Shown here: positions 1 through 64,000 of the stretch, one piece after another | Numbering within the stretch: position 1 is the first letter of the stretch | Layout of the letters: each line of letters starts with the position of its first letter | Assembly (NCBI GenBank): GCA_009780915.1 | Contig: WQZD01000010.1 | Coordinates: 1-64,000, forward strand | Direction of reading: 5' to 3' | Origin: Propionibacteriaceae bacterium | GTDB taxonomy: Bacteria; Actinomycetota; Actinomycetes; Propionibacteriales; Propionibacteriaceae | Length of the DNA: 64,000 bases | Position numbers and translations under genes: made by a program | The notes under the pieces: generated by a model | Databases searched by the model: none | Told to the model about the DNA's origin: nothing | The model's input: the letters and a program-made list of their open reading frames with translations, nothing else

Positions 1-50
1 AGTCATCGGTGGTCCTTTCAAGGTCTTCGAACAACTAAGCGGGTACTCCG

Positions 51-1124
51 GTGACTCGCCCCAAACGCCATCAACGACGCTCAGACCGTCACCACAATTT
101 CCACCACTCTATGGGACGCACCCTAGTGGATGTTAAGCGGCGCGTTCGCATGACGCAGTTTCATGCGGTACGAGCTGCCAACTCTGAAGTCCTGCGACTC
201 TACTGGTCGATAGGGCACGACATTCTGGTCCGCCGGGAAAGTGCTGGTTGGGGCGCCAAGGTTCTGGACCGAGCATCGCGTGATCTGCGCGCTGAGTTCC
301 CTGAGCAGAGTGGGTTTTCCCGCACCAACCTGCACTACATGAACAAGACCGCCGAGGTGTGGCCAACCGAGGAGGACTTCGTTCACCATGTTGGTGAACG
401 ATTACCGTGGCGCCATATCACCGTCTTGCTTGACCGCTTGGCCACCCGAGATGACCGCAACTGGTACGCGGCGAAAGCTGTCACTGAGGGCTGGAGTCGC
501 AACGTCCTCGAACACTTCATCAAAGTCGACCTGCGCCACCAGGTCGGTTCTGCGCCAACTAACTTCGCGGCTGCCCTCGACGCGCCAGACTCCGAGCTCG
601 CCCAAGACCTGGTCAAAGACCCCTATGTGTTCGAACATCTGGCTTACGTTGATCGTGTTGAGGAGCGGACGGTCGAGCAGGCGCTCATGGATCGACTGCA
701 GGACACGTTGATGGAGTTCGGACGCGGAATGGCGTTCGTGGGTCGACAGGTCCGCCTACCTGTGGCCGACGAGAAAGGAGACACAGACGAGGTGGTACTA
801 GACCTGCTGTTGTTCAACATTCCGCAGCGTAGGTACGTCGTGGTCGAGTTGAAGACTGGGCGGTTCCGTGCCGAGCATCTAGGCCAGCTCTCGACGTACG
901 TCGCGGTGGTGGACGGTGAACTGCGGGACGACACTCACCAAGCGCCAACCATCGGGTTGTTGCTATGCACTGGAAGGAACGAGGCGATCGTCCGGTACGC
1001 CTTGGCAGGCTCAGGGGTCCCGGTGGGTGTGGCCGACTACCACGGGCTGCCATCCGACGCACAGGCAGTCCTTCCAAGCGCCGAGGAGCTTCAGCGAGCC
1101 ATCGCTCTTCCGGTTCAACCATAG
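51..1124 (+). CDS. YhcG-family PDDEXK nuclease (DUF1016)
   Basis: A 357-residue protein of the YhcG/DUF1016 family. The N-terminal helical half carries the family hallmark LYWSIGHDI near residue 50 and FSRTNLHYMNK near residue 90. The C-terminal PDDEXK fold shows D251 in VVLDLLLF and E266-x-K268 in VVVELKTG, the expected catalytic residues. The family is linked to restriction systems, mobile DNA and replication-fork processing; the substrate here is unknown. The frame opens with GTG at 51, with no clear ribosome site. ATG at 111 is an alternative that still leaves the conserved part intact. GC content is visibly below that of the core genes, in line with the island setting. Partners such as type I restriction genes would lie left of the window. 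Confidence 0.85.
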   Translation: MTRPKRHQRRSDRHHNFHHSMGRTLVDVKRRVRMTQFHAVRAANSEVLRLYWSIGHDILVRRESAGWGAKVLDRASRDLRAEFPEQSGFSRTNLHYMNKTAEVWPTEEDFVHHVGERLPWRHITVLLDRLATRDDRNWYAAKAVTEGWSRNVLEHFIKVDLRHQVGSAPTNFAAALDAPDSELAQDLVKDPYVFEHLAYVDRVEERTVEQALMDRLQDTLMEFGRGMAFVGRQVRLPVADEKGDTDEVVLDLLLFNIPQRRYVVVELKTGRFRAEHLGQLSTYVAVVDGELRDDTHQAPTIGLLLCTGRNEAIVRYALAGSGVPVGVADYHGLPSDAQAVLPSAEELQRAIALPVQP

Positions 1125-1217
1125 TGCGTTCACGACTGAGCCTCCCGCATCAATGACACGCCAATTCCACATCTATGTGTGTTTTGACTTGATTTTATCC
1201 TCCGGCAGGCAGATTCA

Positions 1218-1309
1218 GTGAGTGGAGCTAACGGGTAGGACCGTCAAGAGCAAGCCCGGTGGGCTTGCGAGTAGGTCCGGGGTCAAGGCGGCGCGGGAGC
1301 GCCTTGCCG
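1218..1309. repeat. Direct repeat R1, copy 1 (tRNA-Ala 3'-end fragment plus two hairpins)
   Basis: Positions 1218-1235 match exactly 18 bases at 4432-4449, which span the 3' end of tRNA-Ala and its flank. From 1223 to 1309 the sequence is 81/87 identical to 4301-4387. The unit contains a perfect inverted repeat, GCAAGCCC-GGT-GGGCTTGC (1250-1268), and a second hairpin, CAAGGCG...CGCCTTG, near its end. This looks like an attachment-site remnant or a structured mobile repeat. The surrounding 1125-1571 gap has no convincing gene. Confidence 0.75.
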
Positions 1310-1554
1310 GCGTGGCGGTCATCCCGCAACGTCCACACCTCACCCCTGTGCATTGATCATCTTTCTGGCCCGAGCGGAAGAGTACCCGGCCTGATCTAAC
1401 CGGATCGCGCGGACGGCCTGGTATTCGCCGACGTTGTCGGTCAGCGTCATGTTGAGGCAACCCCTGATGCCATCCGCGCCAGCGGTCGTTGACAGCGTGC
1501 CGCAGACAGGCTGGGATGTCTGAACATGGGTTGCGACCATGCTGCGACTGTTAA

Positions 1555-1570
1555 GTATCCCATGGGATAC
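1555..1570. promoter_or_regulatory. Perfect 16-bp palindrome, likely operator of the HigB/HigA-type pair
   Basis: GTATCCCATGGGATAC reads the same on both strands and ends one base before the toxin ATG at 1572. It overlaps possible -10 elements (AAGTAT at 1553, TACAAT at 1568). Toxin-antitoxin operons of this class are usually repressed by their own HTH antitoxin, so this is the natural binding site. Confidence 0.7.
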
Positions 1571-1571
1571 A

Positions 1572-1883
1572 ATGGTGAATGCGGAGATCAGGAAGACCGA
1601 CGAGTACCACTCGTGGTTCATCCACTTGCGCGACCGTCAAGCGAAAGCCAGGATCAACGTGCGGCTGTGCCGGATCGAGCTCTCAGGTCAACTCGTCGGT
1701 GACTTCAAGGTGTTCGGGCACGTGATTGAGCTGAAATTCCATTTCGGTCCCGGATACCGGATTTACGCAACCAAGGACGGCGACACCCTGCTGTTGCTGC
1801 TCACAGGCGGCGACAAGTCCACCCAGGACGCGGACATCGCCCAAGCCCAACAGATGGCAAGCGAATGGAGGAGCGGGAGATGA
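1572..1883 (+). CDS. RelE/HigB-type toxin (HI1419/Gp49-like)
   Basis: 103 residues if started at ATG 1572; the frame runs upstream to 1539, but the operator palindrome at 1555-1570 argues for the later start. The sequence matches the small phage Gp49-like/HigB toxins: R-x-D-R-Q-A-K-A-R-I near the start, then a conserved central block with GPGYRIY, then a C-terminal LLLLLTGGDKSTQ-x-x-D-I. Toxins of this group are ribosome-dependent mRNA endonucleases of the RelE fold. It is first in a two-gene operon and its stop overlaps the antitoxin start (ATGA), the toxin-first order typical of this family. Confidence 0.88.
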   Translation: MVNAEIRKTDEYHSWFIHLRDRQAKARINVRLCRIELSGQLVGDFKVFGHVIELKFHFGPGYRIYATKDGDTLLLLLTGGDKSTQDADIAQAQQMASEWRSGR

Positions 1884-2212
1884 ATATCAGAACGTCAAAA
1901 TGGGACGCCAGTGAGTACCTCAGTAGTGCCGAGGACGTCGTGGACTACCTGAACGCCGCCATCGAGGAGAACGATCCGGCTGTGCTCCAAGCGGCCCTTG
2001 GTGATGTGGCCAAGGCCCAAGGCATGTCCCAGATCGCTCAAGATGCTGGCGTGGGCCGCGAGTCACTGTATAAGTCGTTACGGTCTGACGGGACACCGTC
2101 ATTCAAGACGATCGCCAAAGTGGTGCGGGCGCTTGGGGTTCGTATCGTGTTCGAGCCCGTGCCTCATGCGGACCCGGAGCGGGAAGCCTCCGACAGGCTC
2201 GTCCGCGCCTAA
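1880..2212 (+). CDS. HigA-like antitoxin (HI1420 family, HTH)
   Basis: A 110-residue antidote protein paired with the preceding toxin. I place the start at ATG 1880, which overlaps the toxin stop by 4 bp and follows GGAGGAGCGGG. The centre has a Cro/C1-type helix-turn-helix: MSQIAQDAGVGRESLYKSL, then FKTIAKVVRALG. The N-terminal motif WDASEYLSSAEDVVDYLNAA is typical of the TIGR02684-type antidotes. It should neutralise the toxin and repress the operon at the palindrome at 1555-1570. Confidence 0.88.
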   Translation: MNIRTSKWDASEYLSSAEDVVDYLNAAIEENDPAVLQAALGDVAKAQGMSQIAQDAGVGRESLYKSLRSDGTPSFKTIAKVVRALGVRIVFEPVPHADPEREASDRLVRA

Positions 2213-2223
2213 GAACAGGTCGG

Positions 2224-2264
2224 GGGTTCGAGGACCGGTAGCGGAACGAACGTATGTGAGTGGA
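2224..2264. repeat. 41-bp perfect direct repeat R2, copy 1
   Basis: These 41 bases are identical to 4400-4440, whose last four bases are the 3' end of tRNA-Ala. A degenerate third relative starts around 4268 (GAACAGGTC followed by GGTTCGAG). The copy lies between the antitoxin stop and the next open frame. It fits a duplicated attachment-site flank left by successive integration events. Confidence 0.8.
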
Positions 2265-2269
2265 CCCTA

Positions 2270-2683
2270 GTGGACGGTACTCGAACTATTGGAGAACTGC
2301 CGAAGTGGCTGGTCAGGGCGTGTTTGAGGGGGTTCGCAGAATCCGACGATAAGGTCGACGACAGCCCGTATGCGCCTCCAAGGCCGACGACGGGCCACAT
2401 GAAGGCTCGGCTCAACCCTGCCCAGCTTGGCTTGCTCATTGACCGCTACCTGGCGGGCAAGACCGTGTACGAGTTGGGGACGATGTTCGGCATCAACCGT
2501 CAGACCGTCGCCATCATCTTGAAGCGTGAGGGCGTGCCAATACGGAGGCAGTGCATCAGCGAGGACCTTCGCGACGAGGTTGTCAGTTTGCGCACCCTGG
2601 GGTGGTCTTTCGCACGCCTGGGTGAGCGGCTCGGCGTGAACCCGTCGACGGTGCGGAACTTCCTGCGCCAAGGCGCTGCCTGA
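2270..2683 (+). CDS. Two-HTH DNA-binding protein, serine-recombinase C-terminal-like
   Basis: A 137-residue frame from GTG 2270; an internal ATG at 2399 would give a 94-residue protein covering all the conserved part. From residue 44 it reads like the DNA-binding tail of a large serine recombinase. A first Hin-type helix-turn-helix (TVYELGTMFGINRQTVAIIL) is followed by a second (FARLGERLGVNPSTVRNFL). The catalytic resolvase domain is absent and the first 43 residues resemble nothing I know. It may be a stand-alone regulator or a decayed recombinase remnant. The repeat just upstream favours the latter. Confidence 0.6.
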   Translation: MDGTRTIGELPKWLVRACLRGFAESDDKVDDSPYAPPRPTTGHMKARLNPAQLGLLIDRYLAGKTVYELGTMFGINRQTVAIILKREGVPIRRQCISEDLRDEVVSLRTLGWSFARLGERLGVNPSTVRNFLRQGAA

Positions 2684-2693
2684 TACGCGACTG

Positions 2694-3173
2694 CTAGCAA
2701 AGCGGGAGGAACAGCAGATCGGTCCTCGCGGCAGAGCGGCGCATGCCCGCGTGAAGATAGAACCCCGCAGCACTCTCGTCTATCGCCTCAGCGACCAGTG
2801 CTCGCGCGCCCACGAGGCCCGCCGCAGTCGTCGCGTTGCGCACCGCATGGGTGAGCAAGTCGCCGCCCAGCCCGATGCCGCGAGCGACCCGATCCACGGC
2901 CAGCCTACCGAGCAGGATCACGGGTACCGGTTCGGGGGCGTTGCGCGACAACCACCCGCCCGACTGTTTGCGGCTGACCGCCCAGGACGCCAGCGAGTAG
3001 TAGCCGACGATGCGGCGAGTACCAGCGTCGGTGGACACGTAGGTCCGCGAGTCGCCGTGCTCCTCGTTACGAAGAGCCTGGTGCGACAACCAGTCATTCA
3101 ACGAGTCGACTCCGCAGTCGAAGTCGGCAACCAGATCGTCGGGGCGAATACGTCGGGGCTCTTGCGGGTTCAC
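2694..3173 (-). CDS. TacT-like GNAT acetyltransferase toxin
   Basis: 159 residues from GTG 3173, whose GTGA overlaps the antitoxin stop; an upstream in-frame ATG (3191) would overlap more. It is a single GNAT domain. LLGRLAVDRVARGIGLG includes the acetyl-CoA-binding R-x-x-G-x-G loop, and FYLHAGM has the conserved C-terminal tyrosine. The opening (PDDLVADFDCGVDSLNDWL) and YYSLASWAVS are typical of TacT/AtaT toxins, which acetylate the amino group of charged tRNAs and stop translation. Its partner is the DUF1778-type antitoxin encoded just upstream. Confidence 0.88.
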   Translation of the reverse strand: MNPQEPRRIRPDDLVADFDCGVDSLNDWLSHQALRNEEHGDSRTYVSTDAGTRRIVGYYSLASWAVSRKQSGGWLSRNAPEPVPVILLGRLAVDRVARGIGLGGDLLTHAVRNATTAAGLVGARALVAEAIDESAAGFYLHAGMRRSAARTDLLFLPLC

Positions 3174-3457
3174 TGTTCGGCAGCGTCCCAACGGGTCGCC
3201 CGTGACCGGAGCGCGGTCATCGCCTCAGTGTCGGGAGCGTCCAGCACAGCGACGAACTCATCCCACGCCCCGGGGTCGAGGCGCAGCACTCGGGCCTGCA
3301 GCACATCGCGGCGCGCGGCGCGAACCACCACCGACATCACATAGTCGCTCAGGCTGGTGCCGTTGAGTTGAGCGGCCTCGCTGATGAGCGCCCGGTTGTC
3401 GGCGGTCATCCGCAGATCAAGCCGCGCGTCACGGGTGGGAGTCATGACCGTGGACAT
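3170..3457 (-). CDS. TacA-like DUF1778 antitoxin (ribbon-helix-helix)
   Basis: 95 residues from ATG 3457. The frame extends to 3529, but promoter elements occupy that part. The N-terminal half (RLDLRMTADNRALISEAAQLNGTSLSDYVMSVVVRAA) is a DUF1778 ribbon-helix-helix DNA-binding domain. The C-terminal part (LDPGAWDEFVAVLDAP) is the toxin-wrapping segment seen in TacA-type antitoxins. It is the first gene of a leftward pair, with a 4-bp overlap to the toxin. It should repress through the inverted repeat at 3467-3485. Confidence 0.88.
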   Translation of the reverse strand: MSTVMTPTRDARLDLRMTADNRALISEAAQLNGTSLSDYVMSVVVRAARRDVLQARVLRLDPGAWDEFVAVLDAPDTEAMTALRSRATRWDAAEQ

Positions 3458-3463
3458 ACCTCT

Positions 3464-3492
3464 ATTGTACGGTGTAAAACCGTACGTCGCAA
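3464..3492 (-). promoter_or_regulatory. tacAT promoter with inverted-repeat operator, leaderless start
   Basis: On the minus strand TTGCGA (3492-3487), a 17-bp spacer and TACAAT (3469-3464) form a near-consensus promoter. The inverted repeat GTACGGT-N5-ACCGTAC (3467-3485) fills the spacer and overlaps the -10, a classic repressor position. Only six bases separate the -10 from the ATG at 3457, so the message should be leaderless. Confidence 0.75.
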
Positions 3493-3535
3493 GACAGGCG
3501 TCCCAAAGCTCCGGCCCACAGGCATTCATTGGCCG

Positions 3536-4204
3536 CTAGACGTTCATCCCGTACAGCCCAGCTATCGAAACCCTGTACGACAGGCACGCGATTACTCGAT
3601 TTCGAAGATCATTTGGGTGGACGTTTAGCGTGCTGAGCGGAATCTCACTGGCCTCTTCGAAGGTAGCGAGCACCCACTGGCCTGGGGTAATTCCCCTGAA
3701 CACATCTGTGTAATGACATTCCGCCTGACAATACGAAATGTAATCCGTGGTCGTGTACACGTCTGTGCCGTTCTGGGGCACCTGGCGGAGTGTGCCTGAA
3801 GACAGGAGGGCGCCTTCCGGAGAGAGGACGAAGGCCACCTCCGAACGAGGGTCGCCCACCCTCGGGCGAGCAACCCTACCGGAAACAACCCGCTCCTTGA
3901 GGACGGCATACGCCCTGGCGATCATTGCGTATGAAGTTGTCACTTTGCTCGTTCTGTACGCGGCGAGGTCTTGCCATCCTTTTCGTTTTCCGTATGTTGG
4001 TTGACCGACTACTAGCGGAAGAGGAGCAATGGCCTTGCTGTTAAGAAACTCGACTATCTCCAAACCCCATCGCCTTGTTTCGGCTAGCTCATCAGCGTGG
4101 TGCTGCGCGACGAGGGCCTCTTCCGCGGCACGCCGTTCCTCATTTTCAACTCGATTGGCTTCTTGTGCCGCCTGAAAACGGACAATATCATCGTCTAGAC
4201 CCAT
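3536..4204 (-). CDS. Hypothetical protein, soluble, coiled-coil N-terminus
   Basis: A 222-residue protein I do not recognise. It starts at ATG 4204 behind a strong GAGGAGGTGA site. The first ~55 residues are rich in Ala, Glu, Arg and His and should form one helix or coiled coil. The rest looks like a compact mixed fold with no signal peptide or membrane segment. The C-terminal half is aromatic (YTTTDYISYCQAECHYTDVF). GC is near 52% in sampled lines, well below the core genes, which supports recent transfer. It sits between the TacA/TacT-type pair and the tRNA end of the island, so a defence or cargo role is possible but unsupported. Confidence 0.6.
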   Translation of the reverse strand: MGLDDDIVRFQAAQEANRVENEERRAAEEALVAQHHADELAETRRWGLEIVEFLNSKAIAPLPLVVGQPTYGKRKGWQDLAAYRTSKVTTSYAMIARAYAVLKERVVSGRVARPRVGDPRSEVAFVLSPEGALLSSGTLRQVPQNGTDVYTTTDYISYCQAECHYTDVFRGITPGQWVLATFEEASEIPLSTLNVHPNDLRNRVIACLSYRVSIAGLYGMNV

Positions 4205-4300
4205 TAGTCACCTCCTCACGATAGCGGGACGTTCCTACGACCAGACGTCCTCACCGAAGACACCGTGAACAGGTCAGAGGTTCGAGTAAGCGGCATTTGG

Positions 4301-4387
4301 TGGAGCTAACGGGTCGGGCCGTGAGGAGCAAGCCCGGTGGGCTTGCGAGTAGGTCCGGGGTCGAGGCGGCGCGGGAGCGCCCTGCCG
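4301..4387. repeat. Direct repeat R1, copy 2
   Basis: 81/87 identical to 1223-1309. It again begins with the tRNA-Ala 3'-end sequence TGGAGCTAACGGG and contains the perfect hairpin GCAAGCCC-GGT-GGGCTTGC (4328-4346). Together with 4400-4440 it fills the 230-bp gap between the unknown protein and tRNA-Ala, which has no gene. Confidence 0.75.
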
Positions 4388-4399
4388 AGACTGGGTGCC

Positions 4400-4440
4400 G
4401 GGTTCGAGGACCGGTAGCGGAACGAACGTATGTGAGTGGA
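4400..4440. repeat. 41-bp perfect direct repeat R2, copy 2, abutting tRNA-Ala
   Basis: Identical to 2224-2264. The final TGGA is the 3' end of the minus-strand tRNA-Ala, so the repeat is the immediate 3' flank of that gene. This is where tRNA-targeting integrases normally leave duplications. Confidence 0.8.
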
Positions 4441-4509
4441 GCTAACGGGACTCGAACCCGTGACCTATTCGTTGCGAACGAATCGCGCTACCATCTGCGC
4501 TATAGCCCC
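4437..4509 (-). tRNA. tRNA-Ala (anticodon CGC)
   Basis: The 73-nt minus-strand cloverleaf is complete. The acceptor GGGGCTA pairs with TAGCTCC, the anticodon stem ATTCG/CGAAT encloses the loop TTCGCAA (anticodon CGC), and the T arm contains GGTTCGAGTCC. The terminal A at 4437 is the discriminator. Its 3' end is the apparent target of the repeats to its left. Confidence 0.95.
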
Positions 4510-4544
4510 AGAGCGAGTACAGACTACCATAAGTCTGTCCTCGG

Positions 4545-4616
4545 AGCCTCCGATGGGTCTCGAACCCATGACCTTCCGCTTACAAGGCGGATGCTCTACC
4601 GCTGAGCTACAGAGGC
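4545..4616 (-). tRNA. tRNA-Thr (anticodon TGT)
   Basis: A 72-nt minus-strand cloverleaf. The acceptor GCCTCTG pairs with CGGAGGC, the anticodon loop is CTTGTAA in the stem TCCGC/GCGGA, and the T arm has GGTTCGAGACC. Its first 21 bases are also the last codons and stop of the upstream surface-protein gene on the same strand. Confidence 0.95.
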
Positions 4617-5315
4617 GCGCCGCCGAGATAGTCTAGCAGCAAACAAGCCGAAAGCGCCCACCGCGAGCAGTGTGCCTGCGATCCAGGCCCCCGTGTGGGG
4701 AGCGATCGAGCCGCCGGTCGCGACGAGGGAAGAGCCGGTGTCCTCGACCATCGTGACCCGCACGTCGAAGGTCAGCGTGGACGGCGTGTCGAGGTCCCCC
4801 ATCCCCTTGGTGGCCTCGATGGGGAAGTAGAAGCCCGCCATGATGGGGAACTCGCCGCCCTGGGGCACGTCGAAGGTGGCGGTGTACGACACGAGGGTCT
4901 CGTCCTCTTTGTCGAGTTGCTTCACCCAGGGCTGCTCGCCCTTGAAGCCGTTGAAGTCCCAGACGATCCGGATCAGGTTCTCGAAATCGGTGTGCGCGAC
5001 AGGGTCCTCGTGGGAGGCGCGGATGTCCACGATCTGCACGCTCACTCGCGCGGCCGCGGGCCCGTCGTTGCGGACGATGGCCGAGTGCTCGACTCGGTCC
5101 CCGGGAACGACCACCACGGTGTCCTGCACTGCGCCCCCCATGACGACGCGCGTCTGGCCGTCCCAGGTGACGGAGGTGGTACGTCCCCACTCGATGGTGC
5201 TCTGCTTGGCCGGGAGGGCACGTGACGGGGTGTCCGCCATGGCGGCCGCCGGCGCGCCGACGATCAGACCAGCGACCAGGCCGGCCACTGCGATGACTTT
5301 CAGGACAGTTTTCAT
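4596..5315 (-). CDS. Secreted surface protein with sortase-like anchor, SipW-cluster partner
   Basis: 239 residues. An N-terminal signal peptide (MKTVLKVIAVAGLVAGLIVG, then AMA cleavage) leads to a ~170-residue beta-rich extracellular domain. The tail is built like a cell-wall sorting signal: LVATGG, a hydrophobic stretch (GTLLAVGAFGLFAA), then basic RLSRRR. LVATG is a non-canonical LPxTG-like motif and no sortase gene is in the window. The start overlaps the signal peptidase stop (ATGA). The last six codons (ASVAQR) and the TAG stop lie inside tRNA-Thr, so the original C-terminus may have been a little different. The role is probably anchoring or assembly for the TasA-like proteins of the cluster (inference). 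Confidence 0.8.
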   Translation of the reverse strand: MKTVLKVIAVAGLVAGLIVGAPAAAMADTPSRALPAKQSTIEWGRTTSVTWDGQTRVVMGGAVQDTVVVVPGDRVEHSAIVRNDGPAAARVSVQIVDIRASHEDPVAHTDFENLIRIVWDFNGFKGEQPWVKQLDKEDETLVSYTATFDVPQGGEFPIMAGFYFPIEATKGMGDLDTPSTLTFDVRVTMVEDTGSSLVATGGSIAPHTGAWIAGTLLAVGAFGLFAARLSRRRASVAQR

Positions 5316-5953
5316 AATGGGCTCTCCTCGATGAAAGCGCGGCGGGGCGCCACCAGTACGTCATCCTCGTCGGGCTCGTCTGCCGAGCCCTCGGGATCGA
5401 CGCGATCGGGGTCCTCCTCGTCGCGGGTCCTTCGGAAACTTGAGAGGTACGTGACGACGGCGTACCCGATCACCAGGATGCCGACGCCGGGGATCGCCCA
5501 GGGGCCGTACGGGCCGAGGGCCTGTTTCACCCAGCCGATCTTGGGGATCACGTAGAGCACCTCGCCGCGGACCTGGAAGTCGCGGACGGGGTTCCACGGG
5601 TCGTATGCGTTGTTGTTGTCACCCTTGGTGACGAAGGAGTACCCCTCGCCGGAGACGGAGGTGGCCATGATGCGGTGCGTCACGAGGGTGGGGTCGTCGG
5701 GATAGGGAAGGAAGACGATCACGTCGCCGATCTGGAGGTCCTTGGCGGACTCCTTGTCGATGCCCTTGGTCACCACCACGTCTCCGGGATGGATGCCGGG
5801 CTCCATGGACCCCGTGAGCACCGTCAGGCTCATGCCGCCCATCACCTTGGGGACGACCACCATCGCGACCGCCAATCCGAGGAGGATCAGCATGGCGAAA
5901 GTGATGAACCCCGACAGGATGGCCGAGCCCCAACTGGTCCCGTTCTTGCTCAC
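5312..5953 (-). CDS. SipW-type signal peptidase I
   Basis: A 213-residue membrane protease of the ER/archaeal (SipW) type of signal peptidase I. It has an N-terminal membrane helix (residues 11-36) and the catalytic serine S49 in VLTGSMEPGI. H93 in VTHRIM replaces the lysine of ordinary bacterial enzymes. It also has the TKGDNNNAYDP box, a second membrane helix (GPWAIPGVGILVIGYAVV) and an acidic cytoplasmic tail. The start is GTG 5953 after AGGTGA. SipW enzymes process a dedicated set of TasA/CalY-like substrates, and three such genes lie immediately upstream. This is separate from the housekeeping lepB at 21.2-22.0 kb. Confidence 0.92.
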   Translation of the reverse strand: MSKNGTSWGSAILSGFITFAMLILLGLAVAMVVVPKVMGGMSLTVLTGSMEPGIHPGDVVVTKGIDKESAKDLQIGDVIVFLPYPDDPTLVTHRIMATSVSGEGYSFVTKGDNNNAYDPWNPVRDFQVRGEVLYVIPKIGWVKQALGPYGPWAIPGVGILVIGYAVVTYLSSFRRTRDEEDPDRVDPEGSADEPDEDDVLVAPRRAFIEESPL

Positions 5954-5989
5954 TGTGTCACCTATCGTGTGTCGATGTCTGGATGTGTT

Positions 5990-6046
5990 GAGGGGGGCGG
6001 CACAGGGCCACCCCCCTCGGTGCGTCCATAGGTGTCACCTATGGAC
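5990..6046. promoter_or_regulatory. Two inverted repeats between TasA-like gene and sipW
   Basis: The perfect near-palindrome 6024-6046 has 11-bp arms around a single T (GTCCATAGGTG-T-CACCTATGGAC). Its half-site GTGTCACCTAT recurs at 5955-5965, right at the sipW ribosome site. A second inverted repeat, GAGGGGGG...CCCCCCTC, spans 5990-6018 with no T-run. This may be an operator plus a weak attenuator setting the substrate-to-peptidase ratio (inference). Confidence 0.5.
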
Positions 6047-6061
6047 ATTATGCGCTGGTGC

Positions 6062-6811
6062 TCAGCCTTCGGTCGGGCAACCTGTGAAGTTGCTGATATT
6101 CGCAGGAATCTCACAACGAACCTGCGTCAGCTTCATCGTGGCGGTCTTGCTGAGAGCCAGGACCGCATTCGTGTCGATGTCCTTATCGGTGTTCTCATCA
6201 AAGGTGATGTAGAGCACGACAGTGATGTCGCTGGAATCAGTCGAGGGCGAGCCGATCATCGGAATGGAGCCATCAGCCTGTCCGGACTCCTGGTTCTGCG
6301 CCTGGAAGTACGAGACGACAAAGTTACTTGTCGTGCCTGTGACGGCCTTGGGGGTGCCGAACAAGGCTACCGCGCCGTTGAACACGTTGTATTCGATGGA
6401 GACGTTCTTCATGCCGTTTGCACCAGGAGTAAACGCAGTGCCGTCAGTCGTAGTGGTGCCCAAGCCGTCCACAGCCAGTTCAGCGACCAGGTTGTCACCC
6501 TTCATGGTGATGGTGTAGGGCATCACGAGTGCCACGGTGTCCCCGGGAACGATGTTCCAGTTGGCGTCGATGGCGTGGCCCTTCGGAAGACCGTACTTGT
6601 CGAGCACGACACCGTCGGTACGGTCAGCGGACACGTCGTACATCGACACGTCGCCATTCGTATCAATCTTCAAATCACCTGCTGTGATGGTACCCGACCC
6701 CAGATCCTGGGACGAGGTCCACAGTGCGTAGGTGGAACCGCCCATGAGGAGAGCAGCCCCGGCCACAGCCGCGATGACGGCGTTACGCCTCTTGTGTTGT
6801 GTGTTTTTCAT
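6062..6811 (-). CDS. TasA/CalY-like SipW-dependent exported protein (third in cluster)
   Basis: 249 residues from ATG 6811, preceded by AAGGAGAAAAACAAT; the longer frame to 6922 lacks a site. The basic start KRRN leads into a hydrophobic segment (AVIAAVAGAALLMGGSTYA) and the group signature ALWTSSQDLG...TAGDLKI found after the cleavage site of alternate-signal (SipW-type) exported proteins. The mature ~210 residues are beta-rich and Thr/Asp-rich. One Cys pair near the C-terminus (RCEIP...GCPTEG) may form a disulfide. Family members form extracellular fibres or biofilm matrix. GC here (~58% in a sampled line) is lower than in neighbours. Confidence 0.83.
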   Translation of the reverse strand: MKNTQHKRRNAVIAAVAGAALLMGGSTYALWTSSQDLGSGTITAGDLKIDTNGDVSMYDVSADRTDGVVLDKYGLPKGHAIDANWNIVPGDTVALVMPYTITMKGDNLVAELAVDGLGTTTTDGTAFTPGANGMKNVSIEYNVFNGAVALFGTPKAVTGTTSNFVVSYFQAQNQESGQADGSIPMIGSPSTDSSDITVVLYITFDENTDKDIDTNAVLALSKTATMKLTQVRCEIPANISNFTGCPTEG

Positions 6812-7000
6812 ATTGTTTTTCTCCTTGTGTTTGTGACCGTGCCGCACCCCCGGATGCGACGCGGTCGGTCCCTCGGACTCGACTGCTCGAGTCCTCGATG
6901 AAGGCCCTCGTACCTTCACCAAGTTTCATTGACGACCAGATGCCCGTGCGCCCGTGCGCCGACATCCCTTCTGAAGCGGATCGTCCGTGTGGCATCATGT

Positions 7001-7714
7001 TTACCACCCCGCCACAAGTGCTGGTGTGAGCATCACGCTCACCGACGTCTGACCGGCTGGGTCGGGCGTGAGGTACGTGCTCCACGTGTCCTGGGAGCTC
7101 ACCTGGGCACCGACGGCGTTCGTCCCCGTCGCCGTGGCCGTGTTCTCGAACTTCTCAGGTGTGATCGACAGCACCAGGCACCAGTGGTCGACCTTCTTTT
7201 GGACGTCCGAGGTGACGCTCGTGATCCCCGCCACGGGGGTTCCCAGCGTGTACGACGCCGCGCTCGCGGCGGCATCCACCGTGCACCCGACGGAGTCGTC
7301 CACCCGGAAGAATGTCTGCGCGGCGTTCCCCGTGCCCAGGACCGTGTCGGCTCCCGGAGCGTCAGGCATGGTGATGGAGTAGTCCATGGTGTACCGCCCC
7401 GATGTGGTCATCGTCACGTCGAAAGGAACGGCGATGGCCAGGACTCCGGCGTCATCGGCCGTCGAGGCGAACAACTGCTGGGCTTCCGGTTCCCCGATCG
7501 TGAACGACACTCCACTGCTGGACTGCGCGACGTTCGCCTCGCCACCTTTGGTGACGGCGAATCCGGCCACAGGCACGCTGAACGACACATCACCCGACGT
7601 GGCCTGGTCGGACCACAAAGCCCAGGCGAGCCCGGCGCCCAGTCCGGCCAGGATGGAGAACACAGGCGCTATGAAAGATAGCCACCCCCGACCCGCGCGA
7701 CGTTTCTCACTCAT
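7001..7714 (-). CDS. TasA-like SipW-dependent exported protein (second in cluster)
   Basis: 237 residues. A basic N-terminus (MSEKRRAGRGW) and hydrophobic core (PVFSILAGLGAGLAWA) end in ALWSDQATSG, the same A-L/M-W-S/T signature as its two paralogues. The mature domain is predicted beta-rich and contains a single Cys pair (VGCTVD...DHWCLV). The start overlaps the upstream gene's stop by 8 bp, so the two are co-translated. It lacks the AGDLKI form of the second motif (VAGFAV instead), making it the most divergent of the three. About 190 bp without a gene separate it from the third paralogue. Confidence 0.78.
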   Translation of the reverse strand: MSEKRRAGRGWLSFIAPVFSILAGLGAGLAWALWSDQATSGDVSFSVPVAGFAVTKGGEANVAQSSSGVSFTIGEPEAQQLFASTADDAGVLAIAVPFDVTMTTSGRYTMDYSITMPDAPGADTVLGTGNAAQTFFRVDDSVGCTVDAAASAASYTLGTPVAGITSVTSDVQKKVDHWCLVLSITPEKFENTATATGTNAVGAQVSSQDTWSTYLTPDPAGQTSVSVMLTPALVAGW

Positions 7715-8375
7715 CGGTCACCTCGGGCTCGCCGGTCGGGCACGCGACGGAGAAACCCGTGCCGCACCGGACCTGATTCGCAGTGACTGTGAGAGCTCCC
7801 AAAGACACCGTCTGAGGGGCGGGGGTGGCTGTCGGGTCGACCCACTGGGGGCCGGCCTCGGGGGAATAATGGACCAAGCTGATCACGACGACCCACTTCT
7901 GGTCAGTCGAGTCGTGCGTGTCGGGGAGGAGCAAGGCGGTCGTGATCTTCACGTCGCCCTTCTCGGGGGCCACCTGAGCCGGGGCGCCGTCGACGACCTT
8001 CTCCACATGCCACTGGGCGAGGAAGCCGTCCGGCATGGACGCGAAGGCGACGGAGAACTCCACCGCGAGATTGTCCCCCACGAAAGACGAGGTGACCTCC
8101 TGGCGGATGGTCAGTTCCTGTCCAGGCGAGAGGACGAGGTCGTCCAGGCTGCACGCCTGGGCCCCACCCTTGCTGTCAGCACACGTGACCGACATCTGCC
8201 CCAGGCCGATCTCGAAGTCTCCGGCGGCCACCGTGGCGCCGATGGTGGATTGTGAGGTCCACATGGCGTAGGTCAACGAGCCGGTCAGAAGCGTGAATGC
8301 TGTCAGGAGGATGGCGAAAGGGGCAGTCCAGCGACGCTTGGTGATGGCGCGGCGAGGCGCGGTGGTGCCAGTCAT
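7707..8375 (-). CDS. TasA-like SipW-dependent exported protein (first in cluster)
   Basis: 222 residues from ATG 8375 behind GGAAAGGAGG; an open frame continues to GTG 8528 but is unlikely to be translated. The basic start (RRAITKRRW), hydrophobic segment (FAILLTAFTLLTGSLTYA) and AMWTSQSTIG...AAGDFEI match the alternate-signal exported protein families. The mature part is beta-rich with two Cys pairs (TCADS..QACS and RCGTG..VACP). The last pair closely resembles the end of the third paralogue, so these two probably share a fold. It leads the operon. Confidence 0.82.
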   Translation of the reverse strand: MTGTTAPRRAITKRRWTAPFAILLTAFTLLTGSLTYAMWTSQSTIGATVAAGDFEIGLGQMSVTCADSKGGAQACSLDDLVLSPGQELTIRQEVTSSFVGDNLAVEFSVAFASMPDGFLAQWHVEKVVDGAPAQVAPEKGDVKITTALLLPDTHDSTDQKWVVVISLVHYSPEAGPQWVDPTATPAPQTVSLGALTVTANQVRCGTGFSVACPTGEPEVTDE

Positions 8376-8565
8376 GACCCCCTCCTTTCCTTCAAGGAAA
8401 TCCAGGTGCGCCCCGAAGGCCGCACGAGGATGCCGATCGCATGATGGTCGGCTTTTAATACTGATAAAGACATGGAAGGACCGGTGGCGTCGACCAGATG
8501 GCCTGTGCGTGATTCGGACATCACTCACCTCCCAGACGATGTGCCGATAGGAGCATCATTGTGTC

Positions 8566-8584
8566 TAGGTATGCCACATACCTA
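8566..8584. promoter_or_regulatory. Inverted repeat upstream of SipW cluster
   Basis: TAGGTATG-CCA-CATACCTA is a perfect 8-bp inverted repeat about 190 bp upstream of the first TasA-like gene, in a 450-bp stretch (8376-8825) with no convincing gene. The stretch also has an AT-rich patch (8450-8471) and two T-runs (8745-8762). A regulator site is likely; the regulator is not in the window. Confidence 0.45.
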
Positions 8585-8825
8585 CTGATGCTTATCCATG
8601 AGAGCGCATAAAGATCGGACATCTTCATGACGTTCCCGTTTCCGGTATCCTTTACCCCAGATGCCACGCCTCCCGCGACGTACACACCTTCCCGTTGCAG
8701 TAATAATGCCACGCGATTCCCCGGAACCCAAGGACGCCCCAAAGATTTTTTTGGAATTTTTTCGGCCGGGTCGACAAAGGGCCAACAAGGAGAAACGCTT
8801 CACATTCGATGGCGGAGGACGAGCG

Positions 8826-9665
8826 TCACGACAGGGTCGACACCTTCAGCGTGAACCCCATGACGTGCTCTTTTCCAGGCGCCAAGGTGACAGCGTGCTC
8901 GGCGACGTTCGCCGTCTCGACACAGACCATCTGCGTCCATTCGTCGGCGCCGAGATCCGGCATCGTCGCCGCCTTCTCCATCCATGGGTTCCAGATCACG
9001 GCGTCCTGAGACCCTGTCCTGGACACCGTGATCCGCCTGCCGCCTCGCGGATCGACGACGTCGATGTCCCCGAGGCTGTGATAGATGCGGTCGGTCTCGT
9101 CGGTGATCGTCACATCACCTTCCTGCCGGTGGGGACCCAGTTCGTGGCCGGACACCCTGTCCAGGTAGACCGCCTGGTCCAGGCCGACCAGGGTCACCTC
9201 GCGGATGTCGCCGACCCGCAGGTAGGTGTGCAGCGCCCCTTCGAAGGTGAAGCGCCTCGACCCTGTGTTGCGCACAGTCAGAGTCGCGGAGAACTCCGTG
9301 CCGAAACTCACGTGATAGGTCAGGCGGTACGGGGAGTCGAACTTGTCCAGGTTGGAGTCGATCAGGATGTACGTCGCGCCCACCGCGTCGTCGGTGTGGT
9401 GGCTGCGCACCAGGCGCCATTCGGCCAGGCGGGCGAACCCGTGAAGGGGGCTCGACACCCCGTCGCGCCCGGCGCCGAACCATGGCCAGCAGATGGGGAT
9501 CCCTCCGCGGATGGCGAACTCAGAATCCAAATAGGTCTTCTCGCTCATCCACAGCACCGGGTCGAACCCGCGTGGGGTCCAGTCGATGACATGGGCGCCG
9601 TGGTGGTACACGGCGCCTGTCGCGGTCGGACAGGAGTAGGCGCGCGGAGGAAGAAGAGAGGTCAC
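8826..9665 (-). CDS. D-hexose-6-phosphate mutarotase (YeaD-like)
   Basis: 279 residues of the aldose-1-epimerase-like fold, glucose-6-phosphate 1-epimerase (YeaD) branch. Visible family motifs are GGIPICWPWFG near residue 55, the catalytic-type LHGFARLAEW near residue 75, FEGALHTYLRVGDI near residue 140, and VIWNPW...VCVETAN near the C-terminus. It interconverts the anomers of hexose 6-phosphates in the cytoplasm. It lies in a leftward run with rpiB and galM, all sugar-anomer or isomer enzymes. The start region is clean, with ATG at 9665. Confidence 0.9.
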   Translation of the reverse strand: MTSLLPPRAYSCPTATGAVYHHGAHVIDWTPRGFDPVLWMSEKTYLDSEFAIRGGIPICWPWFGAGRDGVSSPLHGFARLAEWRLVRSHHTDDAVGATYILIDSNLDKFDSPYRLTYHVSFGTEFSATLTVRNTGSRRFTFEGALHTYLRVGDIREVTLVGLDQAVYLDRVSGHELGPHRQEGDVTITDETDRIYHSLGDIDVVDPRGGRRITVSRTGSQDAVIWNPWMEKAATMPDLGADEWTQMVCVETANVAEHAVTLAPGKEHVMGFTLKVSTLS

Positions 9666-9766
9666 GAATCAAGGGTACGGTGTCCACCGGCCCCTTGTCG
9701 ACAAGGGATGGTCATCACGCCCAGTCAGGCCGGTCGGCGCCGTCTGGGCGTGTGGTCCGTGTCCTC

Positions 9767-10222
9767 CTAGTCCGTGAGGGATTCCTCGTACGCCTTGATC
9801 ATGTCCAGGCGGCGCTGATGGCGCTCGGCATAGGTGAAATCCGTGGTGAGGAAGGCCAGGACCAGATCGATGGCCTGCTCCTTGGAGTGCATCCTCGCGC
9901 CCAGCGAGGCGATATTGGCGTTGTTGTGCTTGCGCGCCAACTGGGCGGTGTCATGCGAATGGATGAGGGCCGCCCGTACCCCGCGCACCTTGTTGGCGGC
10001 GATCACTTCCCCGTTGCCCGATCCGCCGAAGATCAGTCCCAAGGAGCCCGGGTCGGCGACGACGGCCTCGGCTGCCTGGATGATGAACGACGGATAGTCG
10101 TCCTCGGAATCGTACGCGTCCGCGCCGTGGTCGACGACCTCGTACCCCCTGGCTTCGAGGACCTGCTTGATGGCGTTCTTCAGCTCGAAACCTGCATGGT
10201 CTGTGCCGACATGAACACGCAT
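9767..10222 (-). CDS. rpiB: Ribose-5-phosphate isomerase B
   Basis: 151 residues from ATG 10222 after GGAAGGAGATACAC; a longer frame exists but lacks conservation. It has the RpiB/LacAB fold with GTDHAGFELK at the start and IFGGSGNGE at 64-72. The enteric catalytic Cys is missing and E72 is present, as in the mycobacterial-type enzymes that use glutamate as the base. It interconverts ribose 5-phosphate and ribulose 5-phosphate in the pentose phosphate pathway. Confidence 0.93.
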   Translation of the reverse strand: MRVHVGTDHAGFELKNAIKQVLEARGYEVVDHGADAYDSEDDYPSFIIQAAEAVVADPGSLGLIFGGSGNGEVIAANKVRGVRAALIHSHDTAQLARKHNNANIASLGARMHSKEQAIDLVLAFLTTDFTYAERHQRRLDMIKAYEESLTD

Positions 10223-10336
10223 GTGTATCTCCTTCCGCTCGGGGATGAAAAGTGTGCCGTTCTCCTGAGGTGGACGCGGTCTTTCCCCTCCAGTGTATTG
10301 AATGCGGCCCACGCGGGGGAAGTCCGTACGGGCCGA

Positions 10337-11413
10337 TCACAGCCGGACGGAGAACTCCCACCTCGTCCTGCGGACGTATGTCTGTCCGGGTCGCAGGAGG
10401 ACGGACGGGAAGTCGCCGCGACGCGGGGCGTCGGGATACTCCTCGGTCTCCAGCGCGATCCCCGTGCGGGGCCCGCCGGCCCCGAGCGGGTGGGTCACGC
10501 GGGTGTCGGACAGGAACTGCCCGGTGTAGACCTGGAGGGCCGGATAGTCGGTGTGGATGCTCAGGGCGCGTCCCGACGTCGTGTGCCACAGGTGGGCGGC
10601 TGGCCGCAGGCCGTCCGGCCCCGGGGCGCCGTCGAGGATCATCGCATGGTCGATGCCGCCATGGGCGCGCATCTGCGGGTCCTGGCTCGCCAGGACCTCG
10701 CCCAGGTCAGCCGTGCTCCCGTCGACGTCGAAGGGCGAGCCGGCACGCGGCGCGGGAGCATCGGGACGAGGCAGTGAGTGCTCGTCGATGGGCAGGTAGT
10801 GTCCCGCCGTGACGGTCAGTCGGTGGTCGTCGATGGGCGTCGCGGCGCCTGACAGGTTGAAGTATGGGTGGCTGGCGATGTTGACCACGGTGGGGACCTC
10901 CGTCTGGACCTCGACCGTGTGCGTCAGGGCCCAGCAGGCGGCGGGCCCGTCCGACTCACGGTCTGGCCCGGGCGGCCGCGGCTCGCACATGGCGACCTCG
11001 TAGACCACCTGAGCATGGACCGGGCCGGCGAACCCCCCATCGGGGTCGCGCCAGTCCAGACGCAGGCACACCGACCGTGGGTCGGCGATCTGGGGAGTGG
11101 AGTCGATCCTCCACTCGTTGGCGCTCCACCCGTGGGACCCGGAGTGCAGGGTGGCGAAGCCCTGGTCGTTGAGCTCCGGGGTGTACGTCTGACCGTCGAT
11201 GACGTACCCGCCTGGTCCGATACGGTTGGCGACCGGTCCGCAGATCTCGCCGAGGTAGCCCGTCCCGGCCCGCCGGTCTTCTTCGGTGTCGTACCCCAAC
11301 AGGACCGACTCGACCCTCCCCTCACGATCGGGCATGCGGATGTCGTTGACACAGGCGCCCAGGCTCCACACCTCCACGGCGAAATCGCCCTGGGCCAACC
11401 AGATCTTCTCCAT
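10337..11413 (-). CDS. galM: Aldose 1-epimerase
   Basis: 358 residues from ATG 11413 after GGAAGGGGACGAT. Galactose mutarotase features are present: GEICGPVANRIG near residue 70, LHSGSHGWSANEW with the catalytic-type His near 105, SHPYFNLSG near 185, and a C-terminal ALETEEYPDAP containing the catalytic-type Glu. It equilibrates the alpha and beta anomers of free aldoses. It is transcribed toward rpiB with a 115-bp gap, which has nothing obvious beyond spacer. Confidence 0.92.
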   Translation of the reverse strand: MEKIWLAQGDFAVEVWSLGACVNDIRMPDREGRVESVLLGYDTEEDRRAGTGYLGEICGPVANRIGPGGYVIDGQTYTPELNDQGFATLHSGSHGWSANEWRIDSTPQIADPRSVCLRLDWRDPDGGFAGPVHAQVVYEVAMCEPRPPGPDRESDGPAACWALTHTVEVQTEVPTVVNIASHPYFNLSGAATPIDDHRLTVTAGHYLPIDEHSLPRPDAPAPRAGSPFDVDGSTADLGEVLASQDPQMRAHGGIDHAMILDGAPGPDGLRPAAHLWHTTSGRALSIHTDYPALQVYTGQFLSDTRVTHPLGAGGPRTGIALETEEYPDAPRRGDFPSVLLRPGQTYVRRTRWEFSVRL

Positions 11414-11576
11414 ATCGTCCCCTTCCACCACTACTCAAGCACGCGGATGGACGAAAAGCCACTGACGCTCCGCATGAATGGCTCACCGCATGAGTGTTCC
11501 ACCGCATCATCGTCCCTTCTCGGAGGCTCCGACATCAGTGAGGCCCGCGGAGGGCGATCCGGATCCGCATCGAGGA

Positions 11577-11618
11577 TAGAGTGGACTCGCATGTCCTCCT
11601 CGGGGCGTGCGAGTCCAC
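11577..11618 (+). promoter_or_regulatory. pyrC -10 box and 5' leader hairpin
   Basis: A TAGAGT -10-like box (11577-11582) overlaps the start of a perfect 10-bp inverted repeat, GTGGACTCGC (11581-11590) and GCGAGTCCAC (11609-11618), 12 bp before the pyrC ATG. The 18-nt loop contains TCCTCCT, which could pair with purine-rich ribosome sites. It may be a pyrimidine-responsive leader; no match to a known PyrR site is claimed. Confidence 0.5.
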
Positions 11619-11629
11619 GAAGGAACGCC

Positions 11630-12904
11630 ATGGCCGATCTCCTGATCACAGATGTGACCCTGCCCGATGGACGCCGGGTCGATCTCGGCATCCACGACCA
11701 GATGCTGGTCGACCCCGCCGACCTCATCCGCCCGACCCTGATCCGCGCGTCCGGGTTGATCGCCCTGCCGGGGCTGGTCGACCTGCACACCCATCTGCGC
11801 GAGCCCAGCCCCCACCCGGCCGAGACCATCGCCACCGGCACGGCCGCGGCCGCCAGGGGCGGGTTCACGGCCGTGTTCGCCATGGCCAACACCAATCCCG
11901 TGACCGACACCGCGTCCCGAGCGCGCGACATGGCGGCCAGGACCCGCGCCGCCAGCGCGGAGGTCCTCACGGTGGGCGCCATCACGGACGGGCTCGACGG
12001 CGCGACGCTGTCGGACATGGCGGGCATGAGGGCCGAGGGCGTGACCTATTTCTCAGACGATGGCCGGTGCGTCATGGACGCGGGACTGATGCGACGAGCC
12101 ATGCTCGACGCCCGTGCGCTCGGCGCAGTCGTCGGCCAGCACTGCCAGGACCACACCTTGGCGGGGGCGGACGCCTATCTGCCTGACTGCTGCTCGCCAG
12201 CGTCCGAGGACTCCATCGCCTGGCCCTGGTCAGCCGAGTCGACGATCGTGGCCCGCGACGTGCAGTTGTCCCTCGACACAAGGGCCCGCCTGCACGTGTG
12301 CCACGTCTCCACCGCGGAATCCGTGGACGTCATCCGGTGGGCCAAGTCCCGCGGGATCCCGGTCACCGCCGAGGTCACGCCTCACCATCTCCTGTTGGGC
12401 GCCGACCTGCTGGCGTCGGCGGACACCACCTTCAAAGTCAACCCTCCCCTGCGATCCGACGAGGACCGCGACGCGGTCCGACACGCCCTCGCCGATGGGA
12501 CCATCGACATCGTCGCCACCGACCACGCCCCTCATCTGGCTTCCGACAAGGACAAACCCTTCCCATCCGCCAAACCGGGCATGGTCGGGCTGGAATGGGC
12601 GCTCGCCGTGGTCCAGCACACGATGGTCGACACCGGCCTGATGACATGGACCGACGTTGCCCGCCGGATGTCCCACGAGCCCGCACGCATCGGCCAGATC
12701 TCCTCACGACAGGGCCGCCCCCTGACGCCGGGTGAACCGGCCACCCTGACACTGATCGACCCGGCCAGGCGCACCGTGGTGGACAGGGACGCCGCCGTCA
12801 CCCAGGGCCGCAACAACCCCTACCACGGCATGGAGCTTCCCGATCCGATCCTCGCCACCTTCTGGGCCGGACGATCCACCTACCGCTCCCCTGCGCTCAT
12901 GTGA
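11630..12904 (+). CDS. pyrC: Dihydroorotase
   Basis: 424 residues from ATG 11630 (site GAAGGAAC); the frame stays open for 760 bp upstream, but that part is the shadow of galM. It is an amidohydrolase-family dihydroorotase with metal-binding H53 and H55 in LVDLHTHLREP, the VTAEVTPHHLLL segment, and DIVATDHAPH near residue 300. It closes carbamoyl aspartate to dihydroorotate in pyrimidine synthesis. It stands alone here rather than in a pyr operon, diverging from galM, with its own promoter and leader hairpin. Confidence 0.95.
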   Translation: MADLLITDVTLPDGRRVDLGIHDQMLVDPADLIRPTLIRASGLIALPGLVDLHTHLREPSPHPAETIATGTAAAARGGFTAVFAMANTNPVTDTASRARDMAARTRAASAEVLTVGAITDGLDGATLSDMAGMRAEGVTYFSDDGRCVMDAGLMRRAMLDARALGAVVGQHCQDHTLAGADAYLPDCCSPASEDSIAWPWSAESTIVARDVQLSLDTRARLHVCHVSTAESVDVIRWAKSRGIPVTAEVTPHHLLLGADLLASADTTFKVNPPLRSDEDRDAVRHALADGTIDIVATDHAPHLASDKDKPFPSAKPGMVGLEWALAVVQHTMVDTGLMTWTDVARRMSHEPARIGQISSRQGRPLTPGEPATLTLIDPARRTVVDRDAAVTQGRNNPYHGMELPDPILATFWAGRSTYRSPALM

Positions 12905-13022
12905 GCACCCGGTAAGCGCCCGCGTCAGGACGTGCCTCGCTGACCGCTCCCCGGCGCTTCGTCGTGACCACCCGAACGCGTGAGCATACGTGACCACCCG
13001 GGCACGTGAGCGCACACGCCCC

Positions 13023-14153
13023 TCAGTCACCGCGCTGCTGACCTCTATGGTCCACAGCCCGCCACAATCCCGGGGCGGTCTCGACGGCGAGATCCCTGGC
13101 CGCCAACTGGCTCAGGACCACCATGAGGGTCAGGGCGGACTCCCCGGTCCTCACCGCCAGCTCGTCCACGGACACGCTGCGTCGAGCGCTGAGCGTCTCG
13201 TGAATGGCCTGCTGCTCGGTGGTGAGCGCGTCGAACAGCGTGGGTGGCGCCCGCACATAGTCCGACGCGCACGCCGTCAACGGCCCCACGGCCTGCAGGA
13301 TGTCCTCCACGCTGGTCACCAGCACCGCTTCGCCAGCGCGGATCAGACGATGCGGCGTCACCGACATGGCCGAGGTGACCGGCCCTGGGGCTGCCATGAC
13401 GAGCCGCTGCATGGACAGGGCCCAACTGACCGTGTTCTGCGCGCCGGAGCGCATCGCCCCTTCCACGATGACGGTCGCCGCCGACAGGGCCGCGATGAGC
13501 CTGTTGCGCACCAAGAACCGCGATCGCGTGGGAGTGGAGTCGGGCGGGTACTCGCTGACCACGGCCCCCGTCTGCCGGACCTTCTCCAACAAGGACGAGT
13601 TCCCCGGAGGGTAGAGATGGGCCAGCCCCGACGCCATCACAGCCACGGTGGCCCCGCCCGCCGCCAACGCGCCCCGGTGGGCGGCGGCGTCGATCCCGAA
13701 GGCGCCCCCGGAGACCACGGCATGCCCCTGTTCGGCCAGTCCCACGGCCCAGTCGGCGCTCACATGCTCCCCGTAGGTCGTACTGGCCCGTGAGCCCACC
13801 ATCGCCACAGGGGCCTCGAGCCGGGCCAGGTCGAGAGGACCCGCCACCCACAACCCCATCGGCGGCCCGCCGACGCCGCCCACGGGCTCGCTCCACATCA
13901 GATCGTCCACCCCTGCTGGCCACTCCTCGTCGCCGGGGATGATGAATTGGGCCCCGATCGCCTGCGTGTCCCGGGCCAGTCGATCCACATCCACTCGGGC
14001 CGCGCGCCGTGCGAGGGAGGACGTCCCCGGCCCGGAGCGGACCGACTCCCACACGTCCACAGCCCCTTGGTCTCTCACGAGGGCCGCCAACCCGAGGTCG
14101 CCCGCGTCATGGGCGGCCGCCAGCCCCATCCTGGCCATCCGTTCGGTCATCAT
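13023..14153 (-). CDS. dprA: DNA processing protein DprA
   Basis: 376 residues from ATG 14153, which shares one base with the comM stop (TGATG). The Rossmann-like core shows VAMVGSRASTTYG, VVSGGAFGIDAAAHRGAL, VMASGLAHLYPPGN and FLVRNRLIAALS. A C-terminal winged-helix-like segment follows. DprA loads RecA on incoming single-stranded DNA during transformation and may protect plasmid or phage DNA. It is last of a yraN-comM-dprA operon, the common actinobacterial order. Confidence 0.95.
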   Translation of the reverse strand: MMTERMARMGLAAAHDAGDLGLAALVRDQGAVDVWESVRSGPGTSSLARRAARVDVDRLARDTQAIGAQFIIPGDEEWPAGVDDLMWSEPVGGVGGPPMGLWVAGPLDLARLEAPVAMVGSRASTTYGEHVSADWAVGLAEQGHAVVSGGAFGIDAAAHRGALAAGGATVAVMASGLAHLYPPGNSSLLEKVRQTGAVVSEYPPDSTPTRSRFLVRNRLIAALSAATVIVEGAMRSGAQNTVSWALSMQRLVMAAPGPVTSAMSVTPHRLIRAGEAVLVTSVEDILQAVGPLTACASDYVRAPPTLFDALTTEQQAIHETLSARRSVSVDELAVRTGESALTLMVVLSQLAARDLAVETAPGLWRAVDHRGQQRGD

Positions 14154-15682
14154 CAGCGGATCTCCTCTCCCTGTCGCAACGCCAATGCCACCGACACGTG
14201 GTCGGCGGTGGGCCGGTCCTGGCCCTGCAGATCCGCCACCGTCCACGCGACCTTGAGGACCTTGTCGACTCCCCTCGCCGTCAACGTCCCGTTGGCCACA
14301 GCCGCGTCGAGGACGCGCATGTCAGCAGGCAAGGGCAGTTCTTTGCGCAGGTAGATCCCCGGGACCTCGGCGTTGGTCGTCCAGGGGGTCCCGTGCAGCC
14401 GGGCCGTCTGCCTGGCCAGGGCCTGTCGGACCCTGAGGGCCACCACGGCCGAACTCTCCGGCTCCTTCCCGCCGTGCGCCACCAGACTGCGTCGCACGGG
14501 CAGGATGTGCGCCTGGATGTCGATGCGATCCAGGATGGGCCCCGACAGTCGCGAGGCGTACTTGCGGATGGCCGTGGGCGAGCAGGTGCATCGGCTCCTC
14601 GGCGTGGCGGCCAGGCCGCAGGGGCAGGGATTGGCCGCCAAGACCAGTTGGAAACGCGCGGGATAGCGCACAGACATCTGCGACCGGCCGAGGCGGATCT
14701 CCCCCGATTCCAGGGGGGTGCGCAGGGCCTCCAGCGCCACCGTCGAGAACTCTGGGGCCTCGTCGAGGAAGAGCACGCCCCGATGAGCCAAGGAGACCGC
14801 TCCCGGACGGGCGATCCTCGCCCCGCCACCGATCAAGGACGCCAAGGAGGCCGAGTGGTGGGGGGCCGAGTACGGGGGCCGTTCGGGGAGGGAGTCGATC
14901 GAGACGTCCACCAAGGAGTGGATGGCCGCCACGTCCATGGCCTCGACGGTGGTCAGGTCGGGCAGGATCGTGGGCAGGCAGGACGCCAGGAGCGTCTTGC
15001 CCACCCCCGGCGGCCCGTGGAAGAAGAGATGATGACGTCCGGCCGCGGCCACCTCCAGGGCCCACCGGGCCTGGGCCACCCCGACCACGTCCTCCAGATC
15101 CGGGGGCGGCTCCGTTCGCGGGGCAGCCGAGGACGGAGCCGACGCGACGACCCCGGGCCCTCCGCCCAGGACGCTGACCAGATCGGCCAGATTCTTCACG
15201 CCGCGCACCTGGATGCCGTCGACCAGGCTCGCCTCACCGACCTGCGCGGCTGGGACGACCGCCCGCTCGACCCCCAGACGCCGAGCGCCCAGGAGGGCCG
15301 GCAAGACGCCCCGGACCGGATGCACCTGGCCGTCCAAACCCAGTTCGCCCAAGAGGAGCACGCCGTCCAGAGATCGGTGGTCGACGACCTTCTCTGTCGC
15401 CAGCACGGCGGCGGCGATGCCCAGGTCGTAGTGGGAGCCGGTCTTCGGCAAGGAGGCCGGAGTCAGGTTGATGGTCAACACCTGACTGGGCCAGGTGTAT
15501 CCGGCAGAGAGGACCGCCGCGCGACACCTCTCTTTCGCCTGCGTCAGGGCGGCGTCCGGCAGACCGACCATGGTCGTGCGCGGAAGACCCGATCCGGTCC
15601 ACGCCTCGATGGTGACCATCATGGCCTCCATCCCCAACAGCGCCACCGACTGGGCACGTGCGATCCCCCACACCGACGTCAT
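14153..15682 (-). CDS. comM: YifB/ComM Mg-chelatase-like AAA+ ATPase
   Basis: 509 residues. The N-terminal ChlI-like domain (IEAWTGSGLPRTTMVGLPDAAL, then INLTPASLPKTGSHYDLGIA) is followed by the AAA+ module with Walker A GPPGVGKT near residue 225 and Walker B GVLFLDEAPEF. The arginine-rich sensor region and the C-terminal ChlI domain come last. ComM is a helicase that promotes branch migration in natural transformation. Its start overlaps yraN (4 bp) and its stop overlaps dprA, so the three are translationally coupled. Confidence 0.95.
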   Translation of the reverse strand: MTSVWGIARAQSVALLGMEAMMVTIEAWTGSGLPRTTMVGLPDAALTQAKERCRAAVLSAGYTWPSQVLTINLTPASLPKTGSHYDLGIAAAVLATEKVVDHRSLDGVLLLGELGLDGQVHPVRGVLPALLGARRLGVERAVVPAAQVGEASLVDGIQVRGVKNLADLVSVLGGGPGVVASAPSSAAPRTEPPPDLEDVVGVAQARWALEVAAAGRHHLFFHGPPGVGKTLLASCLPTILPDLTTVEAMDVAAIHSLVDVSIDSLPERPPYSAPHHSASLASLIGGGARIARPGAVSLAHRGVLFLDEAPEFSTVALEALRTPLESGEIRLGRSQMSVRYPARFQLVLAANPCPCGLAATPRSRCTCSPTAIRKYASRLSGPILDRIDIQAHILPVRRSLVAHGGKEPESSAVVALRVRQALARQTARLHGTPWTTNAEVPGIYLRKELPLPADMRVLDAAVANGTLTARGVDKVLKVAWTVADLQGQDRPTADHVSVALALRQGEEIR

Positions 15683-16053
15683 AGCCGCACCGCCTTCGCG
15701 TGGGTCAGCGTGGATGTGGCGCCTGGAGGCGACAGGATGCCGATGGCGTCGATCCGCACACGGGAATACCCCGTCTCATGGGTCGCCATCCAGATGCACG
15801 CCAGCCTGTGCAGCCGTTGCAGCTTCGAGCGCGTGATGGCCTCCAGCGGTTCTCCGAATCCGGTCCCCGACTTGACCTTCACCTCACAGAACACCAAAGT
15901 CCCCCGCCCATAGGACGGCTCAACGGCGATGATGTCGATCTCGCCGATCCGGGCGTACCTCCAGTTGCGCTCGACGATGCGCCAGCCGAGATCCTCCAGA
16001 TAGTCGGCTGCGAGGTCTTCGCCAGCCTGCCCGATCTTCTTTCGTTGGTCCAT
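15679..16053 (-). CDS. yraN: YraN/UPF0102 endonuclease-like protein
   Basis: 124 residues from ATG 16053 after GGAGGTGGGCA; the upstream extension to 16176 is not conserved. GEDLAADYLEDLGWRIVERNWR, then GEIDIIAV and LVFCEVKVKSG, make up the Holliday-junction-resolvase-like fold typical of the family. The biochemical role is unsettled. It is first in the operon with comM and dprA. Confidence 0.92.
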   Translation of the reverse strand: MDQRKKIGQAGEDLAADYLEDLGWRIVERNWRYARIGEIDIIAVEPSYGRGTLVFCEVKVKSGTGFGEPLEAITRSKLQRLHRLACIWMATHETGYSRVRIDAIGILSPPGATSTLTHAKAVRL

Positions 16054-16281
16054 TGCCCACCTCCACCTCAGACCATGTGCGGGACCACTCGGCTCGTGTC
16101 GCTCGTCCACAGGAAAAAACCACAGGTGACGAGTTATCCACAGATGGGCACGTCCACGACAGATCGGAGAAACCAATCCAGAGCGCTTCTTGCCGTCGCG
16201 TGGACCACCACCCCGCCTGATACAGGTCTAGACTGGAGAAGGAACTGTGGCGCAGTTCGACTGCCTGGAAATGGGGATTCT

Positions 16282-19200
16282 GTGCTTCACCTTGACGAGG
16301 TTCGCAAGACCTACCGCACCGGGACCTTCACCCAGGCGGCCCTCGACGGCGTCACGATCACCTTCCGCGACAACGAGTTCGTCGCGGTCCTCGGGCCCTC
16401 GGGGTCGGGGAAGACCACCTTGCTCAACATCGTCGGCGGCTTGGACCACGCCGACTCCGGCGACCTCGTCATCGACCAGGTGTCGACCAAGCAGTACGCC
16501 GCCCGCGACTGGGACACGTACCGCAACAACCGCATCGGGTTCGTCTTCCAGAACTACAACCTCATCCCCCACCAGACCGTCCTCGCCAACGTGGAGTTGG
16601 CCCTGACGCTCTCCGGGGTCTCGCGGTCTGAACGCGCCGCCCGCGCCGAGCAGGCGCTCGCCCAGGTCGATCTGACCGAGCACATGCACAAACTGCCCAA
16701 CCAACTCTCCGGCGGGCAGATGCAGAGGGTCGCGATCGCCAGGGCGCTGATCAACGACCCCGAGATCTTGCTCGCCGACGAGCCGACCGGCGCCTTGGAC
16801 TCGAAGACCGGCGTCCAAGTGATGAACCTCCTGCAGGGCATCGCGCGTGATCGCCTCGTCATCATGGTCACCCACAATCCCGAACTCGCGGACCAGTACG
16901 CGAACCGCATCGTCTCCCTGCGAGACGGACAGGTCGTCGCCGACACGCGTCCGTACGTCCCCGGCGACGCCGCTCGCGTGGCGAAACCCGTGCGGCGCAC
17001 GTCCATGAGCTTCCTCACGGCCATCGCCTTGAGCTTCACCAACCTCATGACGAAGAAGGGCCGCACCCTGATGACGAGCTTCGCCGGCTCCATCGGGATC
17101 ATCGGCATCGCCTTGATCCTGGCGCTGGCCAACGGCCTCAACGTGTACATCCGCTCGGTGGAGGAGAACACGCTGTCCGTGTACCCCCTGAGCATCCAGA
17201 CGCAGGGAATCGACCTGACGAGCATGCTGACAGGGGGAAGCAGCGACAGCAGTTCCAGCCCCTCCTCCGACCCGACCTCGACGGGCGAGGCCCACGAGAC
17301 CAAGCTGCTCGCCACCATGTTCTCCCACATCGGGGCGAACGACCTCGCGTCCCTGAAGACCTTCCTGGACTCCCCCGCGTCCGGCATCGCGCCGTACGTG
17401 AACTCCATCCAGTACAACTACTCGGTCACGCCTCAGATCTTCGCGTCCGACACCACTGACGGCGCTCGGCAAGTCAACCCGAACAGCGTCTTCTCGGCGC
17501 TGGGGATGAACTCCACGTCGTCGAGTTCGGTGATGTCCATGGGGATGTCCACCAACGTCTTCTCGTCCCTTCCCGACGACATGGGCCTGCTCGCGGGACA
17601 GTACGACCTCGTCGCCGGCCAGTGGCCGCAGAACGACAACGAGTGCCTTCTCGTCTTGAGCAGTTCGGGCGGAGTGTCCGACTTCGTCTTGTACGCGATG
17701 GGCCTGCTGGACCCGGCGCAACTGACCCAGATGGTCACCAACATGGCCCAGAACAAGCCCATCGACATCCCCACGGGAACCATGGACCTGACCTACGACC
17801 AGTTGATGTCCGTCACCTTCAAAGTCGTGAACGCCACCGCCTTCTACGAGTTGGACCCGACGTACCAGGTGTGGACGGACAAGAGCAAGGACGCCGCGTG
17901 GATGACCGCCGCCGTGAACGCCGGCGAGCCCTTGAAGGTGGCCGGAGTGGTCGTCCCCGATCCTGCGGCCACGGCGACCATGCTGCGCCCAGGCCTGTAC
18001 TACCCCGCCAGCCTGGTACGCCATCTGATGGCCGAGTCGGCCGCCTCCCGGATCGTCCAACAGCAGTTGGCCAACCCCACGGTCAACGTCTTCTCGGGCA
18101 AGACCTTCGCCGAGGAGGCCCAGAACCCGACGATGGCCGACTTCGACTTCTCGTCGATCCTGAACGTCGACCCCGAGGCGTTGACGCAGATGTTCAGCTT
18201 CGACTCGTCCAGCCTCCAACTCTCCTTGCCGTCCCTGGACTTCAGCTCACTGGCGCTGAACCTTCCCACCGTGGCGCCTCCCGACCTCACCCAGATCCTG
18301 GGGTCGCTCAACCTGAGCGTCTCCCCCGACGCCCTGGCCTCTCTCTTGTCTCGTACGATCGGCACCTACCTCAAGGACATGTTCGGGGTCACCATCCCCG
18401 ACCTGTCGACGCTGACGACCTCGCCCCTGACGACCTCGCCCCAGACAGCCACGACTGTGACGGTCCCGCCCCTGACGACGTCACCCTTGACGACGTCAGG
18501 GGTGGCGACGGCACCCTTGGCGACGTCAGCCCAGACGGCGCCCCAGACGTCATCCTCCGCGTCGCCCGTCCTGGCCGCGCCGGCGACGGCGACCGAGCAG
18601 TCGTCCCCGGGCACCTCGGCTCACGCGACGGCCCCTCCCCTCGGGGCCCCGCTCACGCTGGCCACCTCCCCTGTCGCGGTCACCCCACCCACAGACACCA
18701 CCGAGACGGCGTCGTCGTCCACGCCATCGGGCACGCCGTCGGCCACGCCGGCCGCACCGTCGGCGTCCACAGGACCCTCCCTCGCCCTGCCACCTCTGAC
18801 CACGTCGCGAACCCTCGTCCACCTCCCGCTCGACCCGGCCCCGGACTTCACGGACGAGACCACGTCAGAACAGGCGCCAGACCCGCAGTCAGACCCCGTG
18901 CTCGACCCACCCACGCAAGCCCCAGACGAGCCGACGGCAGATCCCTCACCCCAGGACACCCCCACGAGCGACCCGGGATCTGACGCGACCCCGACCGAGC
19001 CGACCCAGCCGACCGACCCGACCTCCGAGAACCCCGCCATCACGCCGTCCGACGACGTGACCGGCACACAGACCGGGACGCTGGGGGGCACGGGCGCCCC
19101 GACGACCGCGCCGGGCCTGGGCGCTTCCGCCCCCACCACCACTCCGGGCATCGTCCTTCCCACCTGGGTGCCCAGCGACGTCGCCAGCGCCATCACCAGC

Positions 19201-20298
19201 GCCCTGGACGGATCACCGATCATCCTGCCCTCGGGGCAGCCGATGTCCTTCCCCACGGGCCTGCCCACGACCTTCCCGACGGCCTTGCCGACCTCATGGC
19301 CGACCACATGGCCGTCCCTCCCCAGCGTCAACGACATCGTGACCTCGTTCACGACCTGGTTCGCCCAGCCAGACGTCCAGGCCCAATTCATGTCCGACCT
19401 GGCACAAGTGATCGACCTCAACGGCATCGAGACCCACCTCGCCTCGGCGCTGGCCGGGTACATGCGCGACACCATGACGACCATGGTGACGCAGATGATG
19501 TCGTCCCTGCAGACGCAGTTGACGGCGGCCATGCGCTCCACGATGACCCAGGTGAGCACCCAACTGGCCTCGGCCATGTCCATGGATCCCAGCAAACTGT
19601 CGAGCCTGTTCTCCTTCACCATGGATCCTGGTCAGCTGACGACCCTCCTGATGTCCATGATGAACAACCAGGCCAACACCCTCGACTCCAATCTGAGCCT
19701 GTTGGGGTACGCCGACGCGGCCAAGCCGTACAGCATCGACATCTACCCGAAGGATTTCGCGGCCAAGCAACAGGTCCTGGACATCCTCACCGGGTACAAC
19801 GACCGTATGACCGCCACGGGACAACCCGACAAGGTGGTCACCTACACCGACATCGTGGCCGTGCTCATGGGTTCGGTGACGGACATCGTCAACAAGATCT
19901 CGGCCGTGTTGGTCGCGTTCGTGTCCATCTCCCTGGTGGTGTCCTCGATCATGATCGGCATCATCACGTACATCTCCGTCCTCGAACGGCGAAAAGAGAT
20001 CGGAATCTTGCGGGCCCTGGGCGCCTCCAAACGCGACATCGCGAACGTGTTCAACGCCGAGACCCTGATCGTCGGCTTCGTGGCGGGCCTGATGGGCGTG
20101 CTGATCACCCTGCTGCTCACCGTGATCGCCAACCCGATCATCTACACGTACACCAATGTGCGCAACATGGCGAAACTGCCCGTCGTCGCGGGGGTGGCGT
20201 TGATCGCCATCTCCATGGCGTTGACCTTCATCGCGGGCCTGATCCCCAGCTCAGCGGCGTCCCGGCGCGATCCCGTCGAGGCGCTGCGAAGCGAGTAG
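16282..20298 (+). CDS. Giant MacB-like ABC exporter: ATPase-permease fusion with S/T/P-rich ectodomain
   Basis: 1338 residues from GTG 16282 (GGAAATGGGGA upstream; a TAGACT box at 16229). Residues 1-235 are a MacB/LolD-type ATPase: Walker A GPSGSGKT 38-45, signature LSGGQ 142-146, Walker B ILLADE 162-167. A first membrane helix follows (~268-290). Then comes a very large extracellular part up to ~1195. Residues ~710-1005 of it are Ser/Thr/Pro repeats (TTSPLTTS-type), followed by Met-rich helical segments. The C-terminus is an FtsX/MacB core of three membrane helices with VLERRKEIGILRALGASKRDI. Ordinary MacB ectodomains are ~200-250 residues, so this one is about four times larger. It likely pumps or mechanically acts on a cell-surface substrate. 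It has no partner protein nearby and ends 17 bp from convergent DUF2469. Confidence 0.85.
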   Translation: MLHLDEVRKTYRTGTFTQAALDGVTITFRDNEFVAVLGPSGSGKTTLLNIVGGLDHADSGDLVIDQVSTKQYAARDWDTYRNNRIGFVFQNYNLIPHQTVLANVELALTLSGVSRSERAARAEQALAQVDLTEHMHKLPNQLSGGQMQRVAIARALINDPEILLADEPTGALDSKTGVQVMNLLQGIARDRLVIMVTHNPELADQYANRIVSLRDGQVVADTRPYVPGDAARVAKPVRRTSMSFLTAIALSFTNLMTKKGRTLMTSFAGSIGIIGIALILALANGLNVYIRSVEENTLSVYPLSIQTQGIDLTSMLTGGSSDSSSSPSSDPTSTGEAHETKLLATMFSHIGANDLASLKTFLDSPASGIAPYVNSIQYNYSVTPQIFASDTTDGARQVNPNSVFSALGMNSTSSSSVMSMGMSTNVFSSLPDDMGLLAGQYDLVAGQWPQNDNECLLVLSSSGGVSDFVLYAMGLLDPAQLTQMVTNMAQNKPIDIPTGTMDLTYDQLMSVTFKVVNATAFYELDPTYQVWTDKSKDAAWMTAAVNAGEPLKVAGVVVPDPAATATMLRPGLYYPASLVRHLMAESAASRIVQQQLANPTVNVFSGKTFAEEAQNPTMADFDFSSILNVDPEALTQMFSFDSSSLQLSLPSLDFSSLALNLPTVAPPDLTQILGSLNLSVSPDALASLLSRTIGTYLKDMFGVTIPDLSTLTTSPLTTSPQTATTVTVPPLTTSPLTTSGVATAPLATSAQTAPQTSSSASPVLAAPATATEQSSPGTSAHATAPPLGAPLTLATSPVAVTPPTDTTETASSSTPSGTPSATPAAPSASTGPSLALPPLTTSRTLVHLPLDPAPDFTDETTSEQAPDPQSDPVLDPPTQAPDEPTADPSPQDTPTSDPGSDATPTEPTQPTDPTSENPAITPSDDVTGTQTGTLGGTGAPTTAPGLGASAPTTTPGIVLPTWVPSDVASAITSALDGSPIILPSGQPMSFPTGLPTTFPTALPTSWPTTWPSLPSVNDIVTSFTTWFAQPDVQAQFMSDLAQVIDLNGIETHLASALAGYMRDTMTTMVTQMMSSLQTQLTAAMRSTMTQVSTQLASAMSMDPSKLSSLFSFTMDPGQLTTLLMSMMNNQANTLDSNLSLLGYADAAKPYSIDIYPKDFAAKQQVLDILTGYNDRMTATGQPDKVVTYTDIVAVLMGSVTDIVNKISAVLVAFVSISLVVSSIMIGIITYISVLERRKEIGILRALGASKRDIANVFNAETLIVGFVAGLMGVLITLLLTVIANPIIYTYTNVRNMAKLPVVAGVALIAISMALTFIAGLIPSSAASRRDPVEALRSE

Positions 20299-20315
20299 CC
20301 GTGGGTGGCGCGACC

Positions 20316-20627
20316 TCAGCCCTGCTCGGGCACCTGGAGGTCTGAATGGGCGATCTCCTCGATGGAGACGTCGCGGAAGGTGAGCACCTTGGCGGTCTTC
20401 ACGAAGCGCGCGGGCCGGTACATGTCCCAGACCCAGGCGTCCGCCATCGAGACCTCGTAGTAGATGTCCCCGCCCTCGGTGCGCACCTTGACGTCCACGT
20501 TGTTGCACAGGTAGAACCGTCGTTCCGTCTCGACGGCGTAACGGAAAATCCCCACAACGTCTTTGTACTCTTTGTACAAGGCGAGTTCGAGATCGGATTC
20601 GTAGGATTCTAGGTCTTCAGCGCTCAT
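20316..20627 (-). CDS. DUF2469 family protein
   Basis: 103 residues, a short acidic protein conserved across Actinomycetota next to rnhB. MSAEDLESYESDLELALYKEYKDV and FRYAVETERRFYLCNNVDV are the family's typical start. No function is established. The start overlaps the rnhB stop (ATGA), so it is the end of an rplS-lepB-rnhB-DUF2469 operon. Confidence 0.93.
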   Translation of the reverse strand: MSAEDLESYESDLELALYKEYKDVVGIFRYAVETERRFYLCNNVDVKVRTEGGDIYYEVSMADAWVWDMYRPARFVKTAKVLTFRDVSIEEIAHSDLQVPEQG

Positions 20628-21235
20628 GATGGTTCTACTTTAGCCGCTCGGGCCACATTCCCATAGCTCAGACGGTGCTGTGGGCAGGGCCCCAGTTCGT
20701 CCAGTCGTCGTTGGTGGACGGCGGTGACATAGCCCTTGTGCTTGGAGAACTCGTAGCCCGGATAGACGAGGTCGAGATCGTCCATGATCGCGTCCCGGGT
20801 GACCTTGGCGACGATGGATGCCGCCGACACGCAGCGTGCGACCTGGTCCCCCTTCCACATCCCCAGGCTGGGGACGGGCAGGCCGGGGACGAAGAAACCG
20901 TCCGTGATGACGAAACCGGGCGTGACGTCCAATCCGAGCACCGCCTGGCGCAGGGCCTCCAGATTGGCCGCCTGGATGCCCATGCGGTCGCAGTCAGGCG
21001 CTTCGACCACATACCAGCAGACGGCGGCGGCGCGCTCGAGGATGAGGGGGTACAACCGGTCGCGTTGCCGATGGGTGAGGGCTTTGGAATCGTTCAGGCC
21101 CGGGATGTCGTGGCCCGGCTCGCTCGACAGGACCACCGCCGCCGCGACCAAGGGCCCCGCGCAGGCGCCGCGTCCGGCTTCGTCCGCCCCGGCGACGGGA
21201 CCCAACCCCGCCAGGTCGAGCATGTCGTCATACAT
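20624..21235 (-). CDS. rnhB: Ribonuclease HII
   Basis: 203 residues. VAGADEAGRGACAGPLVAAAVVL includes the catalytic D18-E19, LNDSKALTHRQRD follows, and ASIVAKVTRDAIMDDLDLVYPGYEFSKHKGY carries the remaining acidic residues and the RNase HII YPGY.F..HKGY block. It removes RNA from RNA-DNA hybrids and single ribonucleotides from DNA. It overlaps lepB by 8 bp at its start and DUF2469 by 4 bp at its end. Confidence 0.96.
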   Translation of the reverse strand: MYDDMLDLAGLGPVAGADEAGRGACAGPLVAAAVVLSSEPGHDIPGLNDSKALTHRQRDRLYPLILERAAAVCWYVVEAPDCDRMGIQAANLEALRQAVLGLDVTPGFVITDGFFVPGLPVPSLGMWKGDQVARCVSAASIVAKVTRDAIMDDLDLVYPGYEFSKHKGYVTAVHQRRLDELGPCPQHRLSYGNVARAAKVEPS

Positions 21236-22046
21236 GGCCGAGCGGACACGCCCACTGCTGGCCGCCCGTGGACGGCGCCGGTTGGGTGGGCGCGGGCACG
21301 GACGCGAACGTGGCCGGGACGGAGAAGGTCTGCATCCGAGACAGGGGTCTCATGATGGCGAAGGCCTTCCCCTGGATGGCGTCCACACTGGGGAACGTGA
21401 GTTGTGGCGTGGGGGTGACCCCCGAGCACATGTGCGCCCGCGAGTCGGCGGAGGAGTCTCGGTGATCGCCCAGGACGAAGATGTGCCCCGCCGGCACGAT
21501 GATGTCGAAGGCGTAGTCCGAGGGGTTGACGGTCGTGCTGGCCGAGTACGGGAACAGGTACGAGGACTCGTCCAAGGGGGTCCCGTTGACCGTGATCCTC
21601 CCCTGGGTGTCACAGCAGGTGACGTGGTCGCCGGGAAGCCCGATCAACCGTTTCACCAGGTACTGCTCGTTCTGGGGCGGAAGGATCTTCACCCAGGCCA
21701 GGGCCTGTTTCCATCCGGGCGCCGGATCAGCCGGGCCCAGCCAGTTCAGGTCGTCGCGGAAGACCACGATCTCCCCGCGCTGAGGCGCCCCGGGTTTCCA
21801 TGCGACGATCGTGTCGCCCACCTGCAGGGTGTTCTCCATCGAGCCCGAGGGCACCAGGAAAGGTTGGAGGACGAAGAGGCGGACGAGGACGACCACCAGG
21901 ATGGCGACGATCATGTACACGGCGAATTCTGCGACCCACCTCACGACGGCCCGCCAACCGTGACCAGGCTTCTTCGGCCCATGCTCGTCCTCCCACGCAC
22001 GCCGAGGTTTGTCAGCACGCGCTTGGGAGCCGACCTCCTCAGACAT
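21228..22046 (-). CDS. lepB: Signal peptidase I
   Basis: 272 residues. A charged cytoplasmic tail leads to one membrane helix (~40-60). Catalytic S69 is in LVPSGSMENTL and the lysine base K132 in YLVKRLIGLPGD, then GHIFVLGDHRDSSADSR. This is the housekeeping Ser/Lys enzyme for Sec substrates, in contrast to the Ser/His SipW-type enzyme at 5.3-6.0 kb. It lies 30 bp downstream of rplS. Confidence 0.96.
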   Translation of the reverse strand: MSEEVGSQARADKPRRAWEDEHGPKKPGHGWRAVVRWVAEFAVYMIVAILVVVLVRLFVLQPFLVPSGSMENTLQVGDTIVAWKPGAPQRGEIVVFRDDLNWLGPADPAPGWKQALAWVKILPPQNEQYLVKRLIGLPGDHVTCCDTQGRITVNGTPLDESSYLFPYSASTTVNPSDYAFDIIVPAGHIFVLGDHRDSSADSRAHMCSGVTPTPQLTFPSVDAIQGKAFAIMRPLSRMQTFSVPATFASVPAPTQPAPSTGGQQWACPLGHV

Positions 22047-22076
22047 GGCGTCCTCCTCAGGTGAAGGAGCGGGGAC

Positions 22077-22427
22077 TCAGATGTACCGCTTCTCCTTGAT
22101 CTTAGCGGCCTTGCCACGCAATGCGCGCAAATAATAAAGTTTGGCGCGCCGCACGTCGCCACGACGCTCGACCTCGATGTGGTCGATGATCGGGGAGTGC
22201 AGGGGAAAAGTACGCTCGACGCCCACGCCGAAGGAGACCTTGCGGACGGTGAACGCCTCTTGGATGTCGGCGCCTGTGCGGGCGATGACCACGCCGGCGA
22301 AGATCTGGATACGGGAGCGGTTGCCTTCGACGACCTTCACGTGCACCTTCACGGAGTCTCCGGGACGGAACGCGGGGATATCATCGCGCAGGGATTCGGC
22401 ATTGATTGCGGAAATGAGCTGGTTCAT
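22077..22427 (-). CDS. rplS: Ribosomal protein L19
   Basis: 116 residues from ATG 22427 after TGGAGGTACCTGAG. The full L19 signature is present: [43 protein letters not shown] and the basic tail [21 protein letters not shown]. It sits at the 30S-50S interface. The ~190-bp region before it (22428-22619) holds its untranslated leader, including a CCCCTG-CCA-CAGGGG hairpin near 22492-22506. No gene is visible there. Confidence 0.97.
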
Positions 22428-22619
22428 CTCAGGTACCTCCAGGTGCCACAGGCCACCATCGTTTATTCGTCTAGGGACGCTCGTCCGGCTTCCCCCCTGT
22501 GGCAGGGGTCGTTCGAGCACAATGTGCCATTTTGCCATAGATCGCCCTCAGCGCGCCAGTCGAGGCGGCGACGAGGAGCCCGTCAGACCCAGCTGGGCAC
22601 GGGGTGCGGACGCACGTGT

Positions 22620-23225
22620 CTAGTCGAAAATCGGCCCGACGGTCCGGGTCCTCTTCAGCTCGAAGAAGCCTGGGTACGCCATCACGGCGCGTACCCCGTC
22701 GAAGAGACGACCGGCCTCCTCGCCCTTGGGGGCCGGGGAGACGACGGGGCCGAAGATGGACATGTCGCCGATGCGGATGACCGGGGTGCCGACGTCCGTT
22801 CCCACCGGGTCCATCCCCCCGTGGTGGCTGATCCTCATGGCGTCGTCCACGCGTGTCGTGACGCAGTCGTCGGCGATGGAAGCGTCCAACCCCAGATCCG
22901 TCAACGCCGCCCGGACGGTGTCGGGCTCTCGGGGCTCGTCATGGATGTGGTAGCGGGTTCCCAGCGCGGTGTAGAACTCGCGCAAGGTCTCCTGGCCGTA
23001 CCGCTGCTCCACCGCGATCGACGCGCGGGCGCCGTACCACGCCTGGGTGGACATCCGCTCCTTGTAGTCCTCGGGCAGGTCGTCGCGGCCCTCGTTGAGC
23101 ACCGCCAGGCTCATCACGTGGAATCTCACGGTCACGTCGCGGACCTTCTCCACATCGAGCATCCATCGGGAGGCCATCCACGCCCACGGGCAATAGGGAT
23201 CGAACCAGAAGTCAACATCGGTCAT
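22620..23225 (-). CDS. Mycothiol-dependent reductase, Rv2466c-like DsbA-fold protein
   Basis: 201 residues with a thioredoxin/DsbA fold: [16 protein letters not shown] carries the active-site C12-P-W-A motif, and VGTPVIRIG is the cis-proline loop. It matches the actinobacterial Rv2466c-type oxidoreductases, which work with mycothiol and react to oxidative stress. The known family size (~200) fits. It is monocistronic by spacing. A thiol system based on mycothiol supports the actinobacterial assignment. Confidence 0.85.
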
Positions 23226-23312
23226 GAGGACACTCCATCACATTTTCTGATCGATTCCCAGTCCGTCTCACGTCCTTGCTCCCGAAACCCTCACGTGCAA
23301 GAGAAATCAGAA

Positions 23313-23343
23313 GAGGGCACGTGCGCGTCACGCACGTGCCCTC
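23313..23343 (-). terminator. Terminator of sdhCAB
   Basis: A perfect 13-bp stem, GAGGGCACGTGCG, with a 5-nt loop lies 19 bp beyond the sdhB stop. On the minus strand a T-rich stretch (TTCTGATTTCTCTT) follows. It is a good intrinsic terminator. Confidence 0.85.
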
Positions 23344-23361
23344 CTGGGGTCTGAGACAGGC

Positions 23362-24129
23362 TCACTGCGCCCGGCCGTCACCTCTGAACAAGGAGGCGAT
23401 CAGGTCGCGGTTGAGCTGAGCGATGGATTCCAGCGGAATCTCCTTCGGGCACACCGAGGCGCACTCGCCGATGTTCTGGCAACCGCCGAAGCCGTTGTCG
23501 TCGTGCGCCGCGACCATGGCCTTCACGCGCAGCATGCGCTCGGGCTGGCCCTGGGGAAGATTGTCCAGATGGGTGATCTTCGCCGATGTGAACAGCATCC
23601 CGGCGCCGTTCGGGCACGCGGCCACGCAGGCCCCGCATCCGATACAGGTGGCGGCGTCGAAAGCCCGGTCCGCCAACCGCTTGGGAGCGGGGGTGGAGTG
23701 GGCCTCGGGCGCCGAGCCTGTGTTGACCGAGATGTAGCCGCCGGCCTGGATGATCCGGTCGAACGCCGACCGGTCCACCACGAGGTCCTTGATGACGGGG
23801 AAGGCGCCAGCCCTCCACGGCTCCACCTCGATGACGTCGCCATCGTGGAAGTTGCGCATGTGCAACTGGCAGGTCGTCGTCGGCACCGGGGACTCGTACC
23901 GCCCGTGGGCGGATCCGTTGATCACGATGCCGCACATCCCGCAGATGCCCTCGCGGCAGTCGTAGTCGAAGGCCACAGGCTCCTCGTCGCCCGCTGTGAG
24001 GTTCTCATTGAGCAGATCGAGCATCTCCAGGAAGCTCATCTCTTCGGAGACGTTGTCCAGCTGATAGGAATGCATCGATCCTTCAGCATTCTTATTGGCC
24101 TGACGCCAAATTTTCAGTGTGATTTTCAC
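23362..24129 (-). CDS. sdhB: Succinate dehydrogenase iron-sulfur subunit
   Basis: 255 residues. The N-terminal plant-type ferredoxin part has [19 protein letters not shown] for the [2Fe-2S] cluster. The C-terminal part has [19 protein letters not shown] and [20 protein letters not shown] for the [4Fe-4S] and [3Fe-4S] clusters. It passes electrons from SdhA to the membrane haem subunit. Start and sdhA stop overlap by 4 bp. Together with the single large SdhC this is the b558-type (B-type) complex. Confidence 0.95.
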
Positions 24130-26135
24130 TTGTAACTCCGTTGCTTCAACTCGATGGCCTCGTACTTGAGAGGTTCCTTGTGCAAGACCGGCTTGCTCCC
24201 GTCGCCCGTGAACTCCCAGGCCGCCACATAGGCGTACTGGTCGTCATGGCGCAGAGCCTCGCCGTCCTCGGTCTGAGACTCGCGACGGAAGTGACCGCCG
24301 CAGGACTCACGCCGATGCAGAGCGTCGATGCACATCAGTTCGCCCAGGTCGATGAAATCGGCCACACGACCGGCGCGCTCGAGGGCCTGGTTGAAGTCCT
24401 CGTTGACGCCCGTGACCTTGACGTTCTTCCAATACTCCTCGCGCAGGGCTCGGATCTTGTCGATGGCGATCTTGAGACCCTCCTCGGTGCGCTCCATGCC
24501 GCAGTACTCCCACATGATGGCGCCGAGTTCGCGGTGGAAGGAGTCCACCGAACGCGTGCCCTTCACAGCGAGCAGCTTCTCGATGCGCGACACAGCCGAC
24601 TCCAGAGCCTCCTGGGACGCCTGGGTCATGTCGTCGATCTTCTCGAAGGGACCCGCGGCCAGATAGTCGTTGATCGTGTTCGGCAGGACGAAGTACCCGT
24701 CCGAGAGCCCCTGCATCAGCGCCGAGGCGCCGAGGCGGTTCGCGCCGTGGTCGGAGAAGTTCGCCTCGCCGCACACGTACAGGCCCTTGATCGAGCTCTG
24801 CAGGTCGTAGTCGACCCACAGCCCGCCCATGACATAGTGCACAGCCGGGTAGATACGCATCGGGGTCGCGTACGGATCCTCGCCCGTGATCTGGGCGTAC
24901 ATGTCGAACAGGTTCCCGTACTTGTCCTCGACGGCCTTGCGGCCCAGGCGTGCGATGGCCTCGGTGAAGTCCAAGTACACACCGCGTCGACGCTGCTGCG
25001 TCTCGCCCTCTTGCGTCACCTCGGTGACCAAGGGGCCCACGCCGCGTCCGTCGTCGCACATGTACTTGGCCTGGCGGGAGGCGATGTCGCGCGGGACGAG
25101 GTTGCCGAAGGAGGGGTAGATCCTCTCCAGGTAGTAGTCGCGATCCTCCTCAGGGATGTCACGCGGGTCCTTCTCGGCGTCATCGGGGTTCTTCGGAACC
25201 CAGATCCGGCCGTCGTTGCGCAGCGACTCGGACATCAAGGTCAGCTTGGACTGCATCTCTCCGTGGACGGGGATGCAGGTCGGGTGGATCTGCGTGTAGC
25301 AGGGGTTCCCGAAGTACGCGCCCTTGCGGTGCGCCCTCCAGCTCGCCGTGACGTTGGAGCCCATGGCGTTGGTGGACAGGAAGAACACGTTGCCGTACCC
25401 GCCGGAGGCCAGGACGACGGCGTCGCCGTACCAGGTCTCGATCTCGCCGGACACCAGGTCGCGGGTGACGATGCCGCGGGCGCGTCCCTCATGGACGATC
25501 ACCTCGAGCATCTCGTGACGGGAATGCATCGTGACGGTGCCGGCGTCGACCTGACGCTCCAGGGCCTGGTAGGCGCCGATCAGCAGTTGCTGGCCTGTCT
25601 GGCCACGCGCGTAGAAGGTGCGCTGCACCTGCACGCCGCCGAACGAGCGGGTGTCGAGCAGGCCGCCGTACTCGCGGGCGAAGGGAACGCCCTGGGCCAC
25701 GCACTGGTCGATGATGCTCGCGGACACTTCGGCCAGACGGTAGACGTTGGTCTCGCGGGCACGATAGTCGCCGCCCTTGACAGTGTCGTAGAAGAGCCTG
25801 TACACCGAGTCATTGTCATTGCGGTAGTTCTTGGCGGCGTTGATGCCGCCCTGAGCCGCGATGGAGTGCGCCCGGCGAGGGCTGTCCTGGTAGCAGAAGT
25901 TATGGACGTTGTAGCCCGCCTCGCCCAGGGTCGCCCCTGCGGCGGCGCCGGCCAGGCCGGTGCCCACGATCAGGACCGTCAGCTTGCGACGGTTGGCGGG
26001 GTTGACGAGCTTGGCCTCGAACTTACGCGTCGACCATTTCTTCTCGATGGGGCCCGCGGGGGCCTTGGTGTCGTGGATCTCGGCGCCCAGGGTGTAGTAC
26101 GGGTTGGAGGCGGGGGGCCTCGTTGTTGCAGTCAT
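24126..26135 (-). CDS. sdhA: Succinate dehydrogenase flavoprotein subunit
   Basis: 669 residues from ATG 26135, two bases after the sdhC stop; the open frame upstream is the shadow of sdhC. FAD binding is seen in [22 protein letters not shown] and [18 protein letters not shown], where His carries the covalent flavin in the family. Active-site segments are HPTCIP and [21 protein letters not shown]. It oxidises succinate or reduces fumarate in the cytoplasmic half of the complex. The length and SdhC type match fumarate reductase-like B-type enzymes, so the direction of use cannot be told from sequence. Confidence 0.96.
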
Positions 26136-26137
26136 AG

Positions 26138-26842
26138 TTAGCTCACCATCCCAAGGAGTACGGCCAATGGAGGAAGAATGAAGCCTACGAACAGCAGCGC
26201 CGCCACGAAATAGGCCAGGACGTTGAGGACGGTGCGCGCACCGGGGCCAACATTGGCCCCCAGGGTGGTGAACGCCGACCAGAAACCATGGCGCACATGC
26301 ATACACACCACGGCCACGAAGATCGCGTAGATCAAGACGACCCACCATTGCGAGAACGCGCCGAGGAACATGTGGTACGGGTCATGGACCGCGTACGCGA
26401 AGCCTGGCGTGATCGTGCCGGTGGTGAACATGAGCAGGTGGAAGACGAGCAGCAAGCCGAGGGTGATGCCACCCCACCGCATGAGCTTGGCAGACAGCGT
26501 CTGCTCCTTGCGGTTCTTGCGCACGTACTTCGCGCCACGCCCGTGGAGGCTCGCGTTCCACAGGATCGCCATCAGGTAGATGTGCAGCACGAGGCACACC
26601 ACCAAGAAGATCCTGAAGAGCCAGATGAACCACCCATGGGGAAGGATCGGATAAAGGAGATCATGTTTCAACCAATCGGCGTAATAGTTGTACGCCTCTG
26701 GGCTGACGAAGATCTTGAGATTGCCAAACATGTGCATGAGCAGGAAACAAATCAACACCAAGCCGGTGACGGCCATCAGGGCCTTCTTCGCGACGTTGGA
26801 GCGGATCGCCTTTTGATGCACGCTCAAAGATGTAGATGCCAC
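26138..26842 (-). CDS. sdhC: Succinate dehydrogenase cytochrome b558 subunit
   Basis: 234 residues with five predicted membrane helices. It has haem-ligand-type histidines in [31 protein letters not shown] and [12 protein letters not shown], the pattern of the single-subunit di-haem anchor (TIGR02046 type). There is no separate SdhD. The start is GTG 26842. A TAAGGT box (26854-26849) sits six bases upstream, with TTGCCA further up, so transcription may begin at the start codon. Confidence 0.93.
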
Positions 26843-26966
26843 ACCCCCACCTTAGCGGAGGTGAGCGGCTCGATGGCAATCGAGCAGGTGTACATAGAAA
26901 TCGTCCGTGACGCGCTCACGTCCCCGACCGGTAGAATCGGCCCAACGGCTGACACAAGGAGGGTCC

Positions 26967-28001
26967 ATGGACGCCGACATCACCACCGACGCAGGGGGCC
27001 TCGACCCTTCCCCCTCCGCGCGTCAGGCTCAGCGCGCGGCCACTCTGGCGACGAAAGAGTCGTTGATCGCTCAGGCTGAGTTGGTGGCGATGACCGCTCC
27101 GACACGGACCGCATCGTCGCAGATGAAGGCATTGTTGGCGCAGTGGAAAGAGGCCGGGCGCACGACCAAAGCCGAGGACCAAGCCCTGTGGGACCGCTTC
27201 AACACCGCCCAGGAACAACTCTTCACCCGCTTGAGCTTGTTGCGGGACCAACGCAACGCGTCGGCCGCCCAGGCCAAACAGGTGAAAGAAGGCTTGATCG
27301 CCACCGCCGAGGAACTGGTCCACCGCCAAGACCTGCGCCAGGCCACCGAGACGATGGCCATGCTGATGACCGAATGGAAACAGACCCCGCCAGCGCCCGA
27401 CGACAAGGGATTATGGCTGCGGTTCAAGGCGGCGCAGGACGAGGTGTACGCCCGGCGCAACCAGGAGCGCACCCGCTCCCAGTCCGACCAGCGCCAGGCC
27501 GCCGACCTCAAACGCTCTGCCATCCGTGCGGCCCAAGCCTTGGTGGGCGCCCCCGATCTGCGCCAGGCCACGGACGAGGCGCGCACCCTCCAGACAGCTT
27601 TCCGCGAGGCCGGGTACGCGGGCCATGCCCTCAACAAGGATTTGGGCGACCAGTTCCACCGTGCCATCCAGGAGTTCTACGCCTGGATGCGCAAGGAGCC
27701 GGCCCGCCGACGCGACACCGGGGAGCAGGGGTCGTACAGCCGACGCACCCGGCTCGTCCAACAGATCGACCAGGTGCATGCCGAGATCGCCCAGGCCGAG
27801 CAGGCTCTGGGGACCACCGACCCGTCAGGGGCGAAGAAGTCCCATGGCCGGAGCATCACCCTCACCCTCGGCCAGTCGGACGCCTACTCCTCCGCGGCGG
27901 CCCAAGCCCTGCGCCTGAAGATCCAACTGACCGACCTGGAGTCCCAGCTCCGCTCGCTGGACTCCAGGCTGGGACGCGAGGACGCCCAGGCGGGGCAGTG
28001 A
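26967..28001 (+). CDS. DUF349 repeat protein
   Basis: 344 residues from ATG 26967 after AAGGAGGGTCC; a TAGAAT box at 26932 is a likely -10. It contains about three DUF349 helical repeats of ~75 residues, each with a motif like LLAQWKEAGRTTKAEDQALW or LMTEWKQTPPAPDDKGLWLRF. The whole chain is alpha-helical, highly charged and probably coiled-coil at the C-terminus. DUF349 proteins are widespread in Actinomycetota, with no firm function; some link to RNA or stress biology. It diverges from sdhC. Confidence 0.85.
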   Translation: MDADITTDAGGLDPSPSARQAQRAATLATKESLIAQAELVAMTAPTRTASSQMKALLAQWKEAGRTTKAEDQALWDRFNTAQEQLFTRLSLLRDQRNASAAQAKQVKEGLIATAEELVHRQDLRQATETMAMLMTEWKQTPPAPDDKGLWLRFKAAQDEVYARRNQERTRSQSDQRQAADLKRSAIRAAQALVGAPDLRQATDEARTLQTAFREAGYAGHALNKDLGDQFHRAIQEFYAWMRKEPARRRDTGEQGSYSRRTRLVQQIDQVHAEIAQAEQALGTTDPSGAKKSHGRSITLTLGQSDAYSSAAAQALRLKIQLTDLESQLRSLDSRLGREDAQAGQ

Positions 28002-28086
28002 GCCCGCCTCCATCGATATCACGATGACCCTGCCCAGGGCTCTCCCCCAGTGATACTGTGAGAAGACCACACGGGAAGGGGATGCC

Positions 28087-30786
28087 GTGACGACGTCGAC
28101 CATCGACCACCCAATCGAACCCTACGCCCAGACCGGCACGGATGTGCTCGCCGCCCTCGACTCCAGCGTCGACGGGCTGAGCGAGGCCGAGGCCGCCGCT
28201 CGGTTGCGCCGCGACGGCCCCAACCGGATCCCCGAGGGCAGACGCGACCCTGCCATTGGGAAGTTCATCCGGCACTTCGACGACATCCTGATCTACATCC
28301 TGTTGGCTGCGGCGGCCCTCAAAGCCGCCATGGGCGAGTGGATCGACTTCGGCGTCATCCTGGTGGTGGCCCTCATCAACGCCACCATCGGTTTCATCCA
28401 GGAGGGCCGCGCCGAGCGGGCCCTCGACGGGATCCGGGCCATGCTGTCCACCCGCGCCCAGGTGCTGCGCGACGGGTCCTGGACCCAGGCGCCCGCCGAG
28501 GACTTGGTCGTCGGAGACCTGGTGCGTGTGGGCCCCGGGGCCCGAGTGCCCGCCGACCTGCGCCTGCTCGACGCCAGCAATCTGCGTGTGGACGAGGCGG
28601 CCCTGACCGGCGAGGGCGAGCCAGCCACCAAGGGGGTCGACCCGGTCGAGCCCGGGACGGGCATCGGGGACCGCGCCTGCATGCTGTTCTCCTCCTGCCT
28701 GGTGTCCTCCGGCGTCGGCGTGGGCGTGGTCACCGCGACCGGGCGGCACGCCGAGATCGGGCGCATCACGACGATGCTGGCCCAGATCGACACCTTCGAC
28801 ACGCCCCTGACCCGCCAGATGGCCCGTTTCGGCAAGATCCTGGCCATGGTGATCGGCGGGATGGTGGTGGTCATGGCGGTGATCGGCAAGGTCCTCCACC
28901 AGATGCCCTTCGCCGAGTTGACCTCGGCGACCATCGGTTTCGCCGTCGCGGCCATCCCCGAGGGCCTGCCCGCCCTCGTCACGATCACCCTGGCCCTCGG
29001 GGTGCAGAACATGGCCCGGCGCCACGCGATCATCCGGCGCCTGCCGGCGGTGGAGACCTTGGGCGCCGTCACACGCGTCTGCTCGGACAAGACGGGCACC
29101 TTGACCACCAACGAGATGACGGTGCGAACCGTGGTGACCAGGCGTCACACCTACTCGGTCAGCGGATTGGGGTACGCGCCCGTCGGCGACATCCACGACG
29201 AGGCCCACCGGGTGTCCATGGGCGAGCGAGACGACTTGGACGACTTCGTGATGGCCGCCTGCGCGCCCCTCGACGCCGTCGTCGCGCAGTCCGACACGGG
29301 GTGGACCCTCGTCGGGGAGCCCACCGAGGGCGCGCTGCGTACCCTGGGACTCAAAGCCGGGCTCGACGCCAGCGCCTATCCCCGCCTGGCGCACCTCCCC
29401 TTCGACTCCGCGCACAAGTACTCGGCCACCCTCACCGACACCCCCACAGGGGTCCGGCTCTTCCTCCTCGGCGCCCCCGACCGCATCCTCGACCGCTGCG
29501 TGACCCACCTCGACGCGGACGGCCAGGCGCCCATGGACCGCGCGTGGTGGGAGGGCCAGATCGCGGCCCAGTCCTCCCTGGGACTGCGCGTCCTCGGGGC
29601 GGCGTCGCTGGAATGGACGGGCGCCACCACCGGCCTCGACCATGCGGACCTGACCGGGCTGTGCTTCGCCGGGATCGCCGCCATCCAGGACCCGCCCCGC
29701 CCGGAGGCGATCGTCGCCATCCAGACCTGCCACACGGCCGGCATCGGCGTGACCATGATCACCGGCGACCATGCGGGAACGGCCCAAGCCATCGCCGACG
29801 AGATGGGCATCCTCCTCCACGACGCCGACGAGATCCCGGTGGTCACCGGCGCCGAGGTGGAGGGCGCCACCGACGAGCAGTTGCGCGACATCGTCGCGCA
29901 CGCCCAGGTCTTCGCCCGTACCTCCCCCGAACACAAGCTGCGTCTGGTCAAAGCCCTCCAAGCCAACGGCGAGGTCGTCGCCATGACCGGGGACGGGGTC
30001 AACGACGCCCCCGCCCTCAAACGTGCCGACGTGGGGGTGGCCATGGGCATCAAAGGCACCGAGGCGACCAAAGAGGCCGCCGAGGTCGTCCTGGCCGACG
30101 ACAACTTCGCCACCATCGAGCACGCCATCGAGGAGGGACGCCGGATCCACGACAACCTGCACAAGTCCGTGCTCTTCCTGCTGCCGGCCAACGGCGCCCA
30201 GGCGCTCGTGGTGCTCATCGCCGTGCTGTTCGGGCTGACCTTGCCGCTGACCCCCACGCAGATCCTGTGGGTCAACATGGTCACGACGGTCACCTTGGCC
30301 TTGGCTCTGGTCCGCGAACCCGCCGAGCCCGACCTCATGACGCGGCCGCCACGGTCCCCCAAGGCCCACCTGGTGAGCCTGGCGCACCTGCCGCGACTCG
30401 CCGTGGCGTCCGTCCTGATCGCAGCCACGACCCTGGTCGCCTTCAGCCTCGCCCGGGCGTGGGGCGCCGACCTGGCGACGGCCCAGACCTGGGCGGTCAA
30501 CGCCCTCGCCCTGGGACAGGCCGCCTACCTGTTCAACTCCCGGTTCCTCCGCGAGTCGAGCTTCCGTCGCGAGGCCGTCGTCGGCAACCGCATGGTGTGG
30601 GTGGTGGTCGCCCTGCTCGTGGCGCTGCAGATCCTGTTCGTGTACGTGCCGATCATGCACGTGTGGTTCGGGTCTGCGGGGATCACGGCCGCCGGGTGGC
30701 TGGTCCCCCTCGGGTTGGCCGTGGTGGTCTTCCTCGCCATGGAGGGCGTGAAGGTCGCCCTGCACCAGGTCGAGTCGCAGGTGTGA
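28087..30786 (+). CDS. Cation-transporting P-type ATPase (type II-like)
   Basis: 899 residues from GTG 28087 (AAGGGGATGCC). Domain order is N-terminal cation ATPase segment, A domain, two membrane helices, P domain with phosphorylated D334 in [10 protein letters not shown] domain, the [10 protein letters not shown] hinge, and a C-terminal cluster of six helices. The M4 motif [11 protein letters not shown] resembles Ca/PMR1-type pumps. M6 reads [19 protein letters not shown] as in CtpF-like actinobacterial pumps, so the ion (Ca, Na/K or Mg) is open. The A-domain TGES is TGEG here ([10 protein letters not shown]): the catalytic Glu is kept but the Ser is lost. It overlaps the glycosylase start by GTGA. 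Confidence 0.9.
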
Positions 30787-31334
30787 GCGTGGGGGCCCGC
30801 ATCACCGAGGAGTTCTATCGTCGCGACGTGCTCGAGGTCGCCCCTGATCTGCTGGGCGCCGTCATCTGCCATCGGGTGGGGTCCGAGGTCCTGCGGGGAC
30901 GTGTCACCGAGGTCGAGGCGTACCGAGGCCAGGAGGACACGGCGTGCCATGCCAGGGCGGGGCTCACCCGGCGCACCCAGCCGTTGTACATGGCCGGAGG
31001 ACACGCCTATGTCTACCTCTGTTACGGGATCCATCGCCTCTTCAACGTCGTCACCGGCGGGGAGGGCGAGCCTCAGGCCGCGTTGATCCGGGGCCTGGAG
31101 GGCTGGCCGGGGCCGGGGAGGTGGACGAAAGCCTTCTCGATCAGCCTGGACGACAACCGTGCCGATCTGGCACGGTCGCCCGACCTGTGGATCGAATCGG
31201 ACGGGTGGACGCCCCCGGAGATCCGAACGTCGCCGCGCGTCGGGATCGACTACGCCTCACCGGAGGACCGCGAGCGGCCCTGGAGATTCACAGCGGCGGG
31301 CACGGCACCTCCACCTCCGCCAGGTCGTCCATGA
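30783..31334 (+). CDS. DNA-3-methyladenine glycosylase (AAG/MPG family)
   Basis: 183 residues from GTG 30783, which overlaps the ATPase stop; GTG 30789 is also possible. LLGAVICHRVGSEVLRGRVTEVEAY starts the fold. The catalytic Glu is in VTEVEAYRGQEDTACHA, and MAGGHAYVYLCYGIHRLFNVV is the family's core. It excises alkylated purines. The last ~15 residues, including a Pro run, are encoded over the convergent rnz 3' end. Confidence 0.92.
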   Translation: MSVGARITEEFYRRDVLEVAPDLLGAVICHRVGSEVLRGRVTEVEAYRGQEDTACHARAGLTRRTQPLYMAGGHAYVYLCYGIHRLFNVVTGGEGEPQAALIRGLEGWPGPGRWTKAFSISLDDNRADLARSPDLWIESDGWTPPEIRTSPRVGIDYASPEDRERPWRFTAAGTAPPPPPGRP

Positions 31335-32223
31335 CGCGGGTGTCGGGGTGGATCCGCCGGGCCCGATGGGCCATGGCATGCAGATCGGTGAGGGAATGAC
31401 GCGCGCTGACATGGGTGAGCAGGAGGGTCCGCACCCCGGCCCGCCGCGCGATCTGGGCCACTTGGTCGCAGGTGGAATGCCCGTACTTCGACCCGAGGTC
31501 CGCCTGCGTGTGGTCGTACGTGGACTCGTGGACGAGCACGTCGGCGTTGTCAGCCAGGTCGACCGTGGCCTGGGCAGGGCGGGTGTCCCCGCAGATGGCG
31601 AGGACCCGTCCGGGGATGGGCGGCCCCAGGAACTCCCGGCCGTCCACGGTCCTCCCGTCGGGGAAGGTGACGGTCTTGCCGGCCTTGAGCTCGCCGTACC
31701 ACGGCCCGGGGCCGAGACCCATCTGTCTGAGACGGTCCACCTGGAGAGCCCCCGGACGCGGATCCTCCTCGATCCGGTACCCGAAGCAGGGGACGACATG
31801 GTCCAACCCCCGCACGCTCACGGAGAAATGGTCCTCGTGGAAGAGGGTTTCCCCGTCCTCGACTTCGTGGGTGACAAGGGGGTACGTCAAGTGCGACTGG
31901 GTCAGGCGCAGCGTGGTGTCGATCAGTTCCGTGAGGCCGGGCGGGCCGTACACATAGACCGGACTGGTCTCGGCCTGGAACGAACGGCTGCTCAAGAAGC
32001 CGGGCAGCCCGAAGACGTGGTCCCCGTGGAGGTGGGTGATGAAGATCCGGTTGACACGCCGGATGCGCAGGGACGCCTTCATGCATTGGTGCTGAGTGCC
32101 CTCGCCCGCGTCGAAGAGCCAGATCGACCCGTTCTCGGCCATCAGGTCCAGCGCCGTGGACGCGACGTTGCGCGTCGCCGATGGCACCCCCGCCCCCGTG
32201 CCGAGAAAGGTCAGCTTCATCAT
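31288..32223 (-). CDS. rnz: Ribonuclease Z
   Basis: 311 residues, metallo-beta-lactamase fold. FLGTGAGVPSATRN opens the chain, metal ligands sit in FITHLHGDHVFGLPG, and GDTRP and LVHESTYDHT...GHST complete the site. It cleaves the 3' trailer of tRNA precursors, important for those tRNAs lacking encoded CCA. It shares 47 bp with the convergent glycosylase gene. Double ATG at 32223/32220 leaves the start ambiguous by one codon. Confidence 0.95.
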   Translation of the reverse strand: MMKLTFLGTGAGVPSATRNVASTALDLMAENGSIWLFDAGEGTQHQCMKASLRIRRVNRIFITHLHGDHVFGLPGFLSSRSFQAETSPVYVYGPPGLTELIDTTLRLTQSHLTYPLVTHEVEDGETLFHEDHFSVSVRGLDHVVPCFGYRIEEDPRPGALQVDRLRQMGLGPGPWYGELKAGKTVTFPDGRTVDGREFLGPPIPGRVLAICGDTRPAQATVDLADNADVLVHESTYDHTQADLGSKYGHSTCDQVAQIARRAGVRTLLLTHVSARHSLTDLHAMAHRARRIHPDTRVMDDLAEVEVPCPPL

Positions 32224-32262
32224 CGCTCCGATATCTGGAAGAACTCCAGTGTAGCCCGGAGG

Positions 32263-32907
32263 TCAGGGGGCGAGACGCTCCCGGATCCAGGCGCCGCCCT
32301 CACGTCGGTAACGGACGCGGTCGTGGAGACGAGAGGCGCGGCCCTGCCAGAACTCCCATAGGTCGGGGACGAGACGGTAGCCGCCCCAATGGGCGGGTCG
32401 AGGAGGGTTGAGACCCATGGTCGCCGACACCTTGGCGGCGTTCGCGAGCAGGTGGGCCCGGCTGGGGATCACCTGGGACTGCGGCGAGGCCCACGCGCCG
32501 ATACGCGAGTCGAGCGGACGCTGGGCGAAGTACGTGTCGGACTCGGCCTCGGAGACCTTCTCCACGATGCCCTCCAGCCGTACCACCCGCTCAGCCTCGA
32601 CCCAGTGGAACTGGGCGGCCGCGTACGGGTTGCCCGCTAGGTCCATGCCTTTGCGGCTGGTGTAGTTGGTGTAGAAGACGAGCCCGGCCTCGTCGACGCT
32701 CTTCGCCAAGACGATTCTGGTGGAGGGCCTCCCGTCGGCGCTCACGGTGGCCAGGGTCATCGCGGTCGCCTCGGTCACCCCCCGCTTGATGGCCTCGGAC
32801 ATCCACCGCTCGAACAACGCCAAGGGCGTGGCCGCCGCGGCGGTGTCATCCAGATGCCCGCGATCATAACTCCGACGAATATCGCGTAAATCCACATGGG
32901 TCAGCAT
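32263..32907 (-). CDS. pdxH: Pyridoxamine 5'-phosphate oxidase
   Basis: 214 residues. Family motifs [48 protein letters not shown] and the C-terminal [21 protein letters not shown] are all present. It is FMN-dependent and makes pyridoxal 5'-phosphate. It lies just upstream of rnz in the same direction and is followed rightward by the divergent toxin-antitoxin operon. Confidence 0.95.
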
Positions 32908-32947
32908 ACAAGACGGTGGTCGAGCGTGGTTCGCTGGATCGGTGTGA

Positions 32948-32977
32948 TATATTGATGACTAGTCAGATGACTAGTCA
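32948..32977 (+). promoter_or_regulatory. Promoter and twin-palindrome operator of the Phd/VapC pair
   Basis: A TATATT -10-like box (32948-32953) is followed by two identical palindromes, TGACTAGTCA, at 32956-32965 and 32968-32977. Their 12-bp centre spacing puts them on nearly the same helix face. They cover the likely transcription start, as expected for Phd/YefM autorepression. Confidence 0.75.
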
Positions 32978-32991
32978 AAGGTGGTGCGACC

Positions 32992-33252
32992 ATGGCAGAA
33001 GCTCCCGTGTGGCCTGTGCAGGACGCCAAGGCTCGGTTCAGCGAGTTGCTGGACACGTGCCTGACCCAGGGGCCTCAGACGATCAGCCGCCGAGGAGTCC
33101 CCGAAGCAGTGCTCATGTCTCTGGACGACTGGCGCCACGCCACCGCCCCACGCGCGACACTGAAAGAACTGCTGACCCAAGACACCGCACGCTTCATCCT
33201 CGACCTGCCCGCCCGAGGACAGGGACGCCACCGAGAGATCGACGGGGACTGA
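32992..33252 (+). CDS. Phd/YefM-type antitoxin
   Basis: 86 residues from ATG 32992 (AAAGGTGGTGCGACC). The N-terminal part (VWPVQDAKARFSELLDTCLTQGPQTISRRGVPEAVLMSLDDW) is a standard Phd/YefM DNA-binding and dimer domain. The basic tail wraps the toxin. It is coupled to the PIN toxin with a one-base gap and should repress via the two palindromes upstream. Confidence 0.92.
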   Translation: MAEAPVWPVQDAKARFSELLDTCLTQGPQTISRRGVPEAVLMSLDDWRHATAPRATLKELLTQDTARFILDLPARGQGRHREIDGD

Positions 33253-33253
33253 A

Positions 33254-33664
33254 ATGTACCTTCTCGACACGAACGTCGTCTCCGAACTGCGCAAACCTAC
33301 ACCCCATGGTGGCGTCCTCGCGTGGATCGCCGGCCAACCTGATGCCAATCTGCACATCTGCGCCCTGACCGTGGGTGAGATCCAGATCGGTGTGGAACGG
33401 ACCCGCCGACAAGACCCAGCCAAGGCCGATGAGATCGAGGCGTGGCTCGACCAGGTGATCCGCACCCACGACGTCCTGGCCGTGGACGCGGACACCTATC
33501 GCATCTGGGGGAAACTCATCACGGGCCGCTCCGACACCCTCTACGAAGACGCGTTGATCGCGGCCTGCGCCCTCCGTCACGGCCTCACCGTCGCGACACG
33601 CAACATCAAACACTTCCGCCTCTTGGATGTGCCGGTGGTCGATCCGTTCGCAGCGCTGTCCTGA
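33254..33664 (+). CDS. vapC: VapC-type PIN-domain ribonuclease toxin
   Basis: 136 residues. The PIN-domain acidic site is D5 (YLLDTNVVSE), E42 (LTVGEIQIG) and D99 (LYEDALIAA), with N117 in ATRNIKHF. VapC toxins cleave tRNA or rRNA. It is partnered by a Phd-type rather than a VapB-type antitoxin, a common mix. It is third among the toxin-antitoxin pairs in the window and lies outside the left island. Confidence 0.93.
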   Translation: MYLLDTNVVSELRKPTPHGGVLAWIAGQPDANLHICALTVGEIQIGVERTRRQDPAKADEIEAWLDQVIRTHDVLAVDADTYRIWGKLITGRSDTLYEDALIAACALRHGLTVATRNIKHFRLLDVPVVDPFAALS

Positions 33665-33808
33665 GATTCGCTCGTCGCCACGTCTATTGAGAAGGAGACT
33701 GCGAAGGGGACGATCGTCTGTCGTCGTCACCATCAGCCCACAACGGGTCATCCAGTTTTCTGGGGAGTACGCGACAAACGGCGATGAGCAACCTCCTAGT
33801 CGGGTTGA

Positions 33809-34063
33809 TCACTTGCCACCGTCTCGACGCTGAGTCGCACCTCCGGTGACGACAGCGACTGCGACAGCGCCGACGCCCAAGCCGGCTGCCAATAGTCCGC
33901 CCTGACCGGCGTCCCACAATCGAGGAACAAACACGGGGACGATGACGGCGCTAGCCGCGACAAGCATGAGGGCGACGATGAGAACCGGCCACCACTTGCG
34001 CCGCCAACCCATGGCGCCGAGGGTCCCGACAATCAGGCCTGAGACGAGCCATATGACACTCAC
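33809..34063 (-). CDS. Small membrane protein, hypothetical
   Basis: 84 residues from GTG 34063 with a strong GGAGGAGGTGACTGTAC site. About three short hydrophobic segments (IWLVSGLIVGTLGAMGW, WPVLIVALMLVAASAVIVPVFV, GLLAAGLGVGAVAVAVV) are linked by basic residues. The function is unknown. It is downstream of tRNA-Val on the same strand and may share its transcript. Confidence 0.65.
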   Translation of the reverse strand: MSVIWLVSGLIVGTLGAMGWRRKWWPVLIVALMLVAASAVIVPVFVPRLWDAGQGGLLAAGLGVGAVAVAVVTGGATQRRDGGK

Positions 34064-34097
34064 GTACAGTCACCTCCTCCACGAGTGACAACCACAG

Positions 34098-34170
34098 TGG
34101 ATTCAGCCGGGCTCGAACCGACGACCCCTTCCTTGTAAGGGAAGTGCTCTACCAACTGAGCTATGAATCC
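34098..34170 (-). tRNA. tRNA-Val (anticodon TAC)
   Basis: A 73-nt minus-strand cloverleaf. The acceptor GGATTCA pairs with TGAATCC, the anticodon loop is CTTACAA in CTTCC/GGAAG, and the T arm has GGTTCGAGCCC. It lies 19 bp beyond the DUF3052 stop. Confidence 0.95.
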
Positions 34171-34189
34171 TCGACCATGCCGAGGGGGA

Positions 34190-34624
34190 TCAGCGCCTCA
34201 CACTCTTGGGGCGCACGACTTTATGGGCAGACCAATCTTTGGACACCGAGGCGGAGGTTGTCAAGCACAACCCTGCGGCCACGACACCCTCGGACAAGTC
34301 CGACTGTGGCACTTGCCCGGGTCGGCCGACCTTGGGTGTCAGCACCCACAGGAAACCCGCGGGCCCCAGATCGGTCAGGGAGTCGATCAACAAGTCCATC
34401 ACGTCGCCGTCGTCCTGGCGTAGCCACAGGACGACGGCGTCCACGGCCTGCTGGGATTCCTCGACGAGATCGGAGTCGATCATCTCCATGACAGCTTGCC
34501 GGAAGTCTTCGTCTGAGTCCTCATCCCAGCCGAGTTCTTCGACAACCATGCCTTGCATAAGACCAAGCTGATGGACGCCCGTCGCTTCATCGGGCCCATT
34601 CTGGCTCACGTTTTTCTCCTTCAC
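34190..34624 (-). CDS. DUF3052 family protein
   Basis: 144 residues. The actinobacterial DUF3052 pattern is clear: LGLMQGMVVEELGWDEDSDEDFR, VVLWLRQDDGDVMDLLIDSLTDL, then FLWVLTPKVGRPG and SASVSKDWSAHKVVRPK. It is a small acidic soluble protein without known activity. It is transcribed toward tRNA-Val and diverges from uppP. Confidence 0.92.
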   Translation of the reverse strand: MKEKNVSQNGPDEATGVHQLGLMQGMVVEELGWDEDSDEDFRQAVMEMIDSDLVEESQQAVDAVVLWLRQDDGDVMDLLIDSLTDLGPAGFLWVLTPKVGRPGQVPQSDLSEGVVAAGLCLTTSASVSKDWSAHKVVRPKSVRR

Positions 34625-34696
34625 ATCGACGCATGATATGCCCGAGACACCAATCTACGCGATTTGTTCCCCATATGTTGAATCGAGTGCCATTCC

Positions 34697-34750
34697 CCGT
34701 GGGCGTACGGGCCCCGCCCCTCGCCCGTACGGGGGCGGGCGGGCCCACGG
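34697..34750 (+). promoter_or_regulatory. GC-rich hairpin in the uppP leader
   Basis: CCGTGGGC (34697-34704) pairs perfectly with GCCCACGG (34743-34750), and the inner GCCCCGCCCC faces GGGGGCGGGC, giving one long stem ~85 bp before uppP. There is no T-run. It may be part of the untranslated leader or a bidirectional block between divergent genes. Confidence 0.4.
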
Positions 34751-34832
34751 CGATCACCGCAGTGGTCCGACCCCCGGCGTGTGCCCTCTGCCAGATTCCA
34801 CCATCCGCTATCCTACGAAAAGAGAAAGTGAG

Positions 34833-35696
34833 ATGCGGATGGATTGGTTCATTTCTATCGTCCTGGGCATCGTGGAAGGGATCACTGAGTTCCTGCCGGT
34901 GTCGTCCACAGGCCACCTGACGATCGTCGAGAAACTCTTCGGTTTGTCGATCGACTCCGCCGACGTGACGGCCTTCACCGCCATCATCCAAGTCGGCGCC
35001 ATCGTGGCGGCGATCGTGTACTTCTGGAAAGACATCGTCCGCCTGGCCGTGGGCTGGTTCATGGGGCTGTTCAACGCCAGCAGGCGAGGCACCGATTACC
35101 GCCTGGGCTGGGCCGTCATCGTCGGATCCATCCCCATCGGGATCGTCGGCCTGGCCCTGCGCTCCGTCATCGAGACGACACTGCGCTCTCTGTGGGTCGT
35201 GGGCGTCGCCCTGATCGTGTGGAGCCTGGTGCTGTGGTACGCCGACCACCACTCGGCACGGCTGGCCAAAGCCCAACGGGCCCACGTGCGCGACGAGTCC
35301 ACCCTCACCGTCGTGGACGCGCTGATCATCGGATGCACGCAGTGCCTGGCCCTGGTCCCCGGGGTCTCGCGCTCGGGCGCCACGATCTCCGCGGCTCTCC
35401 TGCGCGGCATCGACCGTACCACCGCGACCCGGTGGAGCTTCTTCCTCGGCATCCCCGCCCTGACCCTGTCCGGCCTCATGCAGGCCGCAACGGCCTACCA
35501 TGCGATCTCGACCGGGATCGGCTGGGGGCCCACGGCCGTGGCCACCCTGATCTCCTTCGTCGTGGCCTACGCCACCATCGCCTGGTTGTTGAGGTTCGTG
35601 TCCTCCCACCGGTTCACCGTCTTCATCGTGTACCGCATCCTGGCCGGCCTGGCCGTGATCGCCTTGATCAGCTTTGGAATCGTCCAAGCGGTGTGA
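34833..35696 (+). CDS. uppP: Undecaprenyl-diphosphatase
   Basis: 287 residues from ATG 34833 (site AGAGAAAGTGAG); the frame stays open upstream without conservation. The BacA/UppP hallmarks are GIVEGITEFLPVSSTGHLTIV with the catalytic Glu cluster, and GCTQCLALVPGVSRSGATI as the second conserved loop. Seven to eight membrane helices are visible. It recycles the lipid carrier for peptidoglycan and confers bacitracin tolerance. Confidence 0.96.
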   Translation: MRMDWFISIVLGIVEGITEFLPVSSTGHLTIVEKLFGLSIDSADVTAFTAIIQVGAIVAAIVYFWKDIVRLAVGWFMGLFNASRRGTDYRLGWAVIVGSIPIGIVGLALRSVIETTLRSLWVVGVALIVWSLVLWYADHHSARLAKAQRAHVRDESTLTVVDALIIGCTQCLALVPGVSRSGATISAALLRGIDRTTATRWSFFLGIPALTLSGLMQAATAYHAISTGIGWGPTAVATLISFVVAYATIAWLLRFVSSHRFTVFIVYRILAGLAVIALISFGIVQAV

Positions 35697-35747
35697 GACT
35701 TCGCGCCGTCTCGGCCCCTTCGCCAACATCTGCTGCGCACCATGCCC

Positions 35748-35760
35748 TAGTCTTGGCTCT
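35748..35760 (+). promoter_or_regulatory. Leaderless -10 box of aldo/keto reductase
   Basis: TAGTCT at 35748-35753 lies seven bases before the ATG at 35761, and no ribosome site is present, so the transcript should start at or next to the start codon. No good -35 is visible. Confidence 0.5.
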
Positions 35761-36732
35761 ATGCGTACTGCTCATGTCGGGGAATCCGACCTCGTCGTTT
35801 CCCGCATGGGTCTGGGAACCATGTCCTGGGGGGCCCGAACCTCGGCCAACGACGCCCTCGCCATGCTCAAAGCCTTCCACTGGAAGGGGGGAACCCTGAT
35901 CGACACGGCGTCCGCCTATGGTTTCGGCGAGGTGGAGTCCATGATCGGCCGGTTCCTGTCCACCTCGATCCGTCGCGACGAGGTCGTCCTGTCCACGAAA
36001 TCAGGCTTCGTCCTACGAGGCGACCAGCGCGTGATCGACAACTCCCGTACCACCCTCCTGGCCGACCTGGAAGGCTCGCTTCGCCGCCTGAGGACGGATC
36101 GGGTCGACCTCTGGCAGGTCCACGCCTGGGGAGACACCCCTCTGGACGAGACCCTCGCCGCCGCCGACGAGGCCGTGGCACGAGGCATGGCCCGCCACGT
36201 CGGGGTCTCCAACTTCGTCGGCTGGCAGGCCGCCCAGGCGCACACCTGGCAGCGGGCCCTGCGCCGCACCCCCGTCGTCTCCGTCCAGGCGGAGTACTCC
36301 CTCCTGGCCAGGCGCGCGGAACTGGAGCTCCTTCCGTGCGTGATCGACCTGGGGATGGGATTCTTCCCGTGGTCCGGCCTGGGTCGCGGCGTGCTCACCG
36401 GCAAGTACACGGACTCGATCCCGCGTGACTCGCGTGGAGACGACCCCCGCATGGCATGGTTCGTGGACCAGTACCTCGACGAGGGCTCCCGGCGTATCGT
36501 CCAGGCAGTCGTCACGGCAGCGGACGGGCTGGGCCTGAGCCCCGCCCAAGTGGCGTGGATCTGGGTACGGGACGCGCCCGGGGTGACCGCGCCCCTGATC
36601 GGCCCCCGCGACCTGGACCAACTGGCGCCCCTGCTCGCCGTGGACGAGATCCAGTTGCCCGAGCCCATCATCTCCGCCCTGGACGACGTCTCGGGCGGGC
36701 CCAACCAGTCGCGAGCCCTCGACGCCCGCTGA
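35761..36732 (+). CDS. Aldo/keto reductase
   Basis: 323 residues from ATG 35761. TIM-barrel AKR features are MGLGTMSWG, LIDTASAYGFGEVESMIG with the catalytic Asp and Tyr, the Lys in VLSTKSG, DLWQVHAWG for the catalytic His, and the C-terminal NADPH-binding IGPRDLDQL. It is closest to the AKR11/YajO-like oxidoreductases; the substrate is unknown. It is transcribed convergently toward the ECF S-component gene. The 99-bp gap between them has two copies of GGCGACCACGCGCA. Confidence 0.9.
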   Translation: MRTAHVGESDLVVSRMGLGTMSWGARTSANDALAMLKAFHWKGGTLIDTASAYGFGEVESMIGRFLSTSIRRDEVVLSTKSGFVLRGDQRVIDNSRTTLLADLEGSLRRLRTDRVDLWQVHAWGDTPLDETLAAADEAVARGMARHVGVSNFVGWQAAQAHTWQRALRRTPVVSVQAEYSLLARRAELELLPCVIDLGMGFFPWSGLGRGVLTGKYTDSIPRDSRGDDPRMAWFVDQYLDEGSRRIVQAVVTAADGLGLSPAQVAWIWVRDAPGVTAPLIGPRDLDQLAPLLAVDEIQLPEPIISALDDVSGGPNQSRALDAR

Positions 36733-36831
36733 CAGGCGACCACGCGCAGACGACCGCTGACAGACACCAGCGGGCAGGCGACCACGCGCACATGGCGTGT
36801 GGCGGTAGGTCTGCGCCCTGGAAACCGCGCC

Positions 36832-37683
36832 TCAGGGCTGGACGAACTCGATGTCGGGGGCGAAGACCGCGCGGCGTACCGTCCGGCGGAAGGCCGCCAG
36901 CACAGGCGCGCCGACCAAGACGATCAGCACAGTGTTGGCCACAGCCCTGCCGGTGTCCCACACGGCGGTGGAGGTGATCAGCGTGAACCAGGCGAAGCGG
37001 GTCAGGTTCTCCAGCAGCGGACCGCCGGGGATGTACGCCAGTTGGGCGTCGGCGCCCATCGACGGGCCGGTGACGAAGGGCCAGAACCACAGGTTCATGA
37101 TGGCCCCGAAGAGGTAGGCCACCACGATCCCGTACACCACGAGCAGGGCTACCTCCGCCTTGCCCCTCACCCATCGCCCGAAGAGGCGGTTCGGCAAGAA
37201 GCCCGCCCCCATGCCGATCCACGCCGACGCCAGCATCTGGAAGGGCATCCACGGCCCCACTCCGGCGGTGAGCAGGGCGGACGCGAACATGGAGGTGCAG
37301 CCCAAGACGAAGCCGAACCCCGGGCCGAAGACCCTCCCGGCCAGGATGAGGAGGAAGAACACGGTCTCGATCCCGCCGGTCCCCGCCCCTAGGGGGCGCA
37401 GGGCCGCGTTGATGGCGGAGAGGACTCCCAGGATGGCCAGGGCTTTGGCGTCGATCCCCTTCTCCGAGATTTGCGCCAAGACGAGGAAGATCAGCAGGGG
37501 CAGCAGGGCGACGAAGATGAAGGGCGAGGCGTCCCCCAGACCGCTCGGCGAGGGGGCGGCGACGAACAGGGGCCACGCGAACATGCCGAGACCCGCCACG
37601 GTCAGGACGGTGAGCATCAGCGCGGACTTCCACTCCAACGGCACAGGCCGGTCGTCCAGGGTCAGGGGTGCGCGCCGGGTCAC
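36832..37683 (-). CDS. ECF transporter S component, predicted cobalamin-specific
   Basis: 283 residues from GTG 37683, overlapping the ATPase stop by GTGA. Six or so membrane helices are present, with a short basic N-terminus and an aromatic/Gly-rich centre (VFGPGFGFVLGCTSMFASALLTAGVGPWMPFQMLASAWIG is typical of this S-component branch, here cited only in part). S components bind the vitamin and topple in the membrane to release it. The substrate assignment rests on the operon's cobalamin riboswitch and transcobalamin-like partners, not on residues. It is last gene of the five-gene operon. Confidence 0.85.
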   Translation of the reverse strand: MTRRAPLTLDDRPVPLEWKSALMLTVLTVAGLGMFAWPLFVAAPSPSGLGDASPFIFVALLPLLIFLVLAQISEKGIDAKALAILGVLSAINAALRPLGAGTGGIETVFFLLILAGRVFGPGFGFVLGCTSMFASALLTAGVGPWMPFQMLASAWIGMGAGFLPNRLFGRWVRGKAEVALLVVYGIVVAYLFGAIMNLWFWPFVTGPSMGADAQLAYIPGGPLLENLTRFAWFTLITSTAVWDTGRAVANTVLIVLVGAPVLAAFRRTVRRAVFAPDIEFVQP

Positions 37684-39425
37684 GAGCGGTCCCCCGCCCC
37701 TGGGTCGAGGTCGATCTCGTGCAGCGCCTGGTCCACTTGATAGGGGGTCAACCAACGCATGGGGTGGAGCACTTTGGCCACCTGGGGGGCGAACAGGGCG
37801 GAGGTGCCCAGGACCTCGGCGGCGCTGCCGGTGTGGATGACCTCGCCCGCCGCCATGACGATGATCTGGTCGGCCACTTCGGCGGCGAACTCGACGTCGT
37901 GCGTGACCACGGCCACCGCCCGGCCGTCACCGGCCATCTCGGCCAGGATCTGCGCCAATGTGGCTTTCGCCGGGTAGTCCAGGCCCCGGGTGGGCTCGTC
38001 CAAGAGGATGGCATGGGGGCGGGCGGTCAACTGGATGGCCAGCACCAGGCAGAGCTTCTGGCCCTCGGACAGGTCGCGCGGATGGGTGGCGGGGTCGATG
38101 GTGGGCGCCAGAGCGTCCACGATCCTGCGGCACAGCCCCGGCTCGCACCCGCTCTCCGCGTCGGCGGCCTGGCACTCCTGGTCGACGGTCGGCAGATAGA
38201 GCAGGTCGGCGGCGCTCTGGGGGACCAACCGCACGAGGTCCCGCACCTGGTCGGCGGGGACGTCGCCCAACCCGACCCCGTCGACGAAGAAGGCGCCGGA
38301 GTCGAGCTTCTGCACCCCTGTCAGGGCCCACAGCAGGGTCGATTTCCCCGACCCGTTCCTGCCCATCACCACGGTGATGGCGCCCGCGGGGAAGGACACG
38401 GACACATCTTTCACCGCGTGGACAGGCCCGTACGACACGCTCAGGCCCTCCACCTGCACGCCCGCGGGTCGCGACCCGTCGCGACGGCGGCCCCGGGAAT
38501 GACGCCGTCTCGCGGCGACGGGCGTGTCGACCCCTTCGCTCAGCGCCAGCCGGACCGAGGACTTCCCCTCGGCGGGTGGGATACGCGGCCATCGCTGCGG
38601 GTCGACTCCGTCCACGGCCTGTCGTAACCCGTCGGCCATGCGACGAGCTTCGCGCACGGACAGGGGCACCTGGTCGAACCCGGCCCGTCGTCCGAGATCC
38701 ACCACGGGGGGGACGAGGGGGCTGATCGCCATGACCTCGCGCGTCGGCCCGTCGATCACCCTTCCGGTCCCGTCCAGCAGGAGCATGCGGTCGGCGTACC
38801 CCGCCACCCTCTCCAGGCGATGCTCGGCGACGATGACGGTCAGCCCGATGTCGTGGACCAGGCGCAGCAGAGCGGCCAGCACCTCCTCGGCCGAGACGGG
38901 GTCCAAGGCGGAGGTGGGCTCGTCGAGGACGAGCACCCGTGCCCCCGTGGCGAGCACCGATCCGATGGCGACTCGCTGCTGCTGCCCGCCGGACAAGGTG
39001 CGCAAGGGACGAGAGCGTAGATCCGCCAGACCGAGGATGTCCAGCGTCTCCTCGACACGGGTCCTCATGGCCTGCGGGCCGATCGCGAGTTGCTCCATGC
39101 CGTAGGCCAACTCCTCCTCGACCGTGTCGGTGACGAACCCCGCCAGGGGATCCTGACTGACCACGCCCACCATGTCGGCGAGGTCGCGGGGAGGGTGGGT
39201 CGCGGTGTCGAGGCCGTTCACACGCACCCGCCCGGTCACGATCCCGCCGGTGAAGTGGGGCACGTGCCCGTTGATGGCGCCGAGCAAGGTCGATTTCCCC
39301 GATCCGGTGCGGCCAGCCACCAGGACCAGCTCGCCGTCGGGGATGTGGATGTCGACGTCGCGCAGGACCAGCCGTGCCCGAGGGTCGGCGGTGTAGCGGA
39401 TCGACACATGGTCGACATCGATCAT
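37680..39425 (-). CDS. ECF transporter fused ATPase subunit (A-A')
   Basis: 581 residues from ATG 39425, overlapping the ecfT stop by 4 bp. It carries two ATPase domains. The first has GRTGSGKST, TLSGGQQQRVAIG and VLVLDEPTSALDP. The second has GRNGSGKST, DLSEGQKLCLVLA (G to E in the signature) and ILLDEPTRGLDYP. A basic linker (~residues 290-310) joins them. It powers the importer with EcfT. Fused A-A' proteins are known in ECF systems dedicated to one vitamin. Confidence 0.92.
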   Translation of the reverse strand: MIDVDHVSIRYTADPRARLVLRDVDIHIPDGELVLVAGRTGSGKSTLLGAINGHVPHFTGGIVTGRVRVNGLDTATHPPRDLADMVGVVSQDPLAGFVTDTVEEELAYGMEQLAIGPQAMRTRVEETLDILGLADLRSRPLRTLSGGQQQRVAIGSVLATGARVLVLDEPTSALDPVSAEEVLAALLRLVHDIGLTVIVAEHRLERVAGYADRMLLLDGTGRVIDGPTREVMAISPLVPPVVDLGRRAGFDQVPLSVREARRMADGLRQAVDGVDPQRWPRIPPAEGKSSVRLALSEGVDTPVAARRRHSRGRRRDGSRPAGVQVEGLSVSYGPVHAVKDVSVSFPAGAITVVMGRNGSGKSTLLWALTGVQKLDSGAFFVDGVGLGDVPADQVRDLVRLVPQSAADLLYLPTVDQECQAADAESGCEPGLCRRIVDALAPTIDPATHPRDLSEGQKLCLVLAIQLTARPHAILLDEPTRGLDYPAKATLAQILAEMAGDGRAVAVVTHDVEFAAEVADQIIVMAAGEVIHTGSAAEVLGTSALFAPQVAKVLHPMRWLTPYQVDQALHEIDLDPGAGDRS

Positions 39426-40585
39426 CGTGGAGCACCTCGTAACGTCAATGGTTGTCTGTCGGGGGCGTGGTCGGCTGTCACAGTCACAGACCCCGAGGGC
39501 CAGCGCTGCGGGGACGGCGCCAGGGCGGCTGGAACTAGCAGGACGAGCACAGCGAGCAGGGCGCCCACGCTGACCGGGGGCACGCCGAGGGGCTGCGTCG
39601 GAGGGTAGGCGACCAGGGGTTGGGCGATGGACACGACGACCATCCCCACGCAGGCCAGGATCCCCGATCCCAGGACCACCCATTCGGGAGCGGCCATCGG
39701 GTCGGGACGGTACCTCGTGCGATGCGCCCGCGCGCCGGACAGCTTCAGTCCCGCCACGGCGACCACCACGCCGACGGCGACCATCGAGGCGCCCGCCCAC
39801 ACGGGGGTCACCCCGGTGTCGAGCAGCCCGTACGCGCCCACGCACACGGCCAGGGACCCCAGGATCAGCAAGGCGGAGGTGGCGCGTCGCGTCGCGGGAC
39901 TGACCGGCGCGGAGCGCCCGTACCCCCGGGAATCCATGGCCCCGGCGAGGATCAACGAGCGGTCCAAGGCGTCGGAGAGGACGGGCATGGCGACGTTGCG
40001 GATCAGATGCGCGCCCTTGCCGGTCTCCGCGCGCAGTTGGCGCGCCCGTCCGACCCGTACCAAGGACTCCGCCAGTTGCGGGAACACGGAGATGGCGATG
40101 ACGACGACCGCCCCCCACTCGTACAAGGCCCCTGGGACGGCCGCCAGCAGTCTCTTGGGATTGGCCAGCGCGTTGGCCGCGCCGACGGCCACCACCATGG
40201 CCGCCAACTGGAGCGCCGATCCGCCGGCGCCGACGAGCGCCTCGGCTGACACGGGCCCCAACAATCTCACAGACGGAAGCCCCGGAATGGTCACGACCGG
40301 AAGCCGGAGCACCACCGTGGGCCCGGCGGCCGAGAACAGGACACGGAACCCCACCCGCAGGACGATGATGAAGCACGCAAGATACAGGTACATCCGAAAG
40401 GCCATCGCCCACGGCGCGGACGTGCGCCGGACCTGGACCGTGACACAACAGATGGCGATGAGCAGGCCGAGCAGGATGGGATTGACCGTGCGCGACGCGA
40501 CCACCGCGCACCCGATCGCCCAGCCCCACCACGCCCCCGGGTGAAGAGAGCGCGGCATGAAGAACCTTTTCACCACGGATGTCAT
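39422..40585 (-). CDS. ecfT: ECF transporter transmembrane T component
   Basis: 387 residues from ATG 40585, overlapping the upstream stop (ATGA); the much longer open frame beyond is non-coding shadow. Hydrophobic segments cover most of the chain. The coupling-helix signatures appear as LVRVGRARQLRAETG and ILAGAMDSRGYGRS, the A-R-x type motifs that contact the ATPases. It is the scaffold between A-A' and the S component. Confidence 0.9.
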   Translation of the reverse strand: MTSVVKRFFMPRSLHPGAWWGWAIGCAVVASRTVNPILLGLLIAICCVTVQVRRTSAPWAMAFRMYLYLACFIIVLRVGFRVLFSAAGPTVVLRLPVVTIPGLPSVRLLGPVSAEALVGAGGSALQLAAMVVAVGAANALANPKRLLAAVPGALYEWGAVVVIAISVFPQLAESLVRVGRARQLRAETGKGAHLIRNVAMPVLSDALDRSLILAGAMDSRGYGRSAPVSPATRRATSALLILGSLAVCVGAYGLLDTGVTPVWAGASMVAVGVVVAVAGLKLSGARAHRTRYRPDPMAAPEWVVLGSGILACVGMVVVSIAQPLVAYPPTQPLGVPPVSVGALLAVLVLLVPAALAPSPQRWPSGSVTVTADHAPDRQPLTLRGAPR

Positions 40586-41535
40586 GGTACGCCATGACGT
40601 CGTCGGAACCAGGCCACCCCTGCGGCGGCCCCGCCGATCAGGACGGTCAGCGCCACCCCCGCGCCCGCGCCCCACCGATAGTCTCGGGGGGACACGTCCG
40701 CGTCGTCGGTCGGGCCAGGAGTCGCCTGTGCGCCCGCCTGGGGGGACGAGGAGGGGGACGAGGAGGGCGGCATGCCCGCCGACTCGGAGCCGGAGGGCGT
40801 GTCCGTCTCGGCCGGGTCTCCGGTCGGGGCGACCGCCGACGAGCCGGGCTCGGAGGTAGCGCCGCCCGACGAGGGGCCCTCGGGACGGGAGGGGGCCGGT
40901 GGCACGGGAGGGGGTTCGGGCGCCTGTGACGTGGCGGGGGCGGGCTCGGGGGGCGGGGTCGCCCACATGCTCGGCGTCACGCGAGGGACGGGCGCTTGCC
41001 CGAATCCTCGTCCCAGCGAGAAGGACCACCCTTCCCACTGTCCGACAACGACCGCCCGTGTGGAGGGGCCTTGCGTGGCGTACGTCCAGGAGCCGCCCTG
41101 GGGCGCCCACCAGAACGACCAGTACGCGGTCGCCGGCGGAGTGCTGACGCAGGACTCGACGTACGTCCCCCCGTTCGGGAGGGTGATGACCTCAGACTCC
41201 CCGGGACGGGAATCGATCCGGCACACGAACCCGATCCCGTCTCGGGCCGTCCCTTGGACGGATGCCCCGGACGCCCGCAGGGCGTCGAGGGACGTGCTTC
41301 CCGCCGACAGGCCGGAGACGCAGGTCGTCCTGGTCCCCTCGCCCAGACCCTGGAAGTCGACCACCACCGTGACCGCGCCCGAGTCCGTGGCCGCGCAGGC
41401 GCCCGGACGCGCATGGACGCCCGCCAACGGCAGGGCGCGAACAGTCCTGTCGGCTGCGGGGACGACAGAGGGTGGAGGGCCGGCGGCGGCGACTACCGTC
41501 ATCACCGCCGCCAGCCCGATGAGCAGGTGTCTCAC
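40582..41535 (-). CDS. Exported DUF4430 (transcobalamin-C-like) membrane-anchored protein
   Basis: 317 residues from GTG 41535 (GTGA overlap with the previous stop); ATG 41550 is possible. The signal peptide is VRHLLIGLAAVMTVVAAAG. Residues ~45-165 form a DUF4430-like domain (AVTVVVDFQGLGEGTRTTC, then YWSFWWAPQGGSWTYATQG), related to the beta domain of transcobalamin and intrinsic factor. A long Pro/Ser/Gly-rich spacer follows, then a C-terminal membrane helix and RRRHG. It probably holds B12 at the surface and hands it to the ECF importer (inference). Confidence 0.8.
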   Translation of the reverse strand: MRHLLIGLAAVMTVVAAAGPPPSVVPAADRTVRALPLAGVHARPGACAATDSGAVTVVVDFQGLGEGTRTTCVSGLSAGSTSLDALRASGASVQGTARDGIGFVCRIDSRPGESEVITLPNGGTYVESCVSTPPATAYWSFWWAPQGGSWTYATQGPSTRAVVVGQWEGWSFSLGRGFGQAPVPRVTPSMWATPPPEPAPATSQAPEPPPVPPAPSRPEGPSSGGATSEPGSSAVAPTGDPAETDTPSGSESAGMPPSSSPSSSPQAGAQATPGPTDDADVSPRDYRWGAGAGVALTVLIGGAAAGVAWFRRRHGVP

Positions 41536-43316
41536 TGGTGCAGCGCCCATCGACGCAGGAGGACGACTCCCCCGAGCGTCGAGATGACAGCACACATCGG
41601 CATGGCACTGCTCGGCGCCGCCACCGATCCGCCCGTCGGCGCAGTGATGGCGGCAGAAGGCGCCGACGAGGTGTCATCCGTCGGGTCCGTCCCACTGGGA
41701 GTGGTGGGTTTCTCCGACGGATCCTCAGGCGCCTCGCAGGCGGGGACGGGAAGGCCCCGGTCCATGCCTGTCACAGACAGGGACGCGAACTGCGGACCGC
41801 CCAGTCCCAGGACGGCTTGGACGGACGCACGCAGGAACTGCGCCGCCGTCCCCGGCTGCAGACCGTCGGTGAGGGCCGAGTCGAACCCCGCGCGGTCGTA
41901 GGCGATGGCCCCGAGATCCGTGGGGGCCACGGATGCGTCGCCCGTCCCCAGCGCCTCGCAGGTGACCTGCAGGGCGCCGATGAAACCGGCCGCGTCGGCG
42001 GCGGCTTCGGTGTTCGTCTGGAGAGCTTGGGCGGCCAGACCCGTGCTGTTGGCGTTGGCCACACCGAAGCTGGAGAACCCGCCCGTCGCGTCCTGTTGGC
42101 TCGCCAACCACTGCTCGGAGGTCGCGATCGCCGGGTCGTCCGCAGGCACGGAGGCCGACCGCAGAGCTTGGACCACCATGGCCGTCGAATCGACGTCCGG
42201 GGCCGAGCAATCGGGCGACCACCCGTAGGACCCCTGGTTCGCCGACGAGGGGTCTGTGCACTGCTGGCGCGTCATCCACGCCGTGGCTTGCGCGGGGACG
42301 CCGCCGCTCGTCCTCGCCAGGGCCAGCATGGCCAAGGGGTGGGAGAAGACGGAATCGGTCCCGCTGCGCCCGAAGGAGCCGTCGGCGTTCATCACCGATC
42401 TCAGGTCGGCGAGGAGGTTGCGCGTCCCGCCCTCGACCGGGAAGGCGGCGGGGTCGAGCCCAGCCACCTCCAGCCCCAGGACCGTCTTGGCGATCTTCGC
42501 CCAGGCGGTCGAGACGTCGGCCTGGGGGCCGATGTACGCCGTCCCCGAGGCGTAGACCTTCTGCGCGGTCGCCATCAGTTGGTCCGCGCCGACCCCGGAG
42601 GAGGCCAAGGCGAAGATGGCGTCGAGGGTGAGGCCCCAGTCCGGGGACGCTCCCCCCAGGGCGACGTCGCCCGTGGCCGCCAGTTGCGAGGCGATCCAGG
42701 CGGCGGCCCATCCCGCGTCAGGAGAGCCCTGCGCGGCCGACGGCGGCGCGGGAATCATCACGTCCCCGCGCGGCAGGTCGCTCAACGCCGGAGTCGGCAC
42801 GCACACCGACGGGTCGTCCATGGCGTCCGTGTAGCCCGGCATCGAGTCGGCCAACATGCAGTCCCACGAGTCGAAGACCCGGAAGAGATAGGCCTGGTCG
42901 GTGGAGACGGGCCCGTCCATGGCCCCCACTTGCGCCATACGCCACGCGTCGCCCGGTAGCCCGGACGCGGTGCCGGACGTGGTCGAGGTGTAGAGCGCCC
43001 ACCAGCCTTGCCAGCCGTACAGGACTGCGGGATCGATGCCGTCGATGGCCGTCACGAAGCCGCTGGCGTCGGTGACGACGAACCCGGCTTTCTGGAAGGC
43101 GTCCAACACGGTGCCGGAGGCGCCGGGGGCGCACCTGACATCGGCCTTCGTCCCGTCCAGGGAGTAGTCGACCACGACAGTGACGCCTTGGCCCGGTTGG
43201 CATGCGGCGCCTGTGACGTCGGCACCGTCGGCCCGTGCCGACAATGGCGCGAGCAGACCGAGCAATGAGACAGATAAGGCAGCCGCGATAGGGACTGCCT
43301 TAGAGAGAATTTTCAT
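41532..43316 (-). CDS. Transcobalamin/intrinsic-factor-like exported B12-binding protein (predicted)
   Basis: 594 residues from ATG 43316. After the signal peptide (AAALSVSLLGLLAPLSARA) comes a DUF4430-like domain (~40-150; VTVVVDYSLDGTKADVRC, GWQGWWALYTSTTSG, YLFRVFDSWDC). Next is an alpha/alpha-barrel of prenyltransferase/squalene-cyclase-like repeats (~205-520). These show the helical-pair motifs NADGSFGRSG, GSYGWSPDCSAPDVDSTAMVVQAL and GGFSSFGVANANSTGLAAQAL. A Thr/Pro-rich stalk and C-terminal hydrophobic anchor with RRW follow. Human intrinsic factor has the same two folds in reverse order. The riboswitch just upstream and the ECF genes downstream support B12 capture. Catalysis is unlikely, since no cyclase DXDD motif is visible. 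Confidence 0.85.
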   Translation of the reverse strand: MKILSKAVPIAAALSVSLLGLLAPLSARADGADVTGAACQPGQGVTVVVDYSLDGTKADVRCAPGASGTVLDAFQKAGFVVTDASGFVTAIDGIDPAVLYGWQGWWALYTSTTSGTASGLPGDAWRMAQVGAMDGPVSTDQAYLFRVFDSWDCMLADSMPGYTDAMDDPSVCVPTPALSDLPRGDVMIPAPPSAAQGSPDAGWAAAWIASQLAATGDVALGGASPDWGLTLDAIFALASSGVGADQLMATAQKVYASGTAYIGPQADVSTAWAKIAKTVLGLEVAGLDPAAFPVEGGTRNLLADLRSVMNADGSFGRSGTDSVFSHPLAMLALARTSGGVPAQATAWMTRQQCTDPSSANQGSYGWSPDCSAPDVDSTAMVVQALRSASVPADDPAIATSEQWLASQQDATGGFSSFGVANANSTGLAAQALQTNTEAAADAAGFIGALQVTCEALGTGDASVAPTDLGAIAYDRAGFDSALTDGLQPGTAAQFLRASVQAVLGLGGPQFASLSVTGMDRGLPVPACEAPEDPSEKPTTPSGTDPTDDTSSAPSAAITAPTGGSVAAPSSAMPMCAVISTLGGVVLLRRWALHQ

Positions 43317-43324
43317 TCATTATT

Positions 43325-43362
43325 CTTTCTGTGAGCGATCCGAAAGAGAACGTCACAGAAAG
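43325..43362 (-). promoter_or_regulatory. Hairpin overlapping the translation start region (riboswitch expression platform)
   Basis: CTTTCTGTGA and TCACAGAAAG form a perfect 10-bp stem with an 18-nt loop. The stem ends eight bases before the ATG at 43316 and includes the only purine-rich ribosome-site candidate (AGAAAG). It probably blocks translation when formed, downstream of the cobalamin aptamer. Confidence 0.65.
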
Positions 43363-43384
43363 TCAGGGATGATTTCCGACGCCC

Positions 43385-43535
43385 CTCCACAGACCTCGAT
43401 GGTGGGAAACGCTCCTTACCAGTCAGGTATCCGGACTCATCGTCGACGTGCGACGATACACCGTTGCGGGTCAGTGTCGGGATTCAACCGACTTCCCCTG
43501 TCTGGGCAGGTTATTGAGTTGTGAGGCTCACACTA
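43385..43535 (-). promoter_or_regulatory. Cobalamin riboswitch
   Basis: On the minus strand the conserved cobalamin-aptamer core is present in order: GGGGAAGTCGG with the paired CCCGAC (43497-43476), ACCCGCAACGGTG (43470-43459), and the B12 box GGATACCTG (43432-43424) preceded by GAGTCC. It starts at the dapC stop and leads directly into the B12-uptake operon. Boundaries are approximate. Confidence 0.92.
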
Positions 43536-44625
43536 GCACACGCGCGGCGGCGGCGGCGACACGTTCATCACTGGCTGTCAACGCGATTCTGACGTGGTTG
43601 GCGCCCGCGGCGCCGTAGAAGTCCCCAGGGGCGACGACGATCCCCCGCTCGGCCAGCCAATGCGCGGTCGCCCGACCGGATTCGAAGCGCGTGGCCCACA
43701 GGTAGAGGCCGCCGTGAGAGTCGTCGATGCGGAACCCCGCGCGTGTCAGGGCCTGGGCGAGCAGGGCACGACGAGCGAGGTAGCGCGCGCGCTGCTCCTC
43801 GACGTGGGCGGTGTCGCCCAGCAGCGCCGTCATGGCCGCCTGCACGGGCGTGGACACCATCATGCCCAGATGCTTGCGAAGGCCGACCAGGGCCGTCACA
43901 ACCTGCTCGTCCCCCACCACGAAGCCGGCCCGATAGCCGGCCAGGTTCGACCTCTTCGACAAGGAGTACGCGCCCAGGATCCCGTGGAGGCTGCCCTGGT
44001 TGACCCGGGCGTCGAGGACGGACACCGGCTCGGCGTCCCACCCGAACTCCCCGTAGCACTCGTCGGCGACGAGCAGGGCCGACTTGGCCCGGGCGTACTC
44101 GACCCATGCGGCCGTCTCGGCGAGGGAGTCGACCTTCCCGGTGGGATTGGACGGGGAGTTGGTCCACACGAGCACGGGCGACTCGTCGGCCACGTCGTGC
44201 GGGGTGGACGCGGTGACGATCCGCGCTCCGGCCATGAGGGCGCCCACCGCATACGTGGGGTACGCGATCGCGGGGATCACCACGGTGTCGCCGGGGCGTA
44301 CCCCCATCAGAAGCGGAAGCAAGCCGACGATCTCCTTGGTCCCGATCACGGGCATGACGGATTTGGGCGTCATCGCCGGCGCGGACCAGCGGGTGGCCAT
44401 GTACGTGATGACAGCCTCGTGGAGGGCCGGCGTGCCCCACACCGTCGGGTATCCGGGGGCGTCGGCCGCGCGGGTCAACGCCTCACGGGCGATCATGGGG
44501 GTGGGGTCGACCGGGGTGCCCACGCTCAGATCGCAGACGCCGTCGGGATGGGACGCCGCCAAAGCGACATCGTCGGCGATGGTGTCCCAGGGGAAGTCCG
44601 GCAGGGCCGGGGTACGGATGGTCAT
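43528..44625 (-). CDS. dapC: Succinyldiaminopimelate transaminase
   Basis: 365 residues, class I/II PLP aminotransferase. Motifs in order are CDLSVGTPVDPTP, the NSPSNPTG substrate/PLP block near residue 160, ADECYGEFGW, the PLP-binding SLSKRSNLAGYRAGFV with Lys near 230, and the C-terminal HVRIALTAS arginine. It matches the actinobacterial DapC group in lysine/peptidoglycan synthesis. It is coupled to fdxA upstream (48-bp gap), an order often seen in the phylum. Confidence 0.92.
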   Translation of the reverse strand: MTIRTPALPDFPWDTIADDVALAASHPDGVCDLSVGTPVDPTPMIAREALTRAADAPGYPTVWGTPALHEAVITYMATRWSAPAMTPKSVMPVIGTKEIVGLLPLLMGVRPGDTVVIPAIAYPTYAVGALMAGARIVTASTPHDVADESPVLVWTNSPSNPTGKVDSLAETAAWVEYARAKSALLVADECYGEFGWDAEPVSVLDARVNQGSLHGILGAYSLSKRSNLAGYRAGFVVGDEQVVTALVGLRKHLGMMVSTPVQAAMTALLGDTAHVEEQRARYLARRALLAQALTRAGFRIDDSHGGLYLWATRFESGRATAHWLAERGIVVAPGDFYGAAGANHVRIALTASDERVAAAAARVLV

Positions 44626-44673
44626 GGTCCCTCCTGATTCAGGCCGCGAACCCGGGGAGGATCAGCGGAGCGC

Positions 44674-44994
44674 TCACTCCCCCTGGACGGGCAGGGAGGT
44701 CACGAAGGGGTGGTCCTTGTCCTGAGGCCCCAGGCGTGCCGCGCCCCCGGGAGCGCCGAGGTCGTCGAAGAAAGCTGAGTTGATCGCCGCGAATTCGACC
44801 CACTCGGACGGAAGATCATCCTCGTAGAAGATCGCCGTCGTGGGGCACACAGGCTCACAGGCGCCGCAGTCCACGCATTCGTCCGGGTTGATGTACAACG
44901 TGCGATGACCTTCGTAGATGCAATCGACCGGACATTCCTCCACGCATGCCTTGTCCTTGACATCCACACACGGTAATGCGATCACGTAGGCCAT
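44674..44994 (-). CDS. fdxA: Ferredoxin (7Fe type)
   Basis: 106 residues. CVDVKDKACVEECPVDCIYEG and CVDCGACEPVCPTTAIFYEDDLP give the two cluster sites. The first lacks the regular CxxCxxC spacing, as in [3Fe-4S]/[4Fe-4S] ferredoxins of actinobacteria. The C-terminal extension is typical of FdxA. It serves as a soluble electron carrier. Confidence 0.95.
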   Translation of the reverse strand: MAYVIALPCVDVKDKACVEECPVDCIYEGHRTLYINPDECVDCGACEPVCPTTAIFYEDDLPSEWVEFAAINSAFFDDLGAPGGAARLGPQDKDHPFVTSLPVQGE

Positions 44995-45049
44995 GGGATT
45001 CCTTTCAGGGCGGCTATGGAGAAACTTTACACTCTTCGTCTCGTGGTCG

Positions 45050-46720
45050 TCATCCTCGCCCGGCTCGGCGTACGGCTCTCCTCTTGCCTTGTTCTTCGGC
45101 GTCGGGGAGGGGGACGGCGGCGATCAGTTCTCGGGTGTAGTCCTGCTGGGGGTCGCGCAGGACTTGCTCCCGCGTGCCCAGCTCGACCAGTTCGCCATGG
45201 TGCATCACGGCGATGCGGTCGGCCAACAGGTCGACCACCGCCAGGTCGTGGGTGACGAACAGACACGCGAAACCCATCGCGTGCTGCAACCGGACGAAGA
45301 CCTCCAACACCCTCGCCTGGACCGAGACGTCCAGAGCCGACGTGGGCTCGTCCGCCACCAAGAACTCAGGACCGGTGGACAACGCCCTGGCCAGACTGAC
45401 ACGCTGGCGCTGGCCTCCGGACAACTCGTGCGGATACCGGGCGACGTAGTCCACCGGCAGTTCCACGGCGTGGAGGAGGTCCTTGGCCCGCTCCAGACGC
45501 TGGGCCTTGGTGCCCATGTCATGGATGAGCATGGGCTCGGCGATACAGTCTCCGACGGTCATGCGCGGATTCAGGGAGGACGCCGGGTCCTGGAAGACAA
45601 AACCGATCTTGCGGCGCACGTCCCTGAGGGTCTTCCCCTTCGCGGTGACGATGTCCACCCCGAGCACGTTGATCGCGCCCGACGTGGCCTCCTGCAAGCC
45701 CACCGTGGAGCGGCCCAACGTCGTCTTCCCCGACCCGGACTCCCCCACCAGGGCCAGGATCTCATGGGAATGGACCTCCAGGTTCACGCCCTTGACGGCA
45801 TGCACCGGCTCGGCCCCCCACCGGCCCGGGAAGTCCACGCACAGGTCGTGGACGCTCATGACCACATTCGTCCCCACCCGTTCGGTCGGGGTGTTCATCG
45901 ACGCCGGACGCGGGCGCCCCAGATAGGGCACGGAGCTGAGCAGATGCTTGGTGTACGGATGCTGGGGCGCCTGGAAGATCTGGAGCACGTCGCCCGTCTC
46001 GACCAACTCGCCACGGTACATCACGGCCACGCGATCAGCCATGTCCGCGACGACGCCCATGTTGTGCGTGATGAGGATGATGGCCGTCCCCAGTCGGTCC
46101 TTCAGGTCGTGGAGCAGGTCGAGGATCTGCGCCTGCACCGTGACATCCAGGGCGGTCGTGGGCTCGTCGGCGATGATGACTTCTGGATCGCACGAGATCG
46201 CCATGGCGATCATCACACGCTGCTTCTGCCCGCCGGAGAGCTGGTGGGGGTACGAATGGACCCGCTGATCCGGTTCCGGGATCCCCACCAAGTCCAACAA
46301 TTCGACGGCGCGGGCCATGGCCTGCTTCCTCGTCATCTTCCGATGGACCCTCAGCGCCTCGCAGATCTGCCATCCGACCGTGCGGACGGGATCGAGGGCC
46401 GTGGAGGGCTCCTGGAAGATCATGGCGATCCTGTCGCCCCTGACGCGACGGATGGCCTCGCCCTTCATGCCGATCAATTCGGTCGCCCCGAGACCAGCCG
46501 AACCGGTCACGCCAGCCGTGTCGGGCAACAGCCCGATCATGGCACGGGACCCCACGGTCTTGCCCGAGCCGGACTCCCCGACGATGGCGAGCACTTCGCC
46601 CGGCGCCAGGTCGTACGAGATCCCTTTGACGGCCTGGACCGGGGCGCCGTCGGTGCGGAAGTTCACATGGAGGTTCTCGACCCGCAGGAGCGGGCCGGCG
46701 GAGTCAGTGCGCTCGCTCAT
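45050..46720 (-). CDS. Peptide ABC transporter, fused DppD-DppF ATPase
   Basis: 556 residues from ATG 46720, overlapping the permease stop (ATGA). Two oligopeptide-type ATPase domains are present, each with GESGSGKT Walker A, a signature (HQLSGGQKQRV and HELSGGQRQRV) and Walker B (IIADEPTTALD and LVADEPTSALD). Each ends in the characteristic C-terminal oligopeptide segment (PQHPYTKHLL; PQQDYTRELI). It drives the DppBC permease. Fusion of D and F into one chain is frequent in Actinomycetota. Confidence 0.95.
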   Translation of the reverse strand: MSERTDSAGPLLRVENLHVNFRTDGAPVQAVKGISYDLAPGEVLAIVGESGSGKTVGSRAMIGLLPDTAGVTGSAGLGATELIGMKGEAIRRVRGDRIAMIFQEPSTALDPVRTVGWQICEALRVHRKMTRKQAMARAVELLDLVGIPEPDQRVHSYPHQLSGGQKQRVMIAMAISCDPEVIIADEPTTALDVTVQAQILDLLHDLKDRLGTAIILITHNMGVVADMADRVAVMYRGELVETGDVLQIFQAPQHPYTKHLLSSVPYLGRPRPASMNTPTERVGTNVVMSVHDLCVDFPGRWGAEPVHAVKGVNLEVHSHEILALVGESGSGKTTLGRSTVGLQEATSGAINVLGVDIVTAKGKTLRDVRRKIGFVFQDPASSLNPRMTVGDCIAEPMLIHDMGTKAQRLERAKDLLHAVELPVDYVARYPHELSGGQRQRVSLARALSTGPEFLVADEPTSALDVSVQARVLEVFVRLQHAMGFACLFVTHDLAVVDLLADRIAVMHHGELVELGTREQVLRDPQQDYTRELIAAVPLPDAEEQGKRRAVRRAGRG

Positions 46721-47856
46721 CGGGCATCCTTCTGGTCGGTGGTGGCGTCCGGGTCGGGCCGGGCGCCCGCAGGTCCCCCGTCGTCCGGCGGCACACCCAT
46801 CTGCTCGGTGACGGCACTCGAACCGGTGGGGACGGACGTGGCCAGCCCGTCTGCGCCAGCCCCCGCCTCGACCGCCGTGGCGAGTTCTTCCTCGTCGGCG
46901 GTGGTCGTCCCGCCACGAGTGCGCAGCAAGGGGTTGAGGACGTCGTTGAGAGACTCGCCGATGAGGGTGACCCCGACGACGATCAACACGATGGCCAGAC
47001 CCGGGAAGACGGCCGTCCACCAGATGCCGTTGGCGATGTCGGAACGAGCCTTGTTCAGGTCGTACCCCCATTCGGCGGCCGAGTTGGGCTCGATGCCGAA
47101 TCCGAGGAAGCCCAACCCGGCCAGCGTCAGGATGGACTCAGACGCGTTCAGCGTCATCAGCACGGGGATCGACTGGCTCACGTTGGGCAGGATGTGGCCG
47201 AACATGGTCCGCAACGGGCGGGCGCCGGCCACCCGGGCCGCGTCGACGTACGGTTCCACCTTGGCGGCCATGGTGGCGTTGCGGGTGACGCGGAAGTACT
47301 GGGGGACGAACACCACGGTGATCGACACAGCAGCGGCCATGATCCCCGTCACCGCCCCCGACCTGCCCTGGGACACCATGATCGACACGACGATGGCGAG
47401 GAGTAGGGAGGGGAAGGAGTACAAGGCGTCCATGATCAACACGAGGACCCGGTCGAGGATCCCGGCGACGAATCCGGAGATGACGCCCAAGGGGACTCCC
47501 ACGACGATGGACAGCGCCACCGCCATGAGGATCACTTCGACCGCCGTGCGGGCGCCGAAGATGATCCTCGACGCCACGTCGAATCCGCCGACCGTCGTGC
47601 CCAGAGGATGGGCCGCCGACATGGGCAACTGGGTCTCGAAGATCTGCGCGAAGCCATAGGGCGCGATCCAGGGCGCGCCAACAGCGACGATCAGGAAGAG
47701 CGCCACGATCACGATGCCGACGAGGAGCATGCCCCGTTGCAGACCATGGGTGGACCTGATCAGCGCCACTCCGGGGACGCGGAACCTCTTCCCGGGGGGT
47801 GTGGCGATCGGTCCGGCGGTGCTGAAATCAGCCGTGTCAAGGGCGAGCGTGGACAT
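46717..47856 (-). CDS. Peptide ABC transporter permease (DppC-like)
   Basis: 379 residues from ATG 47856, which shares a base with the upstream stop (TGATG). Six membrane helices are visible, with the N-terminal OppC region (HPLGTTVGGFDVASRIIFGAR) and the EAA-type coupling motif DAARVAGARPLRTMFGHILPNV. An unusual ~60-residue acidic, Gly/Ala/Pro-rich C-terminal tail follows the last helix and is not part of the family core. Confidence 0.93.
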   Translation of the reverse strand: MSTLALDTADFSTAGPIATPPGKRFRVPGVALIRSTHGLQRGMLLVGIVIVALFLIVAVGAPWIAPYGFAQIFETQLPMSAAHPLGTTVGGFDVASRIIFGARTAVEVILMAVALSIVVGVPLGVISGFVAGILDRVLVLIMDALYSFPSLLLAIVVSIMVSQGRSGAVTGIMAAAVSITVVFVPQYFRVTRNATMAAKVEPYVDAARVAGARPLRTMFGHILPNVSQSIPVLMTLNASESILTLAGLGFLGFGIEPNSAAEWGYDLNKARSDIANGIWWTAVFPGLAIVLIVVGVTLIGESLNDVLNPLLRTRGGTTTADEEELATAVEAGAGADGLATSVPTGSSAVTEQMGVPPDDGGPAGARPDPDATTDQKDAR

Positions 47857-48899
47857 CAGTACCTCACTCTCGGGTCGACGAGCGCGTTGATCGCGTCGAT
47901 CAGGAAGGACGCCACGGCGATGACCACGGCGATGGCGGTGGTGATCCCCTGGACGGCGACGAAGTCGCGTTTGAGCAGGTATTGGCTGAGCCAGTAGCCC
48001 AGCCCCTGCCACTCGAAGGTGGTCTCGGTGAGGATGGCGCCGCCGAGCATCATGGCGATCTCCATGCCCATCACGGTGACCACGGGGATCAACGCGTTGC
48101 GGAACGCGTGCTGGGACACGACCTTGCCCTCCGCCACGCCCCGGGCCCTGGCCGCCGTCACATAGTCGGCTCGCAGGGTCTGGAGGAGGTTGATCCTGAT
48201 CAGCCGTATGAAGACACCTGCGGTCAGCAGGCCCAGCGCGAGACCGGGCAGGACGGCGTGGAGGAGCACGTCCTTGATCACAGCCCAGTCCCCGTACTCG
48301 ATGGCGTTGATGATGTAGATGTGGGTGTTGACCTGGACGCCCGCTTCCAGCTTGGTCGCCACCATGGGCGAGGCCCGACCCGAGATGGGCAGCCAGCGCA
48401 GCCAGATGGAGAAGACGAGCTTCAGCAGCAGGGCGACGAAGAAGACCGGCGCGGCGTAGAAGAGCACGGCGAAGGAGCGGATGGCGATGTCGGCGCCCTT
48501 GTTGTACTTCCGAGCCGCCAGGCGGCCCAAGGGGATGCCGACCGCGAAGGCCACGATGAGGGCCCAGAAGACCAGTTCCAGCGTCGCCGGGCCGTACGTG
48601 ACGAGGATCTGGGACACGGATTGATTGTCGGTGGTGCGACCGAAGTCCCCGTGGAGGATGCCCCACAGGTAACGCCCGTACTGCACGAGGATGGGGTCGT
48701 TGTACCCGGCCGCCTGCTTGCGCGCCTCGATCTCCTCGGGTGGGAGACGCCCGCCCATGGCGGCCGTGATCGGGTCGCCGGTGACACGCATGACGAAGAA
48801 GACCACGGTGACGAGGATCAACACCGTCGGAACGATCAGCACCAAACGCAGTAACAAGTACTTCGCCAACGCTCTGCGCGAACTCACAGCTTTAGCCAT
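47856..48899 (-). CDS. Peptide ABC transporter permease (DppB-like)
   Basis: 347 residues from ATG 48899 (AGAAAGGCAGAC); an in-frame ATG at 48914 is less well placed. RLVLIVPTVLILVTVVFFVMRVTGDP is the DppB start. DYVTAARARGVAEGKVVSQHAFRNALIP is the coupling loop, and LTETTFEWQGLGYWLSQYLLKRDF follows. It lies 308 bp downstream of the binding-protein gene, separated by a terminator, so the permease genes are probably read at a lower level. Confidence 0.94.
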   Translation of the reverse strand: MAKAVSSRRALAKYLLLRLVLIVPTVLILVTVVFFVMRVTGDPITAAMGGRLPPEEIEARKQAAGYNDPILVQYGRYLWGILHGDFGRTTDNQSVSQILVTYGPATLELVFWALIVAFAVGIPLGRLAARKYNKGADIAIRSFAVLFYAAPVFFVALLLKLVFSIWLRWLPISGRASPMVATKLEAGVQVNTHIYIINAIEYGDWAVIKDVLLHAVLPGLALGLLTAGVFIRLIRINLLQTLRADYVTAARARGVAEGKVVSQHAFRNALIPVVTVMGMEIAMMLGGAILTETTFEWQGLGYWLSQYLLKRDFVAVQGITTAIAVVIAVASFLIDAINALVDPRVRY

Positions 48900-49144
48900 G
48901 TCTGCCTTTCTCATTCCCGTGCGCCCCGTCCAGACCTGGCGGGACTGTCACTCACGGTGTGCGACGTGCCCGTGTCACCTCTTCCAGCCCACGTGCCAGC
49001 TGTTCCCCTGTGAACCGGAATAGTACCCTAATTCGAGGCCGGGGACGAATGGCGCTCGGCGATCTCACGAGAATCGTTCGGAATATTACTCTCCGCTCTC
49101 GCACCCCCACGACGATTCACGCCTGGTGGGCATCCCGCTGCCGA

Positions 49145-49187
49145 GAAAAAGGATCGGGGGCGCGACCCATGAGCCGCGCCCCCGGTC
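49145..49187 (-). terminator. Intrinsic terminator after peptide-binding lipoprotein gene
   Basis: CGGGGGCGCG (49155-49164) pairs with CGCGCCCCCG (49175-49184), extended by three more pairs, followed on the minus strand by CCTTTTTC (49152-49145). It lies 20 bp beyond the stop at 49207. The rest of the 308-bp gap to the permease gene (48900-49206) shows no gene; TACTAT at 49025-49020 could be an internal -10. Confidence 0.88.
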
Positions 49188-49206
49188 CGGGGTCCTTGAT
49201 CAGTGA

Positions 49207-50805
49207 CTAGGACTTGGTGATCGTGTTGAAGTGGAGGTTCTCGTCCACGCCCAGGTCGATACCGGAGATGGTCGTGCCCGAGACGGCCCACTGCGAGCCC
49301 TGCAGCAACGGCAAGGTCGACAGGTAGTTCTGAGCCAGATCGGTCTGGATCTGCTCGATGATCCCCGCACGCGTCGTCGGATCGGTCTGCGTGACCTCAG
49401 CCTGGATCTGCGCGTCGATCTCGGGAACGCTGAAGTGGTTGTTCAGGAAGTTCCCCGTCGCGAAGAACGGCGTCAGGTAGTTGTCGGCGTCCGGGAAGTC
49501 CGGGAACCAACCGAGCTGGTAGATCGGATAGGCGTCCGCGACACGCTCCTTGTTGTAGGTCACCCACTCCGTGGACTGGAGGTTGACCGTGAACAGGCCC
49601 GTGGACTCCAACTGCTGCTTGATCAGGCCGTACTCCTGGTCGGAGCTGGAGCCGTAGTGATCAGGGTTGTACTGGATGTTCAGCGTGACCGGGGTGGCCA
49701 CACCGGCGTCGGACAGGTACTTCGCGGCGGCGTCCTTGTCGGGCGTGGCGCCGTAGATGTCGCACACCGCCTTGTTGGCGCCCATGAAGCCATCGGGGAT
49801 GAACGAGCACAGAGGGGTGTACTGACCCTTGTACACGTTGCTCGACAGGGCGTTGCGGTCCACGGACGCGGCCATGGCCTGGCGGATGGCGAGCTTCTGG
49901 GCGTCGGTGTCACCGGGCATGGTGTTCATGTTGAACACGATGTAGCGGATCTCGCCGCCCTTGGCCGACCACACCTTGACCGAGGTGTCGGACTGCAGGT
50001 TCTGGATGTCCGTGGGCGTGAGCGAGCGGTAGGCCACGTCGATCTCACCGGTGGTGACGGCCAACTTGAGGTTGGTGGCGTCCGTGTAGGTCGTCTGCGT
50101 CACGCCGCCGTTGGCCGGCTTCGGCTGGGCGCCGATGTACCCGGCGTACGGGGTGAACTGCACAGAATTGTTCTTGGTGTAGGACGTGATCGTGTACGGG
50201 CCCGAGAACGCGTTGGCGGCGACGATGTCGTCATCCGACATCAGGGCGTCGGCCGGGAAGACCTCTTCGTCCACGATGGGACCGGCGTTGGTCGCGAGGA
50301 CCTGCGCGAAGGTCTGGTCGTTGGCGGCCTTGAGGGTGAAGTCCACGGTCAGGGCGTCGGGGGCCGCGACGGAGTCGAGGTTGCCCAGCAGGGACGAGGG
50401 GCCGTTCGGATCTGCGATGGCGAGCATGCGATCGAAGCTGAACTTCACGTCGGAGCTCGTCAGGTCGTGCCCGTTGGCGAACTTGATGCCCTCGCGCAGC
50501 TTGCACTCGAAGAGGGTCGGCTCGACGAAGGCGCAGGACTGCGCGGCGTCGGGCTGCGGGGTGTTCTGGCCCGGCACGAAGCCGTACAGGAACGAGAACA
50601 CCTGGATCTGTGTGGCCAGGGACCCGTGGTCGTAGGACCCGGCCGGGTCGAGGGTGGTCAGCTTGTCCGTCGTGCCGACGACGATCTGAGCGTTCGCGTT
50701 CGGTGCGCTCGTGTTATTGTCTGTGGTCCGCCCGCATCCACTCAATGTGGTCGCAGCGGCAAGCCCGACGGCGAGAAGCCCCAGAGCTGTCTTCCTGAAT
50801 GCCAT
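49207..50805 (-). CDS. Peptide/solute-binding lipoprotein (SBP_bac_5)
   Basis: 532 residues. The lipoprotein signal ends in LAAATTLSGCGR (lipobox Cys near residue 24). The family 5 solute-binding body has KLREGIKFANGHDLTSSDVKFSFDRM near 110 and DTDAQKLAIRQAMAASVDRNAL near 310. It delivers peptides or nickel/other ligands to the DppBC-DF transporter. The start follows AAGGAGAATGAAG. The promoter is at 50909-50936 with a long leader. Confidence 0.94.
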   Translation of the reverse strand: MAFRKTALGLLAVGLAAATTLSGCGRTTDNNTSAPNANAQIVVGTTDKLTTLDPAGSYDHGSLATQIQVFSFLYGFVPGQNTPQPDAAQSCAFVEPTLFECKLREGIKFANGHDLTSSDVKFSFDRMLAIADPNGPSSLLGNLDSVAAPDALTVDFTLKAANDQTFAQVLATNAGPIVDEEVFPADALMSDDDIVAANAFSGPYTITSYTKNNSVQFTPYAGYIGAQPKPANGGVTQTTYTDATNLKLAVTTGEIDVAYRSLTPTDIQNLQSDTSVKVWSAKGGEIRYIVFNMNTMPGDTDAQKLAIRQAMAASVDRNALSSNVYKGQYTPLCSFIPDGFMGANKAVCDIYGATPDKDAAAKYLSDAGVATPVTLNIQYNPDHYGSSSDQEYGLIKQQLESTGLFTVNLQSTEWVTYNKERVADAYPIYQLGWFPDFPDADNYLTPFFATGNFLNNHFSVPEIDAQIQAEVTQTDPTTRAGIIEQIQTDLAQNYLSTLPLLQGSQWAVSGTTISGIDLGVDENLHFNTITKS

Positions 50806-50908
50806 TCTTCATTCTCCTTATATGTTGGATCCCCCACAATGTCAGGGAATCGATGTCCCCCCATATGGGGCCCACATTCACCGTGAGGCTCCACATGTCA
50901 AGGGCATG

Positions 50909-50992
50909 AGTCTACAATCCTCGCTGTCGCTGGCAAGAGGCAGTCCATATTCAGGACAGATTTGTTATGGAATTGTGACTTTCCTTGTCACA
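50909..50992 (-). promoter_or_regulatory. Promoter and CRP-like inverted repeat upstream of peptide-transport operon
   Basis: On the minus strand TTGCCA (50936-50931), a 16-bp spacer and TAGACT (50914-50909) make a plausible promoter, giving a ~97-nt leader. About 40 bp further upstream lies TGTGAC-N7-GTCACA (50974-50992). Its arms resemble CRP/GlxR half-sites, but the spacing is one to three bases off the canonical N6 form. Confidence 0.5.
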
Positions 50993-51009
50993 CCAGCGCC
51001 CAGACATGG

Positions 51010-51045
51010 CTGACGCCCCACAGCGTGCGAACCGTGGGGCGTCAG
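51010..51045 (-). terminator. Terminator-like hairpin after leuA
   Basis: CTGACGCCCCAC (51010-51021) and GTGGGGCGTCAG (51034-51045) are a perfect 12-bp inverted repeat, 10 bp beyond the leuA stop. There is no T-run, as is common for actinobacterial terminators. Confidence 0.7.
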
Positions 51046-51055
51046 ATGATGAGGC

Positions 51056-52795
51056 TCATTCGCCGCGGTGGCGGTACGACCGGTCGATGGCCGAGCAGAC
51101 GGCTTTGAGGGAGGCTGTGACGATGGACGGATCCACGCCCACTCCCCACCACACGGCGCCGTCGACCTCCGCCTCGACATAGGCGGCCGCCTGCGCGTCG
51201 CCGCCGGAGGAGAGGGCGTGTTCGGCGTAGTCCAGGACCTTCACCTCGTAGCCGATTCCGGCCACCGCGTCCACGAAGGCCGACACGGGACCGTTGCCCC
51301 GCCCGACGATCTCGACGACGTCCCCCCGCGTGTCGACCTCGGCCGTGATCTCGTAGTCCCCGTCCTCGCTGCTCACACTGGAGGCCACTAGAGACATCGG
51401 GGTGGTGTCGGTCATGTACTCGTCGGTGAACAACTCCATGATCTGGGACGAGGTCACCTCGGTGCCGGTGGCGTCCGTGTACCGCTGCACAGCGCGCGAG
51501 AAGTCCAACTGCAGGCGACGCGGCAAGTCGAAATGATGGTCGGTCTTCATCAGGTACGCCATCCCGCCCTTGCCGGACTGGGAGTTCACGCGGATCACCG
51601 CTTCGTACGTCCTCCCCACGTCCGCGGGATCGATGGACAGGTACGGCGCCTCCCACCCGATCTGATGGATGCTGACCCCTCGTTCGTCGGCACGACTCTG
51701 CAATTCTTCCAACCCCTTCTTAATTGCGTCTTGGTGAGACCCTGAGAAAGCAGTGTAGACCAAGTCCCCGGCGTACGGGTGGCGAGGATGGACCGGCAGG
51801 CCGGTGCAGTACTCGACCGTGCGGCGGATCTCGTCGATGTCGGACAGGTCCACCTTGGGGTCGATCCCCTGGGAGAACAGGTTCATGGCCAACGTGACCA
51901 GGTCGACGTTGCCCGTACGTTCCCCATGGCCGAACAGGCAGCCCTCGACACGGTCGGCGCCAGCCATCAGGCCGAACTCGGTGGCGGCCACGGCCGTGCC
52001 CCGGTCGTTGTGGGTGTGCAGGGAGACGGCGATGAACTCGCGGCGGGAGATGTGCCGGATGAAGTACTCGATCTGATCGGCGTAGGTGTTCGGCGTGGAC
52101 ATCTCCACCGTCGCCGGCAGATTGAGGATGATCTCCCGGTCGGGACCGGGGCCCCAGACGTCCATCACATTCTCGCAGACCTCGACCGCGAAGTCGGTCG
52201 GCGTCTGGGTGAAGATCTCCGGGGAGTACTCGTAGCCGAAGTCCGTGCCAGCCAAGTACTTGTCGGCGTACTCCATGACCCACCGCGTGCCGCGTCGGGC
52301 CAGGGCCACCGTCTCCTCGGCCGTGTTGTGGAAGACCACCCGCCTGAAGAGTTCGGACAGGGCGTTGTACATGTGGATCGTCGCCCGCTTGGCGCCGACC
52401 AGGGACTGGGCCGTCCGATCGATCAGGTCCTCTCGCGCCTGGGTGAGCACGGAGATCCGAACGTCGTCGGGGATGCGGTCGGACTCGATCAGGGAACGGA
52501 CGAAGTCGAAGTCGGTCTGCGAGGCCGAGGGGAATCCCACCTCGATCTCTTTGTACCCCATCTGCACCAGCAAGTCGAACATGCGCATCTTGCGCGCGGG
52601 GGTCATGGGGTCGATGAGGGCTTGGTTCCCGTCGCGCAGGTCGGTGGACAGCCACCTGGGCGCGTGGGTGATCTTCTTGGCCGGCCAGGTCCGGTCGGGC
52701 AGATCGATGGGCTGGAAGGGCAGGTAGCGCCCGAAAGGCATGGGCGACGGCTGCTGGAATGTGTTAGTTGATTGTTGTGTTCTGACGGTGTTCAT
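51056..52795 (-). CDS. leuA: 2-Isopropylmalate synthase
   Basis: 579 residues, long actinobacterial form. The TIM barrel has WLSTDLRDGNQALIDPM near residue 50 and the metal-binding HTHND near 260, with GCLFGHGERTGNVDL nearby. The C-terminal regulatory domain (~450-579; VSSEDGDYEITAEVDTRGD) is the leucine feedback site. It makes the first committed step of leucine synthesis. It is preceded by a Leu-rich leader peptide and an attenuator hairpin. Confidence 0.96.
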   Translation of the reverse strand: MNTVRTQQSTNTFQQPSPMPFGRYLPFQPIDLPDRTWPAKKITHAPRWLSTDLRDGNQALIDPMTPARKMRMFDLLVQMGYKEIEVGFPSASQTDFDFVRSLIESDRIPDDVRISVLTQAREDLIDRTAQSLVGAKRATIHMYNALSELFRRVVFHNTAEETVALARRGTRWVMEYADKYLAGTDFGYEYSPEIFTQTPTDFAVEVCENVMDVWGPGPDREIILNLPATVEMSTPNTYADQIEYFIRHISRREFIAVSLHTHNDRGTAVAATEFGLMAGADRVEGCLFGHGERTGNVDLVTLAMNLFSQGIDPKVDLSDIDEIRRTVEYCTGLPVHPRHPYAGDLVYTAFSGSHQDAIKKGLEELQSRADERGVSIHQIGWEAPYLSIDPADVGRTYEAVIRVNSQSGKGGMAYLMKTDHHFDLPRRLQLDFSRAVQRYTDATGTEVTSSQIMELFTDEYMTDTTPMSLVASSVSSEDGDYEITAEVDTRGDVVEIVGRGNGPVSAFVDAVAGIGYEVKVLDYAEHALSSGGDAQAAAYVEAEVDGAVWWGVGVDPSIVTASLKAVCSAIDRSYRHRGE

Positions 52796-52840
52796 GGGTT
52801 CTTCCTCGCTGAGATGTGGATAAATAGGTCACGCGAAACT

Positions 52841-52870
52841 CCGCAGCGAGAGTTTCTTCACTCGCTGCGG
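52841..52870 (-). terminator. leuA attenuator hairpin
   Basis: CCGCAGCGAG (52870-52861) and CTCGCTGCGG (52850-52841) form a perfect 10-bp stem with a 10-nt loop, followed by AGTTTCG. The left arm overlaps the last codons of the leader peptide, so a ribosome reaching the end of the peptide controls whether the stem forms. Confidence 0.72.
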
Positions 52871-52896
52871 CAGCTAAGAAGCAGCCAACACGCCAT
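52858..52896 (-). CDS. leuA leader peptide (MACWLLLSCRSE)
   Basis: A 12-codon frame from ATG 52896 with three consecutive Leu codons (CTG CTT CTT), ending at TGA inside the attenuator loop. The TAGACT -10 (52909-52904), 18 bp from TTGTGT (52933-52928), places transcription start at about 52897, so the peptide would be read from a leaderless message. Leader-peptide control of leuA has been predicted before in Actinomycetota. Confidence 0.72.
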   Translation of the reverse strand: MACWLLLSCRSE

Positions 52897-52951
52897 GAGG
52901 GATAGTCTAAGCAGACTCGCCCCTCGAACACAAGGGCAAGAACCATACAAC

Positions 52952-53770
52952 TCATCCATCCGGGTTCAGCGCGTAGCACGCGATGGCCGTCGCAGCGGCG
53001 ACATTGAGGGAGTCTGTGCCGCGTGACATGGGGATCCTCACCACGACATCGGCTCTCTCCAACCAGTGGTCGGACAGTCCTGCGCCTTCCGTCCCGAGCA
53101 GCACGGCGACAGGACGCGGCGCCGCCGCCAGGTCCCGCGCCAGGGCGGACAGCGGAACCGACTCGGGGGTGAGCGCCATCGCGACGATCGTGAACCCCCG
53201 CGCACGAAGATCGTCGAGGGGGTCGCCCTGGTCGGGCATCCGCGCCCACGGCAGGGAGAAGACCGCCCCCATCGAGGTCTTGACCGCTCGCCGGTACAGG
53301 GGATCGGCGCACCGCGGCGACAGGAGGACCCCATCCCAGCCCAGCCCCGCAGCCGAGCGGAGGATGGCCCCGATGTTGGCATGGTCGACGATGTCCTCCA
53401 CCACGATCAGACGGGTGGCGCCGTCGACCACCTGGCCCATGTCCCACCCGTCGCCGCGGTGGAAGGCGGCCAACGCGCCGCGGTGGACGTGGAAGCCCGT
53501 CACCTGCTCGGCCAGGGATTCGGTGACGACGTAACACGGGACAGGGCTCGCCCCCAGCACCTCGTCCAGGCGTGGGATCCACCGGGGGGCCAGCAGGAAG
53601 GAGCGGGGCACGTACCCCGCCTGCCATGCGCGGGCGATCACCTTCTCCCCTTCGGCGATGAACAACCCGCCGTCAGTCTCCAGCCTGCGCCGCAGACTGG
53701 AGTCGCGCAGGCTGACGTAGTCCCCGAGACGTGGGTCGGCGGGATCGGTGATGTCGGTGAAGGTGGCCAC
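52952..53770 (-). CDS. SpoU/TrmH-family RNA methyltransferase
   Basis: 272 residues from GTG 53770. The N-terminal substrate-binding part (LFIAEGEKVIARAWQAGY) precedes the SPOUT knot domain: IVVEDIVDHANIGAILRSAAGLGWDGVLLS, then VAVLLGTEGAGLSDHWLERADVVVRIPMSRGTDSLNVAAATAIACY (conserved N, E and S/N positions present). It 2'-O-methylates rRNA or tRNA; the target is not decidable here. Confidence 0.92.
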   Translation of the reverse strand: MATFTDITDPADPRLGDYVSLRDSSLRRRLETDGGLFIAEGEKVIARAWQAGYVPRSFLLAPRWIPRLDEVLGASPVPCYVVTESLAEQVTGFHVHRGALAAFHRGDGWDMGQVVDGATRLIVVEDIVDHANIGAILRSAAGLGWDGVLLSPRCADPLYRRAVKTSMGAVFSLPWARMPDQGDPLDDLRARGFTIVAMALTPESVPLSALARDLAAAPRPVAVLLGTEGAGLSDHWLERADVVVRIPMSRGTDSLNVAAATAIACYALNPDG

Positions 53771-53805
53771 CCACCCAGGGTAGTACGCCCGGGACGCGGA
53801 CGGGG

Positions 53806-56800
53806 TCAGCGGTGCTTGGTGACGTTCCGTGAGATCCCGGGCGCTTGTTCGGCAGTGGTCGACATGGAGGTCGAGGACGCGCCCATGGCGGAGGTGACCA
53901 GGATCGGGGAGGTCGACACCGTCCCCATCCCGGGCTCCAGCCAGGTGACGACCACCTCGTACGTCCCCGCGACGGGGGCGGTCAACCGTGCTGAATAGGT
54001 GCCGGGCTGGGTCTCGGTGAAATCTGTGATCTGGACGTCGGCCCCGACACCGGGGTCGGCACCGCCGGACGAGGTGATCGCCGCTGAGATCAAGGACCCC
54101 TGGCCCGTCAGCGGCGCCGACGCGGAACCGCCCACCCTGGCGACCACCGACGCGGTCAGGATGTAGCTCTCCAGCCCGTCGCCGACCGCGGCCAAGGGGT
54201 CCGGGGTCACGGACGTGCTCAGCGTGGACGACCATGCCGGGATGAACGTCACATGGGCCGGGCTGTCGACGAGATCCCGGACGAGATGGTCGGCGCCGGT
54301 GAAGGTCACACGCACCGGGAAGATGCCGACTTGGTGGGAGACGATCGTCGCGGTGTACGTCCCGTCGCCGTTGTCCACGAGGGGGGCGGCCACCTGGGTG
54401 CCGGTCGTCGTGACCCCCAGGTCCGAGACCAGACCCGTGACGCGCCCGCCATTGACGTCCCTGGCGTAGATCGTGACCGTGTAGGCGTCCACGCCGTTGG
54501 CGAGTCGAACGCCCTGGGTCATGGAATAGCTCAGTGTCGAGGGGTCGGGCGGGGCGCAGCCTGGAAGGAAGGTCACGGCGACGGGAGAGCCCGCGAGAGG
54601 GCGTAGGACCCCGCCGTCCACCACCTGGGCCGACACGGTGACCGTCTCGGAGGTCTGGTCTGCGACAGTGGCCGACGCGACGCCCGACTCGTCGGTCGTC
54701 ACGGACGCGGACGACACCGTCGCTTCGCCGTCGACGCTCAGACGGACCACAGCGTCCGACAGGGGGCGCCCGGCCTGGTCCTTCACCTGGACCGACACGG
54801 TGGTCGCTCCCGGTCGGTCGCACGGGATGGTCACCACCTGCGACTCCACGGCCAGGGACGACTGCCAGGCGTCCGGGGTCCCCGGGCGGAACACCAGGTC
54901 CTGGGGCGTCTGCTCCACCGGGATGGTCTGCCCCGTGTCGAGGGTGACCCACGCCTGGAGGGCCACCGTCTCGGCGTGACGATCGGTGACCAGGACATCG
55001 GCATGGCCCTGTCCGTCCAGGGTCGCCGTTCCGCTCGTCAGGGCGGCGGCGCCATCCACCTGGAATCCCACGTCGAGGCCGGCGACAGGGGTCCCGCATC
55101 CGTCGATCCAGTCGACCGACACCTGGTACGCGGTGGCGCCGTCCGCGGGAACCGGCGCGTCGCCGACCTGCGAGACGGTGGCCACCGGGGCGGACGACGG
55201 CATGGGGACGGCCACGAGGCCCATCGGGACCTCGACAGGGGAATCCGCGAGGTCGCGCCACACGCCATCGACCAGCACCTGGGCCGACACCTCCGGTCGG
55301 CCGCCCGCCAGCAGAGCCCCCAGATCGACGACCGCTGTGAGGTTTGCCACACCGTCGTCGTCGGTGGTCGCTTCGGGCTGGATGGCCACCAGCGGGCCGG
55401 CCACGCTGAACCGCACATTCGCCGCCGGCACCGCACGGCCGGCCGTGTCGAGGATGGTCGCCTGCGCGGTGACCTCGGTGGTGGAGATCTCGGGGGCCGC
55501 CCAGCACGGGGGTATCGTCACCTGGATCGGGTCCGAGGTGACGACCAAGGTCGACCCCTGCGGATCGACAACCGGCTCGGGCACCTCGACGATGGTCGGA
55601 TCGGAGAGGTTCCCCGCCTGGTCCGCCGTGGTGAGTTGAACCGTGGCCCCGTGCTCCATGACCCCCCGGGGGACGTCCAGCGACCAGGCGCCTGTGGCGT
55701 CCACGGGCGCCGAACCGATGAGGGCGCCACCCGAGCCGCGGACGGAGACCGTCCACCCCACACCGACGACACCAGGCGCCGACCCCTCGATCCGGGCGGC
55801 CGTGGCCGAGTGGACGACAGGGGCCGAGGGACGCGCGGTCACCAAGGGGACCGACCTCGCCACGGAGGGATTCCCCGCGGCGTCGACGGCCACGGCGGTG
55901 ACGACCCCGGACTGCGCGCCGGGCGGAGTGGGCGCCATCCACTGGCCCGAGCGCGGCGTCACATGGACCACCGAATGGTCAGGCCAGGTGAGGGTGATGG
56001 TGACGCCCGGGTCGCTCGTGCCGGAGACGATGGAGGAATTGGCGGTCTGGATGACGGGGGCGTTCGGGATGGTGGTGTCCAGCCAGGCCGTCGCGTCGGG
56101 ACCGTCGCCCTGGGGGCCGACGCCTGTGGCCGTGACGGGGCCGGACGCCATTCCCGCAGGAGTCGGCGCCGACCAGGACCCGTCCGGCGCCACGGGCACG
56201 GGAGCGGACACGGTCGCGTCGGGCCACGTCAGTCGCAGCGTCCAGGTCGGGTCGACGGGCTCCGGCAGGGCTCCGGCGACGATTCGAGCATTGGCCGTGT
56301 CGACTTGGGGGGCGGGCGGGAGAAGGCCGGCCTGGTCGACGACGACGTACCCCGAATACCCCGTGTGCGTGGCGGGATCGGTGACAGCCACCTTGATCGC
56401 CAGGCTGCGCGACGCCGCGTCGCCGTTGGCCGCCAGGTGGATGCGCATCGTCGCGGGCCCGACGCCCCCCGAGGGCTCGGGAGCGGCCACGACACCCGCC
56501 GGAACACCCGTGACCTGCCACCGATCCTGGGCGTCGAGCGGGAGGTGGACGGTGATGGCGGCGCCCGCCGACCCCGTGTCCGCGCTCGCCAGGGTGGCGC
56601 CGTCGTCGGTCCAGCACACGCCGTCCGCGTACCGGGTCAGGACGGGGCACGTGACGACCGTCCCCGTCCCGTCGTACACACCCGGATCGGCTGGGACCAG
56701 GTCATAGATCGCCACCTCAGGCCACTGCGAAGCGAAGTCGATCACCACCTGCGTCCCGTCCGGCTCGTCGATGGTCGCCGAGGAGGACGTGAAACTGAAG

Positions 56801-58317
56801 GGCTGCTCCTCCCCCACGCGATGGGCGAGGACCCAGGACATGACCGCGCGCTCGTCCAGGACGGAGTCCGCCTGGACCATGGCGGCCAGATTGGCCCCGT
56901 CGCTGAACAGGTCGGCCAGGCTCAAGTCGGCGCCGGTGTCCAGACGCGCGTTGAGGACCGCCGCCACCGGGGACGGGCCCGACGTGGCGCCTGACGGCAC
57001 GCTGACGAGCGACAGGACGTTGCCGAAGTCGGCCTCCACGGACAGGGACAGAGTCAGGGTCACCGGGGTGCTGCGCAGGGACGCCATGTCGCCGGTCGGC
57101 AGGCACGCCTGCCCCGAACTGAGGCGGTCCGTCCCCCATGCCTGTTTCAGGTAGGCGTCCTGCCTGTCACGGAAGGTGGCCATGAGGGCGTTCTCGACAT
57201 CCGTGTCGGCCAGTCCCGAGATACGGGCCCGCTGCACCTGGGCGCAGTGGGGAATCGCTGTCGTGTCCGTCCTCGCGCTCACCAACTCGGTCGTCCACGT
57301 GACCGTGACGGGGTTCACGTCGAAGGTCTGGCCATCACTGGCCAGCTCCGACGGAGACGAGGAGATCGCAGCCGGGACGTCGGGCGTGGCCGTGGCCGTC
57401 ACCGGCGATCCGAGGGGTTGGAACCCCGCTCGCTCAGTCACGGATCGCCCCTGGGCGGACAGCAGGGATTGAGCCAGGACGCGTGCCGGGGACGTCGAGG
57501 CGTCGGCGTGGTCGATGACGATGGCCAGAGACGAGGTCAAGGGATAGCGCCCCGACTGCACGGCAGACGCCGACGGCGCCACGCCGTCGACCCCGATCAG
57601 GTGGATCCCCTGGCCTTCCAGGTCGGTCCAGTCGGACCAGATGGCGTTCACGTAGTACCCGTACGCGTACCCGATGGCGCCGTCCTGCCCGGTGAAGATC
57701 GCTGGCGCGTCGATGGGACCCGTCGGCCCGGGAGTGCGCTGGAGGGGGGCTGGAGCCATGGCCGTGGCGCCCATGACCAGGTCGGTCATGGCGGCCTGTG
57801 AGGCGGAGTCCGATCGTTGCTGGTACGCGGTGATGGGACCCGGCGTCCCTCCCACCTGGGCCCAGTCGGTGATCGCGCCGGAGTAGATCTGACGCAGTTG
57901 GGTCTGGGACAGGGAGGTCACCGGGTTGTCCGCGCCGACCAGGAAGAAGAATCCTTCCGTGGCGAGGGGGATGACCTCCAGGTCCATCCCCGCCTCGCGG
58001 GCGGCGTCGAGTTGGGACGTGGTGGGCGCCGGCACGAGGATGAGGTCGGCGTCGCCGACGATCAGGCGGCGGTACGCGTCGTCGGTGGAGGTGAAGCTCA
58101 TGGAGGAGAGGTCGGCGATGTCGCCCAGGGACGCTTGGCCGTACGCCATGGCCAGGGTGTACGCCTCAGGGGACCCGTCGATGCTGACGACGGACAGCGG
58201 TGACGTGACGGGATCGGCGGCGAATGCCTTCGGCGCCGCCAAGCCCGCCATGGCGAGAGTGAGACTGGCCGCGCACACACCGCAGAAGGTGCGCCAGCCG
58301 CGAGCCCTCATGGCCAC
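53806..58317 (-). CDS. Giant secreted PstS-like / DUF3298-like / Ig-repeat surface protein
   Basis: 1503 residues from ATG 58317. The signal peptide (~1-34, ending KAFAAD) leads to a periplasmic-binding-protein-like domain (~36-300; SLSQTQLRQIYSGAITDWAQVGG and GAIGYAYGYYVNAIW are PstS hallmarks). A DUF3298/RsiV-like segment (~320-560; DTGADLSLADLFSDG) follows. The remaining ~900 residues are tandem bacterial Ig-like and invasin-type (Big_1) domains with repeats such as PVSGTSDPGV-type turns and TTDDDGVANLTAVV. No clear sortase motif or membrane helix ends the chain, so anchoring is unknown. Probably a ligand-sensing adhesin (inference). Confidence 0.82.
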   Translation of the reverse strand: MAMRARGWRTFCGVCAASLTLAMAGLAAPKAFAADPVTSPLSVVSIDGSPEAYTLAMAYGQASLGDIADLSSMSFTSTDDAYRRLIVGDADLILVPAPTTSQLDAAREAGMDLEVIPLATEGFFFLVGADNPVTSLSQTQLRQIYSGAITDWAQVGGTPGPITAYQQRSDSASQAAMTDLVMGATAMAPAPLQRTPGPTGPIDAPAIFTGQDGAIGYAYGYYVNAIWSDWTDLEGQGIHLIGVDGVAPSASAVQSGRYPLTSSLAIVIDHADASTSPARVLAQSLLSAQGRSVTERAGFQPLGSPVTATATPDVPAAISSSPSELASDGQTFDVNPVTVTWTTELVSARTDTTAIPHCAQVQRARISGLADTDVENALMATFRDRQDAYLKQAWGTDRLSSGQACLPTGDMASLRSTPVTLTLSLSVEADFGNVLSLVSVPSGATSGPSPVAAVLNARLDTGADLSLADLFSDGANLAAMVQADSVLDERAVMSWVLAHRVGEEQPFSFTSSSATIDEPDGTQVVIDFASQWPEVAIYDLVPADPGVYDGTGTVVTCPVLTRYADGVCWTDDGATLASADTGSAGAAITVHLPLDAQDRWQVTGVPAGVVAAPEPSGGVGPATMRIHLAANGDAASRSLAIKVAVTDPATHTGYSGYVVVDQAGLLPPAPQVDTANARIVAGALPEPVDPTWTLRLTWPDATVSAPVPVAPDGSWSAPTPAGMASGPVTATGVGPQGDGPDATAWLDTTIPNAPVIQTANSSIVSGTSDPGVTITLTWPDHSVVHVTPRSGQWMAPTPPGAQSGVVTAVAVDAAGNPSVARSVPLVTARPSAPVVHSATAARIEGSAPGVVGVGWTVSVRGSGGALIGSAPVDATGAWSLDVPRGVMEHGATVQLTTADQAGNLSDPTIVEVPEPVVDPQGSTLVVTSDPIQVTIPPCWAAPEISTTEVTAQATILDTAGRAVPAANVRFSVAGPLVAIQPEATTDDDGVANLTAVVDLGALLAGGRPEVSAQVLVDGVWRDLADSPVEVPMGLVAVPMPSSAPVATVSQVGDAPVPADGATAYQVSVDWIDGCGTPVAGLDVGFQVDGAAALTSGTATLDGQGHADVLVTDRHAETVALQAWVTLDTGQTIPVEQTPQDLVFRPGTPDAWQSSLAVESQVVTIPCDRPGATTVSVQVKDQAGRPLSDAVVRLSVDGEATVSSASVTTDESGVASATVADQTSETVTVSAQVVDGGVLRPLAGSPVAVTFLPGCAPPDPSTLSYSMTQGVRLANGVDAYTVTIYARDVNGGRVTGLVSDLGVTTTGTQVAAPLVDNGDGTYTATIVSHQVGIFPVRVTFTGADHLVRDLVDSPAHVTFIPAWSSTLSTSVTPDPLAAVGDGLESYILTASVVARVGGSASAPLTGQGSLISAAITSSGGADPGVGADVQITDFTETQPGTYSARLTAPVAGTYEVVVTWLEPGMGTVSTSPILVTSAMGASSTSMSTTAEQAPGISRNVTKHR

Positions 58318-58416
58318 TCCTCATCGTTGATCGGGGTCGCGGACGGTGCGTTCACCAGAAGAGACACTTGGCACCAGCCCCGCTACCCCCACCTGTTGAC
58401 AGTCTTCTAGGACCTG

Positions 58417-58422
58417 ATTATA
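58417..58422 (-). promoter_or_regulatory. -10 box of the giant Ig-repeat protein gene
   Basis: A perfect TATAAT on the minus strand, giving a ~93-nt leader to ATG 58317. No convincing -35 at the right distance. Confidence 0.55.
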
Positions 58423-58503
58423 GCTGAAACGTGCAAAATCAGCCTGAAACAGGGTAGGGATCCATATCCCTTGCAGGTGTCGGTCTCGTCGCTCGCCGCC
58501 CGC

Positions 58504-59424
58504 TCAGAAGCCCAAACGGTTCAGCGCTTTCGGGTCGCGCTGCCACTCCTTGAGGACCTTGACTTTCAGGTCCAAGTACACGGGCATCCCCATCAGGCGG
58601 GATATCCTCTCGCGGGCCAACGTGCCGATCTGCTTGATCCGAGCCCCTTGGCGCCCCACGACGATGGGCTTCTGGGAGTCGCGTTCGACGACGAGGTTCG
58701 CGTAGATGTCCAGCAGGGGTTTGTCCTCGGGCCTGTCCGGGCGCAGCCCCATCTCCTCGATCGTCACCGCGATGGAGTGCGGAAGCTCCTCGCGCGCCTC
58801 GGCCAAGGCGACCTCGCGGATCAGTTCCGCGATCAAGGTCTCGGTCGGCTCGTCGGTGACCTCGCCGTCCGGGTAGTACGCGGGGCCCTCCGGCAACTGG
58901 GCGATCAACAGGTCTCGCACGAGGTCCACGTTCACGCCGCTCACCGCCGAGACGGGGATGATCTCGGCCCACTGGATCCCCAGCTCGCCCTCCAGCCCTT
59001 GGATGTCGAGGAGGTGCTCGCGTGTGCGGGCGTCCGACGCGGCGTCGACCTTGGTCGCCAACGCCACCAGGGTCGGGCGGTGGGTCAGTTCGGCCAGTTG
59101 CGTGATGAGGAAGCGGTCCCCCGGGCCGATCTTCTCCGGACAGGGCAGGCACACCCCGACCACGTCGACTTCGCTCCACGTGTCATAGACGAGTTGGTTG
59201 AGCCGTTCGCCCAACAGGGTGCGGGGACGATGGACGCCTGGAGTGTCCAGGATGACCATCTGAGCGTCCTCCCTGGTCACAATGCCTTTGACGATGTGCC
59301 GGGTCGTCTGCGGCTTGTCCGAGGCGATGGCCACTTTCGTCCCGACCAGGGCGTTGACCAGGGTGGACTTGCCCGCGTTGGGGCGTCCCACGAAACATGA
59401 AAATCCTGACAGGTGAGTCATCAC
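58504..59424 (-). CDS. era: GTPase Era
   Basis: 306 residues. The GTPase domain has GRPNAGKSTLVNALVG (G1), VILDTPGVHRPRTLLGE (G3) and ALATKVD, a T-for-N variant of the G4 NKxD that occurs in actinobacterial Era. The C-terminal KH domain has IVVGRQGARIKQIGTLARERI and LDLKVKVLKEWQRD. It helps mature the 16S rRNA 3' end. The start overlaps the CNNM/CBS gene by 4 bp, in the classic phoH-ybeY-CBS-era operon. Confidence 0.96.
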   Translation of the reverse strand: MMTHLSGFSCFVGRPNAGKSTLVNALVGTKVAIASDKPQTTRHIVKGIVTREDAQMVILDTPGVHRPRTLLGERLNQLVYDTWSEVDVVGVCLPCPEKIGPGDRFLITQLAELTHRPTLVALATKVDAASDARTREHLLDIQGLEGELGIQWAEIIPVSAVSGVNVDLVRDLLIAQLPEGPAYYPDGEVTDEPTETLIAELIREVALAEAREELPHSIAVTIEEMGLRPDRPEDKPLLDIYANLVVERDSQKPIVVGRQGARIKQIGTLARERISRLMGMPVYLDLKVKVLKEWQRDPKALNRLGF

Positions 59425-60797
59425 GCCTCCGTCGATGAATGGGTTGTGGTCGTTTTCGTACGCTCGGCATGGGCGCCGAGCGCGTCATGGCCGTTGGCGG
59501 GCGGGCCAGGCGGCTGGTCGGCCGCCTCGTGGACATGCTCCCGCGTGACCATCACGGTGGAGATCTGGTGGCGACGACCCGCGTACTGGTCGGCGACCAT
59601 CTCCAGCCCCTCCCAGACCAGGGTCGATCCGGGGATGGGGACTTGGTTGAGCTCCTTGGCCATGATGCCGCCGATGGAGTCCACGTCCTCGTCGTCCAAC
59701 TCCATGCCGAACAGGTCGCCCAGGTCGGCCAGGCTCAGGCGCGAGGACACGCGGTAGACCCCTTCCGAGACTTCCACGACCGGGTCGGCCTCCTGGTCGT
59801 ACTCGTCCCGGATCTCTCCGACGATCTCTTCGAGCAGATCCTCGATGGTGACGACCCCGGCCGTTCCCCCGAACTCGTCGACCACGACGACCATGTGGAT
59901 CCTCGCCGCCTGCATCTCGCGCAGAAGGTCGTCGGCCGGTTTGGAGTCGGGGCACCACGTGACCGGTCGGGCCAATGAGGAGACGAGCTCTGAGGACTGG
60001 GCGTCCGACTTGTCATACACCCGGCGCACGATGTCCTTGAGGTACACGATCCCGGTCACATCGTCCAGCCCTTTTCCGCCCGTGACCGGGATCCGGGAGA
60101 ATCCCGACCTGAGGAAGAGCGACAGCGCCTGACGCAGCGTCTTGCCCTCGTCCATGTGGACGACGTCCGGGCGAGGCACCATCACCTCGCGGACCAGCGT
60201 GTCGCCGAGGTCGAAGACCGAGTAGATCATCTTCCGCTCGTCGGCCTCGATCTGGTTGGCCGCCTCCGCCATCTCGACGAAGTCGCGCACCTCGTCCTCG
60301 GACGCGAACGGCCCGTCGGGGTAGCCCTTGCCGGGGGTGAGGATGTTGCTGAGCAGGATCATCAGTTGCGGGATGACGAAGAAGACTGTGGTGAGCACTC
60401 CCATCAGGGAGCAGGTGGCCGCCGCGACGCCCACGCAGTTACGGCGTCCGAGTGTGCGCCCGGAGACATGGACGACGACGAACAGCAGGACGAGGTCGAT
60501 CGCTCCGGCTTCGAGGGCGCCCCACCCGTCGGAGCGCACATGGGTCAAGACGAGGTAGACCACGAGCACGCTGAAGGCGACCTCGGCGACGACGCGCAAG
60601 AACAGCGCGGTCGACACGGTCGGCGCGGGGTCGGCTGCGATGGAGGCCAGCTTCTCGGCGTTCCTGCCCTCATCGTCGACGAGCCGGCGCGCCCGTCCTT
60701 TGGTCAGCGCCGAGAACGCCTCCTGGGTCGCGGCGAAGAAAGTCGCCAACCCCAGACAGACGACCGCCGCGATCATCATGATCGCCACGGCTGTCAT
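59421..60797 (-). CDS. CNNM/CorC-HlyC family protein with CBS domains
   Basis: 458 residues. The N-terminal CNNM region has four hydrophobic stretches. A CBS pair (~195-330) has VMVPRPDVVHMDEGKTLRQAL and VVVVDEFGGTAGVVTIEDLLEEIVGEI. A CorC_HlyC C-terminal domain (~345-430; GVYRVSSRLSLADLGDLFG) follows. A His/Thr-rich disordered tail ends the chain. Members transport or regulate Mg or other cations. It is embedded between ybeY and era. Confidence 0.93.
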   Translation of the reverse strand: MTAVAIMMIAAVVCLGLATFFAATQEAFSALTKGRARRLVDDEGRNAEKLASIAADPAPTVSTALFLRVVAEVAFSVLVVYLVLTHVRSDGWGALEAGAIDLVLLFVVVHVSGRTLGRRNCVGVAAATCSLMGVLTTVFFVIPQLMILLSNILTPGKGYPDGPFASEDEVRDFVEMAEAANQIEADERKMIYSVFDLGDTLVREVMVPRPDVVHMDEGKTLRQALSLFLRSGFSRIPVTGGKGLDDVTGIVYLKDIVRRVYDKSDAQSSELVSSLARPVTWCPDSKPADDLLREMQAARIHMVVVVDEFGGTAGVVTIEDLLEEIVGEIRDEYDQEADPVVEVSEGVYRVSSRLSLADLGDLFGMELDDEDVDSIGGIMAKELNQVPIPGSTLVWEGLEMVADQYAGRRHQISTVMVTREHVHEAADQPPGPPANGHDALGAHAERTKTTTTHSSTEA

Positions 60798-60833
60798 CGT
60801 TCGGCCCTTCCAGGGGCCCGACGACGGTCCGGG

Positions 60834-61298
60834 TCAGACATGGGCGCCGCCCAGGCGTTTCTCCCACGCCGCGATGATCTGGTCGTTGACGCCGAACATC
60901 ACGGCCTTCTCGCTCGGCTCCATGTGGTCGAAGCCGAGGAGATGGAGCAGGCCGTGGACGAGCAAGTAGTCAGCCTCCTGGGGGGAGGTACGTCCGCCCT
61001 CCTTCGCCTGACGGTCGACGACGGCGGGGCACAGGACGATGTCCCCCAACACCCCCATGGGGGGCTCCTCGTCCGGCTGGCCGGGGCGCAACTCGTCCAT
61101 CGGGAAGCTCAGCACGTCGGTGGGGCCGGGCTCTCCCATGAACTTCTCGTGGTAGGCGGACATGGTCTCCTCGTCGACGAGGACGATGGACAGCTCCGCC
61201 TCCGGATTGATGTGCAACGCCTCCATGGCGAAGGCGGCCAACTGCACCAGCCTCTTCTCATCGGCTGGTTGGCCTGACTCATTGTTGATGTCGATCAT
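60834..61298 (-). CDS. ybeY: Endoribonuclease YbeY
   Basis: 154 residues. The zinc site HGLLHLLGFDHMEPSE and the conserved PTDVLSFPMDE block are both present. It acts in 16S rRNA maturation and ribosome quality control. It starts 11 bp after phoH and ends 36 bp before the CNNM/CBS gene. Confidence 0.96.
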   Translation of the reverse strand: MIDINNESGQPADEKRLVQLAAFAMEALHINPEAELSIVLVDEETMSAYHEKFMGEPGPTDVLSFPMDELRPGQPDEEPPMGVLGDIVLCPAVVDRQAKEGGRTSPQEADYLLVHGLLHLLGFDHMEPSEKAVMFGVNDQIIAAWEKRLGGAHV

Positions 61299-61309
61299 GG
61301 TTCGCCCTT

Positions 61310-62317
61310 TCAGTCGCGGGACCGTCTGGTGCGAGCCTCGTGGCTCGCCCGATGTGCTTCGTACGTGTCGTATGCGGCGGCGATATGGCCGACCAGGGGG
61401 TGGCGTACGACATCCTTGTTGGTCAGCCGACAGAACGCGATGTCGTCGACCCCCTCCAGGATCCCCGGCACCTCTTTGAGCCCAGACCTCATCGACCCCG
61501 GCAGATCGATCTGGGTGACGTCGCCCGTGACCACCATCGTGGACCCGAACCCCAGACGGGTCAGGAACATCTTCATCTGCTCCATCGAGGTGTTCTGAGC
61601 CTCGTCGAGGATGATGAAGGCGTCGTTCAGGGTGCGGCCCCTCATGTAGGCCAGCGGTGCGATCTCGATCGTCCCCGCCGTCAGCAGACGCGGCACGGAG
61701 GCGGGGTCCAGCATGTCGTGCAGGGCGTCGTACAAGGGCCGCAGGTAGGGGTCGATCTTCTCGCTCAGCGTCCCCGGCAGGAAGCCCAGGCGTTCCCCGG
61801 CCTCGATCGCGGGGCGCGTGAGGATGATCCGCGAGACCATCTTGGCCTGGAGGGCCTGTACGGCCTTGGCGACCGCGAGATAGGTTTTGCCCGTCCCGGC
61901 GGGGCCGATGCCGAAGACGACGGTATGGGTGTCGATGGCGTCGACGTACCGTTTCTGATTGGCGGTCTTGGGCCGGATCGTACGTCCCCTGTGGGACAGG
62001 ATCGACGAGGTGAAGACCTCGGCCGGGCGGATCGTCTCGGCGTCGTCCATGTGGGCGATCCGCTCCACGTCCGGAAGGCTCAGCCCCTGGCCGGTGCGCA
62101 GGATCGTCACCATCTGGGTGAGCACGGCCTCGGCGTGGGCGACCGCGCCTTGGTCGCCTGTCAAGGTGATCTCGTTGCCGCGCACATGGATGTCAGCGTC
62201 GAGCGCTGTCTCCAAGAGGCGGAGGAATTCGTCGCCAGCCCCCACGACAGCGACCATGGGAATGGACGGGGGCACCGTGACGTGCCGGGAGCAGGATCGA
62301 GTCTCAGTGTCGGACAA
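61310..62317 (-). CDS. phoH: PhoH-like ATPase
   Basis: 335 residues. An N-terminal KH-like segment (~20-100; IHVRGNEITLTGDQGAV) precedes the ATPase domain with Walker A GPAGTGKTYLAV and Walker B FIILDEAQNTSMEQMKMFLTR, then GFGSTMVVTGDVTQIDLP. It is first in the phoH-ybeY-CBS-era operon and is thought to work with YbeY in RNA metabolism. Confidence 0.95.
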   Translation of the reverse strand: MSDTETRSCSRHVTVPPSIPMVAVVGAGDEFLRLLETALDADIHVRGNEITLTGDQGAVAHAEAVLTQMVTILRTGQGLSLPDVERIAHMDDAETIRPAEVFTSSILSHRGRTIRPKTANQKRYVDAIDTHTVVFGIGPAGTGKTYLAVAKAVQALQAKMVSRIILTRPAIEAGERLGFLPGTLSEKIDPYLRPLYDALHDMLDPASVPRLLTAGTIEIAPLAYMRGRTLNDAFIILDEAQNTSMEQMKMFLTRLGFGSTMVVTGDVTQIDLPGSMRSGLKEVPGILEGVDDIAFCRLTNKDVVRHPLVGHIAAAYDTYEAHRASHEARTRRSRD

Positions 62318-62428
62318 TGTGATGGGTGAACCTCCGCAGCGTTTCTGTGATCATTCTAGCGCCCTCGGCGGCGCCCTACCGTCCGCCCACACGAATGGTG
62401 TGCGGGCGGACCCAGTAAGATGCTCGCT

Positions 62429-63118
62429 GTGAACCAGAGCGCGGCGCGTGGCCCGAAGTACTACGACCTGATCGTGGCCGGTTTCTGTGCCATGCTCTTG
62501 ATCGCCAACGTCGCGGCGACCAAACTCATCGCTGTCGGACCGGACTGGTCGCCCTTCGGGGTCCACATCCTGCCCCTCGTCTTCGACGGCGGGGCCATCA
62601 CCTTCCCGCTCACCTATGTGCTGGGCGACTGCCTGGCCGAGGTCTACGGATTCGCGAAGGCTCGACGCGCGATCGTCATGGGGTTCGTGGTCTCCGTCAC
62701 GGCCAGCCTCGTCTTCTTCCTCGTCGACATCGCCCCCCCGGACGCGAGTTGGGGCAACCAAGAAGCATGGACGTCCGTGCTCGGGCTGGTCCCCCGCATC
62801 GTGGCGGGCTCCCTGGCCGGGTACTTCGTCGGCCAACTGTTGAACGCGAAAGTCCTGGTCAAACTCCGCGACCGGGCACGCCCCGGGTCCCTGTGGTTCC
62901 GCCTGATCGGCTCGACCGTGGTCGGAGAGGCCGCCGACACCCTCCTGTTCTGCACCATCGCGTACGCCTTCATCGTCGACTGGGGCACCCTCGGCAACTA
63001 CATCGGGGTGGGGTACGTGTACAAAGTCGGCCTCGAAGCCGTCCTGCTGCCCATCACCTTGCGCGTCATCCCCTGGCTGAAGCGCCACGAATGGACCGAC
63101 ACCACCCCTGTGGCGTGA
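62429..63118 (+). CDS. yhhQ: Queuosine precursor transporter (YhhQ/VUT family)
   Basis: 229 residues from GTG 62429; ATG 62420 is in frame but overlaps the TAAGAT box (62416-62421), which lies seven bases before the GTG and suggests a leaderless message. Six or so membrane helices are present with the family motifs ANVAATKLIAV, FPLTYVLGDCLAEVYGFAKARRAIVMGF, LWFRLIGSTVVGEAADTLLFCTIAY and YKVGLEAVLLPI. It imports preQ0/preQ1 or queuine. The stop abuts that of the convergent reverse transcriptase (TGATCA). Confidence 0.92.
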   Translation: MNQSAARGPKYYDLIVAGFCAMLLIANVAATKLIAVGPDWSPFGVHILPLVFDGGAITFPLTYVLGDCLAEVYGFAKARRAIVMGFVVSVTASLVFFLVDIAPPDASWGNQEAWTSVLGLVPRIVAGSLAGYFVGQLLNAKVLVKLRDRARPGSLWFRLIGSTVVGEAADTLLFCTIAYAFIVDWGTLGNYIGVGYVYKVGLEAVLLPITLRVIPWLKRHEWTDTTPVA

Positions 63119-64000
63119 TCACTGGGCATCGTCACCCGCAGATGCGCGTTCGCATCGCAGCGAATCGCAGAGCTGAGACCTCAAACCATACGTGTGGCCG
63201 TGCTTGAGGTGTGCGAAGTGCGCGCTTACCCTCTGCCCCACGTCAGAAGCAGTGAGTTCTCCGCGATTGTGCCTGCGAACCATCCCTGCCATGCCACGCT
63301 TCAAACCGGGTTTCTTACCGCTCGCAAGCCGACGAACAACCTTCCCCTGCGGAGTCTGATGAAAATGGAAGCCCAGATACGTGACCCCTTGGCTCAGCGA
63401 GGTGATCTGAGTCTTGGAGTTGAAGTCAAGTCCCAGACACTTGGCCACGGCACGCATCTGCCGCAGACAGTCACGGAGCATGTCGCGGGACTCATGAACA
63501 ACGACCATATCGTCCATGTACCGAGTGTAACCACGCAGTCGCAAACCTTCTTTGACTAGCCGATCAATAGGATCCAGATAGAGAAGCGCCAGCCATTGAC
63601 TCGTCTGATTGCCCAGGGGAAGCCCCATCCCCGGTTGACTGTGGTACGACTCCATGATCACTCGAAGCAAGTCCACCACCTCAACCTCTGGAAAGATCCG
63701 CTCCACCTGTTTCAGCAAGACATCATGCCGGACATTGTCGAAGTAATGACGGACGTCCACTTTCAGCGCATAACCCACGGAACCAGTGGCCCGATACGTC
63801 TCGGCCATGAAGCGCGTGAGTCGCCCCATGGCGAAGTGGGTGCCCTTGCCCAGACGGCACGCGGCATTGTCATAGACGAGATGCCTGTCGACGACAGGCC
63901 CCAGTAGATTGTCACAAAGGCTGTGCTGCACAACCCTGTCTCGGTAAGCAGGCGCCGAAATGAGACGCCGTTTAGGTTCAAAGACCTCGAAAACTCTGTA
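63119..64000 (-). CDS. Reverse transcriptase, DGR-like, 5' end beyond window
   Basis: Open to the right edge in frame (the last in-window codons read YRVFEVFEPKRRLISAPAYR); the GTG at 63931 is internal. Palm motifs in order are LKVDVRHYFDNV (first catalytic Asp), GMGLPLGNQTSQ (motif 4 of LGxxxSQ form, the hallmark of diversity-generating retroelement enzymes, in place of QGxxxSP), YTRYMDDMVVV (catalytic YMDD), LDFNSKTQI and YLGFHFH. A basic thumb (RRLASGKKPGLKRGM) and HLKHGHTYGLRSQL end the chain. GC (~58% in a sampled line) is lower than in yhhQ. No template or variable repeat is visible inside the window. An Abi-like or other unclassified RT remains possible. Confidence 0.85.
   Translation of the reverse strand, partial: YRVFEVFEPKRRLISAPAYRDRVVQHSLCDNLLGPVVDRHLVYDNAACRLGKGTHFAMGRLTRFMAETYRATGSVGYALKVDVRHYFDNVRHDVLLKQVERIFPEVEVVDLLRVIMESYHSQPGMGLPLGNQTSQWLALLYLDPIDRLVKEGLRLRGYTRYMDDMVVVHESRDMLRDCLRQMRAVAKCLGLDFNSKTQITSLSQGVTYLGFHFHQTPQGKVVRRLASGKKPGLKRGMAGMVRRHNRGELTASDVGQRVSAHFAHLKHGHTYGLRSQLCDSLRCERASAGDDAQ

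Follow-up and report, generated by a model that had tools for sequence, protein, structure and literature searches.

The 64,000-nucleotide stretch of the genome of a Propionibacteriaceae bacterium (an uncultured relative of Propionibacterium) analysed here (the window) contains an operon of five genes that probably, although by no means certainly, encodes an actinobacterial SipW-dependent fibre of the donor-strand type. The genes are located on the minus strand at positions 4596-8375 in the order A, B, C, S26, and D (Table 1). All five reading frames are open and have plausible ribosome sites. The genes of S26 and D overlap by four nucleotides, and the last seven codons of D, including the stop codon, are shared with the tRNA-Thr gene. 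The position of the genes, the signal signatures, the overlap of S26 with D, and the LVATGG motif, helix, and arginine tail that terminate D are as the original prediction described them. The overlap of D with tRNA-Thr is the same in loci L054 and L063. We considered whether A-D might be a mobile island located at the tRNA-Thr gene, but abandoned this reading because of the similar sugar-metabolism neighbours in L054 and L069, the flanks of which contain, when read by eye, epimerase-like and RpiB-like genes as in the window.

Table 1. Features of the putative fibre operon and its 3' neighbour, in window coordinates.
Feature	Position	Strand	Description
A	7707..8375	-	222 aa; YAMWTS signal (SipW type); probably a minor subunit of the fibre
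B	7001..7714	-	237 aa; WALWSD signal (SipW type); probably a minor subunit or an adaptor
C	6062..6811	-	249 aa; YALWTS signal (SipW type); probably the major subunit of the fibre
C-S26 gap	5954..6061	-	fold z -5.8
Perfect 10-bp inverted repeat, 3-nt loop	6024..6046	.	upstream of G+C-rich hairpin; by eye and fold
G+C-rich hairpin, 12-bp stem, without T-run	5990..6018	-	between C and peptidase gene
S26 SipW/ER-type signal peptidase	5312..5953	-	213 aa; GTG start; catalytic Ser49, His93
D	4596..5315	-	239 aa; signal peptide of the ordinary type, ectodomain rich in beta structure, LVATGG, helix, and RRR
tRNA-Thr	4543..4616	-	overlaps 3' end of D by 21 nt

The gene order is preserved across genera of Actinomycetota. 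The order A-B-C-S26-D was found in 12 of 38 named loci of the actinobacterial type (L091-L128) and in five of 36 further loci, a set that includes the window. Another arrangement, LARGE-A-B-C-S26, occurs in 11 of the same 38 loci; LARGE denotes a beta-helix-type protein of about 900-1000 residues that usually heads the operons of relatives. The counts include duplicate loci (for example, L069 and L091, and L076 and L102, are the same DNA). The genes in the loci were called with our own simple codon-score script; some starts are wrong, and a called S26 is missing from 20 of the 80 named loci. Neighbouring genes overlap at 17 of 27 A-B and 14 of 24 S26-D junctions, and at none of 36 C-S26 junctions. 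Separate LARGE-A-B cassettes are present in loci L085, L086, and L087, and C-S26-D cores in L054 and L060. Such separable cassettes suggest that the tip and the core of the putative fibre are sub-modules.

The gap between C and S26 contains a strong hairpin in 24 of 26 loci, including the window, compared with 13 of 60 other same-strand gaps and five of 17 B-C gaps (C-S26 versus other gaps, Mann-Whitney p 6e-9; loci L102, L104, and L116 of the 38 were left out, and the 60 control gaps are a sample from 109). An ordinary T-run terminator is not supported as the identity of the hairpin, since the terminator scan lists none there. The conservation of the hairpin makes C the likely major subunit, and the structure directly predicts that C should be the abundant one.

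The signals of A, B, and C listed in Table 1 are positioned at the ends of N-terminal hydrophobic stretches. A search of the whole genome (99% complete, 45 contigs) with the profile TIGR04088 at E<=1 identified exactly three places, which are A, B, and C, and the shared signature is therefore not a chance pattern. No other SipW-type signal peptides are present in the genome. The families TIGR04088 and TIGR04089 had been proposed as a check, which C passed: it exceeds the cut-offs of both TIGR04089 (62 versus 60 bits) and TIGR04088 (22.8 versus 19 bits). A, however, is below both in hmmscan (40.6 versus 60 bits and 12.3 versus 19 bits, respectively), and B matches neither profile in hmmscan. 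In the genome search with TIGR04088, the places of A and B scored 16.2 and 14.3 bits against the cut-off of 19. Pfam profiles detected nothing in A, B, or C, and B is also devoid of relevant NCBIfam matches. The TasA/camelysin family PF12389 and NF046066 do not match any of the three proteins at E<=1. The B family was traced across genera by gene position and profile A4; the rows of alignments A2-A5 were hand-picked by position and similarity.

The three exported proteins were initially described as paralogous, which is demonstrated only between mature A and mature C (98.7% probability in hhalign). Homology of mature B to A (0.3%) or C (0.6%) was undetected by hhalign, and B is thus not demonstrably a paralogue of either; a longer match between A and B, at 95%, appears to be due mainly to the signal region. 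C aligns with SipW substrates of Bacillota and archaea at 89-90% over the signal and first strand only, and hhalign found no link for the mature domain of C (0.7% and 0.2%). When profiles built for each of A, B, C, and D were run against PDB sequences, nothing credible was returned. Members of the C profile were detected in only 21 of 396 genomes of the phylum, several of them matching over the signal region only.

The predicted structure of C (AlphaFold, pLDDT 73.7, with residues 13-33 and 35-43 below 50) has as its best Foldseek match among 350,542 PDB chains the TasA fibre 8aur, with a weak E of 0.019. In VIA-align, 8aur has a Z of 5.2 and ranks 26 by Z, the top Z of 6.4 belonging to another protein. 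The model of D (pLDDT 76.1) has a C-terminal helix at 208-237, and its best VIA-align match is TasA 5of2 (Z 7.8, 136 residues, 3.9 Å), with unrelated proteins within 1 of this Z and a Foldseek rank of ninth for 5of2. TasA thus takes the top position in Foldseek for C and in VIA-align for D, which may point to the expected TasA fold, but the matches are weak and all Z values are below 8. A test for homology between C and D detected none (0.6%), and the two share no sequence similarity. The Pfam matches of D to DUF11 and B_ant_repeat are at noise level.

The peptidase S26 exceeds the cut-off of TIGR02228, the SipW/ER-type signal peptidase I family (90.2 versus 51.85 bits), and its Ser49 and His93 are invariant in all 15 aligned relatives. 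The nearest solved structures are those of human SEC11 signal peptidases. S26 scores 78.9 bits, below the cut-off of 190, against NF046067, the equivalog of Bacillus SipW. A separate LepB-type S26 protein is encoded at about 21.2-21.9 kb of the window. The family match, the invariant serine and histidine, and the second S26 protein elsewhere support a dedicated Ser/His SipW-type peptidase apart from LepB.

The expectation of a self-contained module was not upheld, as the operons of relatives start with the giant protein and three intact LARGE relatives are encoded in the window's genome, all on contig C4. The giant gene does not adjoin A in the window, and a tblastn search for its remnant upstream of A produced only matches of 11-34 residues with E of 0.16-0.94. 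The LARGE proteins (n=24) reach a maximum mean hydropathy of 1.70 over 18 residues within their last 80 residues; they are without a strongly hydrophobic C-terminal stretch and thus have no such anchor.

D is the probable base or assembly partner of the fibre. Its L-x-x-T-G motif, hydrophobic helix, and RRR tail have the layout of a sorting signal, and of 45 D-type proteins, 39 have TG ahead of the helix at the C-terminus (the count misses LAVTG of L110; the row of L058 is invalid, being a fused frame, that of L055 is truncated by a stop, and those of L059 and L092 by the ends of their contigs). The role of wall anchor assigned to D is at most partly supported: TG is conserved, but the class E sortase expected to act on it contains no cysteine at all. 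The catalytic-site cysteine is absent from the class E sortase in 11 of 11 loci of the genus examined, and because the loss is common to these members, it probably predates the species. The only other sortase found is of class B, has LLSTC, and is encoded beside its own pilin-like genes; class B sortases are said to prefer NPXTN (PMC5148588). The LPXTG_anchor profile TIGR01167 matched five places in the genome at E<=1, and D is not among them.

It is plausible, although we do not favour it, that D is a membrane-held assembly factor, similar to TapA or CapP, that donates the first strand to C or chaperones it, with the fibre shed or held non-covalently. The cysteine-less sortase agrees with such a role, as do genomes G075 and G121, which carry D without another PF04203 match, although they are incomplete (93% and 85%, respectively). 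D relatives from Leucobacter, Cellulomonas, and Microbacterium continue for 37-64 residues past the helix start region and contain CxxC pairs; the extensions are unlike ordinary sorting signals and also speak for an assembly factor. TapA has been described to donate a strand and to be absent from the filament (PMC10151520). However, a simple membrane helix would not readily account for the conserved TG, and the TapA profile TIGR04087 does not match D at E<=1.

In the donor-strand fibre that we prefer, the S26 peptidase would cleave A, B, and C. C would be made in excess and polymerise in the manner of TasA, the N-terminal strand of each mature subunit being inserted into its neighbour. The donor strand may be the conserved A-L-W...T-A-G-D-L segment of C, which is of low confidence in the monomer model. 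A and B would be minor subunits joining the shaft to the giant beta-helix/TIG protein, a putative adhesin, three of which are encoded on contig C4. D, whose TasA-like ectodomain would be carried by a membrane helix, would form the base or starter and be membrane-held or possibly sortase-linked.

It is unlikely that A, B, and C instead act separately, as proteins that are secreted or belong to a matrix (and may bind carbohydrate or resemble camelysin), and form no fibre, with S26 providing a private export route and D being an unrelated surface protein. Carbohydrate-binding modules, lectins, and adhesins account for many of the structural matches to C and D, with equal or better Z, the mature part of B is not detectably homologous to that of A or C, and a literature search found no described fibre from this phylum. 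Nevertheless, the conserved five-gene block, the overlapping junctions, the hairpin that isolates C, and the top matches to TasA of C and D, which are unrelated to each other in sequence, are more readily reconciled with a multi-subunit assembly. That the fibre is partly decayed here, with the tip gene gone from the operon, the sortase dead, and the operon a remnant of reduced function, would account for the lack of a giant gene or its remnant upstream of A and for the cysteine-less sortase, but is highly improbable given the five open frames with plausible ribosome sites, the three intact giant proteins on contig C4, and a sortase change common to the examined members of the genus and so probably older than the species.

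TasA-type fibres have been studied in Bacillota and some archaea, whereas the operon described here is found in Cellulomonas, Leucobacter, Microbacterium, Cellulosimicrobium, and termite-gut Propionibacteriaceae of the Actinomycetota. If the fibre reading is true, donor-strand fibres would be an organelle more widespread among Gram-positive bacteria and of defined architecture, for which the operon predicts a base, a shaft, minor subunits, and an adhesin. We tentatively suggest that the operon may represent a new class of surface fibre, in which two systems regarded as distinct are joined: a SipW-processed donor-strand shaft of C with minor A and B, which bears a giant beta-helix/TIG adhesin, and a sorting-motif base, D, of TasA-like fold. 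The tip cassette (giant-A-B) and the core cassette (C-S26-D) would be exchangeable, the hairpin after C would set the stoichiometry, and the genus would have retained the base although its class E sortase has turned into a cysteine-less pseudoenzyme.

The closest catalogued family is TIGR04089 (exp_by_SipW_III), of which C is a member and which A matches below threshold over most of the model; the family description covers neither the operon context nor the hairpin, the giant partner, or D. The sipW-bsaABCRSD operon of C. perfringens, in which BsaA polymers need SipW and a terminator is predicted after bsaA (PMC7395162), similarly combines a peptidase and a single major polymer protein that depends on SipW with minor secreted proteins and a transcription break after the major gene. 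It differs in its subunit family (TIGR04090, which has no match here), in gene order, and in a two-component pair that is absent here, and the cited portion of its description does not mention an LPXTG-type protein (PMC7395162). The B. cereus sipW-tasA/calY/capP system also has two SipW-processed subunits and a surface-held assembly factor, which is described as sortase-independent (PMC13082335); however, CapP is itself processed by SipW, whereas D has an ordinary signal peptide. In B. subtilis, SipW matures TasA, which is assembled through a donor strand at its N-terminus (PMC9674648). The operon in the window differs from tapA-sipW-tasA in having no relative of TapA, three proteins with SipW-type signals instead of two, mature domains unlike in sequence, a giant beta-helix/TIG partner, and in D an ordinary signal peptide and a terminus of TG, helix, and RRR. 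The two operons share a Ser/His SipW beside its substrates, a probable TasA-like jelly-roll subunit, and a cell-linked accessory protein.

The minus-strand cluster running from position 8375 to 4596 contains, in this order, A, B, C, the gene of the S26 signal peptidase, and D, and all five genes were confirmed in place as originally predicted. The overlap is 8 nt for A and B and 4 nt for S26 and D, with gaps of 189 nt between B and C and 108 nt between C and S26. The genome comprises 2.78 Mb, and the window belongs to its contig C10. The isolate codes Emb289, Lab288, and Nt197, found among its nearest Propionibacteriaceae metagenome genomes, belong to higher-termite gut samples (PMC7024585), and a termite gut is the probable origin of this genome as well. 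D ends inside a tRNA-Thr gene, which covers its final seven codons (ASVAQR-stop, 4596-4616). The same 21-nt overlap is present in loci L054 and L063, indicating that D takes its stop from the tRNA. Beside tRNA genes, at 1572-3457, small gene pairs resemble toxin-antitoxin modules by eye: one is RelE/HigB-like with an HTH partner, the other a GNAT protein with a DUF1778-like partner.

Matches to TIGR04088 with E<=1 occur in three places in the genome, which are A, B, and C. The proposed membership of the alternate-signal families holds in hmmscan for C, which exceeds the cut-offs of both TIGR04089 and TIGR04088, whereas A reaches 40.6 bits in TIGR04089 against a cut-off of 60, and B matches neither. 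The S26 peptidase scores above the TIGR02228 cut-off and below that of the Bacillus SipW equivalog (78.9 vs 190 bits). Its Ser49 and His93 are unchanged in 15/15 aligned rows, and the closest solved structures are SEC11 signal peptidases. The window encodes a second S26 protein (about 21.2-21.9 kb), which does not reach the TIGR02228 cut-off. The association of genes and signals, together with precedents from Bacillus and Clostridium (PMC9674648, PMC7395162), suggests that the S26 peptidase cleaves A, B, and C.

The view of A, B, and C as three paralogues is retained for A and C, which match in hhalign at 99.8% over 194 columns and at 98.7% without the signal and first strand, but not for B, the mature part of which does not match A (0.3%) or C (0.6%). 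No sequence kinship was found between C and D (0.6%). C matches a camelysin-like set at 89.1% and a Lachnospiraceae-type set at 90.2% in the signal and first strand only; the mature part gives 0.7% and 0.2%, respectively. The match of C to Bacillota and archaeal SipW substrates is thus confined to the signal and first strand. When the C model (pLDDT 73.7, below 50 at residues 13-33 and 35-43) is compared with 350,542 PDB chains by Foldseek, the TasA fibre 8aur comes first, a weak match with E 0.019 and a TM-score of 0.28. By VIA-align, 8aur is at rank 26 (Z 5.2, 139 residues, 4.2 Å), an adhesin domain is first (Z 6.4), and the other matches include cannula subunits (5.5-5.9), CfaB, and FimA. 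For the D model (pLDDT 76.1), VIA-align places TasA 5of2 at rank 1 (Z 7.8, 136 residues, 3.9 Å) and gives 7.2 for TasA 5of1, with SID1, GOLD domains, and bacterial cellulose synthase within 1 of the best score. Three phage chains are on top in Foldseek (E <0.001), with 5of2 ninth (1.6e-3). The recurrence of TasA as a best match for the models of two sequence-unrelated proteins is suggestive; either match taken singly is weak.

Of 147 genomes of the family, 15 have matches to D (P0005) and 28 to P0003, another query from the cluster; the C profile has members in 21/396 genomes and 17/246 genera of the phylum. The peptidase alignment provided 80 named loci, in 60 of which our own gene caller called S26. 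In L091-L128 (38 loci, 36 with S26), C is directly upstream of S26 in 24, D directly downstream in 18, and both in 13; A-B-C-S26 occurs in 13, with the giant gene ahead in 11 of these, and A-B-C-S26-D in 12. In L129-L170 (42 loci, 24 with S26), C is upstream once and D never downstream. Among the window and 35 further loci (26 with S26), C is upstream in 20, D downstream in 12, and both in 10, and five, including the window, have A-B-C-S26-D. The order C-S26-A-B-D is found in L109, L120 (twice), and L124, and giant-A-B without the rest in L085, L086, and L087. In the Nocardioides-type loci L130, L131, L133, L136, and L138, the S26 gene is followed by one for a protein of ~120 aa and by a divergent gene, the start of which resembles a response regulator by eye; these would be SipW loci of a different kind that include a signalling pair.

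The giant proteins, which may be beta-helices according to their repeat pattern, start with an apparently ordinary signal peptide by reading and have no obvious membrane end. Some have a CSLREA-like start (20.1 bits in L100, below the cut-off of 25). Among 96 proteins of the window and four loci of its genome, the giant-protein profile has exactly three matches (271-281 bits). Each combines a repeat-rich N-terminal part with a TIG domain, and they are not adjacent to SipW-signal genes.

Features on other contigs of the genome
Feature	Contig	Locus and coordinates	Strand	Remark
Three tandem giant-protein relatives, secreted, 1072-1110 aa	C4	L178:7394-10636, 10871-14089, 14363-17695		Profile search
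Class E-type sortase homologue	C5	L089:7796-8416	minus	No Cys
Class B sortase and four tandem ~450 aa secreted proteins	C16	L090:5213-11802

The original prediction of D as a wall anchor was only partly sustained. TG just ahead of the C-terminal helix is kept in 39/45 D-type proteins (by script), and the LVATG of D could be a variant of LAXTG, the recognition motif of class E sortases (PMC5148588). The sortase search located two homologues, but the class E one, P0007 (206 aa; NF033747 132.3 bits, cut-off 160), lacks any cysteine and has TLTTA in place of the TLTTC of others. This site is A or S in 11/11 examined loci of the genus (relatives L214-L224), with the histidine also changed in five, whereas of 19 family loci outside the genus, 18 keep Cys and one (g13) has Ser. 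The substitutions point to a genus-wide class E sortase pseudoenzyme. Genomes G075 and G121 (93% and 85% complete) contain D and one PF04203 match each, of the Cys-less type. Covalent wall attachment of D in this genus is therefore doubtful; it is no less likely that D is tethered to the membrane or acts in the manner of TapA. The second PF04203 sortase is class B, over its cut-off, with LLSTC kept. Two of the four tandem proteins beside it were scanned and have weak pilin isopeptide-domain matches below cut-off; the locus is a candidate for a second, sortase-type pilus. In the D relatives of L100 (10672-11700), L103, L105, L106, L110, and L111, an N-terminal stretch precedes the first hydrophobic segment, and a CxxC-paired tail, atypical of sorting signals, extends beyond TG-helix-RRR.

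In the most likely mechanism, A, B, and C would be exported via Sec and undergo SipW-type cleavage ahead of A-L/M-W-S/T. C, in excess, would polymerise through the N-terminal strand that cleavage frees, A and B may cap the giant adhesin or link it at the tip, and D may hold or start the fibre at the membrane. Of this scheme, the genes, signals, type of peptidase, gene order, hairpin, and sorting motif were observed directly, whereas cleavage, polymerisation, and the roles at tip and base are inferred from them.

Junctions overlap in 17/27 cases for A>B and 14/24 for S26>D, but in 0/36 for C>S26, where the median gap is 137 nt (n=36). A strong hairpin (z below -2, from shuffles preserving dinucleotides) is present in 24/26 C>S26 gaps, with a median MFE of -36.2 kcal/mol in a 50-nt window, compared with 13/60 other same-strand gaps (sampled out of 109), 5/17 B>C gaps, and 6/13 gaps before the giant gene or A. 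The respective Mann-Whitney p values of 6e-9, 3e-6, and 1e-4 are optimistic because the loci are akin to one another. Hairpin sequences vary between loci; the gap in the window folds at -50.3 kcal/mol (z -5.8). Between 5954 and 6046, the motif TAGGTGACAC is located within a perfect inverted repeat (6024-6046), and a second copy immediately precedes the GTG with which the peptidase gene begins. It is possible that this is an operator or leader element.

The subunit and peptidase families are already catalogued (TIGR04088, TIGR04089, TIGR02228). Judged by titles and abstract starts, none of the papers listed from the CC-licensed PMC literature deals with a SipW fibre from Actinomycetota, in agreement with the earlier statement that none of this make-up was known to be described from the phylum. 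The same listings gave no description of the operon architecture or the hairpin, and a single listing gave none of the pseudo-sortase; these are the candidate new parts. The hairpin in the window follows C and, according to a scan, has no T-run after it. It would be consistent with partial termination, or with protection of the 3' end, either of which would lift C above the peptidase and D. A terminator predicted past bsaA in C. perfringens divides a short sipW-bsaA message from a long one (PMC7395162).

Follow-up and report, generated by a model that had tools for sequence, protein, structure and literature searches.

Why would an actinobacterium of the termite gut carry, behind a cobalamin riboswitch, two exported proteins resembling the vitamin B12 carriers of animals, together with the genes of an ECF-type importer? 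The locus lies on the minus strand of a 64,000-nucleotide stretch of contig WQZD01000010.1 (the window), from a Propionibacteriaceae bacterium, and we consider it very probable that the operon serves the uptake of cobamides (vitamin B12), which would be captured at the surface, handed over to a substrate-specific (S) component and imported by the ECF machinery. The general idea of such a system was already predicted in 2007 (PMC1796856), and the operon described here is a divergent actinobacterial variant.

Riboswitch and layout of the operon

The cobalamin riboswitch aptamer (RF00174; 43426..43497, minus strand) was found by cmscan with 38.3 bits (E 3.7e-6), above the Rfam cut-off of 31.5 bits, and in a leader alignment its core lines up with the leaders of relatives. 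It is followed, all on the minus strand, by gene A (41532..43316, 594 aa), whose product contains an alpha/alpha barrel, gene B (40582..41535, 317 aa), ecfT (39422..40585, 387 aa), a gene for a fused A-A' ATPase (37680..39425, 581 aa) and a gene for an S component (36832..37683, 283 aa). An earlier note on this DNA had placed a cobalamin riboswitch ahead of five genes joined throughout by 4 bp overlaps. The riboswitch and the five genes are confirmed by the Rfam match and the open reading frames; with the start codons chosen here (ATG at 43316, GTG at 41535, ATG at 40585, ATG at 39425 and GTG at 37683) stop and start overlap by 4 bp (ATGA or GTGA) at each junction, although alternative in-frame starts are present and the overlaps therefore hinge on this choice.

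Only two cobalamin riboswitch matches are present in the host genome, and both precede a barrel gene. The second (26.1 bits, below the cut-off) immediately precedes the genome's one barrel paralogue, which also has a DUF4430-like gene after it and has no transporter genes adjoining. A terminator-type switch was looked for at the leader in the window, and no terminator-like site was found. A hairpin is predicted across the start region of gene A; as judged by eye from the leader alignment it is not common to the relatives, and we therefore make no regulatory claim for it.

The exported proteins

Protein A is predicted to be exported and comprises a DUF4430-like domain resembling the beta domain of intrinsic factor (approximately residues 31-155; 42852..43226, minus strand; placed by hhalign), the alpha/alpha barrel (approximately residues 195-525; 41742..42734, minus strand) and a hydrophobic C-terminal helix (residues 578-593; 41538..41585, minus strand), which, from the structural model and its hydrophobic sequence, is probably a membrane anchor. 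The AlphaFold model of A has a mean pLDDT of 75.9, with the barrel mostly above 90. Comparison of a 76-sequence barrel profile with the alpha domain of intrinsic factor gave an hhalign score of 48.7 (P 4.2e-6, 229 columns), far above the maximum of 18.3 reached by 100 shuffles, and the negative control against the beta domain gave P 0.39; across the aligned barrel, window A and intrinsic factor share about 17% identity. Homology of the barrel to the intrinsic-factor/transcobalamin alpha domain, which had been proposed from the window sequence, is thus supported by these profile comparisons. Barrel residues D376, N421/N423 and Q500 align with, or close to, the B12 contact residues D153, D204 and Q252 of intrinsic factor, the pairing with D204 depending on gap placement. 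The contact-equivalent residues are kept among the barrel homologues (D in 75, N in 71 and Q in 72 of 76). A and B are putative B12-binding proteins.

Protein B, likewise predicted to be exported, has a DUF4430-like domain (approximately residues 41-190; 40966..41415, minus strand; delimited from the model and a fold search), a Pro/Ser-rich stalk and a C-terminal helix. Intrinsic factor (2pmv) ranked first in the fold search, and 14 of the top 15 PDB fold matches were the intrinsic factor/transcobalamin beta domain or 3u7z, a solved Ruminococcus DUF4430-like protein; the E-values are weak (0.04 to 0.5), and the evidence therefore lies in the ranking. Neither A nor B matched the Pfam DUF4430 family (PF14478) at E<=1, only three of the 69 domains in the DUF4430-like family matched it (best E 0.02, short of the curated cut-off), and a search of PDB sequences with the DUF4430-like profile gave chance-level matches only. 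Profile-profile comparison by hhalign, in contrast, linked the DUF4430-like domains to Pfam-positive DUF4430 domains (P 1.1e-6), and linked the A-type domains both to the B family (P 1.1e-11) and to Pfam-positive DUF4430 (P 2.1e-5). The beta domain of intrinsic factor is in turn related to DUF4430 (P 5.9e-10), as the earlier note had held for the transcobalamin-type domain, and its direct comparison with the DUF4430-like domains was weak (P 0.02, or P 0.004 with the 69-sequence alignment). Profile-profile comparison and fold search together show that A and B carry divergent relatives of DUF4430; the previous assignment of DUF4430 to both proteins holds in this sense, and fails as a Pfam match.

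The barrel of A and protein B also match the NCBIfam families SCO2321_fam and SCO2322_fam, respectively, each below the curated cut-off, and SCO2322_fam is matched by 51 of the 69 DUF4430-like domains. The names of these two families carry no function; the present analysis ties both to B12 and so gives them a likely role. We found no paper on the function of SCO2321-SCO2326.

Importer genes and conservation in Actinomycetota

EcfT is assigned as an EcfT-like (CbiQ family) energy-coupling membrane protein from a match to Pfam CbiQ (E 6e-4, below the cut-off) and from its position and similarity, which are conserved among relatives. The fused ATPase matches Pfam ABC_tran twice (E 1.2e-45), with TIGR04520 and TIGR04521 both below cut-off. 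The S component matches PF12822 (39.9 bits; cut-off 30.7) and not CbiM, and has 15 homologues of 45-64% identity from the same type of operon; when its profile was compared with PDB sequences, none of the solved structures, CbrT among them, was matched. With PF12822 and the two ABC domains above cut-off and EcfT below it, the ECF set of EcfT, two ATPase domains and S component is complete, as had been read from the window.

The query of the genome-collection scan was a six-sequence barrel alignment. Among 100 Actinomycetota loci fetched by barrel homology alone, 67 keep the order barrel-B-T-AA'-S. Of the 13 barrel loci in the family set, 12 have an upstream match to the cobalamin clan (E<0.1, weak matches included), and for the thirteenth a riboswitch is supported by the leader alignment. 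In at least 30 of 60 Actinomycetota barrel loci, RF00174 sits on the strand of the barrel gene and no more than 1.2 kb upstream of it, and RF01689 adds three, which places a cobalamin riboswitch upstream of at least 33 of the 60 surveyed barrels, where the estimated chance expectation is about 0.04 in 60. Six further barrel loci are found 7-8 kb downstream of an RF00174 match that shares their strand, and a gene matching Pfam DUF4430 intervenes; among the listed matches, which had passed strict filters, no riboswitch was found for about one-third of the surveyed barrel loci. Comparison of 19 loci with all of Rfam found no riboswitch for another vitamin tied to the operon. The barrel genes recur with both B12 riboswitches and ECF genes, in agreement with the B12 reading of the earlier note. 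At one locus (L021) an FMN riboswitch lies 2 kb off and appears to belong to a different gene.

The same gene set, functionally unlabelled, extends through many actinobacteria, including Streptomyces. Many Gram-positive bacteria are without assigned B12 import genes, and the operon offers a candidate importer, amenable to testing, for a large number of actinobacteria, among which Streptomyces is genetically tractable. Two relatives combine a barrel and a DUF4430-like domain with CWB2 or SLH wall anchors, and in five relatives (L028, L133, L148, L149 and L150) the domain order is that of intrinsic factor, with the barrel first.

Proposed function, alternatives and known systems

We propose that low intracellular B12 would lead the riboswitch to permit expression of the operon, that A and B, exported and tethered outside the membrane, would pass captured B12 to the S component, and that EcfT and the double ATPase would power its entry into the cell. 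The direction of this regulation, the hand-over and a division of labour between A and B are presumed, and a strict parallel with mammalian uptake might be drawn by analogy. It is possible, and we suggest it tentatively, that in many actinobacteria the function of intrinsic factor is split, such that two proteins, one with the barrel and one with the DUF4430-like domain, would enclose a single B12 molecule in trans and dock on the S component.

That A and B are instead surface corrinoid binders for storing, monopolising or sensing B12, while the ECF part imports alone, seems unlikely to us. Such a role would suit the second host locus, with its barrel and B-like genes and no transporter, as well as giant barrel proteins of 2500 aa that exist without transporter genes called adjoining, and characterised ECF importers such as ECF-CbrT need no extracellular binding protein to move B12 (PMC5997447); the fixed order in which B and the ECF genes follow the barrel in two-thirds of the collected loci speaks against it, and this order and the overlaps of all five window genes suggest a joint function. 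That the substrate is not a complete cobamide but a corrinoid precursor, or else some other tetrapyrrole, might be argued from the uptake of cobinamide by ECF-CbrT (PMC5997447) and from an S component without a sequence match to a solved structure, but no CbiC, CobS or CbiM was found in the host genome, which in the absence of CobS and CbiC would be unable to complete a precursor, and we think this quite unlikely. CobS is present in some relatives, and specificity may therefore vary. Proteins with B12-binding domains are present in the host, and these, along with the absence of the above markers of corrin synthesis, favour the reading as a B12 uptake operon.

The lack of CbiC and CbiM (PF01891 has no match in the host genome) and the PF12822 match of the S component also make it very improbable that the operon is a riboswitch-controlled, CbiMNQO-like cobalt importer, even though EcfT is a relative of CbiQ and B12 riboswitches are known ahead of cobalt transporters (PMC2667541); the large exported proteins resembling intrinsic factor would moreover be left unexplained. 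Hardly any weight can be given to A as an exported terpene cyclase with an incidental linkage to B12. The top solved relatives of the barrel by sequence are squalene-hopene cyclases, and in the fold search terpene cyclases, drimenyl diphosphate synthase being among the matches, score slightly above transcobalamin, yet the catalytic DXDD motif of class II terpene cyclases (squalene-hopene type) is missing in all 76 barrel homologues, its obligatory last Asp being A, S, T, G, Y or V in every one. In addition, A appears to be exported and anchored, and cobalamin riboswitches and ECF genes recur beside the barrel throughout the phylum; the reading of the barrel as a carrier domain survives.

Animal intrinsic factor, transcobalamin and haptocorrin consist of two domains with the same folds, the alpha domain being an alpha/alpha barrel and the beta domain DUF4430-like. 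The order in window A is reversed, with the DUF4430-like domain first, as was noted previously, whereas both orders occur among its relatives and the bacterial domains are also found on separate proteins. Mammalian B12 uptake ends in receptor endocytosis; the delivery proposed here would be to an ECF importer and not to an endocytic receptor. In catching B12 at the surface before a transporter takes it over, the system would resemble the B12-binding surface lipoproteins BtuG and BtuH of Bacteroides, whose folds are unrelated to those of the window proteins and which hand over to the outer-membrane channel BtuB. Because both domain orders and the split form coexist in bacteria, the operon bears on the origin of animal B12 carriers, as well as on how an ECF importer might use an extracellular carrier. 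To our knowledge, ECF importers have no extracellular binding proteins; if the split trap were true, they would gain a dedicated extracellular carrier, and the animal carriers would be fused relatives of a trap that bacteria make in two pieces.

Transcobalamin-like proteins combining a secreted SLBB domain with an alpha/alpha toroid, in either order, were described from low-GC Gram-positives (Firmicutes), planctomycetes and euryarchaea, often in operons with a second SLBB gene and CbiO/CbiQ genes, and B12 scavenging was predicted for them (Burroughs et al., 2007; PMC1796856). The window operon shares with these the two-domain protein, predicted to be secreted, a second gene for the beta-type domain and the ECF-type genes, and differs in being actinobacterial, in falling below Pfam DUF4430 thresholds, and in having a recognisable S component, a fused A-A' ATPase and a link to the B12 riboswitch. 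Like ECF-CbrT of Lactobacillus delbrueckii (PMC5997447), it encodes an importer of the ECF type whose S component is predicted to be specific for B12; in contrast to that system, no sequence similarity is detected between the S component and a solved one, and a dedicated ECF module lies within the operon together with exported putative carrier proteins.

Structure of the operon and its leader

The operon lies on the minus strand, where the gene for the predicted exported protein A (43316-41532, 594 aa) is followed by those for a second such protein, B (41535-40582, 317 aa), ecfT (40585-39422, 387 aa), a fused A-A' ATPase (39425-37680, 581 aa) and the S component (37683-36832, 283 aa). As the earlier note had proposed, every junction is a 4-bp overlap, given GTG starts for B and S, and a cobalamin riboswitch heads the operon, with an RF00174 match (Rfam; 38.3 bits) on the same strand at 43426-43497 in the leader of A. 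An aminotransferase-like gene (43528-44625, minus strand) lies upstream, its stop ~31 nt from the start of the aptamer match. No promoter-like site was found in this interval (43498-43528), and the operon may be partly transcribed by read-through from that gene. Comparison of the remaining leader (43317-43425) with the leaders of related loci L017-L025 revealed two blocks conserved past the aptamer, CCATCCGTCGAGGTCTGCGGAGG and, immediately 5' of the start codon, GGATCGCTCA, which are possibly the expression platform. A strong hairpin (43324-43362) lies over the presumed ribosome-binding site of A; its conservation in relatives is not apparent.

Relationship of A and B to intrinsic factor

Pfam assigned the S component to an ECF S family and the A-A' ATPase to two ABC ATPase domains, both above cut-off, and ecfT to CbiQ, below cut-off. 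For the alpha/alpha barrel of A it returned only sub-threshold squalene-cyclase similarity. In NCBIfam, A matched SCO2321_fam and B SCO2322_fam, both below cut-off and both under names that state no function; SCO2322_fam matches 51 of the 69 related DUF4430-like domains. The claim that A and B carry DUF4430 domains is not borne out by Pfam, which gave DUF4430 in neither, but it stands as a relationship, by hhalign profile comparison and by the fold ranking of B. The N-terminal domain of A is related to B (hhalign P 1.1e-11), and the 69 aligned A/B-type domains matched 27 DUF4430 domains, taken from loci so called by Pfam, with P 1.1e-6 (A-type alone 2.1e-5, B-type alone 2.5e-6). Against the same set the beta domain of human and bovine intrinsic factor/transcobalamin gave P 5.9e-10 and the negative controls 0.55 and 0.81. 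When a model of B was searched against 350,542 PDB chains, intrinsic factor (2pmv) ranked first, and intrinsic factor, transcobalamin or 3u7z (Ruminococcus gnavus) made up 14 of the top 15 matches; the E-values being weak (0.04 to 0.5), it is the ranking that we take as evidence.

The barrel might instead be that of a true terpene cyclase. Judged by sequence profile, squalene-hopene cyclases are its nearest solved proteins (E 2.8e-28), and in Foldseek terpene cyclases come slightly ahead of transcobalamin, as is to be expected of a fold common to both. The cyclase DXDD motif, however, occurs in none of 76 barrel homologues, which argues against a cyclase with intact catalytic residues. Compared with the alpha domain of intrinsic factor/transcobalamin (vertebrate sequences from PDB chains), the barrel profile scored 48.7 (P 4.2e-6), where 100 shuffled-column controls reached 18.3 at most, and the alignment pairs VDSTAM with VDTGAM and NANSTGLAAQAL with DIYSTGLAMQAL. 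It also places D153, Q252 and, given a gap beside N421, D204 of intrinsic factor, which we take to be alpha-domain B12 contacts, opposite D376, Q500 and N421 of A, residues conserved in 75, 72 and 71 of the 76 homologues, respectively. The score and these retained residues support the proposed intrinsic-factor/transcobalamin type of barrel.

Barrel loci in relatives

The host genome (99.4% complete) contains two cobalamin riboswitch matches, that of the window and a weaker one (26.1 bits), each directly 5' of one of its two barrel genes. The second locus (L017:2903-4896, host contig C5) encodes a barrel that lacks the N-terminal domain; next comes a DUF4430-like gene of lipoprotein-like character, with no transporter beside them. 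Of 13 barrel loci within the Propionibacteriaceae, 12 have upstream matches to the cobalamin clan (E<0.1), some being weak, and the leader of the other, L018, aligns with theirs. The expected co-occurrence of barrel genes with B12 riboswitches extends to the Actinomycetota: in a sample of 60 barrel loci from the phylum, at least 30 are preceded by RF00174 at a distance of up to 1.2 kb and on their own strand, and RF01689 adds three. We estimate that chance would give ~0.04 per 60 loci if a genome of 5 Mb holds some five riboswitches; related genomes are not independent. Six further loci lie 7-8 kb downstream of a same-strand riboswitch with a Pfam DUF4430 gene between, and at one of these, L139, the T, ATPase and S genes also intervene. 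At the 19 loci scanned against all 4227 Rfam families, every riboswitch found was a cobalamin riboswitch, and none was for another vitamin.

Co-occurrence with the importer likewise holds across genomes: the order barrel-B-T-AA'-S is found on one strand in 67 of 100 loci retrieved solely for homology to the barrel, in Propionibacteriaceae, Micromonospora, Amycolatopsis, Saccharothrix, Streptomyces and others. The DUF4430-like domain comes first in the window and near relatives, and the barrel first in L133, L148, L149, L150 and the second barrel gene of L028; most of the more distant actinobacteria have the two domains on separate proteins. Such barrel and DUF4430-like proteins carry a wall-anchoring domain in L148 (4108-6384; CWB2) and L150 (3561-5837; SLH), which supports a surface location.

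Several loci deserve separate mention. L139:1441-10749, from a distant actinobacterial lineage, has a barrel gene together with ECF genes and a gene that Pfam calls DUF4430, all 3' of a single strong riboswitch (110.7 bits) and on its strand. L028:7181-10308 has two tandem barrel genes, each with its own riboswitch, the two differing in class (RF00174, then AdoCbl-II). At L021:11053-11196 an FMN riboswitch, apparently of another gene, lies ~2 kb from the barrel gene. L121 shows the same gene order on a contig assigned to a Spirochaetaceae MAG, through transfer or misbinning. The giant proteins encoded at L023:3383-11100 and L024:4758-12622 (~2500 aa) have their barrel close to the C-terminus, and a cobalamin riboswitch directly precedes their genes; they may be compared with the adhesin-like genes that stand unexplained under riboswitch control in Cutibacterium acnes (PMC9600381).

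Predicted B12 uptake and the host

The riboswitch and the homologies are the observed features of the most likely mechanism, a B12 uptake in which B12 would control the operon through the riboswitch, A and B would be exported, B12 would be captured between barrel and beta domain and handed to the S component, and the ECF motor would import it. Capture by A and B and transfer to S are what we infer. Since most of the more distant actinobacteria keep the two domains on separate proteins, A and B together could form a two-piece B12 trap. Burroughs et al. (2007; PMC1796856) described bacterial proteins combining SLBB and alpha/alpha toroid domains in either order, accompanied by another SLBB gene and by CbiO and CbiQ, in low-GC Gram-positives, planctomycetes and some archaea, and predicted B12 scavenging. 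The present operon carries that prediction over to the Actinomycetota, in a divergent domain family, and contributes the link to riboswitches, the S component and evidence at the level of residues. For ECF-CbrT, B12 import is proven, and it works with no extracellular carrier (PMC5997447).

Host proteins with B12-binding domains include one of MetH size (1180 aa) and one of mutase size (723 aa). CbiC, CobS and CbiM, one marker each for synthesis, completion and cobalt import, were not found in the host genome, and these single-marker absences suggest that the host neither makes nor completes corrinoids and is without a CbiM-type cobalt importer. CbiC is missing from 11 of the 12 Propionibacteriaceae genomes with the barrel. 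Among named relatives, those nearest are Propionibacteriaceae MAGs, from termite-gut samples on our reading of the isolate codes.

Follow-up and report, generated by a model that had tools for sequence, protein, structure and literature searches.

A complete chromosomal diversity-generating retroelement in a Propionibacteriaceae bacterium, with its variable repeat in the DUF6273 domain of a putative membrane-anchored NTPase

The window analysed here is a stretch of 64,000 nucleotides, positions 1-64000 of a contig (C10) of 86,528 bp; 22.5 kb of the contig lies beyond it, and coordinates above 64000 continue the window numbering. At the right edge of the window, an intact open reading frame (ORF) of 293 codons on the minus strand (63119..64000) encodes part of a reverse transcriptase (RT) and runs off the edge. 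On the contig, the upstream end of the gene lies at ~64180-64201, with an uncertain GTG start and a full length of ~354-360 aa. The original prediction held this RT to be of the type found in diversity-generating retroelements (DGRs), and the analysis supports it. The motifs LGNQTSQ and YMDD are present; profile searches matched the RT to RVT_1 (E 6e-20) and phrog_1423 (E 1e-100); and the best match among solved structures (PDB) was the DGR RT of phage BPP-1 (8ub7, E 9e-31). In a tree of 30 RTs, the protein belonged to a DGR clade (support 96/97) that also holds the RTs of BPP-1 and of phage DGRs, and those bearing the PQG...SP motif of group II type branched outside this clade. Its nearest supported set comprised 13 rows, namely same-genus RTs together with RTs of Bacillota and Betaproteobacteria (47-51% identity). 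A placement with Abi/UG or group II enzymes thus fails. Identity as a group II, Drt or AbiA enzyme was likewise rejected from model scores (group_II_RT_mat, 99.7 bits against a cut-off of 300; Drt3a, 64 against 200; AbiA, 25 against 250).

The RT gene is convergent with yhhQ, which encodes a queuosine precursor transporter (62420..63118, plus strand; TIGR00697, E 2e-30) and lies outside the DGR. The tail-to-tail arrangement noted earlier was confirmed: the two stops adjoin exactly, without overlap, in TGATCA (63116-63121). The GC content of the RT gene is 55.6%, about 10 points below the 65.8% of yhhQ, as had been noted, while tgt, rsmE and dnaJ have 68-72%. The cassette is chromosomal and sits between the queuosine genes yhhQ and tgt, an interval (63119 to ~69400) that holds the DGR and a GH20 hexosaminidase gene. 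We compared this interval with that of relatives from a genus sample of 19 genomes, one per species and including the window genome. The yhhQ and tgt ORFs converge in G003, their stops ~44 bp apart with nothing between them; ABC-transporter genes separate the two in G006 and G002, and GntR/ABC cargo follows yhhQ in G001 (cargo named by eye). By this comparison, the yhhQ-tgt interval is a variable insertion site in the genus, which supports the earlier suggestion that the RT gene is the end of an inserted element; yhhQ would form the left border of the cassette, as judged from the relatives. A repeat search around the cassette revealed no repeats marking mobile-element ends. Further to the left in the window, a 1503-aa protein (53806-58317, minus strand) has a phosphate-binding-like N-terminus followed by repeated Ig-like domains, as judged by eye.

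The template repeat (TR), accessory protein and target were expected to the right of the window, and all are present on the same contig, within 4.3 kb. The cassette has the order target-avd-TR-RT, with all parts on the minus strand: a spacer RNA between TR and RT (64202-64392), the 118-nt TR (64393-64510), the Avd gene (64547-65032; phrog_3206, E 2.6e-19) and the target gene (65029-68208; 1059 aa), inside which lies the variable repeat (VR), a 118-nt repeat copy (65233-65350). The RT, Avd and target ORFs are all intact. NCBIfam and Pfam Avd models also match the Avd ORF, both under their cut-offs. Compared with 200 shuffles, the spacer between TR and RT has the better fold (z -3.6); its AGGAA...TCC motif is kept in eight relatives. 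No Rfam family matched within the cassette.

The TR/VR pair was detected by a neutral repeat search blind to DGRs, and it is the adenine-biased near-repeat pair that the original prediction had proposed to look for. The two copies are 92% identical. They differ at 10 of 118 positions, and at nine of these the TR has one of its 18 adenines (hypergeometric p = 5e-8). From TR to VR, the adenine changes comprise seven A>G, one A>T and one A>C. The tenth difference is a C>T three bases from the 3' end; small TR/VR differences near this end occur in known DGRs too. The TR adenine codons are mostly AAC/AAT, which are unable to become stops, and the 11 variable codons allow ~4e10 amino-acid combinations without stops. 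A genome-wide search of the window genome found no further TR or VR copies. At the level of sequence, a complete chromosomal DGR is demonstrated, with its cassette, A-directed divergence and domain order; by every testable feature (RT clade and motifs, TR/VR pair, Avd, VR in a target ORF) the locus is a DGR.

The predicted C-type-lectin-type target was found, and it is neither an adhesin nor a tail fibre: from the N-terminus, it has about six transmembrane (TM) segments, a P-loop NTPase and a DUF6273 domain carrying the VR. A published account describes DUF6273 as C-type-lectin-like and as a domain targeted by DGRs in phages (PMC10743442). The TM region (67525-68208, minus strand; residues 1-228) comprises about six hydrophobic segments, and the loops expected to be cytoplasmic carry positive charges. 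The Walker A motif (67267-67290, minus strand) spans residues 307-314. The DUF6273 domain (65224-65718, minus strand; residues 831-995) scores above cut-off, and the VR occupies residues 954-992 within it, leaving 67 residues between the VR end and the C-terminus, which is less usual for a VR. For the NTPase region, AAA_16 reached 31.6 against a cut-off of 32.6, NACHT 13.6 bits and nSTAND3 11.9 bits. No PADLOC model matched the target, and no recognisable N-terminal effector domain was found, the N-terminus holding TM segments only. Sequence searches against solved structures gave no meaningful matches for the NTPase, DUF6273 or Avd regions, and in 394 genomes of the class the TM-NTPase half had only weak, short matches. 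A hydrophobicity scan found no membrane-crossing segment after residue 228; the VR domain is therefore placed on the side of the NTPase, which must meet ATP, and the VR-bearing sensor would lie in the cytoplasm.

DGR-type RTs like that of the window were found in four of the 19 genus genomes (G000, G003, G008 and G012, the window genome counted), and DUF6273 in six. G008 carries a target-avd-TR-RT cassette with a 1201-aa NNH6-PNP-NACHT-DUF6273 target, in the VR of which 18/20 changes are at adenines (p 2e-11). The same architecture, split over two contigs, occurs in G003 with 19/19 VR changes at adenines (p 9e-15), and 21/23 changes are at adenines in a second G003 target on another contig. 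Since the G003 contigs C43 (L045:1-119) and C112 (end of L077) share 119 identical end bases inside the TR region, the assembly must have broken within the DGR. The TR of G012 differs from its cis target at adenines only (20/20), from a NACHT-DUF6273 gene in trans at 26 positions (21 adenines, p 5e-12) and from a TIR-DUF6273 gene in trans at 37 (22 adenines, p 8e-8); the trans p-values are optimistic, as these alignments were chosen by an adenine-tolerant score. In the same scan, other DUF6273 genes scored 12-19, compared with 30-101 for the TR-matching ones. The TIR-DUF6273 gene on G012:C188 (L102:1480-3057), with a variable segment diverged at adenines from a TR on a different contig, is a possible hypermutated TIR receptor.

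The NACHT domains of these relatives score above or near cut-off, and their targets overlap the window target in the DUF6273 region only; the variable DUF6273 module thus appears, by sequence, to have been shuffled between NTPases. In G008, a KAP-NTPase-DUF6273 protein matches the anti-phage QatA / PDC-S20 models, and the adenine-tolerant scan found no TR resemblance in it. NACHT, KAP (Qat) and TIR defence domains are thus fused to DUF6273 in this genus, whereas the window protein matches none of their models. We know of no bNACHT, KAP or TIR defence protein that is retroelement-diversified via DUF6273. In G003, some ten short DUF6273 ORFs also form an array, none of them TR-like (C62:997-18259; L086, L092, L097, L101 and neighbours); these were rejected as VRs of the G003 TR, with scores of 12-13 compared with 72-101 for the real VRs. 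The 79%-complete genome G009 has DUF6273 proteins (L088:1-1968 and L100), one with NACHT, and no DGR RT was found there.

Outside the genus, the targets found for related RTs (L027, L031, L033, L034, L036 and L038) mostly have leader-like N-termini, and several have fn3 or cadherin-like domains; their exported location was judged by eye from the N-termini. None of these six targets has a P-loop. Three betaproteobacterial genomes (L028, L030, L032) have closely similar DGR-type RTs, with no TR/VR pair within reach. In the sample of 394 class genomes, DUF6273 occurred in one, the window genome itself. A phylum sample of 396 genomes held nine others with an RT passing E 1e-25 (28-34% identity), none listed as the same class. 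These data fit a DGR that was acquired horizontally and later re-fused to NTPases, the direction being what we infer.

By homology to BPP-1, the element would act by mutagenic retrohoming. The TR RNA would be copied by the RT together with Avd, random bases would go in opposite template adenines, and the mutated cDNA would replace the VR. The outcome would be variation at 11 codons of the DUF6273 sensor in a membrane-anchored P-loop NTPase. Ligand binding by the cytoplasmic sensor might then switch the NTPase and elicit cell death or a response at the membrane level, much as in defence of the STAND/NLR type. We consider it reasonably probable that the target is an NLR-like (STAND-type) defence protein whose cytoplasmic sensor the DGR diversifies, a reading in which present activity, topology, ligand and defence output are what we infer.

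The target might instead be a membrane receptor for adhesion or for nutrient or partner recognition, with an NTPase for transport or signalling and no role in defence. Cellular DGR targets are mostly membrane-bound binding proteins (Roux 2021, PMC8144416), and the exported-looking fn3/cadherin/DUF6273 targets outside the genus point the same way. We find this unlikely, given the cytoplasmic side predicted for the VR domain and the fusion of this module with NACHT, KAP and TIR in genus relatives. Less likely still is a decayed or silent DGR, whose VR was diversified formerly and is now fixed. The VR has changed at 9 of 18 adenines, fewer than the 18-20 of 31-35 seen in relatives' cis VRs; seven of the nine changes are A>G, and one non-adenine change lies near the 3' end. 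However, all ORFs, the YMDD motif and the TR are intact, and partial adenine change is normal for a homing event. RT relatives do occur in 148 phage records (best identity 39%), but a phage-borne DGR within a prophage is highly improbable, as the flanks are housekeeping genes and the target is absent from phage and plasmid records.

The Bordetella phage BPP-1 DGR (bRT, bAvd, Mtd) resembles the window DGR in its homologous RT, Avd, A-directed TR/VR changes, C-type-lectin-type target and spacer RNA between TR and RT; unlike it, the window DGR is chromosomal, its target is a membrane NTPase rather than a tail fibre, and its VR is internal, with the 67-aa tail behind it. The tentaclins of phages nd4/nd12 (PMC10743442) and gut Bacillota DGR targets share the DUF6273 VR domain, with RTs 39-51% identical, but these targets lack an NTPase and are either phage receptor-binding proteins or fn3/cadherin proteins that look exported. 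DGR-diversified STAND NTPase-CLec proteins have been reported (Dore 2024, PMC10907252), and DGR-linked NTPases whose lectin sensors are of FGE type, some of which carry TM segments like the window target, have been described mainly in multicellular bacteria (Dore 2024; Kaur 2021). In the clade 5D STAND/CLec sensors of Thiohalocapsa PB-PSB1, for which a conflict role was proposed, an NTPase is likewise fused to a VR-bearing lectin-type sensor. The window DGR probably works like the STAND-sensor DGRs. They differ in that the VR domain is of FGE type there and DUF6273 here, the host here is actinobacterial, the window RT is nearest to gut Bacillota DUF6273-type DGRs, and the window target has its six or so TM segments. 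The window protein, with an NTPase not assigned to NACHT/STAND, is a candidate member of this sub-kind.

A broader proposal, which we regard as tentative, is that the genus keeps a set of intracellular receptors open to hypermutation. A DUF6273-type DGR gained by horizontal transfer would have shifted from exported binding proteins to NLR-like receptors of the NACHT, KAP, TIR and TM-NTPase kinds, and a single template would diversify several receptor genes simultaneously. That the pairing recurs here with a different variable domain in an actinobacterial lineage, while the same RT group serves exported-looking proteins elsewhere, points to repeated recruitment and opens the idea to testing by strain comparison. 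In conclusion, DGR-diversified STAND sensors are already known, and what is new here is a variant with a DUF6273 variable domain in an actinobacterial genus. Hypermutation of an NLR-like sensor, if true, would give bacteria a counterpart of receptor diversification; earlier proposals of it concern multicellular bacteria whose lectin sensors are of FGE type, and the present case would involve a different variable domain and an actinobacterial lineage.
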